This document shows positions 1 to 64,000 of a stretch of DNA of 64,000 bases, piece after piece. Under the pieces are notes generated by a model. The model had not been told where the DNA came from, ran no database searches, and saw only the letters and a list, made by a program, of their open reading frames with translations. Positions within the stretch are counted from its first letter, which is position 1, and each line of letters begins with the position of its first letter. The translations under genes and the position numbers were made by a program. Origin of the DNA: Maridesulfovibrio sp. (lineage in GTDB: Bacteria; Desulfobacterota; Desulfovibrionia; Desulfovibrionales; Desulfovibrionaceae); the NCBI RefSeq assembly GCF_963667685.1, contig NZ_OY763931.1:186001-250000 (forward strand), read 5' to 3'.

Positions 1-619
1 GCATATCTATGAGGGTCTGCCAGTTCTCACGCGGCCACGCTTTATCCGGATGGGTGGCGTAAGGGTGTAGAGCAATAAATTTTTGCCCCAAATCATGTTC
101 TTCAATCAGCGTTTGGGCGATATCTATTTCCGCTCCAGTTGGATAAATGTGCGGCAGCAGTTCCGATGCGTCCGGGATATCTTTTTCAAGGGCTGATGCG
201 TAGCGTTGGGTTACCCGCAGCCCTGAAAGTTTTTCGTTCAGCTTTTCGGAGCGGGTGAGTTTGAAAGCGCGGCGTTCCAGTGAAAATTTGTTGTAGCGGT
301 AAACTTTTCCTTTCCAGCGCGAGGCTAGAATTCTGGAGCGCAAGGTGGAGTGCAGGTCGATAAGCTCACAGCCCTTGTATTCGGAAGCGATTTCCCCGGC
401 TTTTTTTATCCAGGCCAGATCGCCAAGATCTTTTTTATCAAGGCTGATGACATTTGTTATATGAGGATTATTCTCTAAAACAGGGCTGCTGGATACTTTG
501 GTGATTACTGTGAAGGTGCAGCCGTACTTTTTTGCCCAGTATTCGATTACCCCGGTGGTCAGGACTACGTCTCCGAGGGCACTGAGTCTGAAGATTACTT
601 TGTGGTTTTTGTTTGTCAT
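1..619 (-). CDS. ADP-heptose:LPS heptosyltransferase-like glycosyltransferase (family 9), 3' part cut off
   Basis: The gene starts at ATG 619 and runs off the left edge, so only about 206 N-terminal residues are visible. The N-terminus (VIFRLSALGDVVLTTGVIEYW) is the classic opening of family 9 glycosyltransferases, where the GD loop begins the first Rossmann-like domain. A second typical stretch, IALHPYATHPDKAWPRENW, begins the C-terminal domain that binds the sugar nucleotide. Members add heptose or related sugars to the lipopolysaccharide core at the inner membrane. The exact acceptor cannot be told from this part. It is transcribed divergently from the gene at 880. Confidence 0.85.
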   Translation of the reverse strand, partial: MTNKNHKVIFRLSALGDVVLTTGVIEYWAKKYGCTFTVITKVSSSPVLENNPHITNVISLDKKDLGDLAWIKKAGEIASEYKGCELIDLHSTLRSRILASRWKGKVYRYNKFSLERRAFKLTRSEKLNEKLSGLRVTQRYASALEKDIPDASELLPHIYPTGAEIDIAQTLIEEHDLGQKFIALHPYATHPDKAWPRENWQTLIDM

Positions 620-813
620 CGCGCGCATATTTTAATGGCGAAGCTCAAAAGGTCAATGTTTTTTACAAGGGTAAAATTTGGATGGTGTAATTATTTTTCC
701 CCGACCTAACTGTTTGAACTCTTGCTAATTTTACCTTATGATTTTATTTTGTATCAAAACCGTAGGGAATCGGGCGGATCTGCCCTATTTCTATTGCGCC
801 ACTATCTCCCTTC

Positions 814-833
814 TGATACTGATGCCAGTATCA
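814..833. promoter_or_regulatory. Perfect 8-bp inverted repeat upstream of the CNNM gene
   Basis: TGATACTG and CAGTATCA are separated by 4 bases, in the divergent intergenic region 47 bases before the start at 880. The shape fits an operator for a dimeric regulator or a small RNA hairpin. I do not recognise the regulator. Confidence 0.3.
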
Positions 834-879
834 AAAAGATGCCGAGTGGCGTTCTTTTATAACCTTAACTCAAAATTTA

Positions 880-1947
880 ATGCTGGAATTAATACTTTCC
901 GTCAGTGTTGCTACACTTATTTCCGCTTACTGTTCAGTCAGTGAGGCCGTATTTTATTCTTTTCCGTGGAGCAGGATTGAAACTCTGCGCAAGGAAGGCA
1001 ACAAGTCCGGGGAAATTCTCCATCGCCTGCGTTCCAATGTGGACCGGCCGATCACTGCAATTCTGACTCTCAACACTGTTGCCCACACTGCCGGGGCTGC
1101 TTTTGCTGGTGCCGCATGGTCCTCCGTTTACGGTGTTGATACCCTGCCATGGTTCACTCTTGGATTCACCATCATTATTCTCATCCTTTCTGAGATTTTA
1201 CCTAAGACCATCGGTATTGTATATTGTGAACCTCTGGGTCAGGCTTTAGCCCGGCCTATGGAAATTTTAATTTGGATTTTTCTTCCAGTTATCTGGATCT
1301 GTGGAATCTTTTCCCGTCTTGTGAATCGAAACAGGAAGTGTGAAGGACCGCAGGCCACGGAAGATGATATAAGAGCTATGGTCAGCCTGACCAGGAGATC
1401 CGGGGCGATTAAACCCTATGAAGCCCTCTCAATTGCCAACATCCTGTCGTTGGACGACAAGATTGTTGAGCAGATTATGACACCCCGGACTGTTGTGTTC
1501 TCTCTTCCTGCTGAGATGACCGTAGAAGAGGCCCATGTGAAATACAGCGCATGGCCTCACAGTCGTATTCCTGTGTATGAAGGGGATGATCCTGAAGATA
1601 TTGTCGGGGTTATTTACAGGCGTTCCGTTTTTGAGGCGCTTGCAGATGATCATGATGATGTTAAGCTTTCCGAGTTGATGAAGCCGGTCCGTTTTGCGCT
1701 GGAAAATATCACTCTGGATAAGCTTCTGGTGAAATTCCTTGAAAGCCGCATGCATCTTTTTGTGGTGCTGGATGAATACGGTGGAATGTCAGGGGTTGTT
1801 ACCCTTGAAGATGTTATGGAAGAGATCCTTGGGAGCGAGATCGTGGACGAGACCGATCAGGTCGTCGATATGCGGGAACTCGCACGTAGGAGAAGAAAAG
1901 AACTGGTCGTCAGCAAGGAAGAAGATTCCGCTGACGTTTCTAAATAG
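880..1947 (+). CDS. CNNM-domain (DUF21) membrane protein with CBS pair
   Basis: The 355-residue protein begins with a DUF21/CNNM transmembrane domain (about residues 1-140, with hydrophobic segments near 1-20, 60-100 and 125-145). A Bateman module of two CBS domains follows at about 185-320, with the typical IMTPR start and a VVLDEYGG...GVVTLEDVMEEI second half. The family is linked to magnesium or divalent cation efflux and is often called hemolysin-like. The C-terminal CorC/HlyC domain found in longer relatives is absent; the protein ends in a basic tail. The ribosome binding site before ATG 880 is weak. It lies 14 bases before ccmE and may be co-transcribed with it. Confidence 0.8.
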   Translation: MLELILSVSVATLISAYCSVSEAVFYSFPWSRIETLRKEGNKSGEILHRLRSNVDRPITAILTLNTVAHTAGAAFAGAAWSSVYGVDTLPWFTLGFTIIILILSEILPKTIGIVYCEPLGQALARPMEILIWIFLPVIWICGIFSRLVNRNRKCEGPQATEDDIRAMVSLTRRSGAIKPYEALSIANILSLDDKIVEQIMTPRTVVFSLPAEMTVEEAHVKYSAWPHSRIPVYEGDDPEDIVGVIYRRSVFEALADDHDDVKLSELMKPVRFALENITLDKLLVKFLESRMHLFVVLDEYGGMSGVVTLEDVMEEILGSEIVDETDQVVDMRELARRRRKELVVSKEEDSADVSK

Positions 1948-1961
1948 AACGGAGAACTAGA

Positions 1962-2378
1962 ATGGCCAAGAAAGGCGGAAAAGGCGTTTATTTCGCCGCC
2001 TTGATCCTTTTTCTAGGTGGGCTGGGATATCTGATTTATTCGGGTATATCTCAGGATAGCGTGTATTTCCTCAATGTTTCTGAAGCCCTTGCCATGGAAG
2101 AATCCGAGCTTGGACAGGCTCGGTTATTCGGCAAAGTGGCTCCGCAGAATATTGAGTCAAAATCTGGTGGACTGGGGGTTTCTTTTGATCTTACCGATCA
2201 GAAAAAAGCAACACAAACCATCCGCGTAGACTACAGCGGCGCTGTGCCTGATACCTTTAAAGAAGGGGTCGAGGTTATTGTTGAAGGGAATTTCGTGAAT
2301 GGGCACCAGATGTTCAGAGCCACTTCCCTGATTACCAAGTGTCCGTCCAAGTACCAAAAGGAAAATCGCGAGGGATGA
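1962..2378 (+). CDS. ccmE: Cytochrome c maturation heme chaperone CcmE, Cys variant
   Basis: The 138-residue protein has one N-terminal membrane anchor (about residues 9-27) and a periplasmic beta-barrel domain. CcmE carries heme covalently from CcmABCD to the heme lyase CcmF. In the usual family the heme-binding residue is a His in an H-x-x-x-Y motif. Here the corresponding position is Cys127 in C-P-S-K-Y (Cys127, Tyr131), the C-x-x-x-Y variant known from Desulfovibrio-type and archaeal Ccm systems. It is the first ccm gene here, followed by ccmF, ccmA, ccmB, ccmC and ccmD. Confidence 0.92.
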   Translation: MAKKGGKGVYFAALILFLGGLGYLIYSGISQDSVYFLNVSEALAMEESELGQARLFGKVAPQNIESKSGGLGVSFDLTDQKKATQTIRVDYSGAVPDTFKEGVEVIVEGNFVNGHQMFRATSLITKCPSKYQKENREG

Positions 2379-2462
2379 TCCTTTGCGCTAGTGCTCCGGT
2401 ATGTTTAACTTTCGGAGTCTTCCGTTTTAAAAAGAATTTATCCGTAATGGAGTAAATATAGT

Positions 2463-4340
2463 ATGCAGCTATTTGCCAACCTTTTGCTCCTCATCGCCTT
2501 ACTTGTGGCGCTGGGAGCGGGAGCTTACGCGTGTCTTGCCCTGCTTACAGGCAAACGCAATGTGCTGGAATTGATTGAAAAGGCCAATATAGCCATTGCC
2601 GGTTTAATTATAGGTTCCAGTCTCATTCTGACTATTGGGCTTGTGAACAGGGATTATTCTTTTAAATACATCTACGAATACGTAGATAATACACTTCCTA
2701 TTTTCTATACACTTACAGCATTCTGGGCCGGAGCAGACGGTTCTCTCCTTTTCTGGATGCTTTCCATTGCGATTATGGGTGTTGTTTTTGCCAAATTTAC
2801 TCTTTTTGAAGAGTTTTCGGAGAAAACAAGACTTTATTACTGGCTGTTCTACATGGTGGTGCAGGCTTTCTTCCTGCTCCTGCTGACAAGCTGGTCAAAT
2901 CCATTTATGGAACTGGTCCCGACCCCCGCAGACGGTCACGGTTTAAATCCGCTGCTGCGTAACCCCGGTATGATTTTTCACCCGCCGCTGCTGTTTCTCG
3001 GCTATGCCGGATTTACCAGCCCTGCGGCTCTTGCTCTTGCTTCGTTCATTTCCGGTGAACTGAAATCATGGGTTTCCTTCTGTCGAAACTGGAACATTCT
3101 GGCTTGGATTTTCCTTACTGCCGGTATTATTCTTGGTTGCTGGTGGTCTTACATGGAACTCGGTTGGGGTGGTTACTGGGCTTGGGACCCGGTTGAAAAC
3201 GCTTCCCTTATCCCATGGCTCAGTGCATCAGCTTTCATGCATACTGCAATTATTCAGATTAAACGCAAGGCCCTACAGAGAACCAATGTTTTTCTCATGA
3301 GTCTGACTCTGCTGCTGTGTATATTTGCTACTTATCTGGTGCGCTCCGGCGTTGTGCAGTCCCTGCATGCTTACGGTGAGAACGGAGTAGGGCTGCCTTT
3401 GCTGATTGCTCTGCTTTTTAACCTTGCTATTATTGCTGTTGTCCTTCTGGTAGGTCCCCGGCCTGATTCCCGAACCCTTTCCGGTTTGAACAGCCGTCAG
3501 GGTATGCTGGTGATTGCGGCATGGGCTTTTCTCGGTCTCGGACTTGTGGTCGGGCTGGGAACAATGTGGCCTGTTATCAGTAAAATGTGGAGCGCGAACC
3601 CTGTAGGGTTGGATGCACGGTTCTATAACCGGGTCTGTCTGCCGCTGTTCAGCTTGATTATCCTTATTTTTACAGTATGCCCGTGGTTCAATTGGAAAGA
3701 GGGTATTTTCGACAGACGCGGCCTGTATCTTGTCGGCGGTGCTTTTATCGGCGGCGGCGCAATCAGTTACGCCTGTGGTATGCACAATCCTCTTGGACTG
3801 ATTACAAGCGCTGCTTCCATCGCGTCTCTGGCTGGAATTATAGGCGTTTTTGTCTTTATTCCCCAGTTGCGCCGAGTCCGCTCCATGATCGGGGTTTACG
3901 GACTGCACTTCGGTGTGGCTCTTGTTTTTCTCGGTGTGGCATGGTCCGGTCCCAATAAAATTGAACATCAGTATGTGGTTCAGCAGGGCGAAAGCGTAAA
4001 GCTGGGAGCATATGATGTTACCTTTAAAAAGATTACTGAAGGTCAGACTCCTGAGATGGCAAATATCGCTGCACTTCTTGAGGTTACTGAAAACGGTAAG
4101 CCTGTCGGTCTGCTTGCTCCTGAACGGAGACTGTACCGTAATTTTGAACAGCCTTTTGCTGAAGTCGCTGTTATTCCCAGTCTTGGCAGCGAAATATATG
4201 CTACTCTTTTGAGCGTTGACGAAGAGGGCAATGCCACCTTGAAGATGAGCTTAAACCCGCTTATCAACTGGCTCTGGATCGGCGGCACTTTGATGTGTCT
4301 GTTCGGATTTATGGCTTTTAGAAAACCGAAACTGAGCTAG
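2463..4340 (+). CDS. ccmF: Heme lyase component CcmF
   Basis: This 625-residue polytopic inner-membrane protein takes heme from holo-CcmE and attaches it to apocytochrome c on the periplasmic side. The Trp-rich WWD motif is clear at about residues 233-253 (GWGGYWAWDPVENASLIPW). More than ten hydrophobic segments span the sequence, and a periplasmic domain of about 90 residues precedes the last membrane segment, as in known CcmF proteins. It lies 84 bases after ccmE and 10 bases before ccmA. With no ccmG or ccmH in the cluster, reduction of the apocytochrome cysteines must be supplied from elsewhere or be unnecessary. Confidence 0.95.
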   Translation: MQLFANLLLLIALLVALGAGAYACLALLTGKRNVLELIEKANIAIAGLIIGSSLILTIGLVNRDYSFKYIYEYVDNTLPIFYTLTAFWAGADGSLLFWMLSIAIMGVVFAKFTLFEEFSEKTRLYYWLFYMVVQAFFLLLLTSWSNPFMELVPTPADGHGLNPLLRNPGMIFHPPLLFLGYAGFTSPAALALASFISGELKSWVSFCRNWNILAWIFLTAGIILGCWWSYMELGWGGYWAWDPVENASLIPWLSASAFMHTAIIQIKRKALQRTNVFLMSLTLLLCIFATYLVRSGVVQSLHAYGENGVGLPLLIALLFNLAIIAVVLLVGPRPDSRTLSGLNSRQGMLVIAAWAFLGLGLVVGLGTMWPVISKMWSANPVGLDARFYNRVCLPLFSLIILIFTVCPWFNWKEGIFDRRGLYLVGGAFIGGGAISYACGMHNPLGLITSAASIASLAGIIGVFVFIPQLRRVRSMIGVYGLHFGVALVFLGVAWSGPNKIEHQYVVQQGESVKLGAYDVTFKKITEGQTPEMANIAALLEVTENGKPVGLLAPERRLYRNFEQPFAEVAVIPSLGSEIYATLLSVDEEGNATLKMSLNPLINWLWIGGTLMCLFGFMAFRKPKLS

Positions 4341-4350
4341 GCGGTTCGCT

Positions 4351-5031
4351 GTGGCAGAGAATGGAAGTATAGCCCTTAAGGTGCGCAAGGCAGCCAAGTT
4401 CTTTGGAACAAGGCTGATTTTCAAGGATGTAAGTTGTGATGTTAAGCGCGGTGAGATTCTTCTTGTCGTAGGTCGCAACGGAGCCGGCAAAACAACCCTG
4501 CTCAAGATAATGTCCGGGCTTTCAAGGCCGTCGGCCGGCTCTGCGGAGATTTTGACTGAACCGGAGAAGACAGCCTACCTTGGGCACGCCACCTTTATTT
4601 ATCCGCGATTGAGCGGTCTGGCGAACCTTTCATTCTGGGCTTCCATGTATGACCTCTCGCCTTCTCGTGAAGAGCTTATGGCTTTGCTGAAACGGGTAGG
4701 TCTCGAACGTGCCGCCGAAGAGCAGGCCGGAGCCTATTCCAGAGGTATGGCGCAGCGTTTGAATCTGGCTCGCGTTTTTCTCGTCAATCCGGATCTTCTG
4801 TTTCTTGATGAACCGGGGACGGGTCTTGATCAGGCATCGCTGACCCTGCTTCGCGCAGAAGTCGTGGCTTTACGGAATAGCGGAACTGCCATTGTATGGA
4901 TCAGTCATGATGTGAACCATGATACCGGGCTTGCGGACCGAGTCCTTGGACTTGCCGGACGTAAGATGGCTTATCTTGGTTCCGCTGCCGAGTTCGACCC
5001 TGAAACCGTATTGGGAGGGGAGAATGCTTAA
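4351..5031 (+). CDS. ccmA: Heme exporter ATP-binding subunit CcmA
   Basis: The 226-residue ABC ATPase has a Walker A (GRNGAGKTTLLK, about residues 44-55), a signature motif (YSRGMAQRLNLARVF), a Walker B (LLFLDEPGTGLDQ) and the switch His (WISHD). With CcmB, and together with CcmC and CcmD, it drives release of holo-CcmE. The start is GTG at 4351, 10 bases after ccmF. Its 3' end overlaps the ccmB start by 8 bases in an ATGCTTAA arrangement, which points to translational coupling. Confidence 0.93.
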   Translation: MAENGSIALKVRKAAKFFGTRLIFKDVSCDVKRGEILLVVGRNGAGKTTLLKIMSGLSRPSAGSAEILTEPEKTAYLGHATFIYPRLSGLANLSFWASMYDLSPSREELMALLKRVGLERAAEEQAGAYSRGMAQRLNLARVFLVNPDLLFLDEPGTGLDQASLTLLRAEVVALRNSGTAIVWISHDVNHDTGLADRVLGLAGRKMAYLGSAAEFDPETVLGGENA

Positions 5032-5701
5032 GCGAGGATTGACCATCGCGTCCAAAGACTTGCGCCTTTCCATAGGTGGGGGACAGGGACTGACACAGGC
5101 TGTTCTGCTGGGATTGTTGCTGATTTTTGTTTTCAGTTTATCCCGTCCCGCCGGGCAGCTGGTTGAGCCGCAGGCAGCGTCAGCTATTTTCTGGCTGGCA
5201 TCTTCTTTCGGACTGGTTTTGGTTTTCAATACCTTGTTTTCAATGGAAGAATCAAACGAAGCGCGTCTGGGACTGCTTTCATCGCCTGTTCCCCTGCACG
5301 CTGTTTGGTTCGGCAAAGGCCTTGCCGGATTCGGGCTGCTGCTTTGTTCGCAGCTTGTTTTTCTCCCGGCAACAATTGTATTTCTCGGTCAGGATATGAA
5401 TGGGTCGTTCGCACTTTTCGCTGCGACTCTGCTGGCTGCGGATTGGGGACTGGTCGCCCTTGGAGCTTTGCTTGGAGCAATATCTCAGGGACAGGCTGCA
5501 CGGGAATCTTTACTTTCTGTGATCCTTTTTCCGCTGTTGTTACCTATCCTGCTGGGTGCAATACAATTGATGACTTCGGTTTTCTCCGGGGTAAACCTGA
5601 TGGACGAGAGTTCATGGATGGGCATTATTGTTGCCGCGTCTGCTCTGTTCAGTGGGGCGGGTCTGATCCTTTTTCCTTTTGTATACAGCGGCGAGCAGTA
5701 A
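5024..5701 (+). CDS. ccmB: Heme exporter membrane subunit CcmB
   Basis: The protein has 225 residues and about six hydrophobic segments; it is the membrane partner of CcmA. I chose ATG 5024 because the N-terminus MLKRGLTIASKDLRLS fits the CcmB family (cytoplasmic, basic, then TM1) and the ATG overlaps the ccmA stop. The frame is open for 35 more codons upstream, but that stretch lies inside ccmA and does not look like CcmB. Next is ccmC, 35 bases downstream. Confidence 0.9.
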   Translation: MLKRGLTIASKDLRLSIGGGQGLTQAVLLGLLLIFVFSLSRPAGQLVEPQAASAIFWLASSFGLVLVFNTLFSMEESNEARLGLLSSPVPLHAVWFGKGLAGFGLLLCSQLVFLPATIVFLGQDMNGSFALFAATLLAADWGLVALGALLGAISQGQAARESLLSVILFPLLLPILLGAIQLMTSVFSGVNLMDESSWMGIIVAASALFSGAGLILFPFVYSGEQ

Positions 5702-5736
5702 TTGCGCCGTTTATATAGTTTTTACGGAGTTTATAA

Positions 5737-6402
5737 ATGAACATTGCAATCGCAGCACTGCTGGCTGGTGTAGCACTTTGTGCCGGGCAGTATCTTATCT
5801 GGATGTATGCCCCCATTGAAATGACTATGGGGTTGGTCCAGAAGATCTTTTATGTCCACATGCCAATGGCGGCTTGGGCCATGATCAGTTTTTTCGTGGT
5901 TTTTCTCGCCAGTGCGGCGTATTTGCTGAAACGTGATATCAAGTTTGATTACATTGCCGGGGCTGCGGCTGAGATCGGTGTGGTCTTCAGCGGTCTTGCC
6001 CTGATAACCGGGTCCATCTGGGGCAGGGCGGCATGGAATGTCTGGTGGACATGGGATCCGCGGCTTACAACCACGTTAATTATGTGGTTCGTGTACGCTG
6101 CATATCTTGTTCTGCGCACTTCTCCAATGTCTGCCGAGCGCCGTTCCCTTGTCTGTGCTGTTCTAGGAGTTGTCGCATTTGTTGATGTCCCTCTCGTTTT
6201 TTATTCTGCGCGACTCTGGAGAAGTGTGCACCCCAACGTAATAGGTGCTAAGGGAGGCGGAATGGAACCTGAAATGTTGACCACTCTGCTGGTTAACATC
6301 GTTGCATTCGGCCTGTTCTGGCTGGCTTTGCTGGCTGTGCGCTATAAGCAGGTCAGGCTTTCGGGAGAACTGGACGCCAAGATGGTCTGGGATCAGGATT
6401 AA
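5737..6402 (+). CDS. ccmC: Heme exporter protein CcmC
   Basis: The 221-residue inner-membrane protein has six predicted segments and the Trp-rich WWD motif (NVWWTWDPRLTTTLIMW, about residues 101-117) that binds heme at the periplasmic face and passes it to CcmE. Conserved His residues flank the motif (YVHMPMAAW near residue 40 and SVHPNV near residue 168). It stands directly before the small ccmD. Confidence 0.94.
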   Translation: MNIAIAALLAGVALCAGQYLIWMYAPIEMTMGLVQKIFYVHMPMAAWAMISFFVVFLASAAYLLKRDIKFDYIAGAAAEIGVVFSGLALITGSIWGRAAWNVWWTWDPRLTTTLIMWFVYAAYLVLRTSPMSAERRSLVCAVLGVVAFVDVPLVFYSARLWRSVHPNVIGAKGGGMEPEMLTTLLVNIVAFGLFWLALLAVRYKQVRLSGELDAKMVWDQD

Positions 6403-6421
6403 TAATCAGGAGTAAATATAT

Positions 6422-6562
6422 ATGAATAGTGAAACTTACCTCTTAATCGCAAATGTTGCTGTATGGGCTGTTCTGGCCGGATACCTGGCGTTCATGGCAG
6501 CCAAGGGTGCATCCATGGAGCGCCGTATCAGGCAGATGGAGATGCTCGATAATGACAAATAA
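6422..6562 (+). CDS. ccmD: Small heme exporter protein CcmD
   Basis: The gene encodes 46 residues: a short polar N-terminus, one hydrophobic helix (about residues 7-27) and a basic/acidic amphipathic tail with MERRIRQMEM. This is the usual form of CcmD, which stabilises the CcmABC-CcmE complex and helps release holo-CcmE. A good AGGAG site lies upstream (cAGGAGtaaatatat). Its last 11 bases overlap the start of the next gene. The call rests on size, topology and position right after ccmC rather than a strict motif. Confidence 0.85.
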   Translation: MNSETYLLIANVAVWAVLAGYLAFMAAKGASMERRIRQMEMLDNDK

Positions 6563-7172
6563 ATTAATTGATGATTTTACACTGACTGGCGGGCAGAAAG
6601 CTGTTGTCTGGCTGTTTGGCGCGGTCTTGGTCGCACTGTTCATTTCTTCGCTTACTTATCGCATGAGCCATCCCGGGAATAAGGTTGAGTTTCAGCAGCA
6701 GAGCAAAAGCGGTGGAATGCCCGGCGGCATGGGGGGCGGCATGAATGAGGATGCCATGAAACATGTGCGTGAACTTATGGAGCGCATGGGCAAGGAACCA
6801 GATAACATGGAAATCCAGCTTGAACTTGCCAACTCTTTCATGATGATCCGTGCTTATGGTCGTGCCCAGACATTCTTTGAGAAAGTGGTCAGCGTTGAGC
6901 CTCAGAATGTTCAGGCACTTATGGGACTCGGTATGTGTTATTATCAGGCAGAGCAGTTTGAACAGGCTGCCGCTACATTTGATAAAATTCTTGCTGTAAA
7001 CCCTGATGACGCCATGGCTGCGTTCAATGCGGCTGTTGTTAAGAAGTATTACCTTCACAAGCATGATGAAGCTGACGCACAACTTAAAATGATAGTGGAT
7101 AATCCCAAATCTTCTGCTGAAATGAAGAAACGTGCTGCAGAAGAACTGAAAAAGGAAGCTCACGCAGAGTAG
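6552..7172 (+). CDS. Membrane-anchored TPR protein, CcmI/NrfG-like
   Basis: The 206-residue protein has one N-terminal membrane helix (about residues 17-36), a Gly/Met-rich linker (GGMPGGMGGGMNED) and a periplasmic region with at least two to three TPR units (about 85-190). In Ccm systems such a protein (CcmI C-terminal half or NrfG) holds apocytochrome c for heme attachment. The start at ATG 6552 overlaps ccmD; the frame is open further upstream but only inside ccmD. A strong terminator at 7205-7240 closes the operon. The role in apocytochrome binding is inferred from domain and position. Confidence 0.75.
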   Translation: MTNKLIDDFTLTGGQKAVVWLFGAVLVALFISSLTYRMSHPGNKVEFQQQSKSGGMPGGMGGGMNEDAMKHVRELMERMGKEPDNMEIQLELANSFMMIRAYGRAQTFFEKVVSVEPQNVQALMGLGMCYYQAEQFEQAAATFDKILAVNPDDAMAAFNAAVVKKYYLHKHDEADAQLKMIVDNPKSSAEMKKRAAEELKKEAHAE

Positions 7173-7204
7173 TCATCGTTAGACTGTTTTAAAAAAAAGA
7201 TCAA

Positions 7205-7240
7205 AAAAAAGGGAATCCGTAAAAATGGATTCCCTTTTTT
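7205..7240 (+). terminator. Intrinsic terminator of the ccm operon
   Basis: A 14-bp perfect stem (AAAAAAGGGAATCC / GGATTCCCTTTTTT) with an 8-base loop and T tract lies 32 bases after the TPR gene. The A-rich left arm makes it usable in both directions. Confidence 0.9.
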
Positions 7241-7366
7241 ATTTTTTGCGACATTTATTAATCTCTATTTCTTCAAATATGTAGAGTGACCGCTCACCCT
7301 GATGATTGTTTTTTTAGCTGCTGAAAATTGAGGGTAAACAGACTATTTTTTTACGAGGAGGTTAAT

Positions 7367-7438
7367 TTGACTTACTTTATTCGTAAATTGCAGCCAATCA
7401 TTGACAAGTTTGCTCAATGCCAGCTAGTTAATAACTGA
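7367..7438 (+). CDS. Possible 23-residue leader ORF before livK
   Basis: A strong Shine-Dalgarno (GAGGAGG) sits 5 bases before a TTG that opens a 23-codon frame (MTYFIRKLQPIIDKF...) ending in TGA at 7436. It is in the 490-base gap between the ccm terminator and livK. The peptide is not unusually rich in Leu, Ile or Val, so it does not look like a classical attenuation leader. It could be a small protein or chance. The rest of the gap shows no further gene; a TTGACA at 7401-7406 could be a -35 element but no good -10 follows. Confidence 0.25.
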   Translation: MTYFIRKLQPIIDKFAQCQLVNN

Positions 7439-7662
7439 AGCTGATTGAGAATCTCGCAATTTTAATATGCCCGTCTTGCCGGATCTGGGTCTGATTGCAC
7501 TGAAATCAGTTAATTGACGAAGTCTGCTGTTTTCAACAGTAGTAATAACATGATAGGGTTATTCACGTTTATTTCTTGTTGCTGACAGGCACAAGTTGTT
7601 CGCAGGTGAATAAGGTAACCGGGCTTAAACGGCCCAAATTAACACAGTCAAGGAGTGTTGTG

Positions 7663-8778
7663 ATGAAACGTTCATTGGTGGTCCTGCTGGTCGCAGCCAT
7701 GATGACCATTGGTTCTTTTGGTTCTGCTTCCGCAGGCAAAATCGTTCTCGGTGTTCCCGGTGCCCACAGTGGTGACCTTGCAGCCTACGGTCTTCCTTCA
7801 GTTGAAGCTGCTAAACTCGTTGTAAAGTCCATCAATGACGCTGGTGGAGTGAATGATGAGCAGGTTATTTTGTCTACTCAGGATGACCAGTGCAAGCCTG
7901 AATTTGCAACCAACGCTGCAATGAAACTTCTTTCCGACGGTGTTACCGTAGTTCTCGGGCACATTTGCTCCGGCGCTACTAAGGCAGCTCTGCCTATCTA
8001 TAAAGATTCCAATCTGGTTTGCATGTCTCCTTCCGCAACCAGCCCCGGTCTGACTCTCAGTGGGGATTATCCCAACTTTTTCAGAACCATTGCATCAGAT
8101 GACGCTCAGGGTGCACTGGCCTGCAAATTTGCCGCTGAAAAACTCGGCCTCAAAAAACCCGCAATCATCCACGATAAGGGTGACTACGGTAAAGGTTTTG
8201 CCGAGTGGACCCAAAAATATCTTGAAGAAAAGGGCATCAAGCCTGTTCTGTTCGAAGGTGTAACCCCCGGTGCTGTTGACTACTCCGCAGTAGTGCAGAA
8301 AGTTAAGGCATCCGGAGCCGATGGTGTTATTTTCGGTGGTTACCACCCCGAAGCTTCCAAGATCGTCTCCCAGATGCGTAAGAAAAAAATGACCATTCCT
8401 TTCCTTTCTGATGACGGTGTAAAAGCTAAGACTTTTATTGATATTACCGGTGAAGCTGCTGAAGGCGTGTACGCAACCGGTCCTCAGGATATTACCGCGA
8501 ATCCCATGTATAAAGTTGCTCTCAAGCAGTACAAAGATTCCCATGACGGTCAGGAACCCGGTGCTTTCTACTTTGAAGCATATTCCGCAGCCCTTGCTCT
8601 GCTCAAAGCCATTGATTACGCCAATTCCACTGATTACGATAAGATTGTTGAAGCACTTCGGACTCACGAAGTTGAGACTCCCGTTGGCAACATTAAGTTT
8701 GATGCCAAGGGCGATGCTATCGGCGTAGGTTTCTCCGTTTATCAGGTTAAAGACGGTCAGTACGTAGAAGTCAAATAA
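7663..8778 (+). CDS. livK: Branched-chain amino acid ABC transporter, periplasmic binding protein
   Basis: The 371-residue protein starts with a clear signal peptide (MKRSLVVLLVAAMMTIGSFGSASA, cleavage likely before GKIVLG) followed by a type-1 periplasmic binding fold (Peripla_BP_6). The start is VLGVPGAHSGDLAAYG and the ligand region is SPSATSPGLT. It captures Leu/Ile/Val or related amino acids in the periplasm for LivHMGF. I chose ATG 7663, which has AAGGAG 7 bases upstream and puts the signal peptide at the N-terminus; the frame is open to 7576 but those 29 codons have no role in export. It heads livKHMGF, separated from livH by a hairpin. Confidence 0.92.
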   Translation: MKRSLVVLLVAAMMTIGSFGSASAGKIVLGVPGAHSGDLAAYGLPSVEAAKLVVKSINDAGGVNDEQVILSTQDDQCKPEFATNAAMKLLSDGVTVVLGHICSGATKAALPIYKDSNLVCMSPSATSPGLTLSGDYPNFFRTIASDDAQGALACKFAAEKLGLKKPAIIHDKGDYGKGFAEWTQKYLEEKGIKPVLFEGVTPGAVDYSAVVQKVKASGADGVIFGGYHPEASKIVSQMRKKKMTIPFLSDDGVKAKTFIDITGEAAEGVYATGPQDITANPMYKVALKQYKDSHDGQEPGAFYFEAYSAALALLKAIDYANSTDYDKIVEALRTHEVETPVGNIKFDAKGDAIGVGFSVYQVKDGQYVEVK

Positions 8779-8805
8779 GCTTCTGCTCTTTTAAACAATT
8801 CCGGT

Positions 8806-8836
8806 TCAGGGGGCAGGCGTATCGTCTGTCCCCTGA
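8806..8836 (+). promoter_or_regulatory. Intercistronic hairpin between livK and livH
   Basis: An 11-bp stem (TCAGGGGGCAG / CTGTCCCCTGA, one G-U pair) with a 9-base loop and no T tract. In binding-protein-dependent transporters such hairpins commonly protect the upstream mRNA, giving more binding protein than permease. That role is inferred here. Confidence 0.6.
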
Positions 8837-8858
8837 CTCTTGATTCAGCAGGGTCCAA

Positions 8859-9761
8859 ATGGAATATTTTCTGGAATTATTTTTTTCCGGTCTGACCAGG
8901 GGAAGCATCTATGCGCTAATAGCCCTCGGTTACACCATGGTTTATGGTATTATTGAACTGATTAACTTTGCCCACGGCGAAATCTATATGATTGGTGCTT
9001 TCGTGGGGTTAGTAGTAGCTGGCATTCTCAGCAGCTTCGGTTTTCCGGCGGCTTCAATTGTACTTCTGGCGACCATTGCGGCAGTTGTTTATGCGGCTTC
9101 ATACGGATATACTATTGAGAAAATAGCTTACCGCCCGTTGCGTGGCGCGCCGAGGCTTTCTCCTCTTATTTCCGCAATCGGCATGTCCATTTTTCTTCAG
9201 AACTACGTAATGCTTTCTCAGACATCAGACTTTCTGTCTTTCCCCAGTCTGATTCCTGAGTTCGGCTTTCTTAAACACTACGAGTCCATGATCGGTTCCA
9301 CCGATTTCCTGATCATTGTTGTGGCGGCAGTCGTCATGGTCGGACTTAACCTTTTCATCAAATTCACCCGTCTGGGTAAGGCCATGCGCGCCACAGCCCA
9401 AAATCGCAAGATGGCCATGCTGGTCGGTATCAACGTAGATCAGGTTATCTCGGCTACCTTTGTTATCGGTTCCGCTTTGGCTGCAATCGGCGGTGTCCTG
9501 ATTGCTTCCCATATCGGGCAGATCAACTTTTTCATCGGATTTATCGCAGGTATCAAGGCTTTTACAGCCGCAGTTCTGGGTGGAATCGGTTCTGTTCCCG
9601 GAGCCATGCTCGGCGGGCTGATCCTTGGCTGGACTGAGAGTTTTTGCACAGGATATGTTTCCAGCGACTATGAAGACGTTTTCGCCTTCGCGCTGCTGGT
9701 TCTTATCCTCATCTTCAGACCTTCCGGACTGCTCGGAAAGGCTCCTACTCAGAAGGTGTAA
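8859..9761 (+). CDS. livH: Branched-chain amino acid ABC permease LivH
   Basis: A 300-residue permease with about eight hydrophobic segments. Family hallmarks are an N-terminal GLTRGSIYALIALGYTMVYG followed by LINFAHGEIYMIGAF, and a C-terminal AVLGGIGSVPGAMLGGLILG. With LivM it forms the membrane channel of the transporter. It sits 80 bases after livK and 65 before livM. Confidence 0.95.
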   Translation: MEYFLELFFSGLTRGSIYALIALGYTMVYGIIELINFAHGEIYMIGAFVGLVVAGILSSFGFPAASIVLLATIAAVVYAASYGYTIEKIAYRPLRGAPRLSPLISAIGMSIFLQNYVMLSQTSDFLSFPSLIPEFGFLKHYESMIGSTDFLIIVVAAVVMVGLNLFIKFTRLGKAMRATAQNRKMAMLVGINVDQVISATFVIGSALAAIGGVLIASHIGQINFFIGFIAGIKAFTAAVLGGIGSVPGAMLGGLILGWTESFCTGYVSSDYEDVFAFALLVLILIFRPSGLLGKAPTQKV

Positions 9762-9826
9762 CAGCCCGGCTGATGAAACGGGTTGGTCCCGCTTTGTGAA
9801 AATGCTAAAAATGGATATCTTTTAAT

Positions 9827-11050
9827 ATGGAAGGTTTTAAAAAATCTATACTGGCTTCATTGTGGTTCATGTTTTTGACCCTGCCCATTATGGGGGTCTT
9901 CGTGAACACTATCGATAAGTCCGTCACCTGGCATTTAGACCGGGTCCTTTACGTTGGTGCCGCGACCTTTGTTTTGTCTTATTTCTGGCGCTACATGCTG
10001 AAACGCAAGGAAATGGGTAAAAAGCAAGAGGAAGAGTCAAGCGTTGAAAAAGTTACTGTGCTTAATAAGCTGGTAGCCAACCCAAAAATATACTGGCCCG
10101 CCTTGGTTGCCGTGGCCGGGTTCGCTATTGCGTTTCCTAAGCTTTTTTCAATGTATCAGGTCAATGTCATGACCACCGCTCTTATCTACGTGGTCCTCGG
10201 CCTGGGATTGAACATTGTTGTAGGTCTGGCCGGTTTACTTGACCTTGGATTTGTAGCTTTCTATGCTGTTGGTGCTTATTCCTACGCGCTCATGAATATG
10301 TATTGGGGAATCAGCTTCTGGGTAGCTCTTCCGCTCGGAGCATTGCTTGGTGCTTTTTGCGGTATCCTGCTCGGTTTTCCGGTCCTAAGGCTGCGCGGTG
10401 ACTATCTTGCTATCGTAACTCTCGGTTTCGGAGAGATCATTCGTCTTGTATTGGAAAACTGGGGTGAGTTCACTCACGGTCCTTCCGGTATTTCGAATAT
10501 CGCGCGTCCTGAGTTCTTTGGCCTCGCCAAAGGATTCGTCGCCCAGATCAACTTCATGTACTACCTGATGCTGGTACTGGTAATATTCACAATCTTCGTG
10601 GTCAACAGGCTGAAAAATTCGCGTGTCGGGCGGGCTTGGCAAGCACTGCGTGAAGATGAAATCGCTTGTCAGGCCATGGGGATTGATAAGATGAAGACCA
10701 AGCTTATGGCCTTCTCGCTCGGGGCAACATGGGCCGGGATGGTCGGCGTTGTTTTTGCAGCCAAGACCACTTTCATCAACCCCGCATCATTTACGTTTCT
10801 TGAATCGGCAATTATCCTTTCCATTGTTGTCCTTGGCGGAATGGGGTCCATACTCGGAGTCATCCTAGGTGCGCTGGTGCTGATTCTGCTGCCTGAATAC
10901 ATGAGGGATTTCTCTGAATACCGTATGCTTATCTTCGGTGCGACCATGGTTTTGGTCATGGTTTTCAGACCACAGGGACTGGTCAGGGATGTGCGTAAGA
11001 AAATAGATATCAGTGCGGTGAAAGCAGCATTAGGTGGCGCCAATGAGTAA
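9827..11050 (+). CDS. livM: Branched-chain amino acid ABC permease LivM
   Basis: The 407-residue permease is the second membrane subunit. The first 100 residues include two hydrophobic segments plus a charged cytoplasmic stretch (KRKEMGKKQEEESS), as in the longer LivM type. The core begins near residue 110 with GLGLNIVVGLAGLLDLGFVAFYAVGAY and carries the motifs PVLRLRGDYLAIVTLGFGEI and VVLGGMGSILGVILGALVL. It overlaps livG by 8 bases. Confidence 0.94.
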   Translation: MEGFKKSILASLWFMFLTLPIMGVFVNTIDKSVTWHLDRVLYVGAATFVLSYFWRYMLKRKEMGKKQEEESSVEKVTVLNKLVANPKIYWPALVAVAGFAIAFPKLFSMYQVNVMTTALIYVVLGLGLNIVVGLAGLLDLGFVAFYAVGAYSYALMNMYWGISFWVALPLGALLGAFCGILLGFPVLRLRGDYLAIVTLGFGEIIRLVLENWGEFTHGPSGISNIARPEFFGLAKGFVAQINFMYYLMLVLVIFTIFVVNRLKNSRVGRAWQALREDEIACQAMGIDKMKTKLMAFSLGATWAGMVGVVFAAKTTFINPASFTFLESAIILSIVVLGGMGSILGVILGALVLILLPEYMRDFSEYRMLIFGATMVLVMVFRPQGLVRDVRKKIDISAVKAALGGANE

Positions 11051-11846
11051 TGAAAAAAGAACAGTCCTTCAGGTAAAAAACGTCAGCAAGGATTTTGGTG
11101 GCTTGCGCGCCCTTGATGATGTTGATCTCGAGGTGAAGGATGGTGAAATTGTCGCCCTTATCGGACCTAACGGAGCGGGTAAGACTACCTTTTTTAACTG
11201 CATCACAGGTATATATACCCCTACAGAGGGTGATGTTAATATTGATCCCAAGGGTAAAGGCTTCAAGCGTATTAACGGCATGAAGACGAATCTTGTCACC
11301 GAAATGGGGATGGCCCGTACTTTTCAGAATATCAGGCTTTTCCCGTCCATGTCTGTAATTGAGAATGTCATGATAGGCTGCCATTGCAGAACTAAAGCCA
11401 GTTTTCTAGGTGCTATTCTGCGTAATCCGCGTACTCGCCGGGAAGAGCAGGAGACTATTCTTAAGAGCTATGAGCTGCTGAAGGAACTCGGGCTAGCCCA
11501 ATATGCTGATGAACTTGCCAGAAACCTGCCTTATGGTGCGCAACGCAGGCTGGAAATTGCCCGTGCGCTGGCAACAGATCCTTTTATTTTGCTTCTGGAT
11601 GAGCCGGCAGCTGGTATGAATCCGCACGAAACTTCTGAGCTTGAAGAGTTGATCGTTTCCATCAAGGAAAGACATAAGATATCTGTTCTGCTCATCGAGC
11701 ATGACATGAAGATGGTAATGTCTCTTTCGGACCGGTTGTACGTTCTTGAGTATGGTCGTGAAATTGCCAATGGCACGCCGCAGGAAATCAGCGAGAACCC
11801 CGCGGTAATCAAGGCTTATCTCGGGGAGGAACTCGTCGATGCTTAA
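11043..11846 (+). CDS. livG: Branched-chain amino acid ABC ATPase LivG
   Basis: A 267-residue ABC ATPase with Walker A GPNGAGKTTFFNCITG, a signature region LPYGAQRRLEIARAL and Walker B FILLLDEPAAGMNPHE. The last has the AAGMN signature typical of LivG. I chose ATG 11043, which has AGGTGG 5 bases before it and overlaps the livM stop; a GTG three codons earlier is possible. Its own stop overlaps livF by 8 bases (ATGCTTAA), the same coupling as ccmA-ccmB. Confidence 0.94.
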   Translation: MSNEKRTVLQVKNVSKDFGGLRALDDVDLEVKDGEIVALIGPNGAGKTTFFNCITGIYTPTEGDVNIDPKGKGFKRINGMKTNLVTEMGMARTFQNIRLFPSMSVIENVMIGCHCRTKASFLGAILRNPRTRREEQETILKSYELLKELGLAQYADELARNLPYGAQRRLEIARALATDPFILLLDEPAAGMNPHETSELEELIVSIKERHKISVLLIEHDMKMVMSLSDRLYVLEYGREIANGTPQEISENPAVIKAYLGEELVDA

Positions 11847-12546
11847 ACTTAAAAATGTAAATACATTTTACGGAAATATTCAGGCTCTGCGCAATATCGA
11901 CATTGAGGTCAAGCAGGGTGAGATAATTACCCTTATCGGAGCAAACGGAGCAGGTAAGACCACCACTTTGATGACCATCAGCGGAGTGGTTCCGCCCCGT
12001 ACAGGTGAAGTTATCTATAATGGTGAGCCGATCCACAAGGCCAAGCCGGATAAGATTGTGAAGATGGGTATCTCTCAAGTCCCGGAAGGGCGTTTGATTT
12101 TTCCAGATCTGACCATTACCGAGAATCTGGATATGGGGGCCTTCCTTCGTGACGATAAAGAAGGTGTTAAAGCTGATATGGATCATGTTTTTGAGCTTTT
12201 CCCCATTCTCTGGGAAAGGCGCAAACAGTTGGGCGGTAACCTGTCAGGCGGTGAGCAGCAGATGCTGGCTATCTCCCGCGCGCTAATGGCCAGACCCAAG
12301 CTCCTGCTGTTGGATGAACCTTCTCTCGGTCTTGCCCCGCTGATTATCCGACAGATTTTCGATATTGTTAAGAAGATCAATGAGGAGAGCGGTACGACCG
12401 TCTTTCTGGTAGAGCAGAATGCCAACCTCGCCCTGAAAACGGCACATCGCGGGTATGTCATGGAAAATGGAGAGATTATACTCTCCGATACGAGCGATAA
12501 GCTGCTTGCTAACGAGGATATCAAGAAGGCTTATCTTGGGCTTTAA
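11839..12546 (+). CDS. livF: Branched-chain amino acid ABC ATPase LivF
   Basis: A 235-residue ABC ATPase with Walker A GANGAGKTTTLMTISG, signature LSGGEQQMLAISRAL and Walker B LLLLDEPSLGLAPLI, followed by VFLVEQNA, a combination specific for LivF. It is the last gene of livKHMGF, followed 11 bases later by a strong terminator. Confidence 0.95.
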   Translation: MLKLKNVNTFYGNIQALRNIDIEVKQGEIITLIGANGAGKTTTLMTISGVVPPRTGEVIYNGEPIHKAKPDKIVKMGISQVPEGRLIFPDLTITENLDMGAFLRDDKEGVKADMDHVFELFPILWERRKQLGGNLSGGEQQMLAISRALMARPKLLLLDEPSLGLAPLIIRQIFDIVKKINEESGTTVFLVEQNANLALKTAHRGYVMENGEIILSDTSDKLLANEDIKKAYLGL

Positions 12547-12557
12547 GTTGAAAGTAG

Positions 12558-12592
12558 AATGCCTCCGGCGAGACCGCCGGAGGCATTTTTAT
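12558..12592 (+). terminator. Intrinsic terminator of the liv operon
   Basis: A 13-bp GC-rich perfect stem (AATGCCTCCGGCG / CGCCGGAGGCATT), loop AGAC, then TTTTTATTTTT. Confidence 0.93.
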
Positions 12593-12682
12593 TTTTGCCG
12601 CTGTGGTGCTCTTTGACTTGACAAAACTCGGACATGCCAATATGCGGGGCCGAACACTTTTAATTACTTTTTGGTTACGGCC

Positions 12683-12710
12683 TTGAGTCTGCGACAAAAA
12701 AGTATATAAT
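12683..12710 (+). promoter_or_regulatory. Sigma-70-type promoter of guaBA
   Basis: TTGAGT (-35) and a consensus TATAAT (-10) are spaced by 16 bases. This places the transcript start near 12717, so nearly all of the hairpin-rich leader before guaB would be transcribed. A second TTGACA at 12618-12623 has only a weak partner. Confidence 0.65.
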
Positions 12711-12716
12711 CAGTTC

Positions 12717-12855
12717 ATTCAAGATTGAAATTCCCGGCAGGGAAGGACCTGCCAAAACCCCTGTGAAACTGATGGTACCGAGCCCGGTAGACCGCCAGAA
12801 AGACCGGATCGGTCCCTTTGAGAGGAATCATATGTAATGATTTCTCTTTTCTTTT
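12717..12855 (+). promoter_or_regulatory. Structured 5' leader of guaBA with intrinsic terminator (riboswitch/attenuator candidate)
   Basis: Between the promoter and guaB the leader holds hairpin GGCAGG/CCTGCC (12736-12753), hairpin GGTACCG/CGGTAGACC (about 12774-12793), hairpin GACCG/CGGTC (about 12802-12814), and a possible closing helix ATTCC (12730-12734) with GGAAT (12824-12828). The 3' strand of that helix is also the 5' arm of an 11-bp terminator stem at 12821-12847 followed by TTTTCTTTT. This mutually exclusive layout is how transcription-terminating riboswitches work. The ligand class is unknown to me; the sequence does not carry the conserved guanine, ykkC/PRPP, ZTP or cobalamin cores as I know them. 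Confidence 0.6.
12821..12855 (+). terminator. Leader terminator 34 bases before guaB
   Basis: Stem AGAGGAATCAT / ATGATTTCTCT (11 bp, one G-U), loop of 5, then TTTTCTTTT. There is no gene between the guaB promoter and this terminator, so it would attenuate guaBA itself. Confidence 0.8.
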
Positions 12856-12888
12856 AGCTAATATTTCAAATCATTTTGCGAGGGCAAT

Positions 12889-14346
12889 ATGGAAAAGGTA
12901 GTAGGTCAGGCTCTGACTTTTGACGATGTTCTGCTTTTGCCCGCCTATTCGGAAGTTCTTCCCGATAGTGTGGACGTATCCGCTAAACTCACCGAAGAGA
13001 TCACTCTTGGAATCCCACTGGTCAGTGCCGCTATGGATACTGTCACAGAGTCCAAAATGGCGATTCAAATGGCCCGTCACGGTGGTGTGGGTGTCGTTCA
13101 TAAAAATATGAGTGTACGCGATCAGGTCCGTGAAGTAGAAAGGGTTAAAAAATCTGAATCAGGCATGGTTACTGATCCTATAGTTGTTCACCCTGATGAC
13201 ACTGTTGGTAAGGCTCTTGACCTGATGGCCGAATTTAAAATTTCAGGCTTCCCGGTTGTAAAAGGAGAACACCTTGTAGGTATTGTCACCAACCGTGACG
13301 TCCGTTTCATTACTGACCGCAATGTTGCTATTTCTGAAGTGATGACAAGCCGTAATCTCGTTACCGTGCAGAAAGGGACTTCTTCCGAAGAAGCAAAGCG
13401 TCATCTGCATACCAATCGCATTGAGAAACTGCTGGTTGTTGACGAAGAAAATAAGCTTACCGGCCTGATCACTATTAAAGATATTGATAAGGTCAAGAAA
13501 TATCCTAACGCTGCCAAGGATTCAGCAGGCCGCCTGCGTGTTGGTGCTGCTATAGGTGTAGGTCGTGATCTGATGGAGCGCAGTTCCGCTCTGATCGCAG
13601 CCGGTGTGGATTTTCTGACCCTCGATTCCGCGCACGGTCATTCCAAAGGAATTCTTGATGCTATCAAGGAGCTCCGTTCCTGCTATCCTGATACTCAGAT
13701 CATCGGTGGTAACATTGCTACTTACGATGGCGCCTTGGCGCTGATTGATGCCGGTGTAAACGCGGTTAAAGTCGGTATCGGTCCCGGTTCCATCTGCACC
13801 ACCCGTGTTGTTGCCGGTGTCGGTGTACCGCAGATTACCGCTATCATGGAGGCCGCACGTGCATGTCAGGAACGCGGCGTCTGCGTTATAGGCGACGGTG
13901 GAATCAAATTTTCCGGCGATGTCGTTAAGGCACTTGTTGCAGGTGCGAATACCGTAATGATGGGTTCCATGTTCGCAGGTACCGATGAAAGTCCGGGTGA
14001 GAAAGTTCTTTATCAAGGTCGTTCCTACAAGCTCTATCGCGGCATGGGCTCCATTGACGCAATGAAACAGGGTAGTTCCGACCGTTATTTCCAGAAGGAT
14101 ACCAATAAACTGGTTCCCGAAGGAATTGTTGGGCGTGTTCCATACAAAGGACCCGTTTCCGACAGCATTTACCAGATGATCGGCGGACTCCGTTCCGGCA
14201 TGGGCTACGTTGGTTGTGCCAATATCGCCGAAATGGCAGAGAAAGCACAGTTCATCCGTATGTCTGCCGCCGGTTTTAAAGAAAGCCATGTTCATGATGT
14301 AATTATTACCAAAGAAGCACCCAATTACCGGGTTGATTCTTATTAA
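12889..14346 (+). CDS. guaB: Inosine-5'-monophosphate dehydrogenase
   Basis: The 485-residue enzyme converts IMP to XMP with NAD, the committed step to GMP. The catalytic barrel is interrupted by two CBS domains (about residues 95-205). The active-site loop [20 protein letters not shown] with catalytic Cys near residue 303 is intact, as are the IMP-binding [10 protein letters not shown] and the flap region [16 protein letters not shown] ribosome binding site precedes ATG 12889. It is followed 12 bases later by guaA; both lie behind the attenuator-like leader. Confidence 0.97.
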
Positions 14347-14358
14347 TCAGGAGTCGTC

Positions 14359-15906
14359 ATGCAGCACGATAATAAAGTAATTATTCTGGATTTTGGGTCT
14401 CAGTTTACTCAGCTGATCGCCCGCAGAATCCGCGAAGCGGGTGTTTATTCCGAAATTCACCCTTGTAATGTTGATCCCCAGAAGATCAAAGACCTCAATC
14501 CCGGTGCGCTGATCCTCTCCGGCGGTCCTTCTTCCGTGCTGGGAGAAGACTCTCCGCAGCTCGATAGTTCCCTGCTGGAAATGGGTGTTCCTGTTCTCGG
14601 CATCTGCTACGGCATGCAGCTCATGAGTCATGACCTCGGCGGACGCGTTGTTTCATCCTCCGATCGCGAATATGGCCGTGCTGAATTTAAGGGTTCTAAA
14701 GACTGCATCCTCTTTGACGGTATCGAAGACATTGAAAACCTCACCGTCTGGATGAGTCACGGTGACCGCGTGGAAGCTATTCCCGAAGGCTTTAAGGTCT
14801 GCGGTACCACTAAATCCATTCCTTTTGCAGCAATGGCTAACGATGATAAGAAAATGTACGCTCTTCAGTTCCACCCGGAAGTGGCACATACCGAAAGCGG
14901 CACGACCATCATCAACAACTTTGTATTCAAGATTGCCGGCCTTAAAGCAGACTGGACAATGTCTTCTTTCGTAGAGAACTGCATTGAGGAAATGCGCAAA
15001 AAGATCGGTGACAATCAGGTTGTACTCGGTCTTTCCGGCGGTATCGACTCCACTGTAGTTGCCGTGCTTCTGCACAAAGCAATAGGCAAACGCCTGCACT
15101 GCATCTTTGTCGATAACGGTCTGCTGCGCATGCACGAACGTGAAGAAGTCATCGGCTTCCTCGAAGAGCATTTCGAACTCAACGTTAAATGCGTTGATTC
15201 CGCTGATCTTTTCCTCGATAAGCTCAAAGGTGTTGAAGATCCCGAGAAGAAACGCAAGTTGATCGGTTACACCTTCATTGATGTTTTCAACGAAGAAGCT
15301 ACCGCCCTCAAGGATGTTAAATTCCTTGCTCAGGGAACACTTTACCCCGACGTTATCGAGTCCGAATCCTTCAAAGGTCCCTCCGCGGTCATTAAGTCCC
15401 ACCACAACGTTGGCGGACTGCCCGAAGATATGGATCTCAAGCTGGTTGAGCCTCTGCGTGAACTTTTCAAAGATGAAGTTCGCAAGGTTGCTTATGAGCT
15501 TGGTCTGCCCGAATTCATCATCTGGCGCCAGCCTTTCCCCGGTCCGGGTCTTGCTATTCGCATTCTGGGTGAAGTTACTGAAGAGCGTCTTGAAATCCTG
15601 CGTCAGGCTGACAAGATTGTTCAGAATGAAATGCATGCTTCCGGCTGGTACCGTAAGGTATGGCAGGGCTTCGCTGTTCTGCTGCCGCTGAAGACTGTAG
15701 GTGTTATGGGCGATGACCGTACTTATGAGCACGTAATTGCACTGCGCATCGTAGACAGCCTTGATGCTATGACCGCTGACTGGTCCCGCATTCCCAACGA
15801 TATCCTCGCACGTATGTCCAACAGGATCATTAACGAGGTAAAAGGTGTTAACCGTGTAGTTCTGGATATTTCTTCCAAGCCGCCGGCAACCATTGAGTGG
15901 GAATAA
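14359..15906 (+). CDS. guaA: GMP synthase (glutamine-hydrolysing)
   Basis: The 515-residue enzyme aminates XMP to GMP. The class I glutamine amidotransferase domain (about residues 1-195) shows the nucleophile motif GICYGMQ (Cys83) and the [11 protein letters not shown] His/Glu pair. The ATP pyrophosphatase domain carries [11 protein letters not shown] (about residues 223-233), and the C-terminal dimerisation domain ends in the family signature [10 protein letters not shown] terminator follows at 15932. Confidence 0.98.
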
Positions 15907-15931
15907 TCAAGTTCTCAAGACTAGATTGATC

Positions 15932-15966
15932 AATGCCTCCAACTTAATGTTGGAGGCATTTTTTAT
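15932..15966 (+). terminator. Intrinsic terminator of guaBA
   Basis: Perfect 12-bp stem AATGCCTCCAAC / GTTGGAGGCATT, loop TTAAT, followed by TTTTTT. Confidence 0.93.
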
Positions 15967-16133
15967 GAAATTGCACCAAATTTCATTGCCGATAAGACGT
16001 AGATAAAGTTTTAGAAATCAGGTACAAGACGTCAGCAAATTTTGAAAAAGCCTATGCTGGGTATAAATTAGGTCAGTGTCGGCTTTCCGCGCATTAGCGT
16101 GTTTTTTATTGTCGCAAAGAAGAAGGAATTAAT

Positions 16134-16472
16134 ATGTTCGGTATCGGTTCTACAGAACTTATCGTAATTTTGGTTGTTGCCTTGATCCTGATTGGCCCCC
16201 AGAAACTGCCGGAACTTATCAAGAATCTTGGTAAAGGTCTTTCTGAAGTCAAGAAGATGTCCAACGATGTGAAGTCTACACTGGATGCAGAAATTTCTGC
16301 TGCTGATGAAGAGCGTAAGCAGAAGGAAGAAGCAGAGCGCGAGGCTGCGCGTAAAAAAGCTGAAGCTGAAGCTATGGAAAAAGCACGTCAGTCCGAAGCA
16401 GAAAAGCAGCAGGCTTCTGAAGAATCTGAAAAAGTTGCTGAAGCACCCAAGACCGAGAGCGAGAAAGCATGA
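16134..16472 (+). CDS. tatB: Twin-arginine translocase subunit TatB
   Basis: The 112-residue protein has the Tat A/B layout: a single N-terminal membrane helix (residues 3-21), the hinge, an amphipathic helix (about 27-48) and a charged Lys/Glu/Ala-rich coiled tail. The FGIGSTELIVI start and LIGPQKLPELIKNLGKGL hinge (Gly-Pro rather than Phe-Gly) favour TatB over TatA. TatB binds substrate with TatC. It overlaps tatC by 4 bases. No tatA is next to it, so TatA must be encoded elsewhere or this protein serves both roles. Confidence 0.85.
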   Translation: MFGIGSTELIVILVVALILIGPQKLPELIKNLGKGLSEVKKMSNDVKSTLDAEISAADEERKQKEEAEREAARKKAEAEAMEKARQSEAEKQQASEESEKVAEAPKTESEKA

Positions 16473-17635
16473 GTTCAGCGGAGAAAGATTCGCGCGATGT
16501 AGGGCAGGAGCAGACTGAGGAAAAAGCGCAGACTGAAGAAACTGCCGAGGAAACTGCCGTTCCCGAAGAAGCGTCTGATAGCCCTGACCCCGAGAACACT
16601 TTGCCTGCTGAAAAAGGCGGTGATAAAGTTGTTCTGGCCGGTGAAGGTTCTGAACAGGAAGATGAATCCGAAGAAGATGATGGTGAGATTGACGAAGAAG
16701 AAGCTCCCATGACTTTTCTGGAGCATCTGGAAGAACTGCGCCGTCGTTTTGTCAGGATTATGATTGCTTGCCTTGTTGGCTTTCTGGCCTGCTACTCTTT
16801 TGCAAAGCCTCTTTTTTCTCTGCTCATGGCACCTCTGGTTGCAGTCCTGCCTCCTGATTCCACTTTGATTTTTACTTCTCTGCCGGAAGGTTTTGTGACT
16901 TACCTTAAAGTTGCTGCCGTTGCCGGTGTATTTGTAGTATCGCCTTATCTCTTTTCACAAATCTGGGGTTTTATCGCTCCGGGATTGTATGAGCATGAAC
17001 GCAAGTGGATGATTCCGCTTGCTTTTCTGTCCGCTTTTTTCTTTGTGGGCGGAGCTTTGTTCGGCTACTACGTTGTCTTTCCCTTCGGATGCGAATTCTT
17101 CATGGGTTTTGCCGATGAATTTATCAAACCCATGCCTACTTTGCGTGAATACTTGGGATTCTCCCTTAAGTTGCTATTCGCTTTCGGACTTATCTTTGAA
17201 TTGCCGCTGTTTATCTTTTTTCTTGCCAGAATGGGAGTTGTTACCGCCGAAGGACTGCGCAGCAAACGTAAATATGCCATTTTGGTCTGTTTTATTTGTT
17301 CCGCTATTCTGACTCCGCCGGATGTCATGACCCAGACTCTGATGGCGTGCCCGCTGATTATTCTTTATGAAATCGGAATATGGGTTGCTTATTTCTTCGG
17401 CAAGCGTGGCGGAAGGAAATTGAAAGAAGCTGAATCCGGGAAGAATGGTCCTGACGATTCCGGTCCCGGTGGTGGAGCTTCCCCTGAATCCGCAGCAGAA
17501 GCTGGAGCTGAGCATGAAGCCAAGTCCGGAGAAGCTGAATCGGAAGCTGAACCCGGCGCGGATAAAAAGAAAGCCAAAGCTGAAAAGAAATCGCAAGAAG
17601 ATTCAGGCTACGACGAAGATTTAATTGAAATGTAA
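16469..17635 (+). CDS. tatC: Twin-arginine translocase TatC with long acidic N-terminal and charged C-terminal extensions
   Basis: The TatC core (about residues 80-305) shows the conserved start [17 protein letters not shown], six membrane segments, the periplasmic loops around [13 protein letters not shown] and the late motif [24 protein letters not shown]. TatC recognises twin-arginine signal peptides. At 388 residues it is far longer than the usual 240-260: about 80 extra N-terminal residues very rich in Glu/Asp, and about 80 C-terminal residues rich in Glu, Ala, Lys and Gly. ATG 16469 overlaps tatB; Met81 would give a standard-length N-terminus, so the true start is open. The frame overlaps hisB by one base. 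Confidence 0.9.
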
Positions 17636-18258
17636 TGGCCGCCGAAGGCCTTAGTATAAGAGAGGTTGGTTTGTCACAGAGATCCGCTGCAATTAGCCGT
17701 ACCACTAAGGAAACCGATATCGCGTTGAAAATCAATATTGATGGTGAAGGCCGGACCGATATTGATACCGGGGTTGGATTCGCCGACCACATGCTCACGC
17801 TGATGAGTTTTTGGGCCGGATTTGATCTCGACCTTAAATGTGATGGGGACCTTGAAATAGATTCGCACCATACCCTCGAAGATATTGCTATTGTACTTGG
17901 ACAGGCTCTTTTAGAGGCCATGGGCGATAAAAAAGGAATTAATCGCATTGGTTTTGCCAAGGTGCCCATGGATGAGGCTCTGGTTGAAGTTGTAATTGAC
18001 CTTTCGGGTCGGGCCTATCTTGTGTATGATGATGACATCCTGCCTCCGATAATTGCCGGGGATGAAAAGGATGTCTGGCGTGAATTTTTCAAGTCACTGG
18101 CTTTCAAAGCCGGTATGAACCTGCACATCAAGTTTGAATACGGGCGTAATGGGCACCACCTGCTCGAAGGTGCATTCAAGGCCCTTGGGCTTGCTTTCCG
18201 CAATGCCTTATCCGTTGAAAGACAGGGTGTTTCCAGCACAAAAGGGAGTCTCGATTAA
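17635..18258 (+). CDS. hisB: Imidazoleglycerol-phosphate dehydratase
   Basis: The 207-residue enzyme carries out the sixth step of histidine synthesis, dehydrating IGP to imidazole-acetol phosphate. The metal-binding His clusters are visible: [24 protein letters not shown], and late [14 protein letters not shown]. It is monofunctional, without the HisB-N phosphatase domain. The start overlaps the tatC stop (TAATG). A TTG at 17670 behind AGAGAGG is an alternative start that would remove 12 non-conserved residues. Confidence 0.95.
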
Positions 18259-18914
18259 TGAAACGGCTTATCCCTCTGCTTATCATTTGTATTTTTGTTC
18301 TCGGCGCATTTTCAGGATGTGCCAGTAAGAGTGAGCTGGTTAAGCTACCTCGTCCTTCCGGAAAGCTCGCCGTTGCCGGATTTACCAATCCCGTATTTAA
18401 CTGGGAGCTGCTGGCTGGATATCTGCCGCATGAAGGAAATCCAGTTGATAAAAAGATCCTGCAGCAGCTTGATGAGAAAATGGTCGGAGTGCTTTCAAAG
18501 CATGGCGTAACTGCTTTTGCGCGTCCTGCGATTACCCGCCAGTGTCAGGAAATCGAAGTCTTTGAAAATCTGGGTGGCCGTCGTGAGGCCGCTTTTGCTT
18601 ATTGGGTTAAGGTCGGCCAGTGCATGAGTGCTGACTATATTCTGGTTCCGCAGATTCTTTTCTGGCAGGACCTGCGCGGCATGCAGAAGGCTGATTACAA
18701 TATCCAGCCCGCATCCGTGATTATTGATCTGTTTCTTATTGATGTTAACAACAAGCGCATAGTCAGAAGATTCCACTACGACGAAACCCAGCAGACTCTT
18801 ATGGAGAATGTGCTGGAGGCCGAAACTTTCTTCAAGCGCGGCGGCAAATGGGTCACCGCCATGGAACTTTCTGATGAAGCCCTTGAGACCGGACTTATGG
18901 AGCTAGGTTTATGA
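18258..18914 (+). CDS. Predicted lipoprotein of unknown function between hisB and hisA
   Basis: The 218-residue product has a lipoprotein signal peptide ([21 protein letters not shown]) with lipobox FSGC, so it should be acylated at Cys21. The mature part has no motif I know by name; it contains [15 protein letters not shown] and a predicted alpha/beta pattern. The sequence of short beta strands near AVAGFTN and [18 protein letters not shown] resembles periplasmic lipoproteins that sample a TolB-like N-terminal fold, but this is only a guess. It is wedged between hisB and hisA with overlaps at both ends (TAATG and ATGA). Confidence 0.75.
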
Positions 18915-19639
18915 TTCTTTTTCCCGCCGTGGACATTAAAGACGGCGTCTGTGTGCGTCTTTCACAGGGGCAGGCTGATGCTGTAACCGTATTTTCAAGT
19001 GATCCCGTAGCCCAGGCAAAATACTGGGAGAATCAGGGCGCAAGATACCTGCATGTAGTTGACCTTGATGGCGCATTCAGTGGAATGCCCAAGAACTTTG
19101 ATCTGATTAAAGATATCTGCAGCCAGCTCAGCATTCCCGTGCAGCTTGGTGGCGGTATCCGCGATATTGAAACCGCGTCCAAGTACCTTGAAGCCGGTGT
19201 AAGGCGGCTCATCATTGGTACTATGGCCCTAGAAGACGAAGAAACTTTCGCTGCTCTTTGTGCCAAGTTTCCCGGCCAGATCGGGGTTTCCCTTGACGCG
19301 GTTAACGGCCAGCTCAAGTCTCGTGGATGGGTCGAAGATGCTGGTATCTCCATCTTCGATATCATCCCCCGCATTGAAGCAGCCGGGGCAGCATTCATCA
19401 TCTACACCGACATCAGCCGCGACGGCATGCAGACCGGTGTAAACGTGCTTGCTATGTCTGAGCTTTGCGCCAAGACCAAACTCCCTGTTATTGCAGCCGG
19501 CGGTGTAGCAACTCTTGAAGACGTTATCAATCTCCAGCCTCTGGTTTCCAAAGGTCTGGAAGGTGCTGTCTCCGGTCAGGCTATCTACACCGGGACTTTG
19601 AACTTCGCCGAAGCCATCGAGTGGATTGAGAACAACTAG
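18911..19639 (+). CDS. hisA: ProFAR isomerase HisA
   Basis: The 242-residue TIM barrel opens the ribose ring of ProFAR in histidine synthesis. It has the conserved [17 protein letters not shown] start with the first catalytic Asp (D8), LQLGGGIRD-type phosphate loop ([11 protein letters not shown]), second Asp in [14 protein letters not shown], and the late phosphate loop [11 protein letters not shown]. It overlaps the lipoprotein gene by 4 bases. Confidence 0.96.
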
Positions 19640-19744
19640 TAAAGCTTGAAGCTTTTAATTCTACATGATATTTGTTTTCAATTAGTGGAGATTAAACCCA
19701 ATCCTGAAAATACAATTATCCAGATTGAATAAAGGAGATTGATT

Positions 19745-19951
19745 ATGAAAAAAGTAGAAGTTAAAGGCATGAGCTGCATGCATTGCGTAGGGTCCGTAGA
19801 AAAGGCTCTCAGCTCGCTTGAAGGCGTTTCTGATGTCAAGGTAAGCCTTGATGACGCATGCGCTACATACGAAGAAACCAGCCCTGTTGACGAAGACCTG
19901 ATCAAGGAAACCATCAACAAGATCGGTTTTGAGGCTGGCGAAGTTAAGTAG
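19745..19951 (+). CDS. Small heavy-metal-associated (HMA) domain protein, CopZ-like
   Basis: A 68-residue single HMA domain with the metal-binding motif GMSCMHC near the N-terminus (two Cys) and the beta-alpha-beta-beta-alpha-beta length of a copper chaperone. It probably binds Cu(I) or a similar soft metal in the cytoplasm. No copper ATPase is nearby. The start is ATG 19745, 7 bases after AAAGGAG. A strong terminator follows 23 bases after the stop. Confidence 0.85.
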   Translation: MKKVEVKGMSCMHCVGSVEKALSSLEGVSDVKVSLDDACATYEETSPVDEDLIKETINKIGFEAGEVK

Positions 19952-19973
19952 TTTTTGTTTGATACGAAAATTT

Positions 19974-20008
19974 AAAAGCCCCGCGCTCTGATGAGTGCGG
20001 GGCTTTTT
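19974..20008 (+). terminator. Intrinsic terminator after the HMA gene (twin copy 1)
   Basis: Stem AAAAGCCCCGCGCTC / GAGTGCGGGGCTTTT, loop TGAT, ending in five Ts. A 33-base core is identical to the terminator at 21284-21317 on the far side of the next gene. Confidence 0.92.
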
Positions 20009-20054
20009 AGAATCAAATTTATTTAGGTTTTAATTTAAAAATTCAGGAATAACT

Positions 20055-21272
20055 ATGAGCAAGGTCAATAAATCAATTCGGGATCAGTACAATAAGTATC
20101 CATATCCAGAACCTGTTAAAGATATGGAAGAATATTTAAAGGTGACGAATTACGAGTCATGTCCAACACTGAATTCCAATTTGCTGTGGCCAACAACCGG
20201 TTATCCTGAAAAGCCTTTCAACATACTTTGTGCCGGGTGCGGTTCTTCTGAGGCTGTAGGTTTGGCAATGAAGAACCCACTTGCCAATGTCATTGGTATT
20301 GACATTAGTAATTCCAGTCTTTCCCACTCCAAGTCTTTAAAGAAGAAGCATAAACTTGCTAATCTCACGCTGAAGAAATTAGATCTTCATCAGGTTGAAA
20401 GTCTGGGGCAGAAGTTTGATCTTATAGTAAGTTCCGGAGTGCTTCATCATTTGCCGGATCCCAAAACAGGATTTCAGGCGTTGCGTAAAGTTTTAGCCGA
20501 TGATGGCTCCTTTACTTGTATGTTATATGGGAAATATGGCCGTGTCGGCGTATATATGTTTCAAGAGTTGGCTAAACTTTTAGATTTGAAACAGGATGAT
20601 GATAGTGTCAGTGTTCTGAAAGAGATGTGTGCAACTGTACCTGCTTTGCATCCTGTAAAACTCGTTACAGATGCTTTTCATGATTCCAAGTATGATGCCG
20701 GTTTGGTTGATTTGTTTTTAAATCCTCAGGATACGGCGTTTTCTGTAAAAGATATTATGCAGATGGCTGATGATACAGATTTTGTATTTCATACATGGCT
20801 AGATAATTATTTATACTATCCTCAATCTCTGCCTGTGGCTCAAACGCAGTTGTTTAATAAAATTTCTGCACTGCCTGCGCAGCAGCAATGGGAATTTATG
20901 GAGAAGTTTACTTGTGCAATTCCTCGGCACAGTTTTATTTTAACACATCCAGATAGAGATCCTGAGGACTATGCTATCGATTTTAATGAGAATACTATTG
21001 ATAAGTATATACCAGTATGGGCGCCATCTACATTTGTTACGAGTCCGTTGAACATGGAACCCTTTGGACAAGTTAATTATCGGAGAAAGAAATACGATTT
21101 TGCTGCTAATGAATACGGCGCAAAATTGCTTGGTTATATGAATGGGAAGAATACGGCTCAAAAGTGCATCGAATTGGCAAGGAAGGCATTGGGGAATAAA
21201 GAATTAGATTTTTTCCCGGTCTTTGATTATATGTATAGAGCTGGGCACGTTCAGATGCTGATAAAGAAATAA
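20055..21272 (+). CDS. SAM-dependent class I methyltransferase of unknown substrate
   Basis: The 405-residue protein has a Rossmann methyltransferase domain at about residues 50-170: motif I ILCAGCGSSEAVGLA, an acidic residue ending strand 2 (VIGIDISNSS), and post-motif FDLIVSSGVLHHLPDP. The N-terminus contains YNKYPYPEP, a sequence seen at the front of a subgroup of such enzymes. The C-terminal 230 residues are helical and less recognisable; the substrate cannot be told. A CAGGAA site precedes ATG 20055. It is AT-richer than its neighbours and stands alone between two identical terminators, which suggests a mobile or later-acquired cassette. Confidence 0.75.
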   Translation: MSKVNKSIRDQYNKYPYPEPVKDMEEYLKVTNYESCPTLNSNLLWPTTGYPEKPFNILCAGCGSSEAVGLAMKNPLANVIGIDISNSSLSHSKSLKKKHKLANLTLKKLDLHQVESLGQKFDLIVSSGVLHHLPDPKTGFQALRKVLADDGSFTCMLYGKYGRVGVYMFQELAKLLDLKQDDDSVSVLKEMCATVPALHPVKLVTDAFHDSKYDAGLVDLFLNPQDTAFSVKDIMQMADDTDFVFHTWLDNYLYYPQSLPVAQTQLFNKISALPAQQQWEFMEKFTCAIPRHSFILTHPDRDPEDYAIDFNENTIDKYIPVWAPSTFVTSPLNMEPFGQVNYRRKKYDFAANEYGAKLLGYMNGKNTAQKCIELARKALGNKELDFFPVFDYMYRAGHVQMLIKK

Positions 21273-21283
21273 GCATAAAAGTT

Positions 21284-21317
21284 AAGCCCCGCGCTCTGAT
21301 GAGTGCGGGGCTTTTTT
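21284..21317 (+). terminator. Intrinsic terminator after the methyltransferase (twin copy 2)
   Basis: AAGCCCCGCGCTC / GAGTGCGGGGCTT, loop TGAT, then TTTTTT. Identical over 33 bases to 19974-20008. Confidence 0.92.
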
Positions 21318-21335
21318 GCGTTCTATTAGCCTCTA

Positions 21336-22994
21336 TTAGCGGCGCAGCTTGTTTCGCAGGGCAAAACCGAAGAGGGCTGCTTGGAGGGTTATGAGAGTTA
21401 CTGAGAGGCCTTTAAAGAGGTCGTGGTAGCCTTGGGAGTCGTTTAGGGTGATTTTGATCAGGGGCATGTACCACATGGCCTCCTTGAGCCAATCCATCGG
21501 TGTTGTCGTCCAGAGACTTACTAAAAACTTAATTATGAAAGGGAGAGCCACAAGAATCAACAGAACCCCAAAGGCTCGAATTGGTTCTTCTCCGTAGCCG
21601 CTGATGAAACGGTATATATTTAAATAAATTTTTGAACCTAATTTGGATATATGTTGTTTGTCTTTGAATTCATCTTTTGCCAAAGAAATAGGTAAGGCTA
21701 AAAAAATGAGTGATGGAAGTATCGCATAGTATGGTGGATGCATGGTTTTGAGTAACCAGCCAGAAAGAAGGACCATTAGTATTGCAATTGTTACTGTAAA
21801 CCAGAATTGGAACAGTGAAACGCACGATAAGGTGCGTCTGCTCATTTCTTTCTCACGATAATGCCAGTGAGAAGTCTGTTCTTCGTCGGCACTTTCGCGG
21901 GCGATTCTTTTCAGGCGACGGTAGATTTCAGCGAGGGTAGTGTCGTTGCAATCCTCAGTTTGATGTCGTTCATCATAGATTTTTGCAAATCTTTTATCTC
22001 CCCAGTTGCAGTCGATGAATTTGAAAGATTCGATATTGGTTTCAGCGAATTTAAGGTTTGATAGGTCAACAGATTCCAGCAGGATAGTTTCTTTTGAAAT
22101 TGCACCGGCGAAGGTAGTTTCTTTGTCAAAACAAGCATTGCGGAAGTATGACCATTCCTTGAAGAATGCCAGATGAAAGTCTGCTTCCCCTTTGAATTTG
22201 GTCTGTTCAAAGTTGGAATATTCATGAAATATGGCGTTCCTAAAAGATGCATCTTTTTCAAATATAGAATTATTAAAATAAACTGGTCCCTTGAACTCCA
22301 TTTGATCGAAGCTGGATTTAACAAATTTGACATCAGTGAATTCTGCTTGCTTTTGTATTTCTGCATTATTGAAATAAGCGTTCTTGCTGAACTGTGAGCT
22401 GCTGAAAGAAGCGTATCCGCTGAACTGTGAGCTGCGGAAATAAGCGTTCTTGCTGAACTGTGAGCTGCTGAAATCAGCGTCTCCGCTGAACTGTGAGCTG
22501 ATGAAAGAAGCGTTTTCGCTGAACTGTGCGCTGATGAAATCAGCGTAATCGCTGAACTGTGCGCTGCTGAAAGAAGCGTTTTCGCTGAACTGTGCGCTGC
22601 TGAAAGAAGCGTAATCGCTGAACTGTGCGCTGCGGAAATTTATCGGCGGTAAGTATTTATCATTTTGCCCATCATATTCATTGAATGAAATAGAATACGG
22701 AAAAATTGTTCCTGCAAAATTGCATCTTGGATTCCAAGGCCAGTCCCACTTATCCCTATCTTCATCAACCCCAGCCTCAATAACCGCATCAATCCGCTCA
22801 AACACCATCCCATTAAACTGCTCAGCATCCATCAAAGCAGGTTTGTCCCCACCTTCCCGTTCGTCATAAAGCTCAACAAATTTACAATCAGCTGGAGCAT
22901 GAAAAATGCAATATTCTTTACCCTCAGCATCAATGTAGACGATGCCGTATTCCTTGCACCAATTTTTATGATCTTCCCCGATGCAACAACCCAT
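21336..22994 (-). CDS. Pentapeptide-repeat protein with C-terminal membrane domain
   Basis: The 552-residue product begins with a Cys-rich stretch (Cys3, Cys4, Cys13, Cys29, Cys37). Residues 124-211 hold eight nearly perfect 11-residue units of the form QFSxxAxFxxA/S, the two-face (5+6) variant of pentapeptide repeats, followed by weaker repeats to about residue 330. A linker leads to a C-terminal hydrophobic part with about four membrane helices (about 385-552), including a stretch GYGEEPIRAFGVLLILVALPF and a final QAALFGFALRNKLRR. That tail resembles two-helix channel domains found at the end of other pentapeptide proteins, but no K+ selectivity filter is visible. Function unknown. Confidence 0.75.
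   Translation of the reverse strand: MGCCIGEDHKNWCKEYGIVYIDAEGKEYCIFHAPADCKFVELYDEREGGDKPALMDAEQFNGMVFERIDAVIEAGVDEDRDKWDWPWNPRCNFAGTIFPYSISFNEYDGQNDKYLPPINFRSAQFSDYASFSSAQFSENASFSSAQFSDYADFISAQFSENASFISSQFSGDADFSSSQFSKNAYFRSSQFSGYASFSSSQFSKNAYFNNAEIQKQAEFTDVKFVKSSFDQMEFKGPVYFNNSIFEKDASFRNAIFHEYSNFEQTKFKGEADFHLAFFKEWSYFRNACFDKETTFAGAISKETILLESVDLSNLKFAETNIESFKFIDCNWGDKRFAKIYDERHQTEDCNDTTLAEIYRRLKRIARESADEEQTSHWHYREKEMSRRTLSCVSLFQFWFTVTIAILMVLLSGWLLKTMHPPYYAILPSLIFLALPISLAKDEFKDKQHISKLGSKIYLNIYRFISGYGEEPIRAFGVLLILVALPFIIKFLVSLWTTTPMDWLKEAMWYMPLIKITLNDSQGYHDLFKGLSVTLITLQAALFGFALRNKLRR
22362..22625 (-). repeat. Eight tandem 33-base units encoding pentapeptide-type repeats
   Basis: Within the gene at 21336-22994, units of 33 bases (one QFSxxAxFxxA each) repeat head to tail with high DNA identity. 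Neighbouring units differ mainly at the codons for the two variable residues. The high identity suggests recent duplication or continuing slippage. Confidence 0.9.
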
Positions 22995-23231
22995 GTGAAC
23001 CCCTTCCGGATGATGAATTTCAGTAAGTGGTGGTTTTATATCTCATAAGGTTATGATTAATCTAGAAGAAATTATTTTAATACTGACACCAACTAGGGTT
23101 TGCAAAGGTGATTATCCGTTCCATTCTCTATATCCGTAAGACTTGAGCAAGAAGCTCTCGACTAACGTATATAGGTCGTTGCCCAGCCGGGGGTGGAATC
23201 ATCTGTTAAACCTGCGCAGCGCACCAAATAA
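22995..23231. other. Intergenic gap with only a short repeat-like tail
   Basis: No gene is supported between the pentapeptide gene and the RRM gene. A short stretch near 23210-23230 (GCGCAGCGCACCAAATAAA) resembles the end of the dispersed repeat before leuB (GCGAAGCGCATCAAATAAA, 56699-56717). An open frame at 23143-23337 reads through a terminator and into the RRM gene from the opposite strand, so I do not take it as coding. Confidence 0.4.
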
Positions 23232-23267
23232 AAAACGCCCGATTCTCAAAAGAGAACCGGGCGTTGA
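23232..23267 (-). terminator. Intrinsic terminator of the RRM gene
   Basis: On the minus strand: stem AACGCCCGGTTCTC / GAGAATCGGGCGTT with loop TTTT, followed by TTTTT. It ends 29 bases after the stop at 23297. Confidence 0.9.
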
Positions 23268-23296
23268 AGAAGTCTATTTAGACTTACAGAAACAGA

Positions 23297-23560
23297 CTAC
23301 CAGCGGGGGCGTTCTGCTCTGGGCTTGGCTTCGTTAACCTTGAGGTTACGACCACCGAAGTCTTTGCCGTCGAGAGCATCAATAGCTTCGAGAGCGCCGT
23401 TGTCATCCATTTCTACGAAACCGAAACCACGGGGGCGACCGGTTTCACGATCTTCGATGAGTTTTACGGAAACAACTTCACCGTAAGACTCGAAAGATGC
23501 GCGGATGTCTTCTTCAGTAGCGGACCAAGGCAAGTTACCAACATAAATATTCTTTGACAT
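23297..23560 (-). CDS. Single-RRM RNA-binding protein
   Basis: An 87-residue protein made of one RNA recognition motif. RNP2 (NIYVGNLPWS) lies at residues 4-13 and RNP1 (RGFGFVEM) at about 44-51, both with the aromatic RNA-contacting residues. A short basic tail follows (AKPRAERPRW). Such proteins bind single-stranded RNA and are often cold- or stress-inducible in bacteria. The ribosome binding site is GGAGAA. Its long leader contains a hairpin plus a terminator-like structure (23608-23716), suggesting attenuation, possibly by the protein itself. Confidence 0.92.
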   Translation of the reverse strand: MSKNIYVGNLPWSATEEDIRASFESYGEVVSVKLIEDRETGRPRGFGFVEMDDNGALEAIDALDGKDFGGRNLKVNEAKPRAERPRW

Positions 23561-23607
23561 TCAAAAATTCTCCAAAAAGTAAAAAAGTATATCAGCGCCC
23601 GTGCACC

Positions 23608-23716
23608 AAAAAAAAAGGGGCCGTGTACAAGATGCGTACTCGGCTCCTCGATAGACATGTTCAATTTAAACCAGCGCTAGTCACAGTCTGACCGTGCCTT
23701 CACGGGAACGGCTGGT
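23608..23716 (-). promoter_or_regulatory. Structured leader with terminator-like hairpin upstream of the RRM gene
   Basis: On the minus strand a long hairpin (ACCAGC 23716-23711 with GCTGGT 23675-23670; inner CCGTG/CACGG) is followed by a second hairpin (23647-23617: GGAGCCGAGTAC / GTACACGGCCCC, two mismatches) ending in nine Ts (23616-23608). The latter looks like an intrinsic terminator 48 bases before the start codon. A TTGACT at 23753-23758 could be the -35 element. Attenuated or autoregulated expression is inferred. Confidence 0.55.
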
Positions 23717-23846
23717 GCTTATGGAGACATTAATCTTCCATTCCTGAGATAAAGTCAAGCAAAAAAAAATTAAAAGATACAATTTATTTGTTTTATTCGG
23801 TAGTGTGTTTTTAGTAACCTGAATTAATTTAATAAAATAATTAAGA

Positions 23847-23876
23847 AAGCCCCGCGCTCAGATGAGCACGGGGCTT
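23847..23876 (-). terminator. Terminator-like hairpin after gatA
   Basis: Minus-strand stem AAGCCCCGTGCTC / GAGCGCGGGGCTT (one mismatch), loop ATCT, then TCTTAA. It belongs to the same sequence type as the twin terminators at 19974 and 21284. Confidence 0.75.
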
Positions 23877-23898
23877 CCATTATTGATTTACTTACTTT

Positions 23899-25362
23899 CT
23901 AGAGCTTGACTTTGGGCAGCTCGGGAAGATTCTTTTCAAGCACATGCGCTGCTTGCAACATGGTCTTTTCGTCAAAGGCAGGAGCCATGAACTGAAGACC
24001 GACGGGCATGTTGGACTCTTTACCCAATCCAACAGGCAGGGACATACCGGGCATTCCCACGAGGTTCAGGGAGATGGTAAATATGTCTTGCAGGTACATC
24101 TGTAGTGGATCGGAAGTCAGATCTCCCACGGGGAAGGCTGTGGTGGGGCATACGGGCCCGGCAATAAGATCGCAGGACTCAAAGGCCTTGTTGAAGTCTT
24201 CGCGCAGCAGACGGCGAATCTGGGCGGCTTTGCGGTAGTATGCATCGTAGTAACCTGCGGAGAGTACGTAGGTTCCGATGATAATACGGCGCTGAACTTC
24301 GTCACCGAAAGCTTCGGTGCGTGATTTTGTGTAAAGTTCTGCAAGCTCTTTGGGGTCCTTGGTGCGGTGGCCGTAGCGGACACCGTCGAAGCGGGACAGG
24401 TTGGAGCTGGCTTCCGCCATGGCGATGATATAGTAGGTCGCGATGGCGTATTCGGTCATGGAAAGTTTAACCGGAACGGTCTTGGCTCCCAGTTCTTCGG
24501 CCTTGGCGATAGCTGCGCGGCAGGCTTCGGCAACTTCTTCGGATAGACCTTCTCCCCAGTATTCTTCAGGCAGACCGATGGTCAGGCCGGAAAGGTCCTT
24601 GCGGTCAGCGAGGGCGGCTACAAAGTCGTCCATGGGTTTATCCACGGAAGTGGAATCGCGCTGGTCGTGACCGCCGATTACGTTCAGCACGCGTGCGGCA
24701 TCTTCAACGGTTCTGGTCATGGGACCGATCTGGTCGAGGGAAGAGCCGTAAGCGATCATTCCGTAACGGGATACGCGGCCATAGGTCGGCTTAACGCCTA
24801 CACAGCCGCAGAAAGATGCTGGAAGACGGATGGAACCGCCTGTATCAGTACCCAGAGCGGCGTAACACTGTCCGGCTGCGATGGTTGCACCTGAACCACC
24901 AGAGGAACCGCCGGGAACACGGGTGGGGTCCCAAGGGTTGGTGGTGGTCTGGTAGGCGGAGTTCTCAGTAGTGGAGCCCATGGCGAATTCGTCCATGTTG
25001 GCCTTACCTACTATGATTGCGCCGGCTTCTTTGAGTTTTGCAACAGCGGTAGCATCGTAGAAAGGGGTGAAACCTTCAAGGATTTTGGAACCTGCGGTTG
25101 TCGGCACGCCTTTGGTTGCCAGCACGTCTTTTACTACGACAGGCACTCCCCAGAGCGGCTTGGAAGCGTCAGGGCCTGCTGCGTCCATTTCTTCTGCAAG
25201 CTTGAGGGCTTCTTCGTTGCAGGTAGCAAGCAGGGCCTTTGTTTCAGGTTCGGTTTTTTCAATCTGCGCAAGGCAGGCTTTGACAGCTTCGGTGGCGGTC
25301 ACTTCTTTGGCCATGAGCATGGCCTGAATTTCAGTGAGAGATTTTTCTATGAGTGAGGACAT
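23899..25362 (-). CDS. gatA: Asp-tRNA(Asn)/Glu-tRNA(Gln) amidotransferase subunit A
   Basis: The 487-residue amidase subunit hydrolyses glutamine and delivers ammonia to mischarged tRNA. The Ser-cisSer-Lys triad is visible: Lys in [12 protein letters not shown], cis-Ser in [14 protein letters not shown], and the nucleophile Ser in [19 protein letters not shown]. The family-specific [24 protein letters not shown] follows. It is 62 bases downstream of gatC; gatB is not in the window. Confidence 0.97.
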
Positions 25363-25424
25363 TTTTTAATCCGTATTCATTGAGTTAAAAATTAGGAAGA
25401 AGTTCGCTGTGAACAACGCTTGGC

Positions 25425-25718
25425 TTACACAATTCTGGGGACGATAAAATACTGTCCGTCAGAATCCGGAGCATTGGAAAGGATTTCTTCCCTTGTGTGT
25501 TCTTTTTTGACTTCATCCTTGCGCAGAACGGTGGTGTGTTCAACCGGGCTGAACAGGGGGTCCACTTCGCTGGTGTCGATTTCGTTCAACTTGTCCATGT
25601 ATGAGAGGATATTATTGAGCTGTCCTGCAAAAAGTTCTGTTTTTTCTTCGGAAAGCTCAAGTCTTGCAAGGCGTGCTACACGCGCGACTTCCTCTAAATT
25701 GAGTTTTTCATCACTCAT
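25425..25718 (-). CDS. gatC: Asp/Glu amidotransferase subunit C
   Basis: The 97-residue small subunit stabilises GatA in the GatCAB complex. The sequence MSDEKLNLEEVARVARLARL and the C-terminal stretch ending YFIVPRIV are typical. I chose ATG 25718, preceded by AAGGAGAA; the open frame upstream to 25793 lacks similarity to GatC. It is co-directional with gatA. Confidence 0.95.
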   Translation of the reverse strand: MSDEKLNLEEVARVARLARLELSEEKTELFAGQLNNILSYMDKLNEIDTSEVDPLFSPVEHTTVLRKDEVKKEHTREEILSNAPDSDGQYFIVPRIV

Positions 25719-25861
25719 TGTTTTCTCCTTATCTTTGCCTCCGGCGGCGAGTGAAGGGAAATTATTACAAAATTTACCCTTCCCATACCCCAACTTTTCT
25801 AAATTCTGTCGGGTATTCGCCGCTGGAAGCTGGGCGTAGTCTTAATTATTAAAATTTTTAT

Positions 25862-25890
25862 CTCCACGCTCGGTAGAACCGGGTGTGGAG
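25862..25890 (-). other. 13-bp hairpin between the LppC-like gene and gatC
   Basis: CTCCACGCTCGGT pairs with ACCGGGTGTGGAG (two G-U) around a 3-base loop. It is followed on the minus strand by an A/T stretch that is not a clean T tract. It could end the upstream lipoprotein transcript or be a regulatory hairpin. Confidence 0.4.
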
Positions 25891-25928
25891 AAAATAGTTG
25901 GTTATCGTTTTATCCGGCGATTCCATAT

Positions 25929-25995
25929 TAAAAGTTTTTGGGATTCATAAACCTTTTTTCAAACAGGGGTGAAGTCACCCAAATGTCCGCCGAAG
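25929..25995. repeat. Dispersed intergenic repeat, copy A
   Basis: Starts TAAAAGTTTTTGGGATTC, continues TAAACCTTTTTTC, then CCGCCGAAG. The first part is nearly identical to the repeat at 56604 before leuB. No coding role is seen. Confidence 0.6.
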
Positions 25996-26004
25996 AGAAG
26001 CCTC

Positions 26005-28074
26005 TTACTCTGTCTTTTCCTGTTTAGCAGCTTCTGTTTTCTTTGCTTCCAGCTCCGCTTGTCTTTCACCCCAGGCTTTTACGCGTGCCGCGCGGCGGTT
26101 TTTTGCTTTGGCAAGGGTAGTGCTGACCAGATCCGCATCAATGCGGGTCTTACCGTTCTGCTCAGGTCTGAATAGGTAGAGCTTCTGGCTGGCGTGGCCT
26201 TCTGCATCCCAGCAGATGGGAGCGAGGCTGAAGTCCATGTGCTGTGCATCTTTGATGCGGGCATTGACGGTTTCAGCTGTCCAACCTTCAGAAAAAGTTC
26301 CGAGGCGTCCGGCGAATTTTATAAAGTCGTATCCCAGCGCAATCCAGAAATCGGGTGTCCCAAGACCTTCGCGGTCCATAATTTCTTTGAGTCTTCCGGC
26401 TCCGTCACTTGCAGGCCACCATGCACCGGGGGCGACAGTGAGGCGCAGGTTGCGCGCTTCGACATCACGTGCGGAGTTCAGAGCCTGACTCCAAAGCTCG
26501 GGGCCAAGAAATACAAGGGTATCCGCTTCATGATAAAAGAAATGCGGGATAAGCAGCTGTGCCTGATGCCATGTATCCGGGATGAATACCGCACCGAAAT
26601 CGGTTTCTGCCAGAGGAGCATCCTCTCCCAGTCCTTCAGCTTCGTTCTGTGCTTTTTTCTGCGGTGCGCGGACCAGCTTGCCTACAACTTTGCCCCACTG
26701 GGGGAAGTCATGTGGCGGGTAGGATTCCATGCCGGTAATACGTGCTCCGCGTTTTACCGCCATATCGAAGAATTTTTTGGACATCTGGCGGCCGAATTTC
26801 TCCTGCGGATAAAGAACGGCCAAGCGGGTTATACCGAGATCATTAACAGCAAGATCAAGACTGGCGCGAATCTGGTCTTCGGGACTGGAGAAAAATCTCC
26901 ATGCCTGTTTGCCTTCTTCCAGGTTGCCTGGCTTGGCAAGGAAGGAGAAGGTTACTTTATCGGCATAAATTCCGGCTTGTTCCAGTTGTTTGAAAGCATT
27001 TACACTGAGGGGACCGCCTATGGTTGCGTACCATGGAGGCAGGTTCTGAAGTCTTTCCAACCAGTCAGGAGCTTCAGTATTGATAACCTGTACATCAACA
27101 TCAAGGCCGGCCTTGGTCATTTCCCATTGGGCAGCACCTGCTCCGCGTACTATTTTCCAGCCGTATTCCTGAAAGCGGCCGGATATGGGCAGCACAAGGG
27201 CGATACCGACACGCGGAATTCCGTATTTGCTTTCAAGTTTGCTCAGGATTTCAGTGAAATATGTTTTGTCAGCAATCTGACCATTCTGTATGACTCCGGC
27301 CATGGACCGCCATGACATGGGCCAGTACTCAGTGTCTTCGGATTGGCGCACTGCTTTTTCAAAGATAAGCAGATTGTATGGAAATTTAAGAGTCCCGCCA
27401 CTGGGAATAAATTCGTTCATGGCGAAGATTTCTGCTTTGGACTTGTCTTCAAGTCCCTTCATCACCCATTGTTCTAGCTCTTTCTTGTCCGCATTTTCGG
27501 GCGCGATCACATAAAGCCGTTCAAGTGCGGTCAGGGAGGCTGCATCCTGATCCATTCCGGAAAGGTTTTTACCAGCAGCGGAGCGAATCGCCCAAGGCAG
27601 GAAAGGGTCTTCCATAGTCTTTGAGAGATGGTCCCGGAGTTTGGAATAGTTTTTAATGGCGTGCAGGGTTTCAAAATAATAATCCTGCCATACCGGGGAG
27701 CTGATAGCTTTGTCGGAAAGTTTCTTCCACTCTTCCAATCTTGCTTCTGCTTCGTGGTAATGTCCTGATTTATATGAACTTACGGCGAGGCGTTCCGTGG
27801 CCGGCAGGATAACCCTTTCCGGGAGATCGGTGCGGGCCAGCAGTCTGGTATAGTAGAGTTCGCTGGTGACATAGTCCCGCATGCGCCAGGCTTTGTCCGC
27901 TTCGCTGACCAGAGTCGGCGTACTCATCATGTCAGTAGATGCGGTAGGCATCTTGACCGGTTGTTTCTGGAGCGAAACACAGCCGCCCGCGAAAATAAAT
28001 GCAGTCAGCAGAACAAAAGCAAAAATATGGTTCGAAGGGCGGATGCCCTTATCTCTATTCATTGAGTTTTCCAT
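26005..28074 (-). CDS. LppC/LpoA-like lipoprotein with type-1 periplasmic binding fold
   Basis: The 689-residue protein starts with a lipoprotein signal (AFVLLTAFIFAGGC, acylated Cys32). A helical, TPR-like N-terminal half (about 40-290) follows, then a Peripla_BP_6-type domain starting at VGIALVLPISGRFQEYG (about residue 295) and running to about 640. The tail is Lys/Glu-rich. This layout matches the LppC/LpoA family, outer-membrane lipoproteins that activate penicillin-binding proteins, and related amino acid receptor-like proteins. PBP activation is inferred from architecture only. The start could also be Met5. It is transcribed after dnaK but behind its terminator. Confidence 0.75.
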   Translation of the reverse strand: MENSMNRDKGIRPSNHIFAFVLLTAFIFAGGCVSLQKQPVKMPTASTDMMSTPTLVSEADKAWRMRDYVTSELYYTRLLARTDLPERVILPATERLAVSSYKSGHYHEAEARLEEWKKLSDKAISSPVWQDYYFETLHAIKNYSKLRDHLSKTMEDPFLPWAIRSAAGKNLSGMDQDAASLTALERLYVIAPENADKKELEQWVMKGLEDKSKAEIFAMNEFIPSGGTLKFPYNLLIFEKAVRQSEDTEYWPMSWRSMAGVIQNGQIADKTYFTEILSKLESKYGIPRVGIALVLPISGRFQEYGWKIVRGAGAAQWEMTKAGLDVDVQVINTEAPDWLERLQNLPPWYATIGGPLSVNAFKQLEQAGIYADKVTFSFLAKPGNLEEGKQAWRFFSSPEDQIRASLDLAVNDLGITRLAVLYPQEKFGRQMSKKFFDMAVKRGARITGMESYPPHDFPQWGKVVGKLVRAPQKKAQNEAEGLGEDAPLAETDFGAVFIPDTWHQAQLLIPHFFYHEADTLVFLGPELWSQALNSARDVEARNLRLTVAPGAWWPASDGAGRLKEIMDREGLGTPDFWIALGYDFIKFAGRLGTFSEGWTAETVNARIKDAQHMDFSLAPICWDAEGHASQKLYLFRPEQNGKTRIDADLVSTTLAKAKNRRAARVKAWGERQAELEAKKTEAAKQEKTE

Positions 28075-28115
28075 GCAGAGTTTGTGGCCTATGAAAGTAA
28101 ATTCGTCAAGGAAAG

Positions 28116-28158
28116 GTAAAAAAAATCCGGCCTTCCTTTTACTAAGGAAGGCCGGATT
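28116..28158 (-). terminator. Intrinsic terminator of grpE-dnaK
   Basis: Minus-strand perfect 15-bp stem AATCCGGCCTTCCTT / AAGGAAGGCCGGATT followed by TTTTTTTT. Confidence 0.95.
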
Positions 28159-28200
28159 AAATTATACTTTACTTATCAGCTATGCAAGCTTGGACGGGAA

Positions 28201-30120
28201 TTATTTTTTCTCGTCTTTTACTTCGGTGAAGTCTGCATCGACGACATCTTCATCAGCACCAGCTGAGCCGGTGCCTGCAGAGCCTTCAGCTCCGGCTGCA
28301 CCATCAGCACCGGCAGTGTTCTGCTGTGCATAGAGCTGTTCAGCCAGCTTGTGAGAAGCCTGAGCGAGAGCATCGGTAGCCTGCTTGATGGCTTCAGGAT
28401 CATCAGAATCAAGAATTTTCTTGAGATCTTCAGTTTTTGCTTCGATGTCGGCCTTGAGAGCTGCGTCTACATTATCACCTACTTCACGCAGGGACTTTTC
28501 AGTGGTGTAGATCAGGGAGTCAGCCTGGTTGCGTGCTTCAATGAGAGCCTGTTTTTTCTTATCGTCTTCAGCGTGGGACTCAGCATCCTTGACCATCTTC
28601 TCGATGTCTTCTTCGGAAAGACCGGAGGAAGCGGTGATCTGGATGGACTGTTCTTTACCGGTTCCCATATCCTTAGCAGATACGTTAACAATACCGTTGG
28701 CGTCGATGTCGAAGGTAACTTCGATCTGAGGTACGCCGCGGGGTGCTGCGGGCAGGCCGGTCAGTTCGAAACGACCGAGAGTCATGTTGTCAGCTGCCAT
28801 TGGGCGCTCACCCTGCAGAACGTGGATAGACACGGAGGGCTGATTGTCAGCCGCTGTGGTGAAAACCTGGCTCTTACGGGTAGGGATGGTGGTGTTCCTT
28901 TCGATAAGATTGGTAAATACACCGCCCATGGTTTCGATACCCAGAGACAGGGGGGTAACGTCGAGCAGGAGAACGTCTTTAACGTCACCGGCGAGAATAC
29001 CACCCTGAATGGATGCACCCATAGCAACAACTTCGTCCGGGTTTACAGAACGGTTGGGCTCTTTGCCGAAGAATTCTTTTACCTTCTGCTGAACCAGAGG
29101 CATACGGGTCATACCGCCGACGAGGATAACTTCGTCAATGTCGGCTGCGGTCAGACCTGCGTCTTTCAGTGCTTTCTGGCAGGGAGCCTTGGTGCGCTCA
29201 ACAAGATCTTCAACCAGTTTTTCCAGCTTGGCGCGGGAAATTTTGACCATGAGGTGCTTGGGACCATTCTGGTCAGCAGTGATGAAGGGCAGGTTTACTT
29301 CAGTTTCCATGGAAGTGGAAAGCTCTTTCTTAGCTTTTTCACCTGCTTCTTTCAGGCGCTGCAGCGCCATGCGGTCAGCGGAAAGGTCGATGCCGTTTTC
29401 ACGCTTGAATTCTTCAACAAGGTACTGGATTACAGCGTGGTCAAAATCTTCACCGCCGAGGAAGGTGTCACCGTTGGTGGCACGTACTTCAACAACGTTG
29501 TCACCTACTTCGAGGATGGAGATATCGAAAGTACCTCCGCCGAGGTCGAATACAGCGATTTTTTCGTTGGCTTTTTTGTCAAAGCCGTATGCCAGAGATG
29601 CTGCAGTAGGCTCGTTGATGATACGTTTTACTTCAAGGCCTGCGATGCGGCCTGCATCTTTGGTGGCCTGACGCTGGGAGTCGTTGAAGTATGCAGGTAC
29701 TGTGATAACTGCTTCGGAGACAGGCTCGCCAAGGTAAGTTTCAGCGTCTTTCTTGAGTTGCTGCAGAATGATAGCGGAAATTTCAGACGGGCTGTATTTT
29801 TTGCCGTCGATTTCAACCCAAGCATCTCCACCTTTACCGTCAACGATGGGGTATGGGCAGTGGTCAGCCCATTTTTTAACCTCAGGAGAACTAACCTGAC
29901 GGCCCATGAGACGTTTGATAGCGAATACAGTTTTTTCAGGGTTGGTAACAGCCTGACGTTTAGCAATTTCACCTACAAGGCGTTCTTTGTCAGTGAAACC
30001 TACGATAGAGGGAGTGGTGCGGCCGCCTTCTGCGTTACTAACACATTTGGGGTCTTTACCTTCCATAACGTAAACGCATGAGTTGGTAGTACCGAGGTCG
30101 ATTCCGATAATTTTAGACAT
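28201..30120 (-). CDS. dnaK: Chaperone DnaK (Hsp70)
   Basis: The 639-residue Hsp70 has the N-terminal phosphate loop [13 protein letters not shown], the connect motif [16 protein letters not shown] and the adenosine motif [13 protein letters not shown]. The substrate-binding domain follows, then a lid and an Ala/Gly-rich tail ending [11 protein letters not shown]. It folds proteins with DnaJ and GrpE. It follows grpE by 87 bases; the classical dnaJ is not next door, but a CbpA-type J protein lies at 39138. Confidence 0.98.
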
Positions 30121-30207
30121 ATATAAATTCCTCCAGATGTATGTTCAAATTTACTGCATTAAAATTTAATGCCTGATTCCAGGTTGTAAAGAGTCAGGCT
30201 CTAAAAA

Positions 30208-30786
30208 TTAGGATAATTTATTAACCATTACTTTAGCGGGGCGAATTACACGTTCTTTAAGAACATAACCGCGCTGCATGATTTGGGCGATGGAGTTGTC
30301 GGGAAGCTCCGCAACCTGAGCCATGCCCATGGCTTCGTGAAAATTAGGGTCGAACTCTTCGCCGACTTTACCGACGGCTTTGAGGCCATGTTTTGCGAGG
30401 GTGTCCAGAAACATTTTTCTAGTCATGTCCACGCCGATTACAAAATCCTTGCAGGCGTCAAGGTTTTTGGCGTGATCCAATGCGAGGTCGAGGTTGTCCA
30501 GCACTGGGAGCAGATCGGAAAGGATGGAGTCTGCCGCGAACTTTTTCAATTCTTCAGTCTCGCGGACAAGCCTCTTTTTAATGTTTTCCGTTTCAGCCAG
30601 CGCGCGGAGCCGTTCTTCCCGTGCTTCTCCCATAACATCGCATGCAGGGCATACGTGTTCCCGGCAGAGGGCTTTGAGTTCGTCTTCGCTTAAAGTCACT
30701 TCATTCTCAGCTTCCGCAGTTTCGTCTGTTTCAGTCGCTGCGGCTTCCTGTTCAGTCATCTCTTTATTATTTTCTTTTCCAGACAT
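30208..30786 (-). CDS. grpE: Nucleotide exchange factor GrpE
   Basis: The 192-residue DnaK partner has a long acidic, coiled N-terminus and the C-terminal beta domain with the signature region FDPNFHEAMGMAQ and IAQIMQRGYVLKERVIRPAKVMV. A CxxC pair (EHVCPACDVMG, about residues 41-51) inside the N-terminal helix is unusual for GrpE and could be redox-sensitive. It heads the grpE-dnaK pair; hrcA is not adjacent and I see no CIRCE element. Confidence 0.95.
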   Translation of the reverse strand: MSGKENNKEMTEQEAAATETDETAEAENEVTLSEDELKALCREHVCPACDVMGEAREERLRALAETENIKKRLVRETEELKKFAADSILSDLLPVLDNLDLALDHAKNLDACKDFVIGVDMTRKMFLDTLAKHGLKAVGKVGEEFDPNFHEAMGMAQVAELPDNSIAQIMQRGYVLKERVIRPAKVMVNKLS

Positions 30787-30855
30787 GGACTCTCCGGTGT
30801 CATGAATTAGCGGCCTGATAACCTTGAAAAAGGACTGTCAGACCGCACAATTAGA

Positions 30856-30883
30856 CAAATAAGCATCCCACATATCTTGTCAA
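30856..30883 (-). promoter_or_regulatory. Candidate promoter of grpE-dnaK
   Basis: On the minus strand TTGACA, 16 bases, TATTTG, starting about 97 bases before grpE. The arrangement closely matches the candidate cbpA promoter (TTGACT, 16 bases, TATTTT at 40184-40211). Confidence 0.45.
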
Positions 30884-30929
30884 CACATGAAACGGGATCA
30901 AAAGGTCTTTTTTTAGAGGTTCATGTTTT

Positions 30930-32141
30930 TTAATCCATTTTGAACCGTCCGTCCTCGTAAATAGTCACTTTTTTCCCATCGGCAAGGTGCGCAGTGACAA
31001 TTTTTTTTTCTGTATTGACCAGATCCCAATGAATGGATGAGGTGTTGAATCCAAGAGAGTCCATCAGCGCCTTGTCCAGAATTTCCGGCGGTCCGGTAAA
31101 AGTATCGCTTAGGGATTGTCCCAGAGCTATATGACAACTACCATGCTCCCCACCGAAGTTTTCATCCAGAATGGTCTGGGCCATAAAATGGTCAACCCTC
31201 GAAATAGATGCGTCTGTCAGCGCAAATTCACCGATTCTTCGTGCTCCGCCGTCCGCCCTAAGCTGGTCTAGAAGCAGCTTTTCGCCACCCATGGCTTTTA
31301 CCCGCATGGCGATACCGTCCATGAATTCTATTTGCACGCCGTAGGTGGCTTTATCCATATATAATGATGGCAGGTCTGCGAAGTAGACTCCGTTTACTGT
31401 GCGGCAGTCCGGGGATATGTATATTTCATATCCCGGAATGTTTTCTCCTGCCGCCCCCCGCCAGCGTCTGTTTTCACCGGGAGAGAAAAACAGATCGCAA
31501 AGTTCTGATTGCATGCGGATGGTCTTGATATCCATTGAAGTCAGCCAGTCGGCAATTTCATTGGAACGTTTTGAAATTTTTTGCCATTCGCGGGCCGGGT
31601 CCGGCATGTTGAGGTAGCAGGCCCTCATCAGGCGCGTGGTGTAATCTTCCAGCTTGAGACCGGATTTAGCAGCAAGGGCGTAAGTAGGGTAAACGCATTC
31701 GGTCCATACCAGTTTGCCGAACAGCTTCCGTTTCTCGATTGCTTGTCTGTAAGGGCGTGCCCCATTGCGATTTTCCATGATAGCGCGCGGATCAATCTCA
31801 GTCATCGCTTCTATCTCTTCCGGGGCATGGATACGGATTACTCCTGCCGCCTGTGCGTATAATTCTTCTTTCCCCGGAGGATGAAAGGTGAGCTGGCCGT
31901 AGCTGGAGTTGATGTACAGTTCCGCTTTCATAGCCGGAGTCAGTCCGATTTCCATGACCGGATGCAGGTGTTTTTCGATAAGCAGGGCAAACAGATTTTC
32001 CGCGAGCGGCGTCGCAAGGTAATCATATTTAATGATGACGATGTCTCTATTTTTAAGTCCGTTCTCTTTTTGACTGTTTAAGCCCCACAGCAGGACTTTC
32101 GCATATTGGCGCAGGTCTTCGTAAGAAATTATGTTTTTCAT
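30930..32141 (-). CDS. M29-family metalloaminopeptidase
   Basis: The 403-residue protein shows the M29 (AmpS/PepS/aminopeptidase T) motifs in order: AGENIPGYEIYISP (first metal Glu), GEFALT (second Glu), ILDENFGGEHGSCHIALGQS (Glu and His ligands) and SIHWDLV (His/Asp). The family uses two metal ions to remove N-terminal residues from peptides in the cytoplasm. It is a single gene, divergent from feoAB, with no clear operon partner. Confidence 0.9.
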   Translation of the reverse strand: MKNIISYEDLRQYAKVLLWGLNSQKENGLKNRDIVIIKYDYLATPLAENLFALLIEKHLHPVMEIGLTPAMKAELYINSSYGQLTFHPPGKEELYAQAAGVIRIHAPEEIEAMTEIDPRAIMENRNGARPYRQAIEKRKLFGKLVWTECVYPTYALAAKSGLKLEDYTTRLMRACYLNMPDPAREWQKISKRSNEIADWLTSMDIKTIRMQSELCDLFFSPGENRRWRGAAGENIPGYEIYISPDCRTVNGVYFADLPSLYMDKATYGVQIEFMDGIAMRVKAMGGEKLLLDQLRADGGARRIGEFALTDASISRVDHFMAQTILDENFGGEHGSCHIALGQSLSDTFTGPPEILDKALMDSLGFNTSSIHWDLVNTEKKIVTAHLADGKKVTIYEDGRFKMD

Positions 32142-32378
32142 ATATAATGATATGGTTTAGAATTGTGGATGGTTTATTTACTTTAATATTTACCTGTTCT
32201 CTAATCTACTGGAAAAATGATTAAGCCTTCTTGACTGGGAAGTAGGTATACTTAAATAGTTGGAGATTTACCATGCCACAAATTACAGAGTAAATAATTA
32301 CTTATGAGATTGACTTTCAATCATGAGCATGGCTAAGTAACGGACTCTATTCACGGCTGAAGAAGACTTGCTGTTGTT

Positions 32379-32397
32379 GAAAATGCTATTCATAATC
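32379..32397. promoter_or_regulatory. Fur-box-like operator upstream of feoAB
   Basis: GAAAATGCTATTCATAATC matches the E. coli Fur consensus GATAATGATAATCATTATC at 15 of 19 positions and lies 33 bases before feoA. A TATAAT at 32410-32415 follows, though it is close to the start codon. Iron repression of feoAB by Fur is the natural reading. Confidence 0.65.
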
Positions 32398-32429
32398 AAG
32401 ACGTTTAGATATAATGTGTAAGGGGAGTT

Positions 32430-32663
32430 ATGTCTGTATCACTTAGAACTATGAAAAAAGATCAGAAGGGTATTGTTGTCGCGGTTAACGCCAGCGGTGA
32501 ACTTGGCCGGCGGATCCGTGATATGGGTCTTGTGCCCGGTACTGAATTCATGGTTGTAGGCCGCGCGCCTCTCGAAGATCCTGTAGCCCTTCGCATGAAG
32601 GGATTTACTTTGACCCTGCGTAATAACGAAGCTGATTACATCGTAGTTAAGCCGGAGGATTAG
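32430..32663 (+). CDS. feoA: Ferrous iron transport protein FeoA
   Basis: A 77-residue SH3-like protein with the FeoA pattern GELGRRIRDMGLVPGTEFMVVGRAPLEDPVALRM (family-typical Gly-Arg-Arg-x-x-x-x-Gly and P-G turns). It acts on FeoB in the cytoplasm. AAGGGGAG precedes ATG 32430 and feoB follows after 3 bases. Confidence 0.95.
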   Translation: MSVSLRTMKKDQKGIVVAVNASGELGRRIRDMGLVPGTEFMVVGRAPLEDPVALRMKGFTLTLRNNEADYIVVKPED

Positions 32664-32666
32664 GCT

Positions 32667-34847
32667 ATGGGTAAGGAATATTTTGTAGCGGTTTCCGGGC
32701 AGCCCAACTGTGGCAAAAGTACAATGTTCAATGCTCTTACCGGGGCCACCGCACGTGTGGGGAATTACCCGGGGATCACTGTAGATCGTACCGAAGGGCG
32801 TTACTGTACTCCTGATTTCTGTGCCAATCTTGTGGATTTGCCAGGGACTTATTCCCTCACTTCTTACTCTATGGAAGAAGTTGTCGCACGTGATGTGATT
32901 GTTGATGAAAAACCCGATGTGGTTATCAATATGCTTGATGCCACATCTCTTGAGCGTTCACTTTATCTTGCCGTGCAGTTCATGGAGATCGGTGTTCCTG
33001 TTGTTCTCGGGCTGAACATGATGGACGAGGTCCGCAAGAAGGGGATTCGAATTGATTCCAGGAAGCTTTCCGAGCTGATGGGCGTTCCGGTTGTGGAATG
33101 TGTTGCCCGTCGGGGGCTTGGAAAGAAAGAACTGATGGAATCCGTGCAATCGGTTGTGGAAGCGACTGACGGTAAGTGGAATCCGGTAAATATTTCATAC
33201 GGGCATGACCTTGATCCTGTTATCGAAGAGATGACAGAGTTGATCGTGGAAAATAATTTCATGACTGACCGTTATGACCCGCATTGGCTGGCGGTCAAGT
33301 ATCTTGAAGAAGATGAAATCGTTATAAAAAACGGTCGGGATGCAGGGTCCCTTTCAGAGCAGCTTGAGGAAAAGGTCAAGATAGTTTCCGAACATATTCA
33401 GAAAACCCTGAATACTTATCCTGAAGCGGTGCTGGCAGATTATCGCTATGGCTTCATTAACTCTATTTTGAAGCAGGGTGTAATAAGCCGGGAAGATAAC
33501 CTGCGTTTTGATTTCTCAGATAAGGTTGACCTTGTTCTGACTCATAAATTTCTTGGCCCGGTACTTATGTTGTTGATCATGTACAGCATGTTCTACATCA
33601 CCTTCAATGTCGGCGCGGTGCCGCAGGGATGGGTGGAAGACGGCTTTGCATGGCTTTCAAACACCATCGGCTCTTTGCTGCCGGACGGCTTGCTTAAATC
33701 CATGATCACTTCCGGGGTGATTGACGGCGTTGGCGCTGTTATGGGCTTTACCCCGCTCATCCTGATTATGTTCGCAATGTTGGTCTTTCTGGAAGACCTC
33801 GGCTACATGGCCCGTGTTTCTTATATGGTTGACCGCGTTTTCCGGTCGTTCGGGTTGCATGGTATGTCGATAATGCCGTTTATCATGTCCGGCGGACTTC
33901 CCGGAGGATGTGCTGTTCCCGGCGTCATGACCTGCCGTACGCTACGCAGTCCCAAGGAGCGAATAGCTACCATCTTGACCGCTCCATTCATGATTTGCGG
34001 AGCTAAAACAACTGCCTATCTGATGCTGGTCCGTGCATTTTACCCGGATAACTCAACCACGGTTATGTTCGGTCTTGTGCTGATTTCATGGCTGCTGGCT
34101 CTATGTTTCGGGCGTTTGTTGCGCTGGACCGCGCTTAAAGGCGAGTCAACTCCCTTTGTTATGGAGTTGCCGCCGTACCGCATTCCAACCCTGCATGGTG
34201 TTGTTATCCATACCTGGGATCGCGTCTGGGAATACGTAAAGAAGGCCGGTACCGTAATTCTTGCGATTTCAATACTCATGTGGGCCTTGATGACTTTTCC
34301 GCGTCTTCCGGCTGATCAGGTTGCAGCTTTTGAAGCACAAAGAGTTCAGGTTGAAGAGCAGAGATCGGCATTCTCAGGGACAGCAGATGAACAAGAAGCA
34401 AAAGTGGCCCAAGCATTGGCTCAGATCAGCTATAATGAGGGTGAAGCCGCCCTCAAGCATTCTTATGCCGGGCGTCTTAGTGAAGCCATTTCTCCGGTAA
34501 CTGACGTGGCCGGGTTCCCGTGGCAGGCAAATATCGCTTTTATCGGTGCGTTTGCTGCCAAAGAAGTCTTCGTGTCCACTATGTCAACAGCTTATTCGCT
34601 CGGAGATGAGGACCCAGATGATGCTCTCTCGCTTAGTGAAAAGATAGCAGCGGACAAGGCATGGACAACACCGGTCGTCTGGTCCGTCTTCATCTTCCTG
34701 ATGGTTTATGTGCCGTGTATGGTTACTGTTGCGGTTATTGCCCGCGAGACCAACTGGAAGTGGGCTACTTTCTCGGTATTCGGGTCTCTTGCTTTCGGCT
34801 ACACACTTTCTGTGATTATTTATCAGGTTGGGAGTCTGCTGACATAA
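32667..34847 (+). CDS. feoB: Ferrous iron transporter FeoB
   Basis: The 726-residue transporter has an N-terminal G domain with G1 GQPNCGKSTMFNAL, G2 Thr in GITVDRTEG, G3 DLPGTYSL and G4 GLNMMDE. A GDI-like helical domain follows, then a C-terminal membrane domain with two Gate motifs, including the conserved Cys region GGCAVPGVMTCRTL. It imports Fe2+ across the inner membrane. The insertion near residues 555-600 is charged and periplasmic or cytoplasmic. It follows feoA directly and ends before a bidirectional terminator. Confidence 0.97.
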   Translation: MGKEYFVAVSGQPNCGKSTMFNALTGATARVGNYPGITVDRTEGRYCTPDFCANLVDLPGTYSLTSYSMEEVVARDVIVDEKPDVVINMLDATSLERSLYLAVQFMEIGVPVVLGLNMMDEVRKKGIRIDSRKLSELMGVPVVECVARRGLGKKELMESVQSVVEATDGKWNPVNISYGHDLDPVIEEMTELIVENNFMTDRYDPHWLAVKYLEEDEIVIKNGRDAGSLSEQLEEKVKIVSEHIQKTLNTYPEAVLADYRYGFINSILKQGVISREDNLRFDFSDKVDLVLTHKFLGPVLMLLIMYSMFYITFNVGAVPQGWVEDGFAWLSNTIGSLLPDGLLKSMITSGVIDGVGAVMGFTPLILIMFAMLVFLEDLGYMARVSYMVDRVFRSFGLHGMSIMPFIMSGGLPGGCAVPGVMTCRTLRSPKERIATILTAPFMICGAKTTAYLMLVRAFYPDNSTTVMFGLVLISWLLALCFGRLLRWTALKGESTPFVMELPPYRIPTLHGVVIHTWDRVWEYVKKAGTVILAISILMWALMTFPRLPADQVAAFEAQRVQVEEQRSAFSGTADEQEAKVAQALAQISYNEGEAALKHSYAGRLSEAISPVTDVAGFPWQANIAFIGAFAAKEVFVSTMSTAYSLGDEDPDDALSLSEKIAADKAWTTPVVWSVFIFLMVYVPCMVTVAVIARETNWKWATFSVFGSLAFGYTLSVIIYQVGSLLT

Positions 34848-34934
34848 CAAACGCCCGTGGGAGACTACTGGATATAAGTTCCGTCTTGAACTTTTTTCCG
34901 GGGTTTAGCCCATTTTTTTATAAATCAAGTCAAT

Positions 34935-34975
34935 AAAATAAGCCCCAAAATCAGCGAGATATTGGGGCTTATTTT
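34935..34975 (+). terminator. Terminator after feoAB
   Basis: 14-bp stem AAAATAAGCCCCAA / TTGGGGCTTATTTT with a 13-base loop; A/T arms on both sides allow use in both directions. Confidence 0.85.
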
Positions 34976-34994
34976 ATGTTTATGCATAAATGGC

Positions 34995-35033
34995 AAAGGC
35001 GGAATGTTTGGGTGGTACAAACATTCCGCCTTT
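34995..35033 (-). terminator. Terminator of the small winged-helix gene
   Basis: 16-bp stem AAAGGCGGAATGTTTG / CAAACATTCCGCCTTT with a 7-base loop; 38 bases beyond the stop of the minus-strand gene at 35072. Confidence 0.85.
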
Positions 35034-35071
35034 TACTAGGGTGATGGTGATGATGAGATGATTGAAATTAT

Positions 35072-35242
35072 TTAAAGAGGCTCGTAGTAGCAACGTTTGG
35101 GGCTGTGGACTTTACCCGCTTCTTTAAGAGCTTTGATCGCTTTGGAAACCTCTTTGGATTCTTCACCGATTGCTTTTGCCACGTCACCGGGACGAACCGG
35201 TTTACCTGCTTCTTTCATTGCTTCGAGGACTTTATTTTGCAT
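35072..35242 (-). CDS. 56-residue winged-helix DNA-binding protein
   Basis: The short product MQNKVLEAMKEAGKPVRPGD... reads as a compact helix-turn-helix. Helix 1 is residues 1-11, helix 2 is at GDVAKAIGE, recognition helix SKEVSKAIKALKEAG, and the wing KVHSPKRCYYEPL. It resembles stand-alone MarR/DsrD-like winged helices common in sulfate reducers. A strong AAGGAG and a promoter with TTGACA (35299-35304, 17 bases, TAGTAA) lie upstream, and its own terminator follows. It is monocistronic and its target is unknown. Confidence 0.8.
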   Translation of the reverse strand: MQNKVLEAMKEAGKPVRPGDVAKAIGEESKEVSKAIKALKEAGKVHSPKRCYYEPL

Positions 35243-35275
35243 TTAAATCTCCTTATTTGTTGCTGTTGATAACTA

Positions 35276-35304
35276 TTACTAGTTTATTGTTCTTGTGTTG
35301 TCAA
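35276..35304 (-). promoter_or_regulatory. Promoter of the small winged-helix gene
   Basis: Minus strand: consensus TTGACA, 17-base spacer, TAGTAA, ending 34 bases before the start codon. Confidence 0.5.
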
Positions 35305-35403
35305 TGCATAAATTTATTCTCCTGAACCCCAGAGTGGTTATGTTTGGAATAACGGTTGCATGGCCGTTTGAGAAGGCAATTTTTTCCCAGTTAAGGAGAT
35401 TCT

Positions 35404-35892
35404 ATGTATATACAGGGGTCAGCTTATTCTCAGACTGTTGCTTATAAAAATAATGCAAACTCATCGTGTAAACAGAATGTTGAGTCGACTAATACTGCTG
35501 GAGATAAGGTATCCATTTCCGAAGAAGCAAAGAGAATGGCCCAAAAGATGGGCGCCAGTGAGCAGACAGATTTACCCTTGGAAGAATATCGTCTTCCTGA
35601 ATGGTACTCTGAATATCATCCACCATGCACGAAACTAGATCCTAAAATTGGACAGAAAACGGATATGGAAAAGGAAATGTTCATACAACGCCATGATAGG
35701 GAGCTTTCTGAATATAATGCTATGCTACAGAGTGCTTATCGTGAAATTTGCGATAAGTATAATATTTCAAAATTTTCAGATTATGCGCAATACTCTGATA
35801 CTAAGATAGAAAATGAATTTCGTCAGATCCTATCGCAAAATGCAGGGGTTGAGAACTTAATGGAAGAACTCAATGTCAGCAAAAAGTTGTGA
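35404..35892 (+). CDS. Hypothetical protein with a DKVSISEEAK motif
   Basis: The 162-residue protein has no signal peptide or membrane segment. Residues 32-50 read AGDKVSISEEAKRMAQKMG, a short motif found in several Desulfovibrio proteins and in flagellar regulators of the FlgM type. The rest is polar and helical (YSEYHPP..., HDRELSEYNAMLQSAYREI). AAGGAG lies 7 bases before ATG 35404. It is AT-richer than the flanking genes and convergent with clpB. I do not recognise a function. Confidence 0.65.
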   Translation: MYIQGSAYSQTVAYKNNANSSCKQNVESTNTAGDKVSISEEAKRMAQKMGASEQTDLPLEEYRLPEWYSEYHPPCTKLDPKIGQKTDMEKEMFIQRHDRELSEYNAMLQSAYREICDKYNISKFSDYAQYSDTKIENEFRQILSQNAGVENLMEELNVSKKL

Positions 35893-35943
35893 TAAGGTAA
35901 TGCTATGAGATTAAGACAATTACGTATTTGTTTTGCCTATAAT

Positions 35944-35979
35944 AAAAAATCCCTCAGCCTTTAAGCTGAGGGATTTTTT
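35944..35979. terminator. Bidirectional terminator between the orphan gene and clpB
   Basis: Perfect 15-bp stem AAAAAATCCCTCAGC / GCTGAGGGATTTTTT with a 6-base loop; serves both convergent genes. Confidence 0.95.
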
Positions 35980-36000
35980 ATATTCGTTCATTATGCTTGA

Positions 36001-38622
36001 TTACTCTGATTTAAACTCCAAACCATCATCGCTAGCATCGATATTAATAGCATGTTCCTCACGCAGTTCGCCGCTGATAATTTTTTTGGCCAGCGGTGTT
36101 TCCACGTGGGACTGAAGGAACCTGCGCAGCGGCCTTGCTCCGTATATGGGATCGTAGGACGCATGGGCAATGAAAGCCTTGGCCTTGTCTGTTACTTCCA
36201 TGGACATCTTCTGCTCTCCGAGACGCGCACGCAGTCCTGCCAGTTGCAGGTCGACAATTTTCACGAGGTCCTTTTCGAGTAACGGTTTGAAGAGCACAGT
36301 TTCATCAACTCGGTTCAGAAATTCCGGGCGGAAATGATTCCGTAGGACATTCATTACTCCGTCCTGAACACCGGTTTTAAATTCCCCGTTCTCTTCAATT
36401 CCTTCAAGCATCAGCTGTGAGCCGAGGTTGGAAGTCATGATAATGATGGTGTTTTTGCAATCCACTGTACGTCCCTGTGAATCGGTGATCCGGCCATCAT
36501 CAAGGATTTGCAGTAGCACGTTGAATACATCGCTGTGTGCTTTTTCTATTTCGTCAAAGAGCACAACGGAGTATGGCTTGCGGCGTATTGCTTCGGTAAG
36601 CTGGCCGCCTTCATCATAACCGATGTAGCCCGGAGGGGCTCCTATGAGTCGTGCCACCGCGTGTTTTTCCATGTATTCCGACATGTCCATACGGACAATA
36701 TTTTCTTCACTGTCAAAGAGCGCTTCGGCCAGAGCTTTACAAAGCTCGGTTTTACCGACCCCGGTAGGACCGAGGAAGATGAATGAGCCGATAGGTCTGG
36801 ACGGGTCTTTAAGTCCCGCACGGGCGCGCAGTACAGCTTCGGAAACAGCGCGGACCGCATCATCCTGTCCGATCACACGGTCATGAAGGATGTCTTCAAG
36901 GCGGAGCAGTTTCTCGCGCTCGCCTTCCACAAGGCGGCTTACCGGAATTCCGGTCCAGCGGGAGATGATCCCGGCGATGTCGTCCGGGCCGACAAATTCC
37001 TTGAGTAGACGTTTGCTGTCCGCGGTGACTTTGTCCTCTTCGCCTTCTATATCATTTTCAATCCCTTCAAGCTGTTTTTCAAGAGCAAGCAGGGTGGAAT
37101 ATTTAAGTTCCGCAGCGCGGTTGTAATCAAGGCTGCGTTCAGCCGCCTCAATGTCGAGCTTGGTTTTTTCGATCTGGGCCTTCAAGTCGCGCACAGTATC
37201 GATGGAACCCTTTTCCTTCTCCCATTGTTCAACCAGTTCGGACTGCTTGATCTTCATCTCGGTAAGGGAGTCTTCCAGCTTGGAAAGACGCTCACGGGAT
37301 GCGGTATCGTCTTCTTTGCGCAGGGCCTCCCGCTCGATTTCAGCCTGTAGAATCTGGCGGTTGACCTTGTCCAGTTCATAGGGCTGCGAGTCGATTTCGG
37401 TCCTGATCATGGCCGCTGCTTCATCAATGAGGTCAATAGCCTTGTCCGGCAACTGACGGTCGGTGATGTAGCGGGCGGACAGTCCGGCTGCTTCTACAAT
37501 TGCGCTGTCACTGATGCGAACTCCGTGATGAACTTCAAAACGTTCTTTAAGTCCGCGCAGGATTGAAATCGTATCCTCGATGGTCGGTTCCTCAACCATA
37601 ATGGTCTGGAAGCGGCGTTCAAGGGCCGGGTCTTTCTCAATATATTTGCGGTACTCGTCTGTGGTGGTTGCACCGATGCAGTGCAGTTCGCCACGGGCCA
37701 GCATCGGTTTTAGCAGGTTGCCGGCATCCATTGCGCCATCGGTTTTACCTGCGCCGACAATGGTGTGGATCTCGTCAATAAAAATGATGATCTGCCCATC
37801 TGATTCCTGAACTTCCTTGAGTACTGCCTTGAGACGTTCCTCAAATTCACCGCGATACTTTGCCCCTGCGATGAGTGCGCCCATGTCGAGCATGAAGACG
37901 GTTTTGTCTTTCAACCCTTCGGGAACATCCTGTTTTACTATACGCTGTGCCAGACCTTCGATAATGGCAGTTTTACCAACCCCGGCTTCACCTATTAGAA
38001 TGGGGTTGTTCTTGGTCCGCCGGGAAAGGATACGGATGACCCGTCGTATTTCAGAATCACGGCCGATTACCGGATCAAGCTTGCCTTTGCGGGCCTCTCC
38101 AACCAGATCACGCCCATATTTCTTGAGTGCGTCATAGGTCGCTTCCGGGTTGTCAGTGGTCACGCGCTGGTTACCGCGGATTGAAGTCATGGCCTCCAGA
38201 ACTTTGTCCTTGGTCAGGCCGAAAGTCTTGTTGACTTTTCCTGCTCCGGTGGAACCATGTTCGTCCATGATGGCAAGAAACAGGTGTTCCACGCTGATGA
38301 ATTCGTCCTGCATGCGCTGGGCGATTTCTTCAGAGGCAACAATAATCCTGTTCAACCGCTGGGTGACAAAGACCTGTCCGGGCTGGGCTCCGGGGCCGCT
38401 GACACGAGGCAGTTTGCTGATTTCAGCCTCAACAGCCTTTTTATAGGCCGAGGGATCAATGGATGATTTTTCGAGAATTTTGGAAACTATTCCTTTTTCC
38501 TGCTCAATAAGAGCGAGGAGGAGATGTTCCACTTCTATCTGCTGCTGACCGTTCTTTACGGCCAGAGATTGTGCCGCAGCAATTGCGTCGTTTGTTTTTT
38601 GTGTGAATTTGTTCGGATCCAT
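36001..38622 (-). CDS. clpB: Disaggregase ClpB
   Basis: The 873-residue AAA+ protein has a Clp N domain (1-145), a first AAA module (Walker [15 protein letters not shown], Walker [11 protein letters not shown]), a long coiled-coil middle domain (about 400-525) and a second AAA module ([14 protein letters not shown], Walker [12 protein letters not shown]). It pulls proteins out of aggregates with DnaK. AAGGAG precedes the start. It lies behind cbpA and cbpM with a 188-base gap holding two hairpins. Confidence 0.97.
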
Positions 38623-38677
38623 ATACAGTCTCCTTTTTGCTTTATCTTAATTGACTTGCATTCAAGATTCACAACTC

Positions 38678-38750
38678 ATTTCAGGTGTTCTGCCTGAAAT
38701 CCGGACGCACTTCTATTGTCTCAGAGGGGAGGGCTTGTCCTCCCCCTGAG
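38678..38750 (-). promoter_or_regulatory. Two hairpins in the cbpM-clpB gap
   Basis: 38720-38750 forms CTCAGGGGGAGG / CCTCCCCTCTGAG-type pairing with a 6-base loop, and 38678-38700 forms ATTTCAGG / CCTGAAAT with a 7-base loop. Neither has a T tract. They may process or stabilise the message, or lower clpB readthrough. Confidence 0.45.
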
Positions 38751-38810
38751 TTTGCGCTGCGTTTTAGGCAGGAGTCTGAATCCTGTAAAAATATCGCAAG
38801 TCATTGCGTT

Positions 38811-39125
38811 TTAAATCAACTTTTTCATTTCTTCGATCTGAGTTTCTAACTTCTCGACCCTGTCGAGCAGGTCAATAATGATTGATCCGCCTATGGGGGT
38901 GACTTCAAGATCTTTGCAGAGCCTTGAAAGCTTGGTCATGCGATACAAATCGCGTGTCTCAAAGAGATAATGCCCGTCCCCGGTAGTACCGGGCCGAACC
39001 CACTCCATACTGATCAACTCCATGACGACGGTTTCCGCCAGTCCGGTCATTTCCATGACCTGAGTGATAACCAGACGTTTAGAGCTGCTGGGAGGCTGCG
39101 CTTCGGTTCTTTTATTTATATCCAT
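38811..39125 (-). CDS. cbpM: Chaperone modulator CbpM-like (MerR-type HTH) protein
   Basis: The 104-residue protein has a MerR-like helix-turn-helix in the first 70 residues (LVITQVMEMTGLAETVVMEL) and a C-terminal coiled coil (LLDRVEKLETQIEEMKKLI). This is the make-up of CbpM, which binds the J domain of CbpA and inhibits it, and of HspR-like regulators. The position 12 bases after the J-protein gene supports CbpM. An HspR-like heat-shock repressor role is the alternative. Confidence 0.75.
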   Translation of the reverse strand: MDINKRTEAQPPSSSKRLVITQVMEMTGLAETVVMELISMEWVRPGTTGDGHYLFETRDLYRMTKLSRLCKDLEVTPIGGSIIIDLLDRVEKLETQIEEMKKLI

Positions 39126-39137
39126 GGCTGGCCTCCT

Positions 39138-40130
39138 TTAGAACGAACGGGGTGAGAAGTTGGATTTTTCAGCCAGTTCTTCCCATAATTTTTTAATTTC
39201 GTCGGTATCAGCCTTGGGAACCTGAATCATGACGCGTACAAACTGGTCTCCTTTGTTAACTCCGGTACCGAGTCCGCGTCCTTTGATCCTTAGTTTCTTC
39301 CCGCTGCCAAGTCCGGCAGGAATATTCATTTCAACCATTCCGTCAAGGGTAGGCAGTTTGAACTTTCCGCCCATTGCCGCTTCCCATGGTGCAAGGTGCA
39401 GGTCGAAGATTATATTGTTTTCTTCAACCTTGAAATGCTGGTGCGCTGCGAACTTGATTTTCAGGTACAGGTCTCCGCGAGGGCCATCGTTCGGTCCGGG
39501 AGAACCCTGACCGGAAAGTCTGATTTTCTGACCTTCTTTAATCCCGGCGGGAATTTTAACATCCAGAGTCTTGGACTGTACCATGGGATGCCCGCCCGGA
39601 CCGGTTGCCTTTTCCTGCACGGTTATGGATTTCGGTCCGCCCTTGTATGCTTCCTCAAGGGTCAGAAGCAGGGTGGTCTCAGAGTTCTCACCTTTGCGTG
39701 GGCGTTGCTGGTGGAATCCTCCACCGCTAAACCCCTGCGCCCCGCCGAAACCGCCGCCACCAAAGCTTGCTCCACCGCCTCCGAAAATGGTTTCGAAAAA
39801 GTCGCTGAAATCACCGCCGCCGGCTCCGCCGAATCCTTGGAATCCGCCACCGCCGAAGTTCATGTTCTCATAGCCCGGCGGTGGACGGAAATTCTGCCCG
39901 TGCTCCCAGTCCGCACCAAACTGGTCGTACATTTTGCGCTTTTCCGGGTCCTTGAGAACTTCGTAAGCTTCGTTGATTTCCTTAAACTTCTGTTCAGCTT
40001 CCGCGTTATCCGGGTTCAAGTCAGGATGGTACTGCCTGGCCAATTTCTTGAAAGCCTTGGCAACTTCTTCCTTGCTTGCGGATCGGGATACTCCCAGAAG
40101 TTTGTAGTAGTCCTTATATTTCACGCTCAT
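39138..40130 (-). CDS. cbpA: DnaJ-class co-chaperone CbpA
   Basis: The 330-residue protein has an N-terminal J domain with the HPD motif ([15 protein letters not shown], about residue 35). A Gly/Phe-rich linker follows (about 70-145, many GGGGF repeats), then a DnaJ C-terminal peptide-binding domain with [19 protein letters not shown] and IKGRGLG. The Cys-rich zinc finger of DnaJ is missing, which places it with CbpA (class II). It stimulates DnaK. It is first in the cbpA-cbpM-clpB heat-shock operon. Confidence 0.93.
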
Positions 40131-40183
40131 CTTATAACTACTCCTTGAGTGATTGGGCGATCAGTTCTGTCCGCCACTCTATC

Positions 40184-40211
40184 AAAATAATTCAGTCTCC
40201 GCGCAAGTCAA
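40184..40211 (-). promoter_or_regulatory. Candidate promoter of the cbpA operon
   Basis: Minus strand TTGACT, 16 bases, TATTTT, about 54 bases before cbpA. The intergenic region to the RTX gene (40131-40468) shows nothing else on this side; on the plus strand TATAAT at 40438-40443 may serve the RTX gene but its -35 is weak. Confidence 0.45.
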
Positions 40212-40468
40212 GCGTAATAATTGAATTTAGGTTTCGGCAGCCGGAATTATATTTCCCACCGCAGTCTACGGGAGTCTTTCTTTTTAAAGTTTTGTTCTAT
40301 TAGTAAGTAAATACTCTATGCTCTCGGAATCGTGATGTTTGTATAGGCTTTTTTTATCTGTTTTACCTCCTTGTGCGGCTGTTAAATATTGTTTAAAAGA
40401 TTAAGAGTTATCACTTTAAGCCGATCTAGATTACATATATAATTTTTTGTTTTGAGCGGATTAACATT

Positions 40469-43400
40469 ATGCCGGAAAATTCCCCACATGAGATAGGAAA
40501 GATTGTAGCCGTCAACGGTGAAGCTTTTGCGGAATCCGAGTCCGGTTTGCGTCCTTTGCAGGCCGGAAGTTCCATTTTTGAAGGTGAAGAGCTGGTTACC
40601 GGGGCGGATTCAAATCTTGAAGTGCGTTTTGTGGACGACACTTTGCTTTCGCAGGGCGAAGATTCGCGAATTTCCCTTGATGATTATGCTTATGACCCTT
40701 CCGGTGACGAGTTGTCAGACTACATGGTCAATATCACCGAAGGAACTTTCCGTATGGTGACCGGTAAGATTGCGGAGCAGAATCCCGAGCGTTTCAAAGT
40801 AGGAACTCCGCTTGCTACAATAGGCATCCGCGGAACCACCACTGTTCATGAAGTCCTTCCGGGTCAGGGTGAGAAACACGGTATCGAAGAAGTTCACAGT
40901 GGCCGCGCATTGATAGTGCAGGGCTTCGACGGCCAGATCCGCCAGATTTCCCAGTCACAAAATATAGTTGATGTTTCACCATCCGGTCAGCTTGGTTCAG
41001 TACGTTCTTTTTCCATTCAGGAATATAACACCTTCCGTGAAATCGCACCATCTAACATTCTTCAGGAGCAGGAGATAAGGCGGGAGCAGCAGGAAGAGCG
41101 CAATAGCGATGATAACGTACAGGATGATGTGTCTGACGATCAGCCGCAGGAGCAGACTGCCGAAGAAAATCAACAGGACGATCAGGCTGATGGTGCCCTT
41201 CCCGGAGATGTCTTTCCGGGAGGAGGGGATATCGAAGATGTGCGAGGCGGGGTTCTTGATGCTGCGCATGGTATTTTAGCCGAAGATGGATTGGGCGCGC
41301 TTGCGGATGTTAGAGAGTTTGACGGAAGCAAGGTTGGGGGTGAGCCTGATAAGCTTGGTGAAATCAATAAGCCGCAAAGACTGGAAGATGATCCTGATCA
41401 GGAAAAAGACGGCGAGGGCGATGGTAGCGGTGAAGAAGAGGGTGGTAATGATACTGCCGGTGCACAGGGAATTGACGCTTTGCCGATAGATGGCAAGGAT
41501 CAAACTGCGGCAGACGGTGATGATATAATTGATGATGAAAATTTAGGAACGTCCAGTGTGTCCGCCAGTGGCAGTTCTGAAGACGTATCCGGTGGATCTG
41601 AGACCGGGGGAACTTCAGCACCAGTTGTTGATGAACCCAGTGAAAGCTCCAGTGGGTCCGGAGGTTCCGGTGGGGGGAGTTCCGGCTCAGGAAATGAGAT
41701 TTTTGTTGATGGGAAAGTTGTGATCAACGGTACCAGTGGTGTAGATACAATCATAGCAGATTCCAGAGCCAGTTTAATTTACGGTTATGCCGGTGACGAT
41801 TCTATTTCCGGTGGTGCCGGTGATGACTGGATTCATCCCGGCGACGGAAGCAACAACATTGATGGTGGCGGAGATGAAAAGGACGCTGTCTTTTATGACG
41901 ATCTAAGCATTCCCGGTATCATTGTTCAGGTTGGGGCCGGAAGCACTGTTATTACCCATAGCGGGGGAACAGAAGTCGATACTGTAACTGGTATTAATGG
42001 CTACTCTGGAACCAGCGGTAACGACACCATGACCGGTGGTGGCACGGATAACAGCTATTTTCTGGATACCCTTGGGGATGATGCCTATATTCAAGGGGCT
42101 TCTGCAGGTGAGTATGATACTGTTTCATATGAACTTGTAAGTCATGACATTAGTAGTGGCGTTGATATCAATCTGGAAGCTCAGACAGCTCAAGGCGCAT
42201 CCGGTCACGATACGTATACCAATATTCAGAGAGTTATAGGCTCTGCTCACGTTGACCATATTACCGGATTCTCAACAGGCGGAAGGGATGCCACCATCGA
42301 GGGCGGTAAGGGTGATGATTTTCTTGATGGAGGAACCGCCGGATCAGCCAATGAAGTCAGGTACTACAATGCAGACGGTGGTGTTCAGGTTAACCTTTCT
42401 GCCGGAACCTCTACCGGGGCAGACGGCAATGATACCCTCAGTAATTTTCAAAATGTAAGGGGTTCCCACTACGCTGACTACCTTGTCGGGGATGTTCACA
42501 GCAACAGACTTAATGGTGATGAAGGAAATGATACCCTCGATGGCGGTGGCGGAAATGATACCCTGTACGGCGGCGCGGGTAATGATACGCTCATAGGCGG
42601 GACCGGGGAAGATTATCTTGATGGCGGTGGCGGTAACGATACTTTCGTTTTTAATGATATGGGTACGAGTACTGTAACAGCAGAGCAAATGGCTTTTTTT
42701 GAGAGCGGTTTAGATACTATAGATTTCGCGGGCAGCGCCGGATACGATGTTAATTCCGGGTTTGCCGCTACCACAAGTACTTATACGGGAACTGGGGCCG
42801 GTATTGGGCCTGGTTCAAGTTTCGTCCTCGATGGTGACAACCATCTTTGGTATGACGACAACGGTGATGTGGCAGGCGGTTTGCACTTCATTACTACAAT
42901 TACGGTCGGTGGAATTGCGGCGTCAGACATTAAAGTGGACGGAGCTGCCCTTACCGGGATGTCTATCGTCGATGACGGGTCCGGGCTTTCAATTATCGGT
43001 ACCGCCGGTGATGATAATATATTTGGCAGTGCTGGTAGTGATGATATTTACGGTATGGCCGGGAACGATACCATCTACGGTGAGGATGGCGAAGATGTCA
43101 TCTGGGGTGGTTTAGGCGATGATGCCCTGTATGGCGGCATATCAGTTGGGCATGATGACCGTGTTGTCTACTATGATGCCACATCCTATGTAGAGGTTAA
43201 CCTTGGCGAGGGGACAGCTATAGGCGGTGGCGGGAATGATACTCTTCATGACTTTGAGGGTGTAATTGGCTCAAAGTATGATGATATCCTTATCGGGGAT
43301 GGTAATAACAATATTTTCTGGGGCGGCGAGGGTAATGATGTTATTGACGGTGCTGGCGGTAACAACACAGTTGATTACGAAATATCAGCTTCAGGTGTTA

Positions 43401-44278
43401 ATGTTAATCTATTAACATCCATAGCAACTGGTAATGGAACTGACACCCTGTCAAATATAGATAATGTTAAGGGTTCGGGCTTTTCAGATACAATTACCGG
43501 TGACGGTGCTGATAACATCCTTGAAGGTGAGGATGGCAATGACACTATTTACGGTGGCGGCGGCGCCGACACTCTGGATGGTGGTCAGGGAGAAGATTAT
43601 CTGGATGGCGGTGATGGCGATGATTACATAATTGCTGAAGCTGGTGACACTGTTTTTGCTGGTAGTGGGTTTGATATTCTTGATCTTAGTGGAAGTAGTT
43701 CAGGGATTGTTCTAGACCTGAATAGCAATATGATAGGAAATTCCAGTGAAATTAACGGTGATTTATCACAGATTGAGAAGGTCCTGGGCACTAGTCTGGA
43801 TGATTTATTTATAAGCAGAGCGACAACGGCTGAGACTATTACTGGTAATGGAGGAACGGATTCTCTGTCATTCATCAATGCGACAAGCTCTGTAACTGTT
43901 GATTTTAGCGCAGGGACGGCTACGGGTGGTTGTGGGGATGATGTCTTTTCAGGAATGTTGGTTTATTACGGATCTAGTCACGATGATGTTTTTACTAATT
44001 TTACTGGAAATGATGTCGTGTATGGTGGTAGCGGCAGCGATAAATATGTATATAATTCAATGTCACTGTTTGGTCCGAGTATTAAGGACTTCTCAGCAGA
44101 GGATGTGTTGGAATTTTCCTCCTCTTTTAGTTCCGCCACTTTCACATTTGATGATGTTAATAAGGTTTTGTTTTGTGATTTTGATGGCGCTGGAGGAACG
44201 TATGGGGCCGAGGGCGTTGCAGTCTTCAGCGATGATGTAACGGAAACATTGGTTATGGATGCAATTCATATAGTCTAA
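40469..44278 (+). CDS. Large FecR-domain protein with RTX (hemolysin-type calcium-binding) repeats
   Basis: The 1269-residue acidic protein has three parts. Residues about 8-165 form a FecR-like domain with the hallmark RFKVGTPLATIGIRGTT (about residues 110-126). Residues about 200-420 are a low-complexity Gln/Asp/Glu- and Ser/Gly-rich linker. From about 430 on there are several blocks of GGxGxDxLxG nonapeptides (about 434-460, 677-722, 844-890, 950-980, 1010-1053) that bind calcium, separated by beta-rich modules. There is no Sec signal; RTX proteins leave by type I secretion with a C-terminal signal, and the end MDAIHIV is compatible. It may be a surface adhesin or biofilm protein. No secretion genes are adjacent. 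Confidence 0.85.
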   Translation: MPENSPHEIGKIVAVNGEAFAESESGLRPLQAGSSIFEGEELVTGADSNLEVRFVDDTLLSQGEDSRISLDDYAYDPSGDELSDYMVNITEGTFRMVTGKIAEQNPERFKVGTPLATIGIRGTTTVHEVLPGQGEKHGIEEVHSGRALIVQGFDGQIRQISQSQNIVDVSPSGQLGSVRSFSIQEYNTFREIAPSNILQEQEIRREQQEERNSDDNVQDDVSDDQPQEQTAEENQQDDQADGALPGDVFPGGGDIEDVRGGVLDAAHGILAEDGLGALADVREFDGSKVGGEPDKLGEINKPQRLEDDPDQEKDGEGDGSGEEEGGNDTAGAQGIDALPIDGKDQTAADGDDIIDDENLGTSSVSASGSSEDVSGGSETGGTSAPVVDEPSESSSGSGGSGGGSSGSGNEIFVDGKVVINGTSGVDTIIADSRASLIYGYAGDDSISGGAGDDWIHPGDGSNNIDGGGDEKDAVFYDDLSIPGIIVQVGAGSTVITHSGGTEVDTVTGINGYSGTSGNDTMTGGGTDNSYFLDTLGDDAYIQGASAGEYDTVSYELVSHDISSGVDINLEAQTAQGASGHDTYTNIQRVIGSAHVDHITGFSTGGRDATIEGGKGDDFLDGGTAGSANEVRYYNADGGVQVNLSAGTSTGADGNDTLSNFQNVRGSHYADYLVGDVHSNRLNGDEGNDTLDGGGGNDTLYGGAGNDTLIGGTGEDYLDGGGGNDTFVFNDMGTSTVTAEQMAFFESGLDTIDFAGSAGYDVNSGFAATTSTYTGTGAGIGPGSSFVLDGDNHLWYDDNGDVAGGLHFITTITVGGIAASDIKVDGAALTGMSIVDDGSGLSIIGTAGDDNIFGSAGSDDIYGMAGNDTIYGEDGEDVIWGGLGDDALYGGISVGHDDRVVYYDATSYVEVNLGEGTAIGGGGNDTLHDFEGVIGSKYDDILIGDGNNNIFWGGEGNDVIDGAGGNNTVDYEISASGVNVNLLTSIATGNGTDTLSNIDNVKGSGFSDTITGDGADNILEGEDGNDTIYGGGGADTLDGGQGEDYLDGGDGDDYIIAEAGDTVFAGSGFDILDLSGSSSGIVLDLNSNMIGNSSEINGDLSQIEKVLGTSLDDLFISRATTAETITGNGGTDSLSFINATSSVTVDFSAGTATGGCGDDVFSGMLVYYGSSHDDVFTNFTGNDVVYGGSGSDKYVYNSMSLFGPSIKDFSAEDVLEFSSSFSSATFTFDDVNKVLFCDFDGAGGTYGAEGVAVFSDDVTETLVMDAIHIV

Positions 44279-44309
44279 ATTCATGATTTGAATTTCTGGA
44301 GTGCTGCAA

Positions 44310-45080
44310 GTGCGTTTTTTTGATTTGCGGATTTTGGGGTTGGGGCTGTTTTTTGTTTTTCAGATTATGGGAACTAGTTCGGCTGCAAATCTTACGATTC
44401 AGAATAAAGGTATTTACGATGTGGAAACCTCGCCGAAGATGGTTCATAAAGAAGGCGATGTAGATAAAATACAAAAATATGTGCTTTCCAAAGAAACAGA
44501 CGAGATACCTGCTTATCCCGGAACTCATTTCGGATTTGAATATTTTTTAGATGAAGAAGGCGTGGTTCCGACAAAGGTTATCATCACATCATATTACAGA
44601 GAAGGTTCAGGGGAAGAGCGGAAAGTAGTACAGGCCGAAATTCCTTTAACGGTTAAGAGTGGACAGAAGCATTATCTGGGATGGAATCTTCAGCAGGATG
44701 AATTGAAATTTTCAGTTTGGGAATTCAAGTTCGGGTATCCTTTCACAAAATTCTGTTCCTTTAATGTTGTTCCCCTGCGGAAACCGGAAGCCGGTGGTGG
44801 AGATTCTTCTCCTGCTCCAGGTGGTCATGTGACCCGATATCTTGTCCGCGACGGCATTTATTTCAAACTGCGTGAAGCAAAGTTCAGAAAAGCTGAATTG
44901 ATAAAGCAGGGGTACAATCCGTTTGTTTTTGGACGGATGCATAAAAATAAACGCTATTACTATCATCTATTTGTAAGCATGCACGGCACAGAGAAAGTGG
45001 CGCAAAGAAATCTGGAGGAATATATGCGTGCCGGCAATTCTGATGCAGAAATTGAAAAGGCCGAAATCTCTTTTGATTAG
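44310..45080 (+). CDS. Exported DUF3859-like protein with SPOR-like C-terminus
   Basis: The 256-residue product starts with a signal peptide (RFFDLRILGLGLFFVFQIMGTSSA). Residues about 28-130 (NKGIYDV...TDEIPAYPGTHFGFEYFLDEEG) look like the DUF3859 fold. After a Gly/Ser/Pro linker, the last 75 residues (YLVRDGIYFKLREAKFRKAELIKQGYNPFVFGRM) resemble a SPOR peptidoglycan-binding repeat. I chose GTG 44310, 8 bases after GGAG; a GTG at 44301 overlaps that site. It follows the RTX gene by 31 bases and may help it at the envelope. The domain calls are by eye. Confidence 0.6.
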   Translation: MRFFDLRILGLGLFFVFQIMGTSSAANLTIQNKGIYDVETSPKMVHKEGDVDKIQKYVLSKETDEIPAYPGTHFGFEYFLDEEGVVPTKVIITSYYREGSGEERKVVQAEIPLTVKSGQKHYLGWNLQQDELKFSVWEFKFGYPFTKFCSFNVVPLRKPEAGGGDSSPAPGGHVTRYLVRDGIYFKLREAKFRKAELIKQGYNPFVFGRMHKNKRYYYHLFVSMHGTEKVAQRNLEEYMRAGNSDAEIEKAEISFD

Positions 45081-45150
45081 TCTTTTGGGGTTTAGTGCTT
45101 TTTCAGAATGTGCAGCTGCTCTTCTTTGCTCCGCTTTTGCTCTTATGTTT

Positions 45151-45882
45151 CTAAAAATCGTCAGGAAGTTCGTAGTCTTTTTTCTCCGGAACATAGCAGT
45201 AAACGCAGCGGCCTTTTTTAACAAAGAAACGGGCCAGAATCATTCCGGCAATAAAACCGCCAATATGTGCAGCCCATGCCACTTTTTGAGCTCCTTCAGC
45301 AAAATGGTTTGTCACTCCTGAGAAGATTTGGATGATAAACCACAGACCTAAGAATAGAGATGCTGGGATCTTAAAGAAAAACGGTATGATAATCACGGGG
45401 AACAGTGTCAGTACCTGCCCGTGCGGGTAAAGCAGCATATACGCGCCCATTATTCCTGCAACCGCACCCGAAGCGCCAATCACAGGTGCACTGTCCGAAG
45501 GATTGATCACCATTTGGACTGCAATGGCAATGATCCCGCAGACCATATAGAAAATTAAAAATCTTCCATGCCCCATGGCATCCTCGATATTATCGGCGAA
45601 AATCCATAGCATCCATAAATTCAGGATTATATGCAGCCAGCCGCTGTGCAGAAACATGTATGTTAGAAGCGGCAGCACTCCGGAATCCGGATAACCTGCG
45701 GCAACGGCCCATTCCGGGTTGAAAAACCTGGCCGGAACTACTCCCAGCAGGTGAAAAAGAGCAAGCCTTCCCTGCGGGGTCAGCATTTGCTCAAATAAGA
45801 AGACCGCAATATTTGCGATTATAATTCCGCGGAGTACATATGGTTTGATCAGGCAGGGTACGTTGTCGCGGATGGGGATCAT
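45151..45882 (-). CDS. Rhomboid-family intramembrane serine protease
   Basis: The 243-residue protein has six or seven membrane helices with the catalytic Ser138 in GASGAVAG and catalytic His206 in AAHIGGF. The HxxxN motif of helix 2 (LHIILNLWMLW) is also present. It cleaves membrane proteins within the bilayer. The C-terminus carries a Cys pair (RCVYCYVP) and an acidic tail, which could bind metal. It is convergent with the DUF3859-like gene. Confidence 0.93.
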   Translation of the reverse strand: MIPIRDNVPCLIKPYVLRGIIIANIAVFLFEQMLTPQGRLALFHLLGVVPARFFNPEWAVAAGYPDSGVLPLLTYMFLHSGWLHIILNLWMLWIFADNIEDAMGHGRFLIFYMVCGIIAIAVQMVINPSDSAPVIGASGAVAGIMGAYMLLYPHGQVLTLFPVIIIPFFFKIPASLFLGLWFIIQIFSGVTNHFAEGAQKVAWAAHIGGFIAGMILARFFVKKGRCVYCYVPEKKDYELPDDF

Positions 45883-46031
45883 GCGAAGTTAACCTTTAAG
45901 GGAGACCTTAATTTATTTCTCTGCGTTATATATTTGTTGTTGCTGCTCATGGCTAAATCCTATGGATATTTTTTAATAATTTAACGCATAAATTTGTTAA
46001 CAGCAATCATTGTGGTTTATATCTGTTTTAT

Positions 46032-46241
46032 AAAAAAACGACCCCCGCTGCATAAGCAACGGGGGTGTGATGAGATTGAGTTGGTAGGTAAACTAGGGGC
46101 ACTCACTCCCTAAACGAACCTGATGCCGAAAGCGGGGTTGGACCTTGCGTAGAATTCTTTTATGTAAAATGGACTTGCATCCTAACAATTAATATCTGTT
46201 CATTCTTCCGACTACGGTCCTGACCTCTCGCCTCAGGTCTC
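46032..46241 (-). ncRNA. Unassigned structured intergenic RNA with its own promoter and terminator
   Basis: The minus strand shows a promoter-like TTGACT, 16 bases, TATTTT (46275-46248) just beyond the rluD-coaE stop. About 210 bases without a coding frame follow, then an intrinsic terminator (46066-46032: ACCCCCG / CGGGGGT plus TGC/GCA, then seven Ts). The body can fold as a branched RNA: closing helix GTGAGA/TCTCAT, hairpin GACCT/AGGTC, a long-range helix GGACC-GTAG with CTAC-(GCAA)-GGTCC, hairpin CCG/CGG, and hairpin TAGGG/CCCCTA. I cannot match it to tmRNA, RNase P or SRP RNA; its size fits 6S RNA but the branching does not. Confidence 0.5.
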
Positions 46242-46247
46242 ACTTAT

Positions 46248-46275
46248 AAAATAACACTCGCTGCGGGTAAGTCAA
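46248..46275 (-). promoter_or_regulatory. Candidate promoter of the intergenic RNA
   Basis: TTGACT, 16-base spacer, TATTTT on the minus strand; identical in both boxes and spacing to the candidate cbpA promoter. Confidence 0.5.
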
Positions 46276-46293
46276 TACTCGCAGACGCTAAAA

Positions 46294-47943
46294 CTAGGCC
46301 TCTTTTGTGATATACATATTTGAGAGATGTTTTTCGAATAATCTTTCATTCTCTGCACGCAATGCTGCCAGAACTTCAAGAATACGGTCTGTTTCAGAAT
46401 CAATTTTTTTCAAGTCTCCATCGTTCTCGATGACGGCTGTGCAGCAGTCCATCTTGGCTTTCTCATCCCACTGCCATGAATCGAATACTGCGAGAGTTTC
46501 CGGGGTGATATTCCTCTTTATCCGCAGTTCTCCTGTCCTTTTGGCTTCCGGGCAGTGTACACCGATGACTGCATCGACCAGTCTCTGAGTGTGCCAGCCA
46601 GCTTCCAGCAGCAGGGGAACTTCAGCTACAGCCAGAGGTTCATTATTATGAGCTTTGTAAAATTCCTTCACATCGTGCTGCACGATGGGGTGCACAATGC
46701 TCATTATTTCCCGGCGAAGGTCTTCATTTTCACACATGGCTGTAAAGAGCTTTGATTTGTCCACATCTCCGGTTTCGGAGTCCATGAAGCGGGTTCCGTA
46801 TCGCTGCCGCAATAGTTCCCATCCAGTACCTTCTTTTTCATAGGAACGGGCAACGGATTCATCTGCGCTGAAAGTAGGAACGCCCTTGGCCGCAAGAATT
46901 TTAAGTACTGCTGATTTACCGCCGCATGGCATGCCGATGAGTCCGACACGCTGCACGGACTTGTTAAGCGCTTTGAGCATATTAATAAAATCTTCAGGCG
47001 GTTCCTGAGTGAAGCTGAGCTCTTCTCCTGATTCGGGATGTGTAAAAGACAGAGAGTAAGCATGCAGCATCTGACGGAAGGCAAGTTTCGCCAGCAGAGG
47101 TTCATCTTGAACAAGACGGGCATGCTCCATGGAACCGTAAACCTGATCTCCGAGCAGAGGATGGCCTATGTGGGCCATATGCACCCTTATCTGATGAGTG
47201 CGCCCGGTAAAGATTTTAACTTTTACAAGGCTTGCCCGTCCGGCAGGATCAGACCATAGAGTTTCATATTCGGAACGCGCATTACGGCCGCCTTTAAGGA
47301 CAACAGCCATTTTTGTTTTATGAACAGGGTGCCTGCCCATGGGAGCGTCTATTTCAGCGAAATCTCTTTCAGGAACACCATGCACGATAGCAAGGTAAGT
47401 CTTGCTGATTTCCCGCTCGGCAAAGGCGGTTGCCATGGCCAGGCGATCGTGCTCGTTCAGGGCGATGCTGATGAGACCGGATGTGTATTTGTCAAGGCGG
47501 TGAACAATCCCGGGCCGCCATTCATCCATGTCTTTAATTTCTGGAAAATGGTGAATCATGCGGTGAACAAGCGTACCGGTTGGACAGCTTGGCGCTGGGT
47601 GAGTGGTCAATCCGGCTGGTTTATTAATAACCGCAATCCTACCGTCATTATAGAGTATCTCCAGCGGGAGGTCTTCCGGGACAAGTGAAGTTATTTCCGC
47701 TTCTCCTTTGAGGGTAAGCTCTTCATTTCCGGTTAGTTTCTGATTCGGTTTTTTGCATACATTTCCGTTAATCTCTGCAAATCCTGCTTTAATCCAGTCT
47801 TTGACTTTTTCCCGGGAGATTCCTTCTTCTTCCAAAGCTGTTCCCCAGAATTTGTCCAGGCGGGTATTGCGGTCAGAAAAAGTTGCGGTTTTTTCCCAGA
47901 CAAGCAGGTTCTCATTTTCTGTAAAATCTTCATTATTGCACAT
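46294..47943 (-). CDS. Fusion of RluD-type pseudouridine synthase and dephospho-CoA kinase
   Basis: The 549-residue protein joins two enzymes. Residues about 20-90 are an S4 RNA-binding domain and 90-320 an RluA/RluD-family catalytic domain with the Asp nucleophile D151 in GIVHRLDKYTSG and the late motif TGRTHQIRVHMAHIGHPLLGD. Residues about 330-540 form dephospho-CoA kinase (CoaE): P-loop GMPCGGKS (337-344), FSADESVA, and EVPLLLEAGW, ending CoA synthesis by phosphorylating dephospho-CoA. No stop or frameshift separates the halves. The RNA substrate is probably 23S rRNA. It is a single gene, with the RNA element just downstream. Confidence 0.93.
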   Translation of the reverse strand: MCNNEDFTENENLLVWEKTATFSDRNTRLDKFWGTALEEEGISREKVKDWIKAGFAEINGNVCKKPNQKLTGNEELTLKGEAEITSLVPEDLPLEILYNDGRIAVINKPAGLTTHPAPSCPTGTLVHRMIHHFPEIKDMDEWRPGIVHRLDKYTSGLISIALNEHDRLAMATAFAEREISKTYLAIVHGVPERDFAEIDAPMGRHPVHKTKMAVVLKGGRNARSEYETLWSDPAGRASLVKVKIFTGRTHQIRVHMAHIGHPLLGDQVYGSMEHARLVQDEPLLAKLAFRQMLHAYSLSFTHPESGEELSFTQEPPEDFINMLKALNKSVQRVGLIGMPCGGKSAVLKILAAKGVPTFSADESVARSYEKEGTGWELLRQRYGTRFMDSETGDVDKSKLFTAMCENEDLRREIMSIVHPIVQHDVKEFYKAHNNEPLAVAEVPLLLEAGWHTQRLVDAVIGVHCPEAKRTGELRIKRNITPETLAVFDSWQWDEKAKMDCCTAVIENDGDLKKIDSETDRILEVLAALRAENERLFEKHLSNMYITKEA

Positions 47944-48054
47944 GTAATCTAGTCCATATTAGGTTATATTCATATTCAGTGTAAAAGTGTATATTTGTAA
48001 TTTTCAGTAATGCCAAGTAGATATGGCTTATCTTGAAAATAGTTCAAAAAGTTC

Positions 48055-48081
48055 TTGACGGTCAAGGCTGTGTCTTATAAA
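48055..48081 (+). promoter_or_regulatory. Candidate promoter and inverted repeat before upp
   Basis: TTGACG and TATAAA are spaced by 15 bases, slightly short. The -35 lies in a perfect inverted repeat CTTGAC-G-GTCAAG (48054-48066) that could be an operator. Confidence 0.4.
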
Positions 48082-48139
48082 AACACGAAGTTTTGACTTT
48101 TCGGATTTTTAACAAATAACATGGGATCAAGGAGGCACC

Positions 48140-48766
48140 GTGGCGGTACATGTGGTAGACCATCCTTTGGTAAGACACAAGCTCGGCATTCTCCGTGAAG
48201 ACGGCATAAGCACAAGTCGTTTTCGCGCTCTGGCTCAGGAAATTTCCAGACTGCTTACTTATGAAGCAACCAAAGACCTCGCAACCGAACCAAAAACCAT
48301 CACAGGTTGGGCCGGTGAAGTTGAAGTTGAGGAAATCAAGGGTAAAAAAATAACCGTAGTTCCTATTCTCAGGGCCGGCCTCGGTATGATGGACGGTGTT
48401 CTGGATATGGTTCCGGGGGCCCGAGTCAGTGTTGTCGGCTTCTACCGTAACGAAGAAACTTTGCAGCCTGTCGAGTATTACGTCAAGCTTGCAAGCAACA
48501 TTGAAGAGCGTATCGCGCTCATTCTTGACCCCATGCTCGCTACCGGTGGAACCCTGCTGGCTACAATCGAACTTCTCAAGAAGTCCGGTTGCACCAATAT
48601 TAAAGGCTTGTTCCTTGTGGCAGCTCCCGAAGGGATTGAGAAGATAGTAAGCGAACATCCCGACGTGGATATTTACGTCGCTTCGATCGACGAAAAACTT
48701 AATGATGTAGGATACATTCTTCCCGGTCTCGGAGACGCGGGAGATAAGATATTCGGCACCAAGTAA
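48140..48766 (+). CDS. upp: Uracil phosphoribosyltransferase
   Basis: The 208-residue salvage enzyme makes UMP from uracil and PRPP. The PRPP-binding motif [15 protein letters not shown] (about residues 128-142), [13 protein letters not shown] and the C-terminal [20 protein letters not shown] are all conserved. The start is GTG 48140 behind AAGGAGG. It is followed by a terminator hairpin and then the uracil permease gene. Confidence 0.97.
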
Positions 48767-48774
48767 ATGTTTTT

Positions 48775-48803
48775 AAAGGCACCAGAAACGGTGCCTTTTT
48801 TTT
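48775..48803 (+). terminator. Terminator between upp and uraA
   Basis: 9-bp stem AAAGGCACC / GGTGCCTTT with a 6-base loop and a run of Ts. It lies 25 bases before the uraA start and probably reduces rather than abolishes uraA transcription, unless uraA has its own promoter here. Confidence 0.8.
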
Positions 48804-48827
48804 GGAATAAATCTACGGAGAATCTTT

Positions 48828-50075
48828 ATGAGCACACACAGTACTGATTATAATTTTAGGGCAAAAGATTTTGTCCTCGGCGCACAGATGCTTTTCGTCG
48901 CATTCGGCGCGCTTGTCCTCGTCCCTCTGTTGACCGGGCTCGATCCAAACGTTGCCCTTTTTACCGCCGGTATCGGTACACTTGTTTTTCAGGTTATTAC
49001 AAAAGGTAAGATTCCTGTATTTCTGGCTTCATCTTTTGCCTTCATTGCCCCTATCATTTACGGTGTTCAGACTTGGGGGATTCCTTCCACTCTGTGCGGT
49101 CTCGCTGCTGCAGGTCTGTTCTATGTCGTGCTCAGCTTTTTGATTCGCTGGCGCGGTACCGATATCCTGAAAAGAGTACTGCCGCCGGTTGTTACCGGTC
49201 CGGTTATCATGGTTATCGGCCTGATTCTCGCTCCTGTCGCAGTTTTCATGGCTGTGGGTAAAACCGGAGATGGCTCCGTTGTTCTTGTGCCGGAAAAGAC
49301 TGCGCTGATTATATCCATGATTTCCCTTGCTGTTACAGTTGGTGTTTCCCTGCTCGGTAAAGGCTGGCTCAAACTGATCCCCATTCTTTGCGGTATCACT
49401 GCAGGTTACGCAACATCTCTGTTCATGGGACTCGTGAATTTCGACGCAGTTGCGGCTGCACCGTGGGTAGCGATGCCTAAATTCACTTTCCCGGAGTGGA
49501 ACCTTGAAGCTATTCTTTTTATTGTCCCGGTCGCAATCGCACCGGCTATTGAGCATTTTGGTGATGTCCTCGCTATCAGTTCTGTTGCTGATAAAGACTA
49601 CGTGAAGGACCCCGGTATCCATAACACAATGCTCGGTGACGGTTTGGCTACTTCACTCGCAGCTTTGCTCGGTGGACCACCGAACACCACTTATTCCGAA
49701 GTTACCGGAGCTGTTGCACTGATTAAAGTTTTCAACCCGGCAATCATGACCTGGGCCGCAATCGTAGCCATAATTCTTGCTTTCTGCGGTAAGGTGGGCG
49801 CATTCCTTTCCACAATCCCTGTTCCGGTCATGGGCGGCATCATGGTCCTGCTTTTCGGTGCGATCATGGTTGTCGGCATGAACACCCTCGTCCGTGCAGG
49901 TGAGGACCTCATGGAGGCCCGCAACCTCGCCATTGTGGCTCTGATTGTTATTTTCGGCGTGGGCGGCATGTCTCTTCCTACTCCTTTCAGCGATGAGTTC
50001 AGGCTCGGCGGAATCGGCCTCGCCGGTGTCCTCGGAGTGTTCTTGAACCTTGTGCTGCCGCAGCCTAGAAAATAA
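48828..50075 (+). CDS. uraA: Uracil permease (NCS2 family)
   Basis: A 415-residue transporter with about 12-14 hydrophobic segments. It has the NCS2 signature around GGPPNTTYSEVTGAVAL (substrate and proton coupling region) and an earlier conserved stretch PVAIAPAIEHFGDVLAI with the key Glu/His. It imports uracil for Upp, whose gene is directly upstream. Confidence 0.95.
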   Translation: MSTHSTDYNFRAKDFVLGAQMLFVAFGALVLVPLLTGLDPNVALFTAGIGTLVFQVITKGKIPVFLASSFAFIAPIIYGVQTWGIPSTLCGLAAAGLFYVVLSFLIRWRGTDILKRVLPPVVTGPVIMVIGLILAPVAVFMAVGKTGDGSVVLVPEKTALIISMISLAVTVGVSLLGKGWLKLIPILCGITAGYATSLFMGLVNFDAVAAAPWVAMPKFTFPEWNLEAILFIVPVAIAPAIEHFGDVLAISSVADKDYVKDPGIHNTMLGDGLATSLAALLGGPPNTTYSEVTGAVALIKVFNPAIMTWAAIVAIILAFCGKVGAFLSTIPVPVMGGIMVLLFGAIMVVGMNTLVRAGEDLMEARNLAIVALIVIFGVGGMSLPTPFSDEFRLGGIGLAGVLGVFLNLVLPQPRK

Positions 50076-50269
50076 AATAAGCAAATCTCCGACATGTGTC
50101 GGATTTGTATATAGGATAGACTTGTGAGAGACTTGTCCGGGGGCCCATAGGGGGTGTCCGGGCATTTCTCGTCTTTTTCCTGCCGGATCAAGGTTGCTAG
50201 TTTGTAACCGGAACGAAGTTTAACGGTTGATATACTGTTACAATTGATAAGTATTTTGTGGAGAATATA

Positions 50270-51352
50270 ATGGATACAGGGTTTAGATATCCTGAGCTGC
50301 ATGAGATGGTCGCCGGGCGCAAAGTAGCCATGGCGGTCAGCGGCGGAGCCGACAGCTTGCTCTCTATGGTTCTGCTTAAAGAGAGCGGGGCGGATGTTGC
50401 TGCGGTCCACGGTTGTTTTCTGGGGATGGAAAAGGCTGAAACTGCAGTTGCCGGGTTGAAGAAAAGGTGCGCGGAACTTGATGTTCCGCTGCATGTTTTT
50501 GATCTTACCTCCGAGTTCGACCGACTTGTAGTCGAGCCGTTTGTTCAGGAATATCTTAAAGGAAATACCCCTAATCCATGTGCGCTCTGTAATCCTGAGG
50601 TAAAGTTTGGTGTGCTAAATTCCGCTGCACAAGGATTCGGAGCCGAGTTGCTCGGCACTGGACATTATGTACGCATTGCGGAGGTGGCGCGTTACGGGAG
50701 AGTTCTGGCACGCGGTGCAGATCAGTCCAAAGATCAGAGTTATTTCCTTTCACTTGTGCCACGAGATTCCTTATTGAAAGCCATTTTTCCTCTTGGCGGT
50801 CACAGTAAGGATCAGACCTATGCTGAGCTTGATAAGCGAGGTGTGGAAATCCCGCTGCCTTCAGAAAGTCAGGAGATATGCTTTGTTCCTGATGATGATT
50901 ACCGCCAGTTTTTAATTGATCGGAATGTAAAGCTCCCCGGTCCGGGGTTGGCCGTACTGTCGGATGGACGGAAGGTCGGCAAACACAATGGCCTTTGGCG
51001 GTATACGCAAGGTCAGCGACGAGGGCTCGGTATTTCATGGAAAGCTCCTCTTTATGTTCTGGATAAAGATATGGAGCGCAATCTGCTTATCGTGGGAACA
51101 AGCGACGAGTTGGAATCGCAGGGATGCACTGCCGACAGTTTTAATTTCCTAGTTGATTTTGCAGAATGGCCGGAAACGGTTTTTATCCAGACCCGCTACC
51201 GTCAGCGATCCAAGCCCGCAAGGGCCGCGCAGGTTGGCAGTAGTTTAAAATTTGATTTTATTGAGCCGCATTCACGCCCTACGCCGGGCCAGATAGTGGC
51301 AGTATATACAGAAGAGGGTGCGGTTCTCGGAGGTGGTATCATCCGGGAATAG
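50270..51352 (+). CDS. mnmA: tRNA-specific 2-thiouridylase MnmA
   Basis: The 360-residue enzyme adds sulfur to the wobble uridine of Lys, Glu and Gln tRNAs. The PP-loop VSGGADSLLS (about residues 26-35) and both catalytic cysteines are present, in NPCALCNPEVKFG and in ESQEICFVPDDDY. GGHSKDQTYAELDKRG and the C-terminal beta domain with YTQGQRRGLG also fit. SGGADS replaces the more usual SGGVDS. I chose ATG 50270 with GGAG 6 bases upstream; GTG 50258 is the open alternative. It is followed after 11 bases by an acetyltransferase gene. Confidence 0.9.
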   Translation: MDTGFRYPELHEMVAGRKVAMAVSGGADSLLSMVLLKESGADVAAVHGCFLGMEKAETAVAGLKKRCAELDVPLHVFDLTSEFDRLVVEPFVQEYLKGNTPNPCALCNPEVKFGVLNSAAQGFGAELLGTGHYVRIAEVARYGRVLARGADQSKDQSYFLSLVPRDSLLKAIFPLGGHSKDQTYAELDKRGVEIPLPSESQEICFVPDDDYRQFLIDRNVKLPGPGLAVLSDGRKVGKHNGLWRYTQGQRRGLGISWKAPLYVLDKDMERNLLIVGTSDELESQGCTADSFNFLVDFAEWPETVFIQTRYRQRSKPARAAQVGSSLKFDFIEPHSRPTPGQIVAVYTEEGAVLGGGIIRE

Positions 51353-51363
51353 CCCCGGGAGAT

Positions 51364-51951
51364 ATGCGCGTGTTTATCGAGACGCAAAGATTATTATTGA
51401 GGCCCCTGAAACAAAGTGATGCCGCTTACCTTTCCGGGATGATGCAGGATCCGGATGTTTACAGGTTCATTTTGAAGCAGGAGCCGTGGTCCAAAAGCAA
51501 AATTGATTCACTTCTCCAATCGCAGGAGAAGCTTTTTGCACAGCACAGGTATTGTCTGTTTGGTGTTGAACCAAAGGGAACACGTGAACTGGCCGGATAT
51601 TGCGGAGTGCAGCCGCTGGAGAATTTTTCCGGATCTCTGCAAGGCGAAGTAGGCATCAGTTGGGTTTTTCAAAAAAAATATTGGGGAGCGGGACTGGCTA
51701 CAGAATCCGCTTCCGCTTTCATTGATTACGTTTACTTTAAAACGGATCTGCAATCCATGAAAGCCCTCATACATCCTGCTAACCGTGGTTCTGTTCGCGT
51801 AGCATCGAAGCTTGGCTTTGAGTTCGAAGATCTTGTCTTTCGTAATGGCAGGTTGCGGATTCTGTATTCACTTCCGAAAGAAAAATATAGTTCAGGGTTT
51901 GCCGCTATTCCGGTTCATCCTCAGGGCGGCATGCTGGCAGGATGTCTTTAG
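51364..51951 (+). CDS. GNAT N-acetyltransferase (RimJ/RimL-like)
   Basis: The 195-residue protein starts ETQRLLLRPLKQSDA, as RimJ/RimL-type acetyltransferases do. It carries the acetyl-CoA-binding region VGISWVFQKKYWGAGLATESASAF, then the strand-helix pattern ending NRGSVRVASKLGFEFED. The substrate is unknown (protein N-terminus or small amine). It probably shares a transcript with mnmA. The gap to pssA (51952-52210) shows no gene; a TATACT at 52171 could be a -10 for pssA. Confidence 0.85.
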   Translation: MRVFIETQRLLLRPLKQSDAAYLSGMMQDPDVYRFILKQEPWSKSKIDSLLQSQEKLFAQHRYCLFGVEPKGTRELAGYCGVQPLENFSGSLQGEVGISWVFQKKYWGAGLATESASAFIDYVYFKTDLQSMKALIHPANRGSVRVASKLGFEFEDLVFRNGRLRILYSLPKEKYSSGFAAIPVHPQGGMLAGCL

Positions 51952-52210
51952 ATTAGTTGATCGGCCATTCAGTTATATCCATAGAACCTTAGACCCTGCA
52001 CGATAATGGTGATTCAGTCGGGCAATATTAATATTCAAATATTTTGCACTTCGTGGGTTGACCTTTGGCTGGCAGGGGAGTAGTACTGATTCCTGAAAGA
52101 GGCAGTGATCATGTTGCCTTTCGAATATTTTATTCTAATGGATTAATTAAAAGTTAAAATTTAATACGATTATACTGGAATTTATTTCCAAATCGGTTTA
52201 AGTATTTTTC

Positions 52211-52978
52211 ATGGCAAAGGAAAAAAGAATACCAAAGCACAAGGGCGTATACATTCTGCCCAACCTTCTCACCGTGTCGAGTCTGTTTTGCGGATTCCTC
52301 GCGATGAACTGGGTTGTGGAAGGTGCATATGAGATGAGTGCTGTCGCCATTCTGGTAAGCTGTCTCTTTGACGGTCTCGACGGGAAGGTGGCAAGGTTGA
52401 CCGGAACAAGCAGTGAGTTCGGCGTTCAGCTCGATTCACTTGCGGATGCGGTTGCTTTTGGTGTTACTCCTGCGTTCATGGTTTATCATTGGCAGTTACA
52501 TCAGTTTGGCCGTTTAGGCATGCTGGCAGCGTTCCTGTTAATGGCTTGTGGTGTGCTCAGACTCGCCCGTTTCAATGTACAGGCCGGAACTACTTCCAAG
52601 GCTCACTTTATAGGACTGCCCATCCCTGCGGCAGGCTGTACCTTGTCTACTTTGATTCTGTTCACCCCCTATATTCCTGAAAGTATTGCACAGAGTGTAC
52701 TGCCTATGTTCACTCTGGTGCTTGTATATTGTCTCGCATTTCTGATGGTGAGTACTGTCCGCTATAATTCTTTCAAAGAATTTGGCATGTTCAAAGCTCA
52801 TCCCTTCAGCTCCATGGTTACCGTTATCGCGCTCTTTACCATGGTTGCCTCCCAGCCCAAATTTCTGGGTTTCGTGATTTTTGCCGGATACATTCTTTCC
52901 GGTCCTATTTACACAGTTTTCATTCTATCCCGCAGAAGCAATAAGCTACTAGGAAAGTCCTCCAAAGAATTGTCATAG
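52211..52978 (+). CDS. pssA: CDP-diacylglycerol-serine O-phosphatidyltransferase
   Basis: The 255-residue membrane enzyme makes phosphatidylserine, precursor of phosphatidylethanolamine. The CDP-alcohol phosphotransferase motif DG(x2)AR(x8)G(x3)D(x3)D is exact at about residues 59-81 (from DGKVAR to DSLAD). About six to eight hydrophobic segments follow. The short size and sequence fit the integral-membrane (Bacillus-type) PssA rather than the E. coli soluble form. psd is not adjacent. Confidence 0.93.
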   Translation: MAKEKRIPKHKGVYILPNLLTVSSLFCGFLAMNWVVEGAYEMSAVAILVSCLFDGLDGKVARLTGTSSEFGVQLDSLADAVAFGVTPAFMVYHWQLHQFGRLGMLAAFLLMACGVLRLARFNVQAGTTSKAHFIGLPIPAAGCTLSTLILFTPYIPESIAQSVLPMFTLVLVYCLAFLMVSTVRYNSFKEFGMFKAHPFSSMVTVIALFTMVASQPKFLGFVIFAGYILSGPIYTVFILSRRSNKLLGKSSKELS

Positions 52979-53097
52979 GCTTTTTCCAGAGTAGTTCTAC
53001 AACTACATCCAGAATAAGTTTATACGGTACCAAAATTCTTTAGGGGACGGTAAATTACTAAGTAGTTTAACCTGTTTCATAGTTTTTTCCCAAGCAT

Positions 53098-53106
53098 TGT
53101 TATAAT
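53098..53106 (+). promoter_or_regulatory. Extended -10 promoter element before leuA
   Basis: TGTTATAAT, a TGN plus consensus TATAAT, 45 bases before leuA, with no good -35. It is the best start signal for leuACDB. I see no leader peptide, T-box or attenuator in the 170-base gap. Confidence 0.5.
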
Positions 53107-53150
53107 CTGCAAATATTCTGTTTTTGCAGCTTTTCTTAGGAGATAGATAG

Positions 53151-54698
53151 ATGTCTGATAAAGTTTATATTTTCGATACTACCTTGCGTGATGGCGAACA
53201 GTCCCCCGGTGCAACAATGAACATGGCCGAAAAAATAGCCATGGCCCGCCAGTTGGAAAAACTGGGTGTGGATATCATTGAAGCAGGATTTCCAGCAGCT
53301 AGTCAGGGTGATTTTGAGGCTGTAACAGAAATTGCAAAATCCGTTGGCGACATTCAGGTCGCAGCCCTCTGCCGAGCTTTGAAAGGGGATATTGACCGCG
53401 CTTTTGAAGCTGTCAAGCATGCTAAAAATCCCAGAATTCATACCTTTATCGCTACCTCTGATATCCATATGAAGCATAAGTTCAATAAGGAGCCTGACGA
53501 GATTTTGGAGATGGCCCGACAGGCTGTGCGCCACGCTGTATCTCTGACTCCTAATGTTGAATTTTCCGCAGAGGATGCATCCCGCTCCCGTAAGGAATTT
53601 CTGGCTCAAATTGTTGAGGTAGCTATTGCTGAAGGTGCAACCACTATCAATATTCCTGACACCGTTGGTTACGCGCAGCCCGAAGAATTCGGCAAGCTGA
53701 TCGAGTACTTGATCAAAAATGTTCCAAACAGTGATAAAGCTGTTTTCAGTGTTCATTGCCATAACGACCTCGGTTTATCTTGTGCCAACACTTTGGCCGC
53801 TATCAGGGCAGGTGCTCGTCAGGCGGAAGTAACCCTTTCCGGTATTGGGGAACGTGCGGGGAACGCAGCTTTGGAAGAAGTTATAATGGCCCTGCATACA
53901 CGTAAAGACTACTACGATGTTGAGACTTCAATAATCACTGAAGAACTGTTCCCCTCCTGCCGCAGACTGGCAACAACCATTGGTCAGCCCATATCTCCCT
54001 ATAAAGCAATTGTCGGAGCGAACGCCTTTGCCCATGAGTCAGGCATCCATCAGGATGGTATGCTCAAGAACCGCCAGACTTATGAGATCATGACTCCTGA
54101 GTCCATCGGCAAAAAAGGAACTTCGATTGTTATCGGAAAACATTCCGGCCGAAATGCATTAGGTTCAAAACTCAGTGAAATGGGTTATGAATTAAATGAT
54201 GAGCAGATCTCGCGTGTTTTTGCTGCAGTTAAGACCCTGGCCGACAAGAAAGAAGAAATATTTGATGAAGACGTTGAAGCTCTCGTTCTCGAAGAGGCTT
54301 ACCGCATCCATGATTTGTACCGGGTAAAAGAACTGTCAGTCTTTTCAGGTACAGCCGGCGTTTCTCCGCATGCTGCAATTGTGCTGGAAGATTTTAGCGC
54401 TGATAAGAATAATCCGGTCAGGATGCAGGAAGTAGGTTTCGGAGACGGTCCTATCAACGCAGTTTTTTCAACTATCAATAAGATGGTTAACAGAAAACCT
54501 AAGCTGGAACTTTATTCTGTAAACGCAGTTACCGGTGGTACTGACGCGCAGGGTGCGGTTACGGTTCATATCACCGATAATGGTTTTAAATCAATTGGGC
54601 GCGGTTCTGACGAAGACATCATTGTCGCCAGTGCCAAAGCTTACGTCAACGCTATCAACCGGGTAGAACGTATGAAACAGGAGAAAAATAATGCCTAA
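53151..54698 (+). CDS. leuA: 2-isopropylmalate synthase
   Basis: The 515-residue enzyme condenses acetyl-CoA and 2-ketoisovalerate, the first step of leucine synthesis. The barrel opens with FDTTLRDGEQSPGATM; the metal-binding HCHNDLGLSCAN and the typical GERAGNAALEEV follow. A C-terminal LeuA regulatory domain (about 390-510) gives leucine feedback. The stop overlaps leuC by 8 bases. Confidence 0.97.
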   Translation: MSDKVYIFDTTLRDGEQSPGATMNMAEKIAMARQLEKLGVDIIEAGFPAASQGDFEAVTEIAKSVGDIQVAALCRALKGDIDRAFEAVKHAKNPRIHTFIATSDIHMKHKFNKEPDEILEMARQAVRHAVSLTPNVEFSAEDASRSRKEFLAQIVEVAIAEGATTINIPDTVGYAQPEEFGKLIEYLIKNVPNSDKAVFSVHCHNDLGLSCANTLAAIRAGARQAEVTLSGIGERAGNAALEEVIMALHTRKDYYDVETSIITEELFPSCRRLATTIGQPISPYKAIVGANAFAHESGIHQDGMLKNRQTYEIMTPESIGKKGTSIVIGKHSGRNALGSKLSEMGYELNDEQISRVFAAVKTLADKKEEIFDEDVEALVLEEAYRIHDLYRVKELSVFSGTAGVSPHAAIVLEDFSADKNNPVRMQEVGFGDGPINAVFSTINKMVNRKPKLELYSVNAVTGGTDAQGAVTVHITDNGFKSIGRGSDEDIIVASAKAYVNAINRVERMKQEKNNA

Positions 54699-55950
54699 AA
54701 CCTTAGCTGAAAAAATTTTGCAGGCTCATACCGACGAAACTGTGAAAGAGCCGGGCCAGATTGTCCGTTGTAATGTTTCCATGGTGCTGGCAAACGACAT
54801 TACCGCTCCTCTAGCCATTAAGTCTTTTAAGGCTATGGGTGCGGATCAGGTCTTTGATAAGGATAAAGTTGCCCTGGTGTGCGACCACTTCACCCCTAAC
54901 AAGGACATCGATTCCGCTGAGCAGGTCAAGGTCGTCCGTGAGTTCGCTCATGAAAAGAACATTACCCATTATTACGAGGGCGGTGAAGTTGGTGTTGAGC
55001 ACGCACTGCTGCCCGAACTGGGACTTGTCGGACCTTCTGATATCGTAATCGGTGCTGATTCCCATACATGTACCTACGGCGGTCTCGGCGCATTTGCGAC
55101 CGGAATGGGGTCTACCGACATCGCAGGTGGTATGGCTCTTGGTGAAACATGGTTTAAAGTTCCTCCGACCATCAAGGTCGAAATTGAAGGTACACCCGGT
55201 AAATATTTAGGTGCTAAAGACTACATTCTCAATCTGATCGGCACCATCGGTGTTTCCGGCGCTCTTTATAAAGCTCTTGAATTCGGTGGTTCCGTTGTGG
55301 ACAATTTGTCTATCGAAGGCCGCATGACTATGGCCAACATGGCTATTGAAGCCGGTGGTAAAGTCGGCCTGTTCCCTGCTGATGCCAAGACCCTTGAGTA
55401 CTGCAAGGCGGCAGGGCGTACTGGTGATGTTGAAATGCGTGCTGACGAAGGTGCAAACTACGAGCGTGTTGTTAAAATTGACGTGACCGGAATGAAACCA
55501 CAGGTTGCTTGTCCGCATCTGCCGGATAACGTCAAACCTGTTGACGAAGTAAAAGATATGCGGATTCATCAGGCTGTTATCGGCTCCTGTACCAATGGTC
55601 GTATCGAAGACCTGCGTGAAGCAGCAGCAGTGCTTAAAGGTCGCAAGGCTGACAAGAATGTACGCCTGATTGTTCTGCCCGCTACCCCAAATATCTGGAA
55701 ACAGGCTCTGCGCGAAGGTCTGATTGAGATTTTCATGGAGTCCGGTGCAATAGTTGGTCCCGCAACCTGCGGTCCCTGCCTAGGCGGACATATGGGTATC
55801 CTCGCCGGCGGTGAAAGAGCAATTGCTACAACTAACCGTAACTTCAAAGGCCGTATGGGTAGTCTTGAGAGTGAAGTTTTTCTTTCCAACCCCGCGGTAG
55901 CCGCAGCTTCTGCTATCACAGGTATCATTACTGATCCTGAAGCACTGTAA
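54691..55950 (+). CDS. leuC: 3-isopropylmalate dehydratase large subunit
   Basis: The 419-residue aconitase-type subunit has the 4Fe-4S cysteines in IGSCTNGRIEDL and GPATCGPCLGGHMG. The ADSHTCTYGGLGAFATGMG region is also conserved. With LeuD it isomerises 2- to 3-isopropylmalate. At about 420 residues it belongs to the shorter LeuC/HacA branch. It overlaps leuA. Confidence 0.95.
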   Translation: MPKTLAEKILQAHTDETVKEPGQIVRCNVSMVLANDITAPLAIKSFKAMGADQVFDKDKVALVCDHFTPNKDIDSAEQVKVVREFAHEKNITHYYEGGEVGVEHALLPELGLVGPSDIVIGADSHTCTYGGLGAFATGMGSTDIAGGMALGETWFKVPPTIKVEIEGTPGKYLGAKDYILNLIGTIGVSGALYKALEFGGSVVDNLSIEGRMTMANMAIEAGGKVGLFPADAKTLEYCKAAGRTGDVEMRADEGANYERVVKIDVTGMKPQVACPHLPDNVKPVDEVKDMRIHQAVIGSCTNGRIEDLREAAAVLKGRKADKNVRLIVLPATPNIWKQALREGLIEIFMESGAIVGPATCGPCLGGHMGILAGGERAIATTNRNFKGRMGSLESEVFLSNPAVAAASAITGIITDPEAL

Positions 55951-56039
55951 GTTGTTGCACTTTGCGCGTTGAAGGTCTGAACGTAATAAAAAAGTTATTT
56001 TTCTAGCGGGGAATATCTCTCCCCAAGGAGAATTTAAAT

Positions 56040-56534
56040 ATGTCTATTAAAGGTACTGCACATAGAGTCGGGGCACATATCGATACTGATGCCATTATTC
56101 CGGCCCGCTTTCTGGTTACCACCGATCCTGACGAACTCGGTGCGAATTGCATGGAAGGCCTTGAGGAAGGCTGGATCAAGCGTGTTAATAAAAATGACAT
56201 CATGGTTGCCGATGAGAACTTCGGTTGTGGTTCTTCCCGTGAACATGCGCCTATTTCCATTCTCGGTGCCGGAATTCCGGTAGTTGTGGCAAAAAGCTTT
56301 GCCCGTATTTTCTACCGCAACGGCTTCAATATGGGGCTTATTCTTCTCGAAGTAGGCGATGATTTTAAAAAAATCGGTGATGGTGACCAGCTCGAAGTCG
56401 ATGCTGAAAAGGGCGAAATTAAGAACTTTACCACTGGTGAAACCATCACTTGTGCTCCAGTTCCCCCATTTATGAAAGGCATCCTCGATTGTGGTGGACT
56501 GGTAGAATACGTTAAAGATCGTCTAGCTAAATAG
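56040..56534 (+). CDS. leuD: 3-isopropylmalate dehydratase small subunit
   Basis: The 164-residue swivel domain has the substrate-binding loop [14 protein letters not shown] and the start [11 protein letters not shown]. It forms the isomerase with LeuC. AAGGAG precedes ATG 56040. The 89-base gap from leuC and 197-base gap to leuB are larger than the rest of the operon. Confidence 0.95.
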
Positions 56535-56603
56535 CAAATACTCTGGATGCAAGGCAGGCCGTTAGATTTAAATTCGTCCTGACGCCCCGGCAGCAAAGCT
56601 TAA

Positions 56604-56714
56604 TAAAAGTTTTTGGGATTCTTAAACCCTTTCTCTAAAGGGTTTAAGTGCCCAGAAGGACCGTCGGTAAGCTCTCCTAAAGCATCTTAAAATATAAGCG
56701 CGAAGCGCATCAAA
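56604..56714. repeat. Dispersed palindromic repeat, copy B, between leuD and leuB
   Basis: TAAAAGTTTTTGGGATTC is followed by a hairpin TTAAACCCTTT / AAAGGGTTTAA (56622-56647), then GACCGTCGG and a tail GCGCGAAGCGCATCAAATAAA-like near 56697. Related to copy A (25929) and, inverted, to copy C (57800). No gene is in the stretch. Confidence 0.7.
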
Positions 56715-56731
56715 TAAAGAGGAATTTTAAA

Positions 56732-57799
56732 ATGAAAATATGCGTAATGCCCGGCGACGGAATAGGACCGGAAATAATGGAACAGGGCGTTAAAGTCCTG
56801 AACATAATCGGCGAAAAATTCGGTCATAAATTCGAAATCACCGAAGCTCTGATTGGTGGTGCTGCCATCGATGCTACTGGCGGGCCCCTTCCTGAAGAGA
56901 CTGTTAAGGCCTGTAAAGAATCTGACGCAGTTCTTCTTGGTGCTGTCGGCGGTCCTCAGTGGGATACTATTGATCCGGCAATCCGCCCTGAAAGAGGTCT
57001 GCTCGGCATCCGTAAGGAACTTTCCCTGTTCGCCAACCTGCGTCCTGCTGCGCTTTTTCAGCAGTTGAAAGATGCATGCTTTCTGCGTCCTGATATCGTA
57101 GAGAAGGGCATTGACATCATGGTTGTCCGTGAACTTACCGGCGGCATTTACTTTGGTGAACCTCGCGGTACCAAGGAAGAAAATGGCGAACGCATGGGCT
57201 ACAATACCATGGTTTACTACGAGCATGAAGTAAAGCGTATTGCCAAGGTTGCTTTCGAAGCTGCACAGAAACGTAAAAAGAAACTTTGCTCCGTGGATAA
57301 AGCCAACGTACTGGACGTTTCTCGCGTATGGCGCGAAATAGTCATCGAAGTTTCCAAAGATTACCCCGATGTTGAGCTGACTCACATGTACGTGGATAAC
57401 GCTGCTATGCAGCTCGTTCGTGATCCTTCCCAGTTTGACGTAATCGTGACCGGAAACCTTTTCGGTGACATCCTCTCCGATGAAGCTTCAGTAATCACCG
57501 GTTCCATCGGCATGTTGCCTTCCGCATCCCTCGGCGCTTCCAATCCCGGTCTGTATGAGCCCATTCACGGTTCTGCTCCAGATATTGCTGGCGAGAACAA
57601 GGCCAACCCGCTGGCAACCATCCTGTCTATAGCCATGATGCTCCGCTATTCTTTTGATATGGCTGAAGAAGCTGATTGTATAGAAGCCGCAGTGGAAAAG
57701 ACCCTCTCAGAAGGTCTGCGCACCGGGGATATCATGGATAAGGGCGGTAAGCTGGTAGGCTGCACAGAAATGGGTGAAGCCGTAATTAAGAATCTTTAG
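56732..57799 (+). CDS. leuB: 3-isopropylmalate dehydrogenase
   Basis: The 355-residue NAD-dependent enzyme oxidises 3-isopropylmalate. It has [16 protein letters not shown] at the start, VGGPQWD, the metal/substrate region [41 protein letters not shown] and [19 protein letters not shown]. It closes leuACDB and is flanked on both sides by the dispersed repeat. Confidence 0.97.
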
Positions 57800-57905
57800 T
57801 CGTCTCCGACGGCCAAAGGAAAGGGAAACCCTTTTGCTTACGCCAAAAAGGGTTTCCCTCTCCTCAGGACTCCTCTCCCTTCCCAAAACGCGTTAGCGAG
57901 CTTCG
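57800..57905. repeat. Dispersed palindromic repeat, copy C (inverted), after leuB
   Basis: CGTCTCCGACGGCC leads into a hairpin GGGAAACCCTTTT / AAAAAGGGTTTCCC (57823-57858), then CCCTTCCCAAAACGC. Read on the other strand this matches the layout of copy B. The hairpin probably also ends leu transcription. Confidence 0.65.
57821..57860 (+). terminator. Terminator-like hairpin after leuB
   Basis: 14-bp stem inside repeat copy C, starting 22 bases after the leuB stop; the T tract is interrupted (CTCTCC), so it may be weak or act through folding alone. Confidence 0.5.
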
Positions 57906-58040
57906 CACGTATATTCATCGTGTCGACTTCGGATAGAAGAGGATCGACTATCATGGCAGGCTGGTCTATGGAGATCGGGCTGCTTTTTCTTTTGTAGCTG
58001 AAATTTACAGACTGCTTCTTTCTATTGTATCCTGTTTATT

Positions 58041-58598
58041 ATGATTAAATTCAGAACTGAAAGGCTTATCCTGCGTGAATGGCATAACAGTGATTATCCT
58101 ATTTTTGCGCGCATAAATGCAGACCCAGATGTGATGCGCTATTTCCCTGCCATTCTTTCTGAAGAGGAAAGCAATGCAAATGCCGATATTATTAGCGCGT
58201 TGATTGAAAAACGTAACTGGGGATTTTGGGCGGTTGAAATTCCAGATATTGCACCTTTCATCGGTTTTGTAGGTTTGCATGTTCCGTTAGTGACACTGCC
58301 GTTTTCACCTTGTGTAGAGATTGGATGGCGGCTGGATAAGAAATTCTGGGGATATGGATATGCTACTGAGGCAGCTAATTTTGCATTAAAATATGGTTTT
58401 GCTGAACTAAATCTTGATGAGATAGTGTCTTTCACTTCCGAGAAGAATCTACCCTCACAGGCTGTAATGAATAGACTTGGTATGCGCTTTGACGATGATG
58501 GATTTGAACATCCTTCAGTGCCTGTAGGAAGTCCTTTGCGTAAACATGTTCTTTACCGAATCTCTCAGGAAGATTGGCGCACAGGTCTTGATAGCTGA
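58041..58598 (+). CDS. GNAT N-acetyltransferase
   Basis: The 185-residue protein begins FRTERLILREWHNSDYPIF, with acetyl-CoA-binding EIGWRLDKKFWGYGYATEAANFAL and ENLPSQAVMNRLGM-type late motif (EKNLPSQAVMNRLGM). This is the RimJ/RimL or ribosomal-alanine type acetyltransferase found next to many unrelated genes. It has no obvious operon partner. The weak ribosome binding site and AT-richer sequence differ from leuB. Confidence 0.88.
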   Translation: MIKFRTERLILREWHNSDYPIFARINADPDVMRYFPAILSEEESNANADIISALIEKRNWGFWAVEIPDIAPFIGFVGLHVPLVTLPFSPCVEIGWRLDKKFWGYGYATEAANFALKYGFAELNLDEIVSFTSEKNLPSQAVMNRLGMRFDDDGFEHPSVPVGSPLRKHVLYRISQEDWRTGLDS

Positions 58599-58641
58599 GA
58601 TAAGCGCTGGTTTCCTGATTAGTTCTAGGCGCAACATAGGG

Positions 58642-58686
58642 GGCGCATAATTATTCCTATCTTTTCGTTTAGGCTGATTATGCGCC
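58642..58686. other. Nested inverted repeat between the acetyltransferase and NifX-like genes
   Basis: Outer arms GGCGCATAAT / ATTATGCGCC (10 bp, perfect) enclose inner arms CCTA / TAGG. There is no T tract, so it is not a standard terminator. It could be an operator or a processed RNA hairpin. Confidence 0.5.
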
Positions 58687-58794
58687 AGAATGTTTAGTCG
58701 TTATTATACTAACTGTCTGTATCATATACCTAATTTCTGATTGGATTCATTTATGCTTGATGAAATAACATAAAGAATCAGAATAGGAGGCATT

Positions 58795-59268
58795 ATGCTT
58801 ATAGCCGTAAGTGCAAATAGTTCTAATGTGGATAGCTCTTTTGAACCCCGATTCGGTAGGGCTGCGGGTTTTATGATTTTTGACAGCGAGACCGGTGAGA
58901 GCCGTTTTATTGATAACTCAGAAAATGCCGGAGTTGCTGGCGGCGCAGGAGTGCAAACAGCGCAGTTCCTGGCTGACCAAGGTGTGCAGGCTATTATTTC
59001 CGGTACTTTTGGGCCAAAGGCAGAACAGGCTTTGCTGGCAGGCCATATTGAAATGGTGACTGTTGAATCTGGTACTGTGCGTGAGCTGGTTGAAAATTAT
59101 GCGGCTGAATCAGGAATAGGCCAGCCTAAATCCGATCTTAAGCGCTCTCCTCATAGTCTTAATCAATCCGGCGGAGGCTGCCGACGGATGGGCGGAACTG
59201 GACGCGGAATGGGTCGGTCTGGCGGCGGTCGAGGTATGGGTGGAGGTGGAATGGGCCGTAGATCGTAA
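58795..59268 (+). CDS. NifX/NifB-type (MTH1175-like) dinitrogenase cofactor-family protein
   Basis: Residues 1-110 form the NifX-like fold: MLIAVSANSSNVDSSFEPRFGRAAGFMIFD, then GGAGVQTAQFLADQGVQAIISGTFGPKAEQALL. Such small proteins bind iron-molybdenum cofactor precursors or other metal clusters, and are common in sulfate reducers next to ATPases of the Mrp type. The last 45 residues are an unusual Gly/Arg/Met tail (MGGTGRGMGRSGGGRGMGG). AGGAGG precedes the start. No partner gene is adjacent. Confidence 0.88.
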   Translation: MLIAVSANSSNVDSSFEPRFGRAAGFMIFDSETGESRFIDNSENAGVAGGAGVQTAQFLADQGVQAIISGTFGPKAEQALLAGHIEMVTVESGTVRELVENYAAESGIGQPKSDLKRSPHSLNQSGGGCRRMGGTGRGMGRSGGGRGMGGGGMGRRS

Positions 59269-59301
59269 TTTCAGCTAAAATAAATATCCATTACATAATA
59301 C

Positions 59302-59332
59302 GAAAAACCCCGTAGCCGAAGCTTACGGGGTA
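59302..59332 (-). terminator. Terminator of dapA
   Basis: On the minus strand ACCCCGTAAGC / GCTACGGGGT around a TTCG loop, followed by TTTTC. It ends the dapA transcript 24 bases after its stop and can also serve the NifX-like gene. Confidence 0.8.
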
Positions 59333-59355
59333 TTGAAATTGTATAATAAAGCGAA

Positions 59356-60234
59356 CTAGATAAGGCCGCTTTTTTTAAGCTGAGCTTCTAGCTTGGCGTT
59401 GCTTTCGTCCATAAGGGGGACAAGCGGAAGCCTGAAGGAAGTTTCGAATTTACCCATCATGCCCAGAGCTGTTTTTACCGGAATCGGATTGGTTTCGACA
59501 AACATCATCCGGTTTACAGGCTGCATTTTGAAGTGCAGTTCCTGTGCCTTTTTCATGTCACCTGCACGATAAGCCGCACACATATCGGACATATCTTTAG
59601 GCATAATGTTGGCAACTACAGATATAACACCGTGACCGCCGAGGGCGAGCAGGGGCAGAACTGTGAAATCATCACCAGAGAGTACGCAGAACCCTTCGGG
59701 ACACTGTTCAATTACATCTGAAACCTGGCCAAGATTAGCTGTTGCTTCCTTAATGCCGACGACATCAGAAACTTCGTTGGCGATCATTGCTACGGTTTCC
59801 GGCATGCAGTTCAGTCCGGTGCGCCCGGGAACATTATACAGGATGAAAGGCATGGAAGCTTCTTTCGACAGGGCTTTGAAATGCGCCAGCAAGCCCGCAG
59901 GAGTAGGTTTATTGTAGTAAGGTGTAATTTGGAGTGTGGCATCTGCGCCTGCCTGTTTAGCAAGCAGGGTAAGGTTTACGGCTTCTTTAGTATTGTTGGA
60001 ACCCGCGCCAGCAATGACCGGGACACGTCCCTTGGCCTGCTCCACACAGATTCTGATAACCTCACCTTGTTCTTCATGGGTAAGTGTAGCCGCTTCTCCG
60101 GTTGTACCACAGGGTACAAGTCCGTCGATTCCTTGTTCAATCTGCCACTCAATCAGTTCGCGATATGCGTCCTGATCAATCTCTCCGTTTTTGAACGGAG
60201 TGACCAGAGCAGTGAATGCTCCTTGGAATGTCAT
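59356..60234 (-). CDS. dapA: 4-hydroxy-tetrahydrodipicolinate synthase
   Basis: The 292-residue aldolase joins pyruvate and aspartate semialdehyde in lysine and peptidoglycan synthesis. The pyruvate-binding GTTGEAATLTHEE, catalytic Tyr in PFILYNVPGRTG (about residue 133) and Schiff-base Lys in VVGIKEATANL (about 161) are present. It follows the selenoprotein candidate by 25 bases and may share its transcript. Confidence 0.97.
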   Translation of the reverse strand: MTFQGAFTALVTPFKNGEIDQDAYRELIEWQIEQGIDGLVPCGTTGEAATLTHEEQGEVIRICVEQAKGRVPVIAGAGSNNTKEAVNLTLLAKQAGADATLQITPYYNKPTPAGLLAHFKALSKEASMPFILYNVPGRTGLNCMPETVAMIANEVSDVVGIKEATANLGQVSDVIEQCPEGFCVLSGDDFTVLPLLALGGHGVISVVANIMPKDMSDMCAAYRAGDMKKAQELHFKMQPVNRMMFVETNPIPVKTALGMMGKFETSFRLPLVPLMDESNAKLEAQLKKSGLI

Positions 60235-60259
60235 TGTTTAAGCCTCCAAATTTGAATTA

Positions 60260-61144
60260 CTAATCATCCGAAATACCACTTATCAGCTTCGCAATTTCAG
60301 GTTCTGTGCGGAGTTTATCCGTCAGAGTCTGCAGGAACCATTTGACGTTTTCCCCGGAAGACCATTTAAAGTCCTTATCTCTGGAGGGCCACTGCAAAAT
60401 GTCAATCCTGTTAACTGCTTTTCCGGTAGGGTAGCTGCGCACCCATAAAGTCTTGCCGTTTACGTTAAGACTGCCGGTCATTCCCGGTCCGTCTCCGCTG
60501 CCCAGCAGAATATCCGGGGCGGACTCGCTAATTTCCGGGTTGGCGAGAAATTTCTTCTCCCTGAAGTATCCCCATGAACTCATGGCGATTACCAGATCCG
60601 ACTCCTTTTTGTTCTCCCTGATCAGCTTGGCGCATTTTTGAATAAGATCAGGAGGAAGTTCATCGGAACCCCGTTCAAGGTGAGGAAATATTATAAAGGA
60701 AACCTTTTTACCATTGGCAAGAGGTTTGATCTCAACGCGTACTTTTTCGTCGCTGGTCCAGTTTTTAGGAATTCCTACAGGGGAATTTTTCAGAAAACTA
60801 AATTCAGCAGGGCTAATAATTCCTAAATCATAATTCATGATTTGGAAAGCTTCAGCCAGCGCATTTCGTTTTTTATTGGAAACTATTTCGCCGGAAGTCG
60901 GCATAAATTCATATGCACCGCCAACAACAAGGACATCGTGCAGCTGCGCTGCACGCAGATCCTGAAGATATCCAGCCCGCCGGGCCAGACCACCAAGGGT
61001 TTTGTTTCCTCAGGTCGGGCAGGGGTTTACAGTCCCGAAAGTGTTGGCAGTGTCGGCAATAGACAATAGTACATCCTTGCCAGCGTGGGAGATTGAAGTC
61101 CCCATGCTGGCAAGGATAAGAAAAGCTAATATGAGAAATCGCAT
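60260..61144 (-). CDS. Probable selenoprotein (UshA-like, Cys-x-x-Sec), read through an in-frame TGA
   Basis: From ATG 61144 the frame encodes a signal peptide (MRFLILAFLILASMGTSISHA), then VNPCPT, a TGA at 61012-61010 (codon 45), and continues GNKTLGGLARRAGYLQDL without another stop to 60260, 294 residues in all. The TGA falls in Cys42-Pro-Thr-Sec45, a CxxU redox motif, just before LGGLARR, which follows a PCxC-type motif in calcineurin/UshA-like exported proteins. A SECIS-like hairpin (60970-60990; 9-bp stem, loop starting with G) begins its loop 28 bases after the TGA, inside the bacterial range. The ATG overlaps the HU stop (TAATG). The alternative is a nonsense-mutated gene or a separate frame from Met81 (60904), which has no good start. 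Confidence 0.75.
60970..60990 (-). promoter_or_regulatory. SECIS-like hairpin downstream of the in-frame TGA
   Basis: On the minus strand GUCUGGCCC pairs with GGGCUGGAU (9 bp with G-U pairs) around loop GGC. The first loop base is G and the TGA-to-loop distance is 28 bases, as bacterial SECIS rules require. The lower part is wobble-rich, so an RNA fold and a SelB test would be needed to be sure. Confidence 0.55.
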
Positions 61145-61419
61145 TAAGCGTTCAGATATTCTTTCAGCTCTTTACCGGGACGGAAAAAAGGCAGCTTTTT
61201 AGGGGTTACGTCAACAACCGCACCAGTCTTGGGGTTGCGTCCGGTGTACCCTTTGTACTCTTTCATCTTAAAGCTTCCGAATCCACGAATCTCAACTCTG
61301 TCGCCGCGAACGAGAGCCTCTTTGATAGCATCCACAAATGCATCAACTATTTCAGCAGATTCATCTACATGGAGGCCTTTTTCTTCCGCAAGATTCTTAA
61401 TCAGTTCGCTTTTGTTCAT
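61144..61419 (-). CDS. HU-family DNA-binding protein
   Basis: The 91-residue histone-like protein has the HU/IHF signature: MNKSELIKNLAEEKG, VEIRGFGSFKMKEYKGYTGRNPKTG with the beta arm RNPKTG, and PFFRPGKELKEYLNA. It bends and compacts DNA as a dimer. I chose ATG 61419 behind GGGAGAGG; a TTG four codons earlier is less likely. Its stop overlaps the start of the selenoprotein candidate. Confidence 0.95.
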   Translation of the reverse strand: MNKSELIKNLAEEKGLHVDESAEIVDAFVDAIKEALVRGDRVEIRGFGSFKMKEYKGYTGRNPKTGAVVDVTPKKLPFFRPGKELKEYLNA

Positions 61420-61513
61420 GTCCTCTCCCAAATCGTGTTGAGTTTGACAAGGCAGTGTTTATTACCAATACTGGTACAACTATGCCGAAAAGTTACCCTT
61501 TTCGCAAGCATTA

Positions 61514-62338
61514 TTACTCGGCCAGTGTCGGAAATTTTTTCATGACAGGTCTTTCACCTAGTCTGCCCATATTTTCCATCCTGATTTTCTGAATTTTGAC
61601 TGCGATATTAAGGATGTCGCGGCTTGCATCAGATTTGGGAGCAAACTTAATAAAAGGAATCTGCCGTCTTACAGCTTCTGTTACAGTGGGATCATAGCGC
61701 ACATATCCCATATTTTTCAACTGAATATTCAGAAATTTTTCGCAGGCCATATTGAGGCGTTCAAATGTCGCTTTCCCTTCTTTAGCATCAGTTGCCTGGT
61801 TAACTATTACGTGGAAATCACTGATATTATGCTTAGAGTGGAGCACTTTTATCAGCGCGTAACTGTCGGTCAGGGAAGTCGGCTCAGGGGTGACTACTAC
61901 GATTCGCATCTGGGTCATGGATGCAAAAGACATAACTGTTCCGTTAATCCCGGCCCCGAGGTCCAGCACAAGATATTGGTAACTGCCGACCAGTTTGGTG
62001 ATTTTGCTGAACAGCATTTCCTGCATATCTTCATCCATCTCCACCAGTTCCGGTACACCGGAAGCAGCTGGAAGGATGTCGAATTTTTTGCCTTCCTCAA
62101 TGGGGATGACTATATCGGCCGGCTTAGCTCCGCTGGTAAGCAGGTCCTGCATATTGGTTTCCGGGGAAATCCCCAGCAGAACGTCGAGGTTGGCCAACCC
62201 AAGGTCGCAGTCCATGAGCAACAGGCTGTTCCCCCCTGCATTCAGGGCATAGGAAAGATTTAGGGAAAGGTTGGTTTTACCGACTCCGCCCTTACCGCTC
62301 ATGATAGCAAGACTTAATGTTTTATTGGCGTTGATCAT
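61514..62338 (-). CDS. MinD/ParA-family ATPase, FlhG/FleN-like
   Basis: The 274-residue ATPase has the deviant Walker A IMSGKGGVGKTNLSLNLSYAL (residues about 11-30), switch I DCDLGLANLDVLLG and Walker B LVLDLGAGINGTVMSF. This matches FlhG/FleN, which sets flagellar number and placement. Asp replaced in the DLGAG stretch fits this group. FlhF is not next to it, so a more general MinD-like positioning role is possible. It sits 15 bases after the GGDEF gene, suggesting joint control of motility. Confidence 0.82.
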   Translation of the reverse strand: MINANKTLSLAIMSGKGGVGKTNLSLNLSYALNAGGNSLLLMDCDLGLANLDVLLGISPETNMQDLLTSGAKPADIVIPIEEGKKFDILPAASGVPELVEMDEDMQEMLFSKITKLVGSYQYLVLDLGAGINGTVMSFASMTQMRIVVVTPEPTSLTDSYALIKVLHSKHNISDFHVIVNQATDAKEGKATFERLNMACEKFLNIQLKNMGYVRYDPTVTEAVRRQIPFIKFAPKSDASRDILNIAVKIQKIRMENMGRLGERPVMKKFPTLAE

Positions 62339-62353
62339 GATTTATCTGTTCCT

Positions 62354-63205
62354 TTAGTTTCCCGTAAATAAAAATTTCTTTTCATTGGCATGAACAAGGC
62401 TTTCCCTGGTCACTGACTCAAAATCCAAGATATCCGATGTCTTGACTTGATCCTTGCCGGCCTTTTTGGCTTCATAGAGCGATTTGTCTGCTTTGCAGAT
62501 CAGCTCATGCATCTCAATATCCACCATACCCTTGTAGCAGGATATTCCCGCCGAACAGGTGATGAAAAATTTTTCATCAGATCCTGGTATGTTGAATTTG
62601 AGATCGCGGACTTTACTTAGCAAGCGCTCCAGTAACTGCTGTGACTTGACCAGGCCCACTCCTGAAAGAATTATTGCGAATTCTTCTCCGCCTATACGGG
62701 CTGCGAGGTCATATCGCCTTGAATTGCGGGCCAGCAGGTCCGCAAAGTCGATGAGAACTTCGTCTCCTTTGAGATGTCCCCAAGTGTCATTGATCTTTTT
62801 AAAGTTATCAAGATCCAGAATTGCAAGGCTGACCGGTGTTTTGTTCCTTCGCGATCTCTCAATCTCCTGATCAAGGGTCCGCTCAAAAACTCTGCGGTTT
62901 GAAAGTCCGGTAAGGGGGTCGTGCTCTGTTTTGTAGGAAAGTTTTTGCAATACCGATTGAACATGATTCAGATGTGGGGCCATGTTCCGGTCCAGCGGCA
63001 TAGTAAGCCAGTCATTCAGGCCGTGTCTTTCCGCAAGAATTTCCCATGCCTCAAGAGTCATGCCCGGGCATAGTTTCAGCACGGCTAAACCTTCAGGGCA
63101 TTCATGGGAATGGCAGACCTTTTGCTCATTACAGAACTTGTCCCGCACAGAAAGAAGCTCTTCCATGAGATTTGCTTCATTCTCAGCAATGTACTCAGCG
63201 CTCAT
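62354..63205 (-). CDS. Diguanylate cyclase (GGDEF) with N-terminal Cys/His cluster
   Basis: The 283-residue protein makes cyclic di-GMP. The GGDEF domain (about residues 115-280) has DPLTGLSNRRVFERTL, DLDNFKKINDTWGHLKGDEVL and the active site ARIGGEEFAII (GGEEF). An inhibitory I-site RRYD lies five residues upstream. The N-terminus contains Cys25, Cys31, His32, His34, Cys36 and Cys46, a possible metal- or redox-sensing cluster. I chose ATG 63205 behind GGCGGAG; a TTG at 63226 would add 7 residues. The start overlaps prfB by 11 bases. Confidence 0.88.
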   Translation of the reverse strand: MSAEYIAENEANLMEELLSVRDKFCNEQKVCHSHECPEGLAVLKLCPGMTLEAWEILAERHGLNDWLTMPLDRNMAPHLNHVQSVLQKLSYKTEHDPLTGLSNRRVFERTLDQEIERSRRNKTPVSLAILDLDNFKKINDTWGHLKGDEVLIDFADLLARNSRRYDLAARIGGEEFAIILSGVGLVKSQQLLERLLSKVRDLKFNIPGSDEKFFITCSAGISCYKGMVDIEMHELICKADKSLYEAKKAGKDQVKTSDILDFESVTRESLVHANEKKFLFTGN

Positions 63206-64000
63206 TTTCTCCGCCGTATGCGTCAAGCATGAATTTTCTGATCAGTCCGTCAAGTTCTCCGTCCAGAACCGCCTCGACATTTCCGTCTTCGGCTCCGCAG
63301 CGGTGGTCCTTGACCAGTCTGTATGGTTGCAGAGTATATGTTCTGATCTGACTGCCGAAACCAATGGAATCCTTGGTGGCGTAGTCAGCTTTTTTGCTTT
63401 CTTCCTGCCTCTTGAGTTCCTGTTCATACAGGCGGGACTTGAGGACTTTCATGGCGGTTTCTTTGTTCTTCAGCTGGGATTTTTCATTCTGGCACTGAAC
63501 AACAATGTTTGTGGGCAGGTGTGTGATACGCACAGCAGAGTTCGTCTTGTTGACGTGCTGCCCGCCGGGACCGCTGGCCCGGAATACGTCCACCCGGATA
63601 TCATCTTCTTTTACTTCGATTTCAATATCCTGAGAAATCTCGGGATAGACGTCCACCGAAGCAAAGGAAGTATGTCTCCTGCCAGAGGCATCAAAAGGAG
63701 AAATGCGGATTAAACGGTGGATTCCGGCTTCCCCTTTTAAAAATCCGTACGCGTAAAGGCCTTCTATCCGCAGCGTAACACTTTTGATACCTGCTTCGTC
63801 GTCCGGCTGATAGTCAAGGTAGCTGGCTTTCCAGTTGCGTTTGTCGGCCCAGCGCAGGTACATGCGGAGCAACATCTCCGCCCAGTCCTGAGACTCGATT
63901 CCACCGGCTCCCGGGTGGATTTCCAGAATGGCTGTGCTTTTGTCTTCGGGGCCGGAGAGAAGAGCCGCAAGCTCTGTCTGTTCAACCATGCGGGCAAGTT
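63195..64000 (-). CDS. prfB: Peptide chain release factor 2, N-terminal part cut off
   Basis: At least 268 residues are visible up to the right window edge, beginning inside ELARMVEQ... and running to the stop at 63195. The catalytic GGQ (ASGPGGQHVNKTNSAVRI) and the RF2-type codon-recognition region (GRRHTSFASVDVYPE; RF2 reads UGA and UAA) are intact. Domain 1 and the start, including any programmed frameshift, lie outside the window. RF2 competes with selenocysteine insertion at UGA, relevant to the selenoprotein candidate 2 kb downstream. Confidence 0.95.
   Translation of the reverse strand, partial: LARMVEQTELAALLSGPEDKSTAILEIHPGAGGIESQDWAEMLLRMYLRWADKRNWKASYLDYQPDDEAGIKSVTLRIEGLYAYGFLKGEAGIHRLIRISPFDASGRRHTSFASVDVYPEISQDIEIEVKEDDIRVDVFRASGPGGQHVNKTNSAVRITHLPTNIVVQCQNEKSQLKNKETAMKVLKSRLYEQELKRQEESKKADYATKDSIGFGSQIRTYTLQPYRLVKDHRCGAEDGNVEAVLDGELDGLIRKFMLDAYGGENER

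Follow-up and report, generated by a model that had tools for sequence, protein, structure and literature searches.

An in-frame UGA between HU and dapA in Maridesulfovibrio very probably encodes selenocysteine in an UshA-like family 2 protein

We analyzed a window of 64,000 nucleotides from the genome of Maridesulfovibrio sp., the minus strand of which carries a gene, ushA2, at positions 60260 to 61144 (stop codon included). The gene matches UshA-like selenoprotein family 2 (NF049981, E = 1e-94) and specifies 294 residues when the UGA at codon 45 is read as selenocysteine (Sec). Its ATG (61144 to 61142) shares a single base with the TAA stop (61146 to 61144) of the gene directly upstream on the same strand, which encodes an HU-type DNA-binding protein (61144 to 61419, with the start taken as the ATG at 61419 and the open reading frame listed from the TTG at 61431). 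A first-pass annotation had described this overlap, along with a TGA at codon 45, in frame and followed by 249 further codons, and both are borne out on the minus strand, where the frame closes with a TAG at 60262 to 60260. Read by eye from the translation, residues 1 to 21 (61082 to 61144) resemble a signal peptide. The TGA itself (61010 to 61012) completes a CPTU motif, comprising Cys42 and Sec45, within N-P-C-P-T-U-G-N-K-T-L-G-G-L-A-R-R, and the translation confirmed the Cys-x-x-Sec motif that had been noticed ahead of LGGLARR. As anticipated, a plain annotation starts at 60904, with the table-11 list of open reading frames giving only 60260 to 60904 (214 amino acids) in this frame. A mechanical scan of the window for UGA read-throughs with a nearby Cys, requiring at least 30 open codons before the UGA and at least 80 after it, returned eight candidates, including ushA2.

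With Cys written in place of Sec45, the read-through protein scored 316.8 bits against the NCBIfam model NF049981, "UshA-like (seleno)protein family 2" (cut-off 140), and the match covered model positions 1 to 261 of 262. The CxxU motif of this family is present as C42-P-T-U45 with UGA at the Sec position, and we found no feature setting the ushA2 product apart from a member. A second model, NF041198 (UshA-like (seleno)protein PCGU), shares a homologous N-terminal part and a Sec before a GGLAR motif, but it is 519 positions long and has CxU rather than CxxU, and the ushA2 product reached only 41.6 bits against its cut-off of 275. A Pfam search of the product at E ≤ 1 gave nothing over cut-off and a lone sub-cut-off match to DUF2443 (E = 0.24), and a search of 39 family members at 0.01 gave no match. 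The family is not new, because it is already catalogued in NCBIfam and in print: Table 1 of a 2026 review (PMC13188914) contains the row "UshA-like selenoprotein family 2, NF049981, CxxU", with the source "GenBank annotated". A CxU UshA-like family appears in the family lists of PMC9312934 and of a 2008 GOS study (PMC2398784), the latter as COG0737 UshA-like. Searching the literature for the identifier NF049981 yielded no mention beyond the review, a search on UshA-like selenoproteins yielded no experimental study of the NF049981 family, and a search with D. vulgaris locus tags for this neighborhood yielded no paper.

We found a homolog of ushA2 in 43 of the 58 genomes searched (its own included), and 42 of these 43 have UGA at the aligned codon in at least one copy, the exception being genome G023. 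Extending the search to 297 genomes across the phylum, of which 122 had a match and only four exceeded the family cut-off, contributed a further 19 loci. Sixty-five loci were examined and two were dropped: L088, which went unmatched at 1e-5, and L060, a copy lying in two frames. The column for codon 45 in the remaining 63 homologous loci consisted of 61 UGA and 2 Cys codons, a tally that includes the window's own locus, the duplicate L039, and 15 loci (L083 to L087 and L089 to L098) from genomes scoring below the NF049981 cut-off, which was applied to genomes of the wider phylum search and not to the relatives in the 58-genome search. L039 duplicates the locus of G007; without it there are 60 UGA rows, and it was excluded from the stem and selection counts below. 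The first-pass annotation had named Cys or TGA at this column in homologs as supporting its reading, and one or the other occupies the column in every scored locus. The discarded L060 (G025:C2) is a second ushA2 copy, and its division between two reading frames would reflect either decay of the copy or an error in sequencing.

The homolog in G023 (L061) has the Cys codon TGC at the aligned position and retains the HU context. The selA profile had no match in this genome, which is rated 95% complete, and its best tRNA-Sec score of 47.9 bits is nominally above the cut-off of 47. Best tRNA-Sec hits were 75 to 87 bits in 55 of the 58 genomes, and several of these genomes show further hits of 47 to 53 bits elsewhere, for which reason we infer that the marginal hit in G023 is another tRNA rather than tRNA-Sec. 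The second Cys codon (TGT) belongs to L054 (G018:C28), a paralog of a TGA copy in the same genome; no HU, dapF, or dapA gene turned up within the surrounding 8 kb. Strong tRNA-Sec hits occur in 13 of the 15 genomes without an ushA2 homolog, so the protein is dispensable and can disappear while Sec remains. The other two, G022 and G048 (84% complete), gave neither a selA match nor a strong tRNA-Sec. Replacement of the other half of the motif is rare: 37 of 39 aligned proteins have Cys42, and the UGA persists where it has become Ile (L037 in G036) or Glu (L063 in G017), both in the HU context. In L098, which is more distant, CxxU lacks its Cys.

Conservation ahead of the UGA, another expectation of the Sec reading, was assessed by comparing the window gene to 16 relatives of the same genus. 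Pooled pN/pS was 0.128 in residues 22 to 44, compared to 0.57 in residues 1 to 21, 0.36 in residues 46 to 80, and 0.35 in residues 81 to 294. Among the four segments, constraint is strongest in the one directly ahead of the UGA, and codons 22 to 44 of ushA2 are under strong purifying selection. The genome also carries all three components of the Sec machinery that were sought: selA (611.5 bits, cut-off 267.9), selB (390.2 bits, cut-off 242.25), and the tRNA-Sec gene selC (82.5 bits, cut-off 47).

Bacterial SECIS elements have their loop about 16 to 37 bases after the UGA and a G early in that loop. A SECIS-type hairpin of 9 bp lies at 60970 to 60990 on the minus strand, +20 to +40 after the UGA, and its GGC triloop at +29 to +31 agrees with both parts of this rule and with the 9-bp, G-first hairpin that had been reported from the letters. 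Relative to 200 synonymous resamplings of its own codons, the window hairpin had p = 0.02. The hairpin alone is unremarkable against dinucleotide shuffles, with z-scores of +0.48 for a 63-nt stretch, −0.74 for 53 nt, and −1.63 for 26 nt, where 17 of 200 shuffles were as stable. Across homologs, all six inner pairs were found at the fixed place (loop at +29 to +31) in 42 of 60 UGA genes and the full stem was absent there in 18, compared to 500 synonymous resamplings of each gene's own codons, in which full stems averaged 7.1 and never exceeded 15. A thinned set of 39 genes had 24 full stems (null mean 4.2, maximum 10). This null ignores shared descent; relative to it, synonymous codon choice appears to have kept the stem clearly above chance. 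In L059, one pair was kept through a two-sided change from C-G to U-A. Neither Cys homolog retains the full stem at this place, and L061 can form a different hairpin. When the hairpin was chosen freely, 31 of 61 UGA genes reached p ≤ 0.1 relative to synonymous versions of themselves, and in 58 of 61 a G occupied the first or second base of the loop. The 60 nt after the UGA had an ordinary total folding energy (median synonymous p of 0.26).

Downstream of ushA2 on the minus strand lies a dapA-like gene (59356 to 60234), named from its sequence; the names HU, ParA, DapF, and DapA are putative and follow sequence resemblance. Neighbors were counted at 45 loci in the 43 homolog-bearing genomes, including second copies in G018 and G025, and the counts are lower bounds in that at least one locus stops at a contig end. 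HU was directly upstream in 38 loci, with a ParA/MinD-like gene ahead of it in 34, while dapA came next, or after dapF, in 37, and dapF adjoined ushA2 in 17. The order HU, ushA2, (dapF), dapA is conserved, as judged from genes so named. The second copies in G018 and G025 have none of these neighbors in the stretch covered. In other genera (e.g., L066 and L068), dapF separates ushA2 from dapA, but none of the 17 genomes belonging to the window's genus has it at this position, the gap in the window (60235 to 60259) having no dapF within it. The fourth gene upstream of ushA2, at 63195 to 63989 on the minus strand and cut by the window end, is one we take to be prfB-like; its end overlaps the next gene, which is GGDEF-like, and its presumed product, RF2, ends translation at UGA.

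To what fold does the protein belong? A profile of 39 homologs matched 37 sequences in the PDB at E ≤ 0.01, the best being 2z1a (6.3e-15). All but one of these are named 5'-nucleotidase, nucleotidase, UshA, SoxB, YfkN, or cyclic-nucleotide phosphodiesterase/nucleotidase (36 of 37), and the remaining match, 3qfk, is uncharacterized. SoxB was matched at 1e-07. We take the metal ligands of these enzymes to be the D and H of DxH, the D of GDxF, the N of NHE, a later H, and two residues in GGHxH. In the profile alignment to 2z1a, the D and H of NDTH, the D of AGD, the N of GNHE, and the H of SHLG and of GGH face N34, F36, Y78, P112, S190, and G217 of the window protein, and G219, two residues beyond G217, served as the seventh position. 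All ligand counts refer to an alignment of 39 loci hand-chosen across genera. All seven ligands are missing from the window protein, which thus lacks the dinuclear metal site of UshA and 5'-nucleotidases; 28 of the 39 proteins likewise keep none, and the maximum in any was two. The CPxU motif comes just after the residues that align with DxH in active enzymes. Full 5'-nucleotidases also carry a C-terminal domain, and most of the PDB chains matched were about 510 to 570 residues long. Hence, by profile, the ushA2 product shares a domain with the 5'-nucleotidase/UshA and SoxB metalloenzymes, but it keeps no metal-ligand position, lacks the length for the C-terminal domain, and has CPxU instead. 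An AlphaFold model built from a two-sequence alignment was poor (pLDDT of 46.8), and therefore Sec was placed in the fold by sequence alignment alone. With the metal-ligand residues lost, the initial description of the protein as UshA/metallophosphoesterase-like is right about its descent alone, and this loss makes the name "UshA-like" misleading about function.

Whether the UGA is simply a stop, leaving a pseudogene or a 214-residue frame translated from 60904, can be judged from these results. Such a stop would accord with the table-11 list and with the ordinary stability of the hairpin against dinucleotide shuffles. It does not accord with the near-universal UGA at the aligned codon in homolog-bearing genomes, strong purifying selection before it, preservation of the stem through synonymous choice, or the Cys codon in G023, where selA had no match, and we give it almost no credence. 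The proposal that the UGA codes for Sec is instead supported by the family match, homolog codons, upstream conservation, hairpin conservation, and the Sec machinery. It is also very unlikely that the protein works as an UshA-type phosphohydrolase with Sec in an accessory or metal-binding role: the protein is clearly homologous to 5'-nucleotidases and SoxB, and NCBI uses the name UshA-like, but no ligand position survives in the window protein, no aligned member exceeds two, and 294 residues leave no space for the C-terminal domain.

Since no metal-ligand position is kept, the protein probably serves as a selenol/thiol redox protein of the periplasm and not as a phosphatase. We favor, at a probability of roughly 80%, an exported UshA-like family 2 selenoprotein with a hairpin-directed Sec45, a shortened descendant of the 5'-nucleotidase/UshA fold that acts as a selenol redox protein in the periplasm. 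SelB and tRNA-Sec would read codon 45 as Sec under direction of the downstream hairpin, and the N-terminus suggests export to the periplasm. There, Sec45 may attack or reduce a substrate, and Cys42 would usually resolve it via a selenenylsulfide. The Cys-Sec pair is not the whole mechanism everywhere, given the replacements of Cys42 in L037 and L063 and the absence of a CxxU Cys in L098, and Sec seems more essential than Cys42 because the UGA stays in the two former loci. The same retention of Sec, together with the SoxB match and hosts that look like sulfate reducers, could point to a SoxB-like carrier or transferase of sulfur or selenium compounds, having a sulfur-binding pocket and a Sec nucleophile with no dithiol cycle. 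We consider this unlikely, as the neighbors identified are ParA-like, HU, dapF, and dapA, and Cys42 is present in nearly all aligned proteins.

These results imply that ushA2 is very probably a selenoprotein gene, despite the broken look that its early stop codon gives it. In the literature covered by our searches, the NF049981 family appeared only as one table row derived from GenBank annotation, for which our analysis provides independent support. To this it adds a likely SECIS, a conserved gene order, the loss of metal ligands, and an exchange between Sec and Cys in a genome where selA had no match. The redox reading may extend further, although we hold this tentatively and doubt it more than we believe it: a phosphoesterase fold would have swapped its two-metal center for Sec in place, giving rise to a new periplasmic selenoenzyme in which Sec, and not the Cys-Sec pair, is essential, and whose place beside HU, dapF, and dapA has been kept in much of the order.
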